Assembly (NCBI GenBank): GCA_027029065.1
Contig: JALVGO010000247.1
Location: forward strand, 1,919 to 22,635
Direction of reading: 5' to 3'
DNA length: 20,717 nt
Source: Sulfurovum sp.
Lineage (GTDB): Bacteria > Campylobacterota > Campylobacteria > Campylobacterales > Sulfurovaceae
Shown here in pieces: positions 1-20,717 of the stretch. How positions within the stretch are numbered: the stretch's first letter is position 1; every line of letters starts with the position of its first letter. Made by a program: the position numbers and the translations under genes. The notes under the pieces were generated by a model. It worked only from the letters and a program-made list of their open reading frames with translations. It did no database searches and had not been told where the DNA came from.

Positions 1-48
1 TTTGATGTCGAAGCCGAGAAAGTTTTTTGCTTTGTCTATGAGACTCAT
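1..48 (-). CDS. 5' end of a gene leaving the window; possible nitrate reductase catalytic subunit
   Basis: Only the first 16 codons are present, reading MSLIDKAKNFLGFDIK. The start is supported by a GGAG Shine-Dalgarno at 55-58 (minus strand) six bases before the ATG at 48. The fragment is too short to identify by sequence. It is the third gene of a co-directional series after a siroheme nitrite reductase and a four-cluster ferredoxin/membrane-anchor fusion, and such anchors normally serve a molybdopterin oxidoreductase. An assimilatory-type nitrate reductase (NarB/NasA-like) is therefore the best guess, from context only. The 334 bp before it hold a structured repeat and a heptamer array, so it may have its own promoter. 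Confidence 0.55.
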   Translation of the reverse strand, partial: MSLIDKAKNFLGFDIK

Positions 49-65
49 ATTATTCTCCATATTGA

Positions 66-105
66 GGGTAGCCACAAGAGATACCCCTATGATAGTTCAA
101 TCATA
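66..105. promoter_or_regulatory. Two small dyads upstream of the partial gene
   Basis: GGGTA (66-70) can pair with TACCC (82-86), and TATGAT (88-93) with ATCATA (100-105). They lie 18-57 bases upstream of the start codon at 48, so they are in its leader or promoter. Only the inverted repeats are visible; an operator or leader hairpin role is inference. Confidence 0.25.
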
Positions 106-127
106 CATTACCGTTTTGTGTCTCTTT

Positions 128-249
128 CCTACTTTTTTAGAAAAAGTAGGCAAAAAGCGTCACTTCTGCAATTGTGCGGGCGATGCTTTATGCGCCGTGC
201 TTCGCACATATGGGCGCAACAGCATCTGCACAAAGAGTGCAGAAGTGAC
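128..249. repeat. Structured intergenic element, copy 1 (five covarying helices plus a side hairpin)
   Basis: A T-rich hairpin (128-137 with 141-150) is followed by a long nested fold. P1 is 159-170 with 238-249 (12 bp). P2 is 172-177 with 228-233. A GGGC bulge follows at 178-181. P3 is 182-187 with 221-226, and P4 is 191-196 with 213-218. P5 is 197-200 with 204-207, closing a TTC loop. An ATATG bulge lies at 208-212. All pairs are Watson-Crick. A second copy at 2068-2192 has a different sequence but the same fold, with compensatory changes in every helix. Because there are no G-U pairs, the active strand cannot be told. It lies between two minus-strand genes of the nitrogen cluster. I do not recognise the family; REP/MITE-like DNA or a structured RNA are both possible. 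Confidence 0.85.
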
Positions 250-286
250 AACGGAAGTTACATAATCAATGTTCAATATTAAGAAA

Positions 287-377
287 ACACGCTGTTCTCT
301 TAACGCTAAACACTAAACGCTCAGCGCTCATCACTGAACGCTACCGAAATGCTCCCTGCTCCCTACCACCTACTCCC
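287..377. repeat. Degenerate heptanucleotide tandem array, 13 units in register
   Basis: Read on the plus strand from 287, the sequence divides without slippage into 13 seven-base units: acacgct, gttctct, taacgct, aaacact, aaacgct, cagcgct, catcact, gaacgct, accgaaa, tgctccc, tgctccc, taccacc, tactccc. There are two compositional modules (AACGCT-like, then CTCCC-like) joined by the single unit accgaaa. The array begins five bases past the stop codon of the upstream minus-strand gene. It resembles in kind the heptanucleotide STRR repeats described in cyanobacteria; homology is not claimed. Confidence 0.8.
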
Positions 378-382
378 TGACT

Positions 383-1990
383 TCAATGTCTCTGATTCCC
401 CGCAAAGAAGTTCCCTGCAAGTCCCAATGGTACCACGGTGCGGTAGAAGAGGTATCGCCCGGCAAGTTCAGATGCCAAAGCACCGAGTGTGGAAACTACA
501 AGTGTGGCTATCGCCAAACCTGCCAAACCACTGGCGGTAAAGAGGATGGCAAGCAGCGGCAGTGCCAGCCCAAAGGCTGCCAATGAATAGACTCTAAACT
601 TCTTGATGCTGCCAAAGTGTTCTTGCAGCAGGATGCGGCTTCGGTTGTACTGGTAGTAGAGCGGGTCTTCTTTATCCAGATGGCGGTAGAACATCACCTC
701 CTCAAAGATCACCAGTGCCTGTCCCATGCCGGCAAGCAGGGTAACAGCAAGCAGTACCATCGCCCCCTGTGCGCCGTTGCTTGCAAGCAGGGCGGTAGCG
801 ACAAGCAGAAAGCCGACATAGCCTGAACCGAAGAAGCGTTTGGTGGTACTCTTGCGGTTCCAGCTCGGACGTGCTTTGATGCGGTAGATCATCGACTGTG
901 CGTAGATGCCGTAGAGCCCGATACCAAGGGTGAGTGCTTCAAGCAGGAGCAGAAGGGCACCGCCGACATTGAGAAAGTAGAGTCCGGCTACAACGGTCGC
1001 CAGACCGGTGTAGGCTCCCAAGGCGATCGCTTCACGGCTAAGCCATGAGGTTTTCCAGTTTTTCATGGCACTCATCGCTTTGCCTGGTCGTCCAAGGTGC
1101 ATAGCTGAAAGGGGCAGTCCGACAGCGGCAGGCAGGAATGCCAAGATCGCCATGACAAGATTTGGTTTTGGCAGGTTGAATCCAAGCGAATAGAGCAACT
1201 GTCCCAAAAAGAGTGCCAGAAATGCTCCCATCGATACCTGTGTCAGTACCGTCATAAAGACAAGCGGCAGTTCGGCATGGGCAGGCTTGAGGATGTGCTC
1301 ATCAGCCGGGCGTACCTCCTGACCTTCGGGAAGTTCGGGCAGGGTGTAGCGTGTGGTGGGTTTGGTGATCTCGATGTCAGGCAGGTGGGGAGCGACTCCC
1401 TCTTTTGCCATATCTTCTGCAAGCCACTGTTCCACATTGACCGCCTCTATCTCGATGGCACCACCGGGACACGCCTGCACACACGCAGGGGTCTGACCCG
1501 CTTCGAGTTTGTCCACACACATATGACATTTGGTGACGATGCCGCGGTCAGGGTTGAAGACAGGCACCTCGTAAGGACAGTTCCATGTACAGTACTGGCA
1601 CCCGATACAGCTTGGGTCATCGTGCCAGACAATGCCGTTGTCAAGTTTGATGTAGCTCTCAGTTGGGCAGCCGCGCAGACACTCGGGGTCGATGCAGTGG
1701 TTACAGCTCATCGAGTTGAAAAGCTGGAGTGTGTCAGGGAAGCTGCCTGTCTCCATCTCACCCACACGCCGCCATTTGATCTCATCGGGGTTGGCGTTTT
1801 GTTCGTTACATGCCACTTCACAGCAGTGACATCCCACACAGGCGGTGGCATCGAAGTGGAAACGGTACTGCTCTCCGGGTTTGAGCTCGGGGATGTCGAT
1901 GGTGTAGTTGCCGCACTGCATACCGGTGTCGTTCTTGTGGTTGATGAAGCTCTCTAATGGTGTGTGTTTGCTTAATGGTTCAACAGCCAT
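383..1990 (-). CDS. Fused four-cluster ferredoxin (DmsB/NrfC-like) and DmsC-type membrane anchor
   Basis: This is a 535-residue electron-transfer subunit of a molybdoenzyme-type complex. Residues 45-180 carry four cysteine groups for [4Fe-4S] clusters: C51/C54/C57/C61, C96/C99/C104/C108, C128/C131/C134/C138 and C155/C158 with C170/C174. After a linker, residues about 242-535 are strongly hydrophobic with roughly eight membrane segments and contain the DmsC-like signature MHLGRPGKAMSAMKNWKTSW (297-316). In DMSO reductase these two parts are separate proteins. The N-terminus has no twin-arginine or Sec signal, so the cluster domain probably faces the cytoplasm and links the quinone pool to a cytoplasmic oxidoreductase. 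An AGGA at 2001-2004 (minus strand), 10 bases upstream, supports the start. Context (nirA, narK) suggests nitrate assimilation. The domain assignment is firm; the physiological partner is inferred. Confidence 0.9.
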   Translation of the reverse strand: MAVEPLSKHTPLESFINHKNDTGMQCGNYTIDIPELKPGEQYRFHFDATACVGCHCCEVACNEQNANPDEIKWRRVGEMETGSFPDTLQLFNSMSCNHCIDPECLRGCPTESYIKLDNGIVWHDDPSCIGCQYCTWNCPYEVPVFNPDRGIVTKCHMCVDKLEAGQTPACVQACPGGAIEIEAVNVEQWLAEDMAKEGVAPHLPDIEITKPTTRYTLPELPEGQEVRPADEHILKPAHAELPLVFMTVLTQVSMGAFLALFLGQLLYSLGFNLPKPNLVMAILAFLPAAVGLPLSAMHLGRPGKAMSAMKNWKTSWLSREAIALGAYTGLATVVAGLYFLNVGGALLLLLEALTLGIGLYGIYAQSMIYRIKARPSWNRKSTTKRFFGSGYVGFLLVATALLASNGAQGAMVLLAVTLLAGMGQALVIFEEVMFYRHLDKEDPLYYQYNRSRILLQEHFGSIKKFRVYSLAAFGLALPLLAILFTASGLAGLAIATLVVSTLGALASELAGRYLFYRTVVPLGLAGNFFAGNQRH

Positions 1991-2018
1991 TTGGTTTGTT
2001 TCCTTTCTTCAAGTATCC

Positions 2019-2024
2019 AGTATA
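2019..2024 (-). promoter_or_regulatory. Candidate -10 box for the ferredoxin/anchor fusion gene
   Basis: TATACT on the minus strand lies about 30 bases upstream of the start codon at 1990. Campylobacterota sigma-70 promoters typically lack a clear -35 box, and none is seen. A local promoter would fit the 276-bp gap separating this gene from nirA. Confidence 0.3.
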
Positions 2025-2067
2025 CTTTCGTAATCTTTAACATTACTATAATATTGATGTTTTATTT

Positions 2068-2192
2068 CTACTTTTTTTAGAAAAAAGTAGGCAAAAAAGC
2101 GTTACTTTTGCAATCGTGCGGGCGGTTATTCCGGCACCTTGCTTCGCAAATATGGGTGCCTGCATAACCTGCACGAAAAGTGCAAAAGTAAC
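2068..2192. repeat. Structured intergenic element, copy 2
   Basis: This has the same architecture as the element at 128-249. The T-rich hairpin is 2068-2077 with 2081-2090. P1 is 2101-2112 with 2181-2192, P2 is 2114-2119 with 2171-2176, and the GGGC bulge is 2120-2123. P3 is 2124-2129 with 2164-2169, P4 is 2133-2138 with 2155-2160, and P5 is 2139-2142 with 2146-2149 around a TTC loop. The ATATG bulge is 2150-2154. Relative to copy 1, nine base pairs changed on both sides (2 in P1, 1 in P2, 3 in P3, 2 in P4, 1 in P5) and none changed on one side only. It lies between nirA and the ferredoxin/anchor gene. Confidence 0.85.
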
Positions 2193-2200
2193 ACAAAATT

Positions 2201-2263
2201 TTAATTTTTAATTTTTAACTTTTAATTCTTTCGGTTGCTCACTACTCCCTGCTACCTACTCCC
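2201..2263. repeat. Heptanucleotide tandem array, 9 units in register
   Basis: From 2201 on the plus strand the units are ttaattt, ttaattt, ttaactt, ttaattc, tttcggt, tgctcac, tactccc, tgctacc, tactccc. An AT-rich module meets a CTCCC-like module at the unit tttcggt, which is the reverse complement of the junction unit accgaaa in the array at 287-377. The array starts three bases past the nirA stop codon (TAA, 2267-2269 on the minus strand). Confidence 0.75.
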
Positions 2264-2266
2264 TAT

Positions 2267-4186
2267 TTACACCTCTTTAAGCGCCACCAGCAGCTCCGAG
2301 AACACCTGCGCTCTTTCGCTTTTGTTCTCATGCGTCATGTTGTAGATGACTTCAGAGAGTTTCGGCGGGACTTTCGGGTTGAGTCTGGTGACTTCATCGC
2401 GTTTGATCTTTCTTGGACGTGCAAGGGTTGGGGTGAGTCCTGTGACAGCTTCAAAACGCTTCTCTCCTGTGAGGAGTTTGAAGAGTTTGAGTCCGAAGGT
2501 GAAGAGTTCGTACTCCTCACGGCGTCCGCTTTTGGGCTCTTTGTCAAGCTCAAACATCACATCCAGCCCCAGTTTGTCGCGGAGGATGTAGTTGATCTTG
2601 GTAAAGAAGCCGATCGCCTGATAGCTATAGTTTTTACTGAAAAAGCGTGTCTCAAAACTCTCAAAGGTCTCTCCGCGCTCTTTGTATGCCGCGTAGGTTT
2701 TCAGCAGGTACTTGACGTGGTGCTTGGCTTCATCGATCGGCAGTGCCTTGTGGAGGATATGCGCCTCTTTGGCTTCGCGGGTGATCTTGCCGCCCATAAA
2801 GAGGTGTATGCCATCGACACGGTTGCCCTCAGCATCTTTTGCCTTGCACCCTTCAAAGCCGATGTCGGCTATGCCGTGTACCCCGCACCCTTTGGGACAC
2901 GCTGACCAGTTCATGCGTACGTTGGCATTAGCGATGGGCACTTCAGAGTTAAGAAAGTGCGCCATCTCTATGGCATCGGGTTTGTTGGGGATAACACCGT
3001 AGCTGCAGGTCTGTGTCCCCGCACAGGCGATCATATCTTGAAAGTAGAGGTTGTTGTACTGGGCATATTTGGTAATGAGTCCATCGTTCTCAAAGGCATC
3101 AAGTTTCTCTTTGTCAATATTGATGATGTAGAGGTTCTGGTCGTAACTGAGACGGATGTCGCCGCTGCCGTAGCTCTGTGCTGCTTTTGCTGCTGCGATC
3201 ATGTCTGTACCGCTGAAGATCCCTGAGGGGACGATGACCTTGTAGGCGTAGGTACCGTTTTTAAGCAGTACGCGGTTGGCACCCAGTGCGATGTTCTGTG
3301 ACTGTACCAGTGTCATACCGCCCGAGGCAAAGGAGAGTTCGGCCTCCTCTTTGACCGCTTCTATAAACGCGGGAATGCCCACATCCTGCAGTAGGAAGTG
3401 CAGGCGGTTCTTGTTGCGGTTGTCGCGGTAGCCGTAGGTTTTGAAGACATTGAGAAGTGCAGTGAAGAATACGGGTACCTCTTCGGGAGTAACGAAGAGG
3501 TCGGCATCACGCGCCTGCACACCGACACGGGCGCCAAGATAGACGTTGAAGCCGAAGCTGCCGTCTTTGTTGGCGAGTACGAAGTTGCAGTCATGTCCAA
3601 AGATGTTGCAGGAGTTGCTGAGGCTTCCCAGGATACCGGTATTGAATTTTCTCGGCAGGGCAGAGATCCACTCGGGATTTTCGAGGAAGATCTCCTGAAG
3701 CTGCGTCAAGATAGGCATAGACTCGATGATGTTGTCATAAGCAATGCCGTCAAGCGGGTCGGTAACGATGTTTCGCGGGTTATCCACCCCCGTCTGGAAT
3801 GTGGAGATGCCTACCTCTTTAAGTGCTTTGAGGACTTTTGCAATGTCAGCAATCTGCAAATAGCGCAGTTCCACCTGCATACGGGTGGTAATGTCGATGT
3901 AGTCGTTGCCGTACTCCTGTGCCACCTCACCGATGCGAACCGCCTGTGCGTTGGTCAGCTGCCCGCCGGGGATACGTACACGTAACATAAAGTCTTCACC
4001 CTTGTCAAAGAGTCCGAAACACTTCAAAAAGTAAGCGGAATCCTCTTTACTTAGTCCTTCGTAGCCTGCTGCAGCAATTGATTCAAGACGCTTGTAAATC
4101 TCCATTGGGTCTTTGAGTGCTTTGGTCGTTTCTACTTTATTGAGCTTTTTGCTTCTTGCCTCTTTGGCTTTTGCTAATGCTTCCAT
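2267..4186 (-). CDS. nirA: Siroheme/[4Fe-4S] nitrite reductase (NirA-type, ferredoxin-dependent)
   Basis: This 639-residue protein belongs to the nitrite/sulfite reductase family, which reduces nitrite to ammonium (or sulfite to sulfide) with six electrons in the cytoplasm. The duplicated ferredoxin-like half-domain and siroheme domain arrangement is visible. The cluster/siroheme signature is C388-x5-C394 and C430-x3-C434, in the contexts ACAGTQTCSYG and SACPKGCG. Basic residues likely to bind siroheme and substrate occur in LRVRIPGG (68-75) and TTRMQVELR (100-108). Nitrite rather than sulfite is inferred from divergent narK and the downstream ferredoxin/anchor gene. It is longer than typical cyanobacterial NirA, mainly through about 120 extra C-terminal residues without recognisable cysteines. 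The AGGAG at 4199-4203 lies 12 bases from the ATG, which is a long spacing, but no better in-frame start is seen. Confidence 0.92.
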   Translation of the reverse strand: MEALAKAKEARSKKLNKVETTKALKDPMEIYKRLESIAAAGYEGLSKEDSAYFLKCFGLFDKGEDFMLRVRIPGGQLTNAQAVRIGEVAQEYGNDYIDITTRMQVELRYLQIADIAKVLKALKEVGISTFQTGVDNPRNIVTDPLDGIAYDNIIESMPILTQLQEIFLENPEWISALPRKFNTGILGSLSNSCNIFGHDCNFVLANKDGSFGFNVYLGARVGVQARDADLFVTPEEVPVFFTALLNVFKTYGYRDNRNKNRLHFLLQDVGIPAFIEAVKEEAELSFASGGMTLVQSQNIALGANRVLLKNGTYAYKVIVPSGIFSGTDMIAAAKAAQSYGSGDIRLSYDQNLYIINIDKEKLDAFENDGLITKYAQYNNLYFQDMIACAGTQTCSYGVIPNKPDAIEMAHFLNSEVPIANANVRMNWSACPKGCGVHGIADIGFEGCKAKDAEGNRVDGIHLFMGGKITREAKEAHILHKALPIDEAKHHVKYLLKTYAAYKERGETFESFETRFFSKNYSYQAIGFFTKINYILRDKLGLDVMFELDKEPKSGRREEYELFTFGLKLFKLLTGEKRFEAVTGLTPTLARPRKIKRDEVTRLNPKVPPKLSEVIYNMTHENKSERAQVFSELLVALKEV

Positions 4187-4223
4187 ATAATCACGCTGCT
4201 CCTGTCGTTATTCAATCTATCAT

Positions 4224-4229
4224 ATTATA
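4224..4229 (-). promoter_or_regulatory. Candidate -10 box for nirA
   Basis: A perfect TATAAT on the minus strand lies 37 bases upstream of the nirA ATG. A clear -35 box is absent, as is usual in this phylum. Confidence 0.45.
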
Positions 4230-4257
4230 TCTAAAAGGAATGCATGAGTGTATGGGA

Positions 4258-4350
4258 TATATGATTAAAAAATAATCAATTACAAAGCCGCTATTATCAT
4301 GTTATAACCGTACACATTTTTTATATGGATAAAGTATATGATTAAAAATT
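4258..4350. promoter_or_regulatory. Paired direct repeats in the nirA-narK divergent region
   Basis: The 14-mer TATATGATTAAAAA occurs at 4258-4271 and again at 4335-4348, 77 bp apart. The first copy overlaps a dyad GATTA (4263-4267)/TAATC (4273-4277). They lie between the two candidate -10 boxes of the divergent genes. The repeats are seen directly; a shared regulator-binding function is inference, and the AT-rich background makes chance similarity possible. Confidence 0.35.
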
Positions 4351-4387
4351 AAACAATCTAAAGTTAATAAAAGTGATAAGGTTACTG

Positions 4388-4393
4388 TATAAT
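4388..4393 (+). promoter_or_regulatory. Candidate -10 box for narK
   Basis: A perfect TATAAT, preceded directly by TG, lies 29 bases before the narK ATG. A strong AAGGAG ribosome binding site follows at 4412-4417, five bases before the start, which fixes that start. Confidence 0.5.
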
Positions 4394-4422
4394 TTTCACA
4401 ACAATTTGTTTAAGGAGCATGT

Positions 4423-5703
4423 ATGGCGAATTTCAAGGCACTCAAAGGGCAGGGGGATGCAAAGACACTCTTTGCGGCATTTCTCTACTTTGACTTTAGT
4501 TTTATGGTATGGACGATGCTCGGGCCGTTGGCAACCGAGATCAATGAGTCTCTTGCCACACACGGCGCAGCTCTTAGCGCAGGGCAGATTGCAACACTGC
4601 TTTCCATTCCGATCTTGGCAGGGGCACTGCTGCGTATCGTGCTTGGTTTCGGGGTTGACAAGATAGGGCCCAAAAAGACAGCGATCATTGCACAGGTGAT
4701 TGTTATAGCATCACTCTTTTATGCATATACAAGAGGAGAGGGGATTACCTATAATGAACTGCTGGTTGTGGCACTCGGGCTTGGGTTTGCCGGTGCATCC
4801 TTTGCCGTAGCACTGCCGCAGGCGGGGCAGTGGTATCCGCCAAAGCTTCAGGGTATCGTACTTGGGATTGCCGGTGCAGGGAATGTTGGTGTGGTCATCG
4901 ACTTTCTCTTCGCCCCAAAGATCGCAGAGAAGTGGGGCTGGGAGGCGGTATTCCTTGTTGGGGGACTGCTCTCGTTTATTGTCCTGATTACTTACATCTT
5001 CATGGCAAAAGATGCGCCCGCATCCGTGTATAAACCGCGTCCAAAGAAACTTGGGGACTACTGGAAGCTTCTCAAAGACCGTGACAGCTGGTGGTTCATG
5101 CTTTTCTATGCCGTCAGTTTCGGAGGGTTTGTAGGCTTTGCAAACTATATGAAGGTCTATCTGATGAATACCTACCAGGCAGATATGAGTGCCTTTGGAC
5201 TGAGTGCATTTAATGAGCCTAATGTAAAGGTCATTGCAGGGTATTTCGGGGCACTGACCATCTTTGCAGGTGCGATCCTGCGTCCGGTAGGCGGCGGGGT
5301 TGCCGACAAGATGGGGGGTATCAAGGCACTCTATATCTTCTTTGGTATCGTTGCGGCACTGGTTGCGCTGAGCGGTTTTGTAAAACTGCCGTTTTGGGTA
5401 GCGATCGGGGTACTCTTTCTGATCATGGCAAATCTCGGGATGGCAAACGGTGCGGTCTTCCAGCTCGTACCGCAGCGTTTTGGCAAAGATATCGGGATCA
5501 TGACAGGACTTATTGGTGCTGCCGGCGGGATTGGCGGTACATTTCTTGTCAAGACACTCGGATGGGCAAAAGGGACATTTGACAGCTACAGCATCGGATT
5601 TTTCATCTTTGCAGGGCTGGTACTGCTTGCCATTGGTGCCATCTCCCTTGTCAAAACCCGCTGGAGAACCACATGGGGTGCCAATGCAGGGGGAATCATT
5701 TAA
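4423..5703 (+). CDS. narK: NarK/NasA-type nitrate/nitrite transporter (MFS)
   Basis: This is a 426-residue inner-membrane protein with about 12 hydrophobic segments, the normal size for the nitrate/nitrite porter family. Family landmarks are the MFS loop GFGVDKIGPKK (75-85), R71 in helix 2 and R287 in helix 8 at positions expected to bind the anion, and two glycine-rich nitrate signatures, GIAGAGNVGVV (148-158) and GLIGAAGGIGGTF (362-374). It is divergent from nirA, so it most likely imports nitrate or nitrite for assimilation. The strong ribosome binding site confirms the start. Its TAA stop abuts the stop codon of the convergent small gene with no intergenic base. Nitrate versus nitrite, and symport versus exchange, cannot be told from sequence. 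Confidence 0.95.
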   Translation: MANFKALKGQGDAKTLFAAFLYFDFSFMVWTMLGPLATEINESLATHGAALSAGQIATLLSIPILAGALLRIVLGFGVDKIGPKKTAIIAQVIVIASLFYAYTRGEGITYNELLVVALGLGFAGASFAVALPQAGQWYPPKLQGIVLGIAGAGNVGVVIDFLFAPKIAEKWGWEAVFLVGGLLSFIVLITYIFMAKDAPASVYKPRPKKLGDYWKLLKDRDSWWFMLFYAVSFGGFVGFANYMKVYLMNTYQADMSAFGLSAFNEPNVKVIAGYFGALTIFAGAILRPVGGGVADKMGGIKALYIFFGIVAALVALSGFVKLPFWVAIGVLFLIMANLGMANGAVFQLVPQRFGKDIGIMTGLIGAAGGIGGTFLVKTLGWAKGTFDSYSIGFFIFAGLVLLAIGAISLVKTRWRTTWGANAGGII

Positions 5704-5982
5704 CTACTCACTATCCGCAGCACCCCAGTCATTGGTGTGTTCGTAGTCAGGTTCTATGGGTTTGATGTCTTTAAGGGTTTCAGGGTCTATCTCCTTGCTC
5801 TTGAAGTCGTACTCATCGTCCTGATAGAACCGCTGCTCTTTGGCATACTTCTTCTCCCGTGCCATCTGCTTTGCTATCTGTTTCTGGATGATCTCTTCTT
5901 TATGTGCGGTAGCATTCTTGTCAACTGTTGCAGATGCAGTCATGCTTAGTAGGGTAAGCATCAAAAAAAGTTTGACAGACAT
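5704..5982 (-). CDS. Small secreted protein of unknown function
   Basis: This 92-residue protein has a plausible Sec signal peptide: a short basic start, a hydrophobic core (about residues 4-15) and an ASA cleavage site near residue 18. The mature part is highly charged, with a basic, probably helical first half (KQIAKQMAREKKYAKEQR) and an acidic C-terminal tail rich in D and E. There are no cysteines and no recognisable domain. AAGGGA six bases before the ATG and an extended -10 box further upstream support it as a real gene. It sits between narK and the phosphatase/kinase gene but on the opposite strand. A periplasmic location is likely; the role is unknown. Confidence 0.7.
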   Translation of the reverse strand: MSVKLFLMLTLLSMTASATVDKNATAHKEEIIQKQIAKQMAREKKYAKEQRFYQDDEYDFKSKEIDPETLKDIKPIEPDYEHTNDWGAADSE

Positions 5983-6010
5983 AAACTGTCCCTTGTAGTG
6001 AAATTACCCT

Positions 6011-6019
6011 ATTATACCA
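6011..6019 (-). promoter_or_regulatory. Extended -10 promoter for the small secreted protein
   Basis: TGGTATAAT on the minus strand (TGn plus a perfect -10 hexamer) lies about 30 bases upstream of the ATG at 5982. Confidence 0.5.
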
Positions 6020-6076
6020 AATCTTGTCATTGCCAAGTTTTTCATCACCAAGAGCAATGCATTACTCTCCCCAAAA

Positions 6077-6085
6077 TGCTATAAT
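6077..6085 (+). promoter_or_regulatory. Extended -10 promoter for the phosphatase/kinase gene
   Basis: TGCTATAAT (TGn plus a perfect -10 hexamer) lies 26 bases upstream of the ATG at 6112, followed by a GGAG ribosome binding site at 6101-6104. The kinase gene therefore probably has its own promoter rather than depending on read-through from narK. Confidence 0.55.
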
Positions 6086-6111
6086 CATTTCAAATAAACA
6101 GGAGAGTAGGC

Positions 6112-7749
6112 ATGTCCAAGCAGAATATTGAAACATCCGGATTTACACTTGCCAAGGGTACACAACTCAAGGGTGATGACTTTTTTGAAGTGAAGGTGAT
6201 GGAGAACATTACCGTTGCGGTAGTCTGTGACGGAGTAGGCTCTTCTATGCATGGTGCCGAAGCGGCAAAACGTACGACACAGTTTTTGGTGCAGTCACTG
6301 AAGAACCGTCCGAGAAGCTGGAGTCTGGAGAAGTCTATACGCCACTTTATTGAAAACATCAACCGGGTACTCTACCTTGAGTCGATGGAACAGTATGAAC
6401 GGCAGGAGTTGGTGACGACTCTGACACTTGTGGTCATCGAGGGTGACAGGCTCTACGGTGCCAATGTCGGTGACAGCCGTATCTATCTCTTCCGCAACGG
6501 AATGCTGGCGCAACTCTCTTCTGATCATGCAATGGATGAGGAGGGGATGGAGAATGTGCTTACCGCTGCTATTGGGCTTGAGGAGACAGTAGAACCGTAC
6601 TACTTCGAGAACAACCTGCAGCCGGGTGACCGCATACTGCTCTGTAGTGACGGACTCTACAATGAACTTGCCAAAGAGGAACTTGCAGAGGGCATCAGGG
6701 TAGGGGCATCACACCTTGTCAAAAAGGCAAGCAGAAAGCATAATGATGATCTGCCCGATGACACTACCGCTGTGGTGATCGAGATTAAGGAGCTTGACCC
6801 GAGACTCAAACTCAAGCAGACAGAACTGATCATCAAGGAGCAGTACAAGGCAGGAGAGGAGATAGACGGCTATAGGCTTCTCAAACCGCTGATTCAGAAC
6901 AACCGCACCTGGCTGTGTGAGAACAAAGGGGTGCAGTATGTCATAAAGTTTACCCCGGCAGAAGCGGCGGAAGATGAAGTGATGCTCGATCTGTTCGTCA
7001 AAGAGGTCTGGATGGCAAACCGCCTCAAGGCAGGCTTTTTCCCAAAGGCGGTCATCCCTAAAAAGAGGACGCACCGCTACTACATCATGCGCTATATTGA
7101 CGGGATATCGCTCAAGGAGTACACTGCCAAAAAGCCTCTCTCGGTTGACCTTGGTGTGGAACTGGCACACTTTTTGCTGAAGATGTCACAGTTTTTGATG
7201 AAGCACAACCTTGTACATGGAGATATCAAGCCTGAAAATATCATCGTAACCAAACGCAAAGAGAAGATAGTATTTAAAATGGTTGATTTTGGCAGTATTA
7301 CAGAGGCATATTCTGCTGTATCACGGGCGGGAACACCTTCCTACCTTGCACCCGAGCGTTTTGCGCAGGCACCTATTACCGAGCAGACTGAGATCTATGC
7401 TATAGGCGTGACACTTTATGAGGTTCTGACACAGAAGTTTCCGTTTGGAGAGATTGAGCCGTTTCAGACACCAAGCTTTGAAAAAGCGCCCAAACACCCC
7501 TCTACACTCAACCCCAAGATACCGGAATGGTTTGAGAGTGTCATCTTGCGTGCCATAGAGACAGATCCTGACAAACGCTATCACAACTACTCGGAGATGC
7601 TCTACGAGATAGACAACCCCCAAAAGGTACAGCCCTATTTTGACCATCAGACCTCATTTATAGAGCGGCATGAGAAGATGGTTTACAAGGTAGGGTTTAT
7701 TACGATGTTTATACTCAATATTGTGCAGCTTCTCTATTGGAACAGATAG
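6112..7749 (+). CDS. Bifunctional PP2C phosphatase / Ser-Thr kinase, membrane-anchored
   Basis: This 545-residue protein fuses opposing activities. Residues about 10-225 form a PP2C phosphatase with metal-binding motifs CDGVGSS (D40), NVGDSR (D121), CSDGLYN (D180) and DDTT (D217). Residues about 250-500 form a Hanks-type kinase: VIK lysine K279, helix C glutamate E298, catalytic HGDIKPEN (D371, K373, N376), DFG (392-394) and the APE motif (413-415). The glycine-rich ATP loop is degenerate, without GxGxxG. A single hydrophobic segment near 526-543 would anchor it with the catalytic domains in the cytoplasm. A kinase gene also lies next to the nitrate transporter in the Pseudomonas aeruginosa assimilation cluster (PA1782, from memory), so a role in nitrate uptake or assimilation is inferred. 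The stop is one base from the convergent mltG stop. Confidence 0.93.
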   Translation: MSKQNIETSGFTLAKGTQLKGDDFFEVKVMENITVAVVCDGVGSSMHGAEAAKRTTQFLVQSLKNRPRSWSLEKSIRHFIENINRVLYLESMEQYERQELVTTLTLVVIEGDRLYGANVGDSRIYLFRNGMLAQLSSDHAMDEEGMENVLTAAIGLEETVEPYYFENNLQPGDRILLCSDGLYNELAKEELAEGIRVGASHLVKKASRKHNDDLPDDTTAVVIEIKELDPRLKLKQTELIIKEQYKAGEEIDGYRLLKPLIQNNRTWLCENKGVQYVIKFTPAEAAEDEVMLDLFVKEVWMANRLKAGFFPKAVIPKKRTHRYYIMRYIDGISLKEYTAKKPLSVDLGVELAHFLLKMSQFLMKHNLVHGDIKPENIIVTKRKEKIVFKMVDFGSITEAYSAVSRAGTPSYLAPERFAQAPITEQTEIYAIGVTLYEVLTQKFPFGEIEPFQTPSFEKAPKHPSTLNPKIPEWFESVILRAIETDPDKRYHNYSEMLYEIDNPQKVQPYFDHQTSFIERHEKMVYKVGFITMFILNIVQLLYWNR

Positions 7750-7750
7750 A

Positions 7751-8713
7751 TTACTGTTTTCTGGCTTTCCGTATATTTTTTCTGTGAGAGCGGAATGTTT
7801 TGCTGAAGTCATGTGTACCGTTTGCATTTTTCATAAAGTAGAGGTAAGCGGTCTGTGCCGGCTTGACTGCCGCTTTGATGGCATCAAGGGAGACCGCACC
7901 GATAGGAGAGACGGGTAAGCCCTTATGCTTGTAGGTATTGAAGGTGCTGTTGTCGTCTCTGATGCGTTCGGGGGTGACTTTGATGTGGGAGTATTTGCCG
8001 TAGTTGAGTGTACCGTCCATCTGCAGCCGCATCCCTTTGCGCAGGCGGTTGTAGATAACCGAGGAGACAAGCGGCATCTCTTTTGTATTGGCTGCCTCTT
8101 TTTGGATGATCGATGCGATAGTCAGTATCTTCTGCCACTGTTTTGGATCATAGCTGCCGTAAAGTTTTTCAGAGAGATGTTTGTACTTTTTCTCCGATTC
8201 TCTGACAAGGAACCGGATAAGGTGCTTCTCTTTTATACCTGCGGGTACATAGTAGGTATCTGCGTAGATACCCGCTTCGGGGTAGGGAGAGAGTGTTTTG
8301 TAGTAGCGTATCAGTTTTGCTTTGTCGAGTTTGAGTTTTTTTGCAAGATTCTCAAAAAAAAGCTCGCCGGTCTCTCCTGGGATGAGCGTGACTTTGTGAA
8401 TGACCGCTTTGGCACTGGTAAGTTTGTGCAGGAAGTCAATACGGTTGATCCGGTTTGTTTTGCCGATGTAGATCCACCCCTGCTGCGGCTGTCCCATCAG
8501 TTGAAGCAGATAGCGGTCGATGATGGAGAGGTCGTACCCTTTTTTATGCAGGTGTGATATAATACTCCCAATCGACCCCTGCGGGATATAGAGTGTCTGT
8601 GTCGTCTTGACGGGCAGGGAGATGTAAAAGGCAAGTGAAATGATCAAAACCACGGCAATGTTCTCTGCCCACACGATCCATGTACTCCATGTGGCGGTGC
8701 GTGATTTTTTCAT
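7751..8713 (-). CDS. mltG: Endolytic murein transglycosylase MltG
   Basis: This is a YceG/MltG-family enzyme that cuts nascent peptidoglycan glycan strands at the outer face of the inner membrane. I choose the ATG at 8713 (320 residues). An AAGGA at 8725-8729 (minus strand) is 11 bases upstream, the encoded start MKKSR is basic, and a membrane helix follows at about 17-33. The ATG at 8722 would be only two bases from that site, and the frame stays open to 8767. Family motifs are IASIIQKEAAN with the likely catalytic glutamate (residue 206), YNRLRKGMRLQMDGTLNYG and FNTYKHKGLPVSPIG. The start region overlaps the start of the divergent AsmA-like gene by about 74 bp. Confidence 0.92.
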   Translation of the reverse strand: MKKSRTATWSTWIVWAENIAVVLIISLAFYISLPVKTTQTLYIPQGSIGSIISHLHKKGYDLSIIDRYLLQLMGQPQQGWIYIGKTNRINRIDFLHKLTSAKAVIHKVTLIPGETGELFFENLAKKLKLDKAKLIRYYKTLSPYPEAGIYADTYYVPAGIKEKHLIRFLVRESEKKYKHLSEKLYGSYDPKQWQKILTIASIIQKEAANTKEMPLVSSVIYNRLRKGMRLQMDGTLNYGKYSHIKVTPERIRDDNSTFNTYKHKGLPVSPIGAVSLDAIKAAVKPAQTAYLYFMKNANGTHDFSKTFRSHRKNIRKARKQ

Positions 8714-11414
8714 TGTACTCATTGTCCTTCTTGCGGCGGGATTCTTTTGGCTGATACATGGTATCACATTCGAAAAACTGACATTCGGCAGTTACGAGAT
8801 AGACGGATTATACATCAAACTCGATAAAAAGCTCACCCTCAATGCCAAACATGTCATTATCCCCAAAAGCAAGGCAAAACCCTCTTTTAAAAATGTAGAC
8901 AAAACCTTTGACCGTATCAGAAACCTGCTGGATTATTTTGATTCTATCTATCTTGAGAAGGTCGATTTTCAAAACAACCATTTTAGCGTTTTCTATATGG
9001 ACGATGTACTCTATATTGTCAGTGACGACTATGAGATTGCAGGGAATATTGAACATAAAAACAATAAACTCATTGCAGATGTGTCAATGCTTCATATTAA
9101 GGGGTACAAGACGACACTTTCGGGAAAACTGAGCTACGATCTGAAATCACACGTACTGGAAACCGGCGGTACGTTCGAGACATACGGGATCAAAGGAAAC
9201 TTCAGGGCACTCAAACAGGGCGAAATGCTTGTCTATGCACTCAACTCGAACCCTTTTGGCAACCTGCGTCCGCTGATTGAACGTATCGGTATGCCAAAGG
9301 TTATAGAAAGCTGGATCATAGACAAGGTACGGGCAAAAAAATACAGGCTTGTCTATTTGAAGGGCAAGGTACCCATAGGCAAAGAGGGACTGAAAATGGG
9401 ACTTGCCGCGTTGAAAGGCAAAGCCCGCCTAAATGACGTTAACATTACATTCAATGAGAAAGTCGACCCGGTACATGCGGAAGAACTGACGCTCACCTAT
9501 GAGAAGGGCAATCTCTATTTTGCACTGAAGCATGCGGACTATAAAGGACGCAGTGTCGAGGGAAGTACGGTAACCATAAAGCATATTGTCGGTCCTCAGA
9601 CACCGGTGCTTACACTTGATCTGCATGCACAGACTCCCATGGATATGGAAGTACACGACATTCTTAAAGCTTATGGACTCTATATTCCGCTGTGGCACTC
9701 AGGTGTAGATGACAAAGCAGTTGTAACACTGAAGATACCGCTTGTCAAAGGCAAAAAGAAGATCAAAACGACAGTCGATGCAGTACTTGGGAAAGGGCAG
9801 GCATCTATTGCCGGTTTCCCTCTCTATACCAAGGGCGGAGAGGTCTATGTATCGGGTAAAAAAGCGACCCTGCGTCATATCAAAGTAGCTGAGCTGTGGT
9901 TCAGGGGAGAAGTGAACGGAGAGCTGGATATCGGTACAAAACAGGCTGATTTGATGCTGGATGTCAAAAGGGCACAGCTTGGTAAAAAAGAGGCACCGAT
10001 ACTGGTGATGCAAGAGCAAGAGGTGCCGATGAAACTTGCGTATGATAATGGTGTAGAGGTTACCTTCCCGACACTTCAGACAAAAATCGCCAAATCAGAC
10101 AAGCAAACACACATCACACTCAACAGGCTTGAGAAGATCATACCCTATCTGACAAGCAACTATCTTGGGATTAGTGGAGGAAATTTGGATATTGTAACGG
10201 ATAATCTGGAGAAATTCCGTTTCTCCGGGAAACTCAAGAAAGATCTCTGTTTCTTCTATGAAAAACGGGATGTCTGCTATACCTATATCCCTGTCAGCGG
10301 CACGGTCGATACCAAAACCGAAGCATTGAAGTTTGAAGCATTCAACAAACGTCTTGTGTTCAATTCTGAAAAATCGATTGTCAAACTGCATGATATCAAT
10401 ATTGACCTGAAGCGTTTTATCGAAGAGCAGAAGCGTGCCAAAAAGCGCAGCCCAAAAAGTCCTTTTGGCAAAAAAAAGATGGTTATTCTTGGTAAAAACA
10501 GTGAATTGCGATATGACAAATACAGGCTGGTGACGGACAGCTATGACATTGAGGTAAAACCAAACGGTGATATCAAGGCGATCGGTATCAAAGACGGGGA
10601 TGTGGTAAAAATGACAAAAAAGGGGAACTATTTCTTTATACAGGCACTTCGTATCAAAGACAAGATGCTGCATCCGCTTATCAACTTTACAGGTCTTAAA
10701 GGTGGTCGTTATTCTCTCAAAAAAGAGGGTGATCCTTCAAAAAAGATGAAAGGGCGTATCCTTATTGAGGGAGGTGTATTAAGTGATTTTAAAGCCTACA
10801 GCAATACACTTGCCTTTATCAACACACTGCCTGCTCTGGCAACATTGAACAGTCCCGGATTTTCATCCAGAGGGTTTAAAATAGATGAGGGGGTCATAGA
10901 GTATACGATGACCCCGGAAAAGATAGTATTTGATTCAGTCTATCTCAAAGGAAATACCGCTACAGTGGTAGGCAAAGGAACCGTCTGGCTTACGGGCAAC
11001 AAGAGAGTCGATGTAGATCTGGCGATACAGACTGTACGGGAGTTTGGCAAAGTGGTAGGAAAGATTCCGCTGCTTGGGTATATCTTGATGGGGGATGACA
11101 ACAGTATGACCGTAGGATTGAAAATAGGGGGAACACTGGATGACCCGGAAGTCAGTACGTCTGTTGCCAAAGATATTTTGACACTCCCTCTGGAGATACT
11201 GAAACGGACGATCACCGCACCGGCACATATGAACCTGCCAAAACAGCAGGCACCTGACATACCTGACAGTCACCAAAAACCGGAACCCAAACAAAAGATA
11301 AAAGAGAACAAACGTAGAACAAGCCTAAAGCAGACGTCTGCACTGAGTGAAAAAAAGAGTGTGTCTACTCGTTCCGCAGCACCTTCAACGGGTCCGTCTG
11401 GGCAGCTTTTTTAG
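8640..11414 (+). CDS. Large AsmA-like protein (DUF3971/YhdP-type)
   Basis: This 924-residue protein has one N-terminal membrane helix (about 22-40) followed by a long beta-rich region, as in AsmA/YhdP/TamB-like proteins, which span the periplasm and are implicated in moving phospholipid to the outer membrane. The C-terminal part (about 785-850), around GKVVGKIPLLGYILMG and LKIGGTLDDPEV, resembles the AsmA C-terminal region. After residue 864 there is a basic, low-complexity tail of about 60 residues. AAAAGG at 8626-8631 supports the ATG at 8640; GTG starts at 8691 or 8697 are alternatives that would shorten the overlap with mltG. The last 50 bp run antisense into the end of the downstream permease gene. 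The family call is moderate; the exact subfamily is uncertain. Confidence 0.8.
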   Translation: MIKTTAMFSAHTIHVLHVAVRDFFIVLIVLLAAGFFWLIHGITFEKLTFGSYEIDGLYIKLDKKLTLNAKHVIIPKSKAKPSFKNVDKTFDRIRNLLDYFDSIYLEKVDFQNNHFSVFYMDDVLYIVSDDYEIAGNIEHKNNKLIADVSMLHIKGYKTTLSGKLSYDLKSHVLETGGTFETYGIKGNFRALKQGEMLVYALNSNPFGNLRPLIERIGMPKVIESWIIDKVRAKKYRLVYLKGKVPIGKEGLKMGLAALKGKARLNDVNITFNEKVDPVHAEELTLTYEKGNLYFALKHADYKGRSVEGSTVTIKHIVGPQTPVLTLDLHAQTPMDMEVHDILKAYGLYIPLWHSGVDDKAVVTLKIPLVKGKKKIKTTVDAVLGKGQASIAGFPLYTKGGEVYVSGKKATLRHIKVAELWFRGEVNGELDIGTKQADLMLDVKRAQLGKKEAPILVMQEQEVPMKLAYDNGVEVTFPTLQTKIAKSDKQTHITLNRLEKIIPYLTSNYLGISGGNLDIVTDNLEKFRFSGKLKKDLCFFYEKRDVCYTYIPVSGTVDTKTEALKFEAFNKRLVFNSEKSIVKLHDINIDLKRFIEEQKRAKKRSPKSPFGKKKMVILGKNSELRYDKYRLVTDSYDIEVKPNGDIKAIGIKDGDVVKMTKKGNYFFIQALRIKDKMLHPLINFTGLKGGRYSLKKEGDPSKKMKGRILIEGGVLSDFKAYSNTLAFINTLPALATLNSPGFSSRGFKIDEGVIEYTMTPEKIVFDSVYLKGNTATVVGKGTVWLTGNKRVDVDLAIQTVREFGKVVGKIPLLGYILMGDDNSMTVGLKIGGTLDDPEVSTSVAKDILTLPLEILKRTITAPAHMNLPKQQAPDIPDSHQKPEPKQKIKENKRRTSLKQTSALSEKKSVSTRSAAPSTGPSGQLF

Positions 11415-12591
11415 CCGGGTAGCGTGCTGAGAGCAGAATGATCACGGCTGTACCGAGGATGATCAGTCCAAAATCGCTCATAGTCAGGTCAACCGGCAGT
11501 CGTGATGTACCGTAGACATCTTCCGGAACGGAGATGATATCGAAGGTTTTCAGCAGCCAGATTCCAAACACTCCAAGCAGTGTACCGGCAATGATCCCTG
11601 CCGTTCCGATGATAAGCCCAAGTTTGAAGAAGATAGCTTTGATCTCTTTTTGTGTTGCACCGAGGGTACGCATAAGCGCGATTTCGCTTCTTCGGCTCAT
11701 GACAGTCATCAGAAGAGAGGAGACGATGTTAAGTGAGGCGACAAGAATGATCAGCAGGAGTACAAGAAAGAGCGCCTTTTTCTCCATCTGCATGGCAGCG
11801 AAGAAGTTGCCGTTTTGCTGCCACCACCCCTCTATGATGGTGTTTTCAGGAAGTATCTTGCGCAGTTTTCCGATCATTGCCCTTGGATCTTCTGTATAGA
11901 TATGAAGTCCGTCATAGCTTTGGCGTTTACGATTGAGCAGCTTTTCAAAGGCTTCAAGTGTTGTATAGATGATCGCTTTGTCGTAGGCTTTAAGCCCTGA
12001 ATGAAAGGTGCCGTCTACAACAAAACGCTTTTGCAGCGGCATGGTGCCAAATCCGATCGCCTGCTGTTCTGAGAAGTAGAGTGTCACTTTGTGCCCTTTG
12101 GGGGCATCCATCTCAAAAGAGAGGGCATCTCCGATGATCGCTTTGAATTTGCTTTTGCTTCTGCTCTGTGCCGCTGCCTCTTTAAAGACGGGGTTGAGTG
12201 CACTTTCCTTTTCAAAATCGACACCGTAAAGCAGGGATCCCTGTACCGCACCGGCATTTCTGGTAATCACCTGTGTAGAATAGTATGGGCTGAACTTCAG
12301 TTTGGGATAGTGTTGATGGAGTGTTCTGACAAGGTTGTCATTGACTGCACCCTCACGCATCGGCAGTATCGTAAGCGGATAGTTCATGACAAAAAGACGC
12401 TTTTTAAACTCTTTTTGCGTCCCGTTCATGATCCCCATGGCAATCATCAGTACCATCACCCCCGCAGCGATCCCGCCAAAGGCGAGCATAGCAGAAATGA
12501 AGATAAAGGGGTTCTCTTTGTCGTATTTGAGGTAGTGGCGGATGATCCGCCCTGCAAAGTTTTGGCCAGAAGAGGGGGATGTAGGGGTCAT
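11365..12591 (-). CDS. lolC: LolC/LolE-type lipoprotein-releasing ABC transporter permease
   Basis: This 408-residue inner-membrane permease probably extracts outer-membrane lipoproteins and hands them to LolA. Topology is that of the MacB/LolC family: one helix near the N-terminus (about 29-54), a large periplasmic domain, then three helices (about 273-297, 322-350, 372-390) in an FtsX-type domain. The loop MSRRSEIALMRTLGATQKEI and the ending PLKVLRNE are typical. Only one such gene is seen, so a homodimeric LolF-like arrangement is possible; no LolD ATPase is in the window. The ATG follows the secA stop after one base with only a weak ribosome binding site, suggesting translational coupling. 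secA next to this permease with divergent lolA matches the Campylobacter order as I recall it. Confidence 0.88.
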   Translation of the reverse strand: MTPTSPSSGQNFAGRIIRHYLKYDKENPFIFISAMLAFGGIAAGVMVLMIAMGIMNGTQKEFKKRLFVMNYPLTILPMREGAVNDNLVRTLHQHYPKLKFSPYYSTQVITRNAGAVQGSLLYGVDFEKESALNPVFKEAAAQSRSKSKFKAIIGDALSFEMDAPKGHKVTLYFSEQQAIGFGTMPLQKRFVVDGTFHSGLKAYDKAIIYTTLEAFEKLLNRKRQSYDGLHIYTEDPRAMIGKLRKILPENTIIEGWWQQNGNFFAAMQMEKKALFLVLLLIILVASLNIVSSLLMTVMSRRSEIALMRTLGATQKEIKAIFFKLGLIIGTAGIIAGTLLGVFGIWLLKTFDIISVPEDVYGTSRLPVDLTMSDFGLIILGTAVIILLSARYPAKKAAQTDPLKVLRNE

Positions 12592-12592
12592 T

Positions 12593-15235
12593 TTAGGCGA
12601 GGATGCCTTTTTTCGGCCCGCTCTGTCCGCAGCAGTTTTTGTATTTTTTGCCTGAACCGCAGGGGCAAGGATCGTTACGCTTCGGTTTTTTTGTTCCGGT
12701 TACTGGCTGAAGTTTGCTGCTCTCTTCTGTGATGGTACCCTCTTCAAAAGACTGATTGAGTACCGCATCGGCAGTTTCGCTTTCAAGCTCTTCTCTGATC
12801 TGCTCTACTGCTGCCTCTTCCTCTTCCGGAGAGCTGAAGTCAAACTGTACCAGATGCAGGGTCTTGACCGCTTCGTACTTGATGCGCTGTACAAGGTCGG
12901 TAAAGAGCTTGTAGCTGTCCTGCTTGTACTCTGTCAGCGGATCTTTCTGGTTGTATCCTCGCAGTCCGATACCTGTTTTGAGTACATCCATCTCATAAAG
13001 GTGGTCACGCCACTGCGGGTCGAGTACCTGAAGGTAGATGATACGCTCGATCTCTTTGCGCTGTTCGGGGTCGAGTACACTCATCTTCTCTTCGTAGAGG
13101 TTTTCCATCATAGTGCGTATCATGTCGGCGATCTCATCTGCCTCTTTGTCTTTAAAGTGCTCCGGATCAACGTTGACAAGCAGCTCTTCTCTGATCAGAG
13201 CCGCAAGCTTGTCGAGATTGTAGTCTTCACGTGGCATACCCTCGATGATCTCTGCCTCCTCAAGCAGATGGCGGATGTACTCTTCACGGTTCTCTTTGAT
13301 CTTGGCACCAATGTCAAACTCGGGGTCAAGCAGCTGATTTCTAAAGGCGTAGATGACCTTTCTCTGGTGGTTGGCGACATCATCGTACTCAAGAATGTGC
13401 TTACGCGCTTCGTAGTGCTGGTTCTCTACTTTCTTTTGTGCTTTTTCAACCGAACGTGTGACGATCTTGGAGTCGATGTATTCTCCCTCTTCGACACCGA
13501 GACGGTTCATGATGTTTCTGATCTTCTCTCCACCGAAAATTCGCAGCAGGTTGTCATCGAGACTGAGGAAGAACTGGCTTTCACCCGGATCTCCCTGACG
13601 TCCCGAACGCCCGCGAAGCTGGTTGTCGATACGGCGTGATTCATGTCTTTCCGTACCAAGGATCGCCAGACCGCCAAGTTCGCGCACTTCGTCATCTATC
13701 TTGATGTCAACCCCACGTCCTGCCATGTTGGTTGCAACGGTGACTGCACCTTTCTGCCCGGCATTTTTGATGATCTCCGCTTCCTGGAAGTGGTTTTTGG
13801 CGTTGAGGACATTGTGTGGGATCTTCTCTTTTTTGAGACGTTCGTGGATCATTTCGGATTTTTCAATGGATGCTGTACCGATGAGAACAGGCTGTCCCTT
13901 TTCATGGTACTCTTTGACCTTGCGTACAACAGCATCGAGTTTCTCTCTCTCGGTATTGTAGATAAGGTCATTCTTGTCGATACGTCTTACAGGGACGTTG
14001 GTCGGAATGGAGATGACATCCAGACCGTAGATCTGTGCGAACTCTGTCGCTTCTGTCTGTGCTGTACCTGTCATACCCGCAAGTTTGTCGTAGAGTCTGA
14101 AGTAGTTCTGGTAGGTGATCTCGGCGAGTGTCTGAGACTCCTCCTGAATCTGTACCCCCTCTTTGGCTTCGAGTGCCTGATGGAGTCCCTCTGAGTAGCG
14201 TCGTCCCTCACTGAGCCTTCCGGTAAACTCGTCAACAATGATGATCTCACCGTTTTGTACCACATAGTCAACATCTTTTTCAAAGAGGTAGTGTGCTTTG
14301 AGCGCCTGATCGAGGTGGTGGGAGAGTGCGGCATTTTCAAGAGAGTAGAGGTTATCGACCTCAAAGAGATCCTGTGCTTTTTGCAGCCCCTGTTCAGTCA
14401 TGACGATGGTACGGTTCTTCTCGTCTACCACGAAATCTCCGGTCATCTGCTTGTCCTCACCCGGTTTGGCAGGCAGCTCTTCGCCTTTGATCATCTGTTT
14501 GGCGATCTCGTTGGCTCTGGCATAGTGGTTATGGTCACGCTGTGCCGGTCCGGAGATAATGAGCGGGGTTCTTGCCTCATCGATGAGGATGGAGTCGACT
14601 TCATCGACAATGGCATAGTTGTGTTCACGCTGTACCTTCTCTTCGAGGCGTACCTTCATGTTGTCACGCAGGTAATCAAAGCCGTACTCGTTGTTGGTAC
14701 CGTAGGTGATGTCCGCATCATACTGCGCTTTCCGTGCGAACTCATCGTTGATATCGGCAGTGATACATCCGACACTGTATCCGAGGAATTTGTAAAGCAC
14801 GCCCATCTCTTCGGAGTCACGCTTGGCAAGGTAGTCGTTGACGGTAACGACATGTACCCCTTTGCCGGTCATGGCATTGAGTACAACCGCAAGGGTAGCA
14901 ACAAGGGTTTTCCCCTCACCGGTCTTCATCTCGGCAATGTTGCCGTCATGCAGTACCATACCGCCGACCATCTGAACATCGTAGTGTCTCATCCCCAGTA
15001 CACGCTTACTCGCTTCACGGGTAATGGCAAAAGAGTCGTAAAGGACATCATCGAGACTCTTCTCGCCACTTTTGACACTCTCTCTGAGCGCATTGAACGC
15101 CTCCTGAAGCGCTTCGTCACTCATAGGTTCATAGGTGCTTTCGAGTGCATTGATCTTCTGCACCCTCTTCATATAGTTTTTTACAATACGGTCATTCTGT
15201 GTACCGACTACTTTTTGAAACAGACTTTTGATCAT
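12593..15235 (-). CDS. secA: Preprotein translocase ATPase SecA
   Basis: This is an 880-residue motor protein that drives preproteins through SecYEG. All main parts are present: Walker A MKTGEGKT (103-110), the DEVD Walker B box (211-214) followed by [12 protein letters not shown], the preprotein cross-linking domain, the second nucleotide-binding fold with [11 protein letters not shown] and [20 protein letters not shown], and the helical scaffold. The C-terminal SEC-C zinc motif (C857, C859, C868, C869 in NDPCPCGSG and NCCG) indicates SecB and lipid interaction capacity. Length is normal. Upstream AGG is about 10 bases from the ATG. It forms an operon with the following Lol permease gene. 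Confidence 0.98.
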
Positions 15236-15265
15236 GCTTTGCTTGCCTAATGTTAAAGTGCGATT

Positions 15266-15271
15266 ATTTTA
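15266..15271 (-). promoter_or_regulatory. Candidate -10 box for secA
   Basis: TAAAAT on the minus strand lies about 30 bases upstream of the secA ATG in the 168-bp divergent region shared with lolA. It is a weak call based on one hexamer and spacing. Confidence 0.3.
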
Positions 15272-15370
15272 GCCAAAAAGTGATTAATACTCCGTTATGC
15301 TTTTTATAAGCCTCGATTGTTCCACATTTTTATGAGATAATTCCTCAACCTCATTCAAGTGCGAATAGGG

Positions 15371-15378
15371 TATATTAT
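15371..15378 (+). promoter_or_regulatory. Candidate -10 region for the lolA operon
   Basis: TATATTAT contains overlapping -10-like hexamers 26-33 bases before the lolA ATG. An AAGGA ribosome binding site at 15393-15397, six bases from the ATG, fixes the start. Confidence 0.35.
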
Positions 15379-15403
15379 ATAGGTAAAATATCAAGGATGT
15401 TCT

Positions 15404-15934
15404 ATGCTGAAAAAAGGGATTGTATGGCTGTTGGTATGCAGCAGTACAGTATTTGCTGACCAGATCACACTTCCGGGAAACTTCACGGCAGACTTCAGCC
15501 AGACGGTGACGAACCCGTCCAAAAAGGTGATTCACTACAGCGGAAAGGTACTTTTTTCTGATAGTAGCCACCTGAAATGGATCTACCGGGAGCCGACCAG
15601 CAAAGAGGTCTGTACGGACGGCAAAGAGGTGCTTGTTGTCGATCATGACCTTGAACAGGTCTCGGCATACCGCATTGAAAAAGGGTTTGACCTTGCACAT
15701 ATCATCCAACAGGCAAAACCCTATAAAACGCATATCTATGTAACAACATACGGCGGACGGCAGTATACGCTTAAAACCGATGAAAAAGGGCGTCTTCAGA
15801 GTGTGGCATACTATGATGATCTGGATAACAAGGTGCAGATACTCTTTACAAAGATGCACTACGGAAAGGGTACACTCCGGGCAGACCGGATGCAGTGCAA
15901 CTATCCTGCAGATTATGATGTGATAAGAGGATAA
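15404..15934 (+). CDS. lolA: Periplasmic lipoprotein carrier LolA
   Basis: This 176-residue protein has a Sec signal peptide with likely cleavage after VFA (residue 18). The mature part has the LolA pattern: NFTADFSQTVTNPSKKVIHYSGKV at the start of the open beta-barrel, then SSHLKWIYREPTSKEVCTDGKEV. It carries lipoproteins from the Lol ABC complex to the outer membrane; the permease gene lies on the other side of secA. It is the first gene of a plus-strand operon, with the next ATG two bases after its stop. Confidence 0.93.
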   Translation: MLKKGIVWLLVCSSTVFADQITLPGNFTADFSQTVTNPSKKVIHYSGKVLFSDSSHLKWIYREPTSKEVCTDGKEVLVVDHDLEQVSAYRIEKGFDLAHIIQQAKPYKTHIYVTTYGGRQYTLKTDEKGRLQSVAYYDDLDNKVQILFTKMHYGKGTLRADRMQCNYPADYDVIRG

Positions 15935-15936
15935 CA

Positions 15937-16494
15937 ATGAATGAGTTGATAGAAAAAATAAACAGTGACCCACTGCTGATGCTCAGTGCCGCAGTTGGTG
16001 TGGTGGTAATTCTGTTTGTGGTGCTTGTGGTGATCATCTCCGCCATGCGCATCAAAACCTACAAAGACAGATTTCTCAATCTTCAGGTGGACAATGCCCA
16101 AAAAAAGAAACATATCGATACACTCGAGTATGAACTGAAGCGCTACCAGATGGACAACGCACAGCAGGCACAGCTTTTGGCACAGTTTGATGATACCAAA
16201 GCACGGCTTGCCCAGACATCAGAAACGCTTTCTGCCGTGCAGCAGGAACTTCAGGAGACACATAACCAGCTTGCACGGACAACGGCACAGTTTGAGAGTC
16301 TTCAGGGGATGCATGATGCACTCAAATCAGAATATGAGGCGATGAAAACACGCATGGAAGAGGTGCATGACGAGAACAACAAACTCAGGGTCAACAATGC
16401 CAGACTGCTGATGAAGCTTGAAACCGGTGAGCGTCTCAATGCCCACATGGAGCAGAGAAGACGTACAGGAATGTCCGAAGGCAGTGACGAATGA
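15937..16494 (+). CDS. Membrane-anchored coiled-coil protein of unknown function
   Basis: This is a 185-residue protein with a short N-terminus, one strong hydrophobic helix (about residues 13-36) and then a long charged, heptad-rich helix (about 42-170) rich in Q, E, K and L, predicted as coiled coil. The tail is basic then acidic. Topology suggests the coiled coil is cytoplasmic, but this is inferred. It resembles in outline the N-terminal part of RmuC-type or other scaffold proteins but lacks any nuclease domain, and I do not assign a function. It starts two bases after lolA and its stop overlaps the ppk2 start by four bases (ATGA), so it is co-translated with both. Confidence 0.8.
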   Translation: MNELIEKINSDPLLMLSAAVGVVVILFVVLVVIISAMRIKTYKDRFLNLQVDNAQKKKHIDTLEYELKRYQMDNAQQAQLLAQFDDTKARLAQTSETLSAVQQELQETHNQLARTTAQFESLQGMHDALKSEYEAMKTRMEEVHDENNKLRVNNARLLMKLETGERLNAHMEQRRRTGMSEGSDE

Positions 16495-17339
16495 AACTGC
16501 AGCAGACCTATTTTACCCAAGCGCTGCCCGAATACAGCGAAAATCCCTCGAAAGTCTTTAAAAAGAACGGTGATATTGAACGGAAATTTTATGAAAAAGA
16601 GAATTTGAGACTTCAACATGAACTGGTAAAACTCCAAAAGTGGGTCATCGAGAACGATCAGCGTCTTCTGATCATCTTCGAAGGGATGGATACCGCAGGG
16701 AAAAGCTCTACCATCAAAGCTTTCAATGCCTATCTCAATCCAAGAGAAGCACGTTCTGTAGCACTGCCAAAACCCAACTCCAAAGAGCTTGGACAGTGGT
16801 ATTTCCAACGCCATATCAAGCAGATCCCCAATGTCGGGGAGATCGTCTTTTTTGACCGAAGCTGGTACAACCGTGCCGGTATAGAGCAGGTCTTTGGGTT
16901 CTGTACACAGCAGCAGCATGAGCACTTTTACAAACAGGTCAACGGTGTTGAGGAGATGCTTGTCGATGACGGTATTTTGTTTTTCAAGTTTTATCTCAAC
17001 ATATCCTATGAGACACAGGCAAAACGTCTTAGACAAAGAGAGACCGATCCGCTCAAAAGCTGGAAGCTCTCGGAGCTTGACTACAAATCGCATGAGGCAT
17101 ATCCCACCTATGAGAAGCTTCGTGACAAAATGTTCCGCATTTCCGGTACACAGCATGCTCCATGGTGTGAACTTGATGCCAATGACAAGAAAAGAGCAAG
17201 GCTCAATGCTGTAAGATACCTGCTTTCAAATATTGATTACACCGGTAAAGACGAGAGTGTCGTTACCGGTGTCGATGAGAAGATCGTAACACTACACAAC
17301 AAAGGAGCATACGATGGCAAATGTCACCATCTGGCATAA
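16491..17339 (+). CDS. ppk2: Polyphosphate kinase 2 (class I PPK2)
   Basis: This 282-residue cytoplasmic kinase transfers phosphate between polyphosphate and nucleoside diphosphates. The P-loop EGMDTAGKSSTIKAF starts at residue 64 (lysine 71), and the Walker B/lid signature FFDRSWYNRAGIEQVFGF starts at 120. The substrate-facing motif LPKPNSKELGQWYFQRH (92-108) is typical, where many PPK2s read PT(D/E)xExxxxYLxR-like sequence. Length fits a single-domain class I enzyme. The start lies inside the end of the preceding gene. The last 26 bp overlap the next gene in another frame. Preference for ADP or GDP cannot be read from sequence. Confidence 0.92.
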   Translation: MKLQQTYFTQALPEYSENPSKVFKKNGDIERKFYEKENLRLQHELVKLQKWVIENDQRLLIIFEGMDTAGKSSTIKAFNAYLNPREARSVALPKPNSKELGQWYFQRHIKQIPNVGEIVFFDRSWYNRAGIEQVFGFCTQQQHEHFYKQVNGVEEMLVDDGILFFKFYLNISYETQAKRLRQRETDPLKSWKLSELDYKSHEAYPTYEKLRDKMFRISGTQHAPWCELDANDKKRARLNAVRYLLSNIDYTGKDESVVTGVDEKIVTLHNKGAYDGKCHHLA

Positions 17340-17667
17340 CCCAAGATGCAGCAAATCAAGAAATGCAGCACAACTGCTGGAAGAGAGAGGTGTGGAGGTT
17401 GAGGTGGTACGCTACCTCGATATGCCGCCAACCAAAGAGGAGATCAAAGAGGTACTGAAGATGCTTGGCATCTCTGCACGTGAACTGATGCGTACCAAAG
17501 AGGCGATCTACAAAGAGCTTGGACTCAAAGATGTCGAAGATGAAGAGAAGCTCATCGAAGCGATGGCGGCACACCCAAAGCTCATTGAGCGTCCTGTTGT
17601 CATCAAAGATGGCAAAGCGGCGATTGGAAGACCGATTGAAAAAGTGATTGAATTGTTGGGGTCGTAG
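17314..17667 (+). CDS. arsC: ArsC/YfgD-family thioredoxin-fold reductase
   Basis: This 117-residue protein has the glutaredoxin-dependent arsenate reductase fold. The active-site loop is HNPRCSKSRNAAQLL with nucleophile C12. The conserved arginines fall in LMRTKE (R60) and IERPVVI (R93), and a third is in IGRPIE (R106). The loop NPRCSKSR is closer to E. coli YfgD than to plasmid ArsC (NPACGTSR), and no arsR, arsB or acr3 lies nearby, so true arsenate reduction is uncertain. A strong AAGGAG at 17302-17307, six bases before the ATG, lies inside ppk2. It is the last gene of the lolA operon. Confidence 0.9.
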   Translation: MANVTIWHNPRCSKSRNAAQLLEERGVEVEVVRYLDMPPTKEEIKEVLKMLGISARELMRTKEAIYKELGLKDVEDEEKLIEAMAAHPKLIERPVVIKDGKAAIGRPIEKVIELLGS

Positions 17668-17677
17668 GTTGTACCCC

Positions 17678-17701
17678 GTCATCCCGGACTTGATCTGGGA
17701 T
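17678..17701. repeat. GTCATCCCGGA-type palindrome downstream of arsC
   Basis: ATCCCGGA (17681-17688) pairs with TCTGGGAT (17694-17701) across CTTGA, with one G-T wobble. The sequence, including the leading GTC, closely resembles palindromic intergenic repeats familiar from alphaproteobacterial genomes. It lies 10 bases after the arsC stop and has no T-tract directly after it, so terminator activity is uncertain. Confidence 0.6.
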
Positions 17702-17736
17702 CTTGATGTCGATTATACTTTAGACGTTCTTCTTCA

Positions 17737-17797
17737 TTTCTTTTTTTCTTTGTAGCAGCACAAAGCAAAAAAGAAACGAAGCAAAGAAAAAAAGAAA
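17737..17797. repeat. Long A/T-rich palindrome with two alternative folds
   Basis: The 5' arm 17737-17752 pairs perfectly (16 bp) with 17782-17797. The same arm extended to 17753 also pairs with the nearer segment 17760-17776 (17 positions, one mismatch) around an AGCAGC loop. The two folds are mutually exclusive. It contains GCAAAAAAG, also found just after the T-rich hairpin of the structured elements at 128-249 (with five A) and 2068-2192. It may act as a bidirectional terminator between arsC and sorAB. Confidence 0.65.
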
Positions 17798-17866
17798 AGC
17801 TGATAACGTGTGATTTTTGTCAGATTTCCTTGACAAGTTAAGGTAAACTATTAAATCGTTCTATAT

Positions 17867-17950
17867 GAACGCTGAACGCTGAACGCTGAACGCTGAACGC
17901 TGAACGCTGAACGCTGAACGCTGAACGCTGAACGCTGAACGCTGAACGCT
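17867..17950. repeat. (GAACGCT)12 perfect heptanucleotide tandem repeat
   Basis: There are twelve identical seven-base units without a single mismatch. The final unit supplies the last two bases of the TAG stop codon (17949-17951, minus strand) of the cytochrome gene. Perfect identity suggests recent expansion, and copy number is expected to vary between strains. The same unit occurs in degenerate form at 287-342. Confidence 0.97.
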
Positions 17951-18266
17951 ACTCCTCTTCCCCGTTCCCGTAATTCTCATACAGATAATCCACCACCGTC
18001 TTGATATCTTCATTTTTAATAGGCGCATTAAATACAGTGATCATCTTGATCACTTTGCGTTCCCAAAACTTTCTGGACTGTTTGCCTTGATTGATGGTGT
18101 AGCCCCATGAGTGGCACATGTTGCAGCGTCCTTTGGTGGCGTACATACCTTTGCCCTCTTTCATAGGGAATAAGATGTAGGGCATTTTGATGCCTTTGGT
18201 ACTCTCTGCCGAGGTAGTACTCACCACAGCTGCAGCACATGCAAGTGTTATGACAAACTGTCTCAT
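17949..18266 (-). CDS. sorB: Monohaem cytochrome c, SorB-like electron acceptor
   Basis: This 105-residue periplasmic cytochrome has a Sec signal peptide (about 1-20, ending STTSA) and one CNMCH haem site (C48, C51, H52). Later methionine M75 (in KMITVF) is a candidate axial ligand. It overlaps the end of the molybdoenzyme gene by four bases, so the two are translationally coupled, as in the SorAB sulfite:cytochrome c oxidoreductases of Starkeya and Campylobacter (Cj0004c/Cj0005c). It would pass electrons from sulfite oxidation to the respiratory chain. Its stop codon is partly built from the heptamer array, so loss of the array edge would alter the C-terminus. Confidence 0.9.
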   Translation of the reverse strand: MRQFVITLACAAAVVSTTSAESTKGIKMPYILFPMKEGKGMYATKGRCNMCHSWGYTINQGKQSRKFWERKVIKMITVFNAPIKNEDIKTVVDYLYENYGNGEEE

Positions 18267-19480
18267 GCTACCACCTCCACAGTCACTTCGTCAATACCGT
18301 TGAACTTGTAGCCGCCACGGTTCCATTTGACCTCATGAGCAAAAGGCTGTGTTTCACCTTTGGTGTTTGTCGCACGGGACATGACGGTCAGTTTTCCGCT
18401 CTGTTTTGGAGTGACAGGGAAACTGAAGGTACGGTAGGCGTAGTTGCCCTGTGTGCCGTCATCGAGTTTTGCTTCGCTCCAGCTTTTACCGCCGTCGGTG
18501 CTGATTTCGACTTTGGCAATGCCGTGACCGCCGTCAAACGCCACACCGCGTACGACCATCTGTGCTTCTGATTTGACACGGATGCCGTTTTGCGGGTAGC
18601 CGATGAGGGAGTTGACATTCATCTCTTCAATGGGCTTGGTTTTTGCTGCAAGATTGTCGGGGGTTTCACATTCGCAGTCGTTGTCCGGCACACGGTAGGC
18701 GTGGTCCATGAAGTGAAGTGTCGGTTTTTCGGTGGTTACTGTGATGTTGGAGAGCATCTTGATCCAGCTGTCGGAGTAGAATCCCGGCAGAACAAGCCGT
18801 ACAGGAAAGCCGTTGAGGTAGGGGAGTGCTTCACCGTTCATCTCATAGGCGATGATGATGTTATCATGTATTTTGGAGAGTTCAAGTGCACGGATAAAGC
18901 CGTCAGTTTTTGTGTAGACAGGCTTTTCAAGACCGTGAAATTTGATCCATGACGCATTGGGCTGCAGACCGGCTTTTTCAAGTACATCTTTAAGACGCAC
19001 TCCTTTCCATTTGGCACATCCCATAGCACCCGGCCCCCACTGAATACCTCCTGGGGTAGGGTGAAAGGCACTTCGGCTGTTGCCCCCGCATTGGAGTACC
19101 GAAGTGATCTCTACAGGTTTGAAGTCTTTTTTGAGTTCTTCAAGAGAGAGTTTCAGGGGTGACTTCACTGCACCGTCGATGGTGATGGTAAAATAGTGCG
19201 GATTGATGTAAGTAGGGATCATCGGCATATGCCATCGTACAAAGAAGAGGTCGTTGGGGGTAATGGCGTGTGTGAAGACGGCTCTGGGGGTCTCCAGCAG
19301 AGGCGGTCGGTCGGAGTGGGTGATGAGGGGTTGTTTCTGAGGAAAGGCAACATCCATCACTGGACGGTCTATGGGGTGGTCAATGTGAACTGCCTCTGTT
19401 GCTTCGGCACTGCTGCCAATGGCAGCAGCACCGGCGATAGCTGCTGTTTTTTTGAAAAAGTCTCTTCGTTGCATGGGCAT
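18263..19480 (-). CDS. sorA: Periplasmic molybdenum sulfite dehydrogenase, SorA-like
   Basis: This 405-residue sulfite oxidase-family enzyme oxidises sulfite to sulfate. A twin-arginine signal (QRRDFFKK, 4-11, then an alanine-rich stretch) exports it folded with its cofactor. The molybdenum ligand is probably C131 in LQCGGNSRS, and WGPGAMGCAKWKG (148-160) is a family signature. The C-terminal third (about 285-405) is the Ig-like dimerisation domain, with KVEISTDGGKSW. The ATG at 19480 has AGGA four bases upstream; the ATG at 19474 is possible. It forms an operon with the cytochrome. No cytochrome b5-like haem domain is present, consistent with the SorAB type. The presence of sulfite oxidation fits a sulfur-oxidising lifestyle. 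Confidence 0.94.
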   Translation of the reverse strand: MPMQRRDFFKKTAAIAGAAAIGSSAEATEAVHIDHPIDRPVMDVAFPQKQPLITHSDRPPLLETPRAVFTHAITPNDLFFVRWHMPMIPTYINPHYFTITIDGAVKSPLKLSLEELKKDFKPVEITSVLQCGGNSRSAFHPTPGGIQWGPGAMGCAKWKGVRLKDVLEKAGLQPNASWIKFHGLEKPVYTKTDGFIRALELSKIHDNIIIAYEMNGEALPYLNGFPVRLVLPGFYSDSWIKMLSNITVTTEKPTLHFMDHAYRVPDNDCECETPDNLAAKTKPIEEMNVNSLIGYPQNGIRVKSEAQMVVRGVAFDGGHGIAKVEISTDGGKSWSEAKLDDGTQGNYAYRTFSFPVTPKQSGKLTVMSRATNTKGETQPFAHEVKWNRGGYKFNGIDEVTVEVVA

Positions 19481-19824
19481 TCTTTCCTAATGATATTGTT
19501 TAGGAGGAATTATGAATAAAAGAGACTTGTATGACACTTAAACAGGGGTGTTTTTTCATCAACTTCTTTACAATGCTTTCGTTTTCATCCAGTATGTAAT
19601 TCACTTGAAGTGATGGAAGAGGCAACCCAAAGGGCAGTTTCAAACCCACAAAGATGACGGCTGCGGATGTTTTCCCGGTATTGGCCTGGAAAAGGGAATA
19701 TCTTTCAGTCTTTTGTGTGGATGTCAAAGATGGTGGAGCCAGAGGCTCCGATCCCGGGTAGGGAGGGAGGAGATAATAGATAAAGTGGTCATCATGCCAA
19801 CAGTTATATCGATGTCATCTTTCC
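19481..19824. other. 344-bp spacer between the LRR gene and sorA
   Basis: No convincing gene is seen. A perfect small hairpin GGAGCC-AGA-GGCTCC lies at 19735-19749 without a clear T-tract. An open frame on the minus strand from a TTG at 19727 to a stop at 19500 (75 codons) has no ribosome binding site and no recognisable domain; it could be a degraded gene. On the plus strand AGGAGG (19502-19507) precedes a ten-codon frame MNKRDLYDT-stop (19512-19541) with no downstream plus-strand gene. sorA probably has a promoter here, but I cannot place it. Confidence 0.5.
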
Positions 19825-20717
19825 TCACTGCAAAAGATACATGATCACGGCTGGCATACCGGGTGACATGCACTGATGGCTGTTGGTATTGAGGATGATC
19901 TGATAGGTTTGTGTATATGCAACATCGTCGATAAAATTTTGCACTCCAATATTGTCAGTATAGAGATTGCAGTTGTAAGCCAGGTAGAGGTATTGCAGAT
20001 TTGTCAGATTTCCGATTTCTGTAGGGATAGCGCCACTTAGTTGGTTGTTGTCCAAAAAGAGGGACTGCAGATTTGTCAGATTTCCAATTACTACCGGGAT
20101 TGTGCCGCTCAGTTGGTTGTTGTCCAAATCGAGGTACTGCAGATTTGTCAGATTTCCAATTGCTGCCGGGATTGTGCCGCTTAGTTGGTTACTGTACAAA
20201 TAGAGATACTTTAGATTTGTCAGATTTCCAATTTCTGTAGGGATAGCGCCACTTAGTTGGTTGTTGTCCAAAAAGAGGTACTGCAGATTTGTCAGATTTC
20301 CGATTGCTGCCGAGATTGCGCTGCTTAGCTGGTTATGGCCTAAATTGAGAGTTTGTAAATTTGTCAGATTTCCGATTGTTGCCGGGATTGCGCCGTTCAG
20401 TTGGTTTTCATATAAAAGGAGGTACTGCAGATTTGTCAGATTTCCGATTGCTGCCGGGATTGTGCCGCTTAGTTGGTTACTGTACAAATAGAGATACTTT
20501 AGATTTGTCAGATTTCCGATTTCTGTAGGGATAGCGCCACTTAGTTGGTTGTTGTCCAAAAAGAGGTACTGCAGATTTGTCAGATTTCCGATTGCTGCCG
20601 GGATTGCGCTGCTTAGCTGGTTATGGCCTAAATTGAGAGTTTGTAAATTTGTCAGATTTCCGATTGTTGCCGGGATTGCGCCGTTCAGTTGGTTTTCATG
20701 CAAAAGGAGGTACTGCA
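19825..20717 (-). CDS. Leucine-rich-repeat protein, 5' end outside the window
   Basis: The frame is open through the right edge, so the start is missing; about 297 codons are seen. Ten consecutive 24-residue repeats of the type LxxNQLSGxIPxxIGNLTNLQxL are visible, the plant-like LRR class. The protein ends with a non-repeat cap (about 50 residues) containing two cysteines, C in AYNCNLY and C in NSHQC. Repeats of this class form a curved solenoid used for protein binding. Units fall in a 4-unit superrepeat (288 bp): units 1-4 and 5-8 are almost identical. Without the N-terminus, export or anchoring cannot be judged. An extracellular or surface adhesive role is plausible for this class but not shown. 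Confidence 0.85.
   Translation of the reverse strand, partial: QYLLLHENQLNGAIPATIGNLTNLQTLNLGHNQLSSAIPAAIGNLTNLQYLFLDNNQLSGAIPTEIGNLTNLKYLYLYSNQLSGTIPAAIGNLTNLQYLLLYENQLNGAIPATIGNLTNLQTLNLGHNQLSSAISAAIGNLTNLQYLFLDNNQLSGAIPTEIGNLTNLKYLYLYSNQLSGTIPAAIGNLTNLQYLDLDNNQLSGTIPVVIGNLTNLQSLFLDNNQLSGAIPTEIGNLTNLQYLYLAYNCNLYTDNIGVQNFIDDVAYTQTYQIILNTNSHQCMSPGMPAVIMYLLQ
19825..20717. repeat. 72-bp coding repeats with 288-bp higher-order period
   Basis: The segment encoding GNLTNLQ recurs every 72 bp with near-identical DNA (plus strand GATTTGTCAGATTTCC). A larger period of 288 bp is visible: the sequence around 20413 recurs around 20701. Near-identity at synonymous sites suggests recent duplication or conversion inside the gene. 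Confidence 0.85.

Follow-up and report, generated by a model that had tools for sequence, protein, structure and literature searches.

The enterobacterial repetitive intergenic consensus, ERIC, measures about 127 bp. The element described here resembles it in being a long imperfect intergenic palindrome of similar length, with few copies per genome and no coding capacity, but it occurs in another phylum and has a two-part layout with a separate 5' hairpin, and the likeness is one of description and not of sequence. The single-strand transposon ends of the IS200/IS605 type are imperfect hairpins too; their bulges are conserved, and they stand in one orientation behind a fixed motif in the flank. 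For our element neither a transposase gene nor a second end was found. GTAG REPs and REPINs are hairpin repeats for which movement in trans is assumed, and the element often has a GTAG beside its A-rich spacer. However, this GTAG lies within a covarying hairpin and is not a fixed tag, copies number 1-10 per genome, no copy flanked the RAYT genes examined and no conserved unpaired GTAG was seen. Both GTAG and CGTC repeats have been described in Sulfurovum sp. NBC37-1; in that study the CGTC REPs have no known dedicated transposase and carry an unpaired CGTC tag, a stem of 8-9 bp starting with AT and a tail CCA (Di Nocera 2013, PMC3733652). The element shares with them the Sulfurovum host, the lack of a known dedicated transposase and, in most copies, a core that also begins with CGT[CT]. 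It differs in that its GT[CT] is paired in helix P1 and its core of about 94 nt has five helices; it has no unpaired CGTC tag, its stem starts vary and its ends are mostly GACAA, AACAC or GACAG.

The stretch that was analysed (the window, 20,717 nt of a contig of Sulfurovum sp., JALVGO010000247.1) contains two copies of the element on either side of a gene for a DmsBC-like protein (Table 1). Homologues of this gene occur in 88 of 175 Sulfurovaceae genomes, and its product shows 98% protein identity to the homologue in one of them (G001). In our opinion the element is probably a palindromic DNA repeat of the Sulfurovaceae that occupies intergenic sites, is mobile but non-autonomous, and behaves much like REP, ERIC and MITE sequences.

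Table 1. Features of the two element copies and of the gene between them, in window coordinates.
Feature	Position	Strand	Basis
Copy 1, 5' hairpin P0, CCTACTTTTTTAGAAAAAGTAGG	128..150	+	sequence, fold; outer arms covary between copies
Copy 1, A-rich spacer CAAAAAG	151..157	+	sequence
Copy 1, core bulged hairpin	158..251	+	103.4 bits, model R1 (copy itself in model)
Copy 1, core helices P1; P2; P3	159-170/238-249; 172-177/228-233; 182-187/221-226		recounted pairs
Copy 1, core helices P4; P5	191-196/213-218; 197-200/204-207		recounted pairs
Copy 1, unpaired GGGC; TTC; ATATG; T	178-181; 201-203; 208-212; 227
Copy 2, 5' hairpin P0, CTACTTTTTTTAGAAAAAAGTAG	2068..2090	+	sequence, fold
Copy 2, A-rich spacer GCAAAAAAG	2091..2099	+	sequence
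Copy 2, core bulged hairpin	2100..2194	+	102.5 bits, model R1 (copy itself in model)
DmsBC-like gene (fusion of iron-sulfur Fer4_11 domain and DmsC-type anchor)	383..1990	-	ORF; Pfam Fer4_11 and DmsC above cut-off

The unit consists of an AT-rich 5' hairpin (P0), an A-rich spacer and a long bulged hairpin (the core). P0 is built around a T-run, a short loop and an A-run, flanked by outer arms (CCTAC/GTAGG, TCTAC/GTAGA, GATAC/GTATC, CCACC/GGTGG and others). This T-run/A-run layout was observed in 62 of the 83 distinct copies, 39 of which have fully complementary five-base outer arms, in eight different arm sequences. P0 lies at most 16 nt from the core in 74 of the 84 copies tested, AAAA[GT] stands immediately 5' of the core in 80 of 86, and the core mostly starts with CGT and ends with [GA]ACA[A/C/G]. 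The GTAG that is common in the 3' arm of P0 changes together with the opposite arm (to GTATC, GGTGG or GTAAC) and is therefore no fixed cut site. Additional hairpin modules were recognised by eye in the P0 loop or between P0 and the core (L020, L022, L158, L161; L048, L155, L159). Low-complexity repeats of the CTCCCTGCTCCCTACCACCTACTCCCTGA and GCGTTCAGTG.TGAGCGCT types adjoin both window copies (316-381 and 2230-2270), and repeats of these types also adjoin element copies in relatives.

The same nested, bulged fold is present in both window copies (128-251 and 2068-2194), with the helices listed in an earlier sequence-only reading of the window. A script recount of the five helices in the two copies returned the figures given there, nine double changes and no single-sided change in 34 pairs; the range proposed in that reading takes in the 5' hairpin, from 128 on, but helices are counted there only from 159. 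With RNA folding the cores have folding-energy z-scores of -5.5 and -5.9, and of -7.5 and -6.3 when the 5' hairpin is included, and in each case none of 200 shuffles folds as well; DNA folding parameters give z-scores of -5.5 to -6.5 for either strand. In an alignment of 19 copies, 95.7% of the cells in paired columns can pair; shuffles reach 84.9%, and sliding the partners lowers the share to 47.9% or less. Covariation beyond descent, which would agree with the selection on a folded molecule proposed in the same reading, was found: in 78 non-redundant copies (left after removal of identical rows and of two copies carrying long insertions) five of 31 structure pairs, but none of 4155 other pairs, covary at E<0.05 in a tree-aware test. 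The null was formed by 40 alignments with substitutions redistributed over the tree of copies, and some of these sequences had also served to derive the structure. The two window copies represent two subfamilies, and each is nearly identical to a copy elsewhere; the differences between them are therefore differences between subfamilies and not the in-place history of one duplication.

The reading had not recognised the family, and in the window no Rfam 15 family reaches its gathering threshold; the best permissive match at copy 1 was NiCo-AnGGAG (18.8 bits vs 64.5), and at the loci of four relatives only weak matches, far under threshold, were obtained. A search with the covariance model, the check suggested in that reading, recovered many copies in relatives. 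Model R1, built from 19 copies, gave 112 matches in 36 of the 175 Sulfurovaceae genomes (1-10 copies per genome) and no match at the cut-off used in the other 139; weak matches may have escaped the stricter filters applied to large genome sets. When 199 genomes were sampled evenly across the order, four had a match, all of them among the 36 carriers. Of 100 model matches at the loci, 86 copies were kept, 11 being places fetched twice and three being antisense, with scores near 23 bits. These 86 comprise 82 of the 112 genome matches, the two window copies and two copies in a record of Sulfurovum mangrovi. A sequence pattern from the first copies led to 17 loci in GTDB species genomes, 16 of which are Sulfurovum, Campylobacterales or Epsilonproteobacteria records. 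The pattern matches in Flavobacterium (L014, without such a fold) and in a viral sequence (L001, which looks coding) were attributed to chance, and no hit was obtained when viral contigs were searched with a neighbouring protein of the window. Among the open-licence PMC papers searched no description of the element was found, only short sequence strings in unrelated-looking papers. The family of structured mobile repeats is real; most likely it is a palindromic DNA element of the REP/ERIC/MITE kind, with an unusual two-part build.

Evidence for mobility comes from the sites that the copies occupy, for which the gene names were assigned from one representative each. Thirteen copies from 13 genomes, all in one orientation, precede an M20 dipeptidase gene; nine copies from eight genomes lie between purL and purH, in both orientations; five are found upstream and six downstream of the DmsBC-like gene, both flanks of which, when compared among relatives, are recurrent insertion sites; four are located at thiC, with a fifth at 384 nt from a thiC gene; and three at gyrA. 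The same intergenic sites are occupied by different subfamilies, and a subfamily recurs at different sites. At the aligned positions copy 2, which lies upstream of the DmsBC-like gene, does not differ (distance 0.00) from L022, a copy found at the gyrA site in G012; for copy 1, on the downstream side of the gene, the distance to L145, a copy near gyrA in G011, is 0.02. In G001, the closest genome as judged by the DmsBC-like gene, copy 1 of the window is present, and a different repeat, of the GTAGGGTGTTGT type, takes the place of copy 2. That repeat (L166) is an inverted, REPIN-like GTAGGGTGTTGT...ACAACACCCTAC pair upstream of the gene. The mean distance over all copies was 0.261 for the same site in different genomes, 0.213 within the same genome and 0.295 otherwise, and site thus explains little.

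Nine matches were found in G023, seven of which are only 0.00-0.06 apart and have different downstream flanks; of the diverged copies, L142 lies at 0.065-0.104 from the seven and L140 at about 0.2. Since five of the nine adjoin, upstream, another repeat that they have in common, they could have been copied with this neighbour. At one site the element is present in G011, and only 12-13 nt separate the genes in G076 and G122; five other genomes carry a different hairpin-like element there, and the ortholog in G094 (L197), which has a core match at that place, was left out of the filled/empty comparison. A target duplication or an exact empty site could not be read among the relatives compared, because they are too diverged. 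With its dispersed copies, unrelated flanks and lack of coding capacity, the family has the properties of a non-autonomous mobile repeat, and no gene-bearing autonomous copy was seen in the inspected part of the full and partial copies from G023, G018, G024, G026, G065 and G022. As for a match to a known MITE or REP family, the outcome against which the sequence-only reading had set its proposal, the element is a REP/MITE-like repeat in kind, but no named family matched.

The conserved fold could alternatively be that of a cis-regulatory or other structured RNA (a leader or a 3' UTR element) that is selected as RNA, which we consider quite unlikely. The covariation above the phylogenetic null would fit such a role, as would the dipeptidase site, where all 13 copies are in sense and 12 of them lie at 19-88 nt before the gene (at -6 for the remaining copy, as the ORF rule places it), and other copies precede start codons as well. 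Nevertheless, the neighbouring genes vary in function and in orientation (28 pairs -/-, 25 +/+, 15 -/+ and 11 +/-, with one side unseen for seven, by a rough ORF rule), without a clear orientation bias, by which a general role as terminator or leader was rejected. The jumping of subfamilies between sites and the 139 family genomes without a match at the cut-off used also argue against an RNA. In a wobble-tolerant RNA, one-sided changes are expected to yield G-U more often than A-C. Counted over 29 of the 31 pairs, such changes amounted to 24 G-T versus 43 A-C cells, and to 24 versus 37 after merging of near-identical copies (p 0.12), without G-U excess; with all pairs included the counts were 126 G-T and 43 A-C. 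The two column pairs left out (20-69 and 6-86) were chosen after inspection of the data, one being a G-T beside the internal loop and the other containing a column taken as slipped in the alignment. The G-T beside the internal loop, present in 61 of 78 copies, would rather favour an RNA. A tRNA control gave nine G-T versus two A-C, from only 12 distinct tRNAs of the fetched loci. The balance of G-T and A-C is thus weakly suggestive of selection on a DNA structure. Of the earlier proposal of a folded RNA or single-stranded DNA under selection, the fold and the covariation are real, but a new functional RNA class is unsupported, given copies that are scattered and mobile and have no clear orientation bias relative to genes. 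The family is of interest for computational RNA discovery, as an example of how a strong covariation signal can belong to a mobile DNA hairpin and not to a functional RNA.

Near-perfect stems could also have arisen without selection, if template switching copies one arm onto the other and produces double changes in a single step, and the absence of a G-U preference in 29 of the 31 pairs would agree with this. Yet copy pairs that are at most 4% apart show 16 single and no double pair changes, and double changes exceed singles only from about 8% divergence upward (the copy pairs being non-independent). Singles first and doubles later is the order that would be expected of compensating change and not of one-step arm copying; moreover, the bulges and the G-T mismatch are conserved and were not copied away, which makes template switching very unlikely. 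A one-way transcription terminator acting on the minus strand is highly improbable, even though the minus-strand core is followed by a T-run (CGCTTTTTGCC) and both window copies sit past the 3' ends of minus-strand genes, since the right-hand genes are almost evenly divided (41 plus vs 43 minus, by the ORF rule) and the spread between sites would stay unexplained. A terminator scan did not report the element, which says little because the scan permits only loops of 3-8. The mobile-repeat reading has weak points of its own: no transposase is linked to the element, the 13 same-orientation copies at the dipeptidase site would also fit a local function, and the singles-first order fits any compensating structure, RNA included.

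If the element is moved by an enzyme encoded elsewhere, the tyrosine transposases (RAYT, Y1_Tnp) of the host genomes would be the obvious candidates. Y1_Tnp matches are present in 127 of the 175 family genomes, and the bulged hairpins without coding capacity and the GTAG in the 3' arm of P0 are in line with a REP of this kind. We nonetheless regard this as unlikely. Y1_Tnp is no commoner in carriers of the element (24 of 36) than in other genomes (103 of 139), and 12 carriers, in assemblies of unstated completeness, have no match, among them G140 with eight copies. In 20 Y1_Tnp loci from carriers, several of which are cut by contig ends, no convincing core match was found; the single R1 match beside a RAYT gene (L119; 10.9 bits, E=2) is at chance level and was not counted. 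Of 21 tyrosine transposase genes of the Sulfurovaceae (loci L106-L125), 14 have GGTCAGGTGA upstream and six have TCACCTGACC downstream, both unlike the element. The covariation of GTAG with its opposite arm is a further argument against a RAYT-moved REP.

P0 is not restricted to the element. Its pattern was found in 55 of the 175 Sulfurovaceae genomes, with 20 places in G024, which has no core-model match. At inspected loci P0 precedes other cores, e.g. GTCACCAC...GTGGTGAC stems with a CTCGAATCGCT interior. At the thiC site of G046 P0 and the spacer are present and the core is absent, and at the gyrA site of G006 a P0-like hairpin occurs alone. It follows from P0 with other cores or without a core that P0 may be an independent module or a target, although the coreless places may also reflect loss of the core. 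Elsewhere in the phylum the short pattern of the 5' module gave single matches that are mostly due to chance, because a reversed control also matches often, but those in G540 and G589, which are not among the 175 genomes, look real by eye.

On the reading as a mobile repeat, a trans-acting enzyme may recognise the core as folded single-stranded or cruciform DNA, and shape and bulges would then be kept while the letters of the stems drift. The 5' hairpin and A-tract might be a docking or target sequence usable by different cores. A wider and more tentative proposal, which we think doubtful, is a superfamily of mobile DNA recognised by shape, in which a 5' palindrome with an A-tract docks interchangeable bulged hairpins that move as single-stranded DNA, by an enzyme that would be neither a known RAYT nor linked to the element. 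The family combines recurrent natural insertion at given sites with a modular build, one 5' hairpin being common to several cores, and lends itself to the question of what enzyme mobilises small palindromes that have no transposase.

Some other repeats and genes deserve mention. In G024 the inspected copies of a second core family, the one with GTCACCAC...GTGGTGAC stems (L301, L304, L308 and L312), are nested mid-way in arms that by eye look like the CGTC type, and this composite is repeated within that genome. At L119 (G046:C179, 1-250) repeat units of GTCGAAAGACCCTATAAAATTTCTACTATTGTAGATTT, which look like a Cas12a-type CRISPR array, lie directly upstream of the tyrosine transposase gene. 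In the window itself, a single plus-strand ORF (6112-7749) combines a PP2C-type phosphatase domain and a protein kinase domain (Pfam), two ORFs on from a NarK-like transporter that was assigned by eye. Finally, a minus-strand ORF (19825-20703) encodes a leucine-rich-repeat protein (Pfam LRR) with closely similar repeats of 24 residues.
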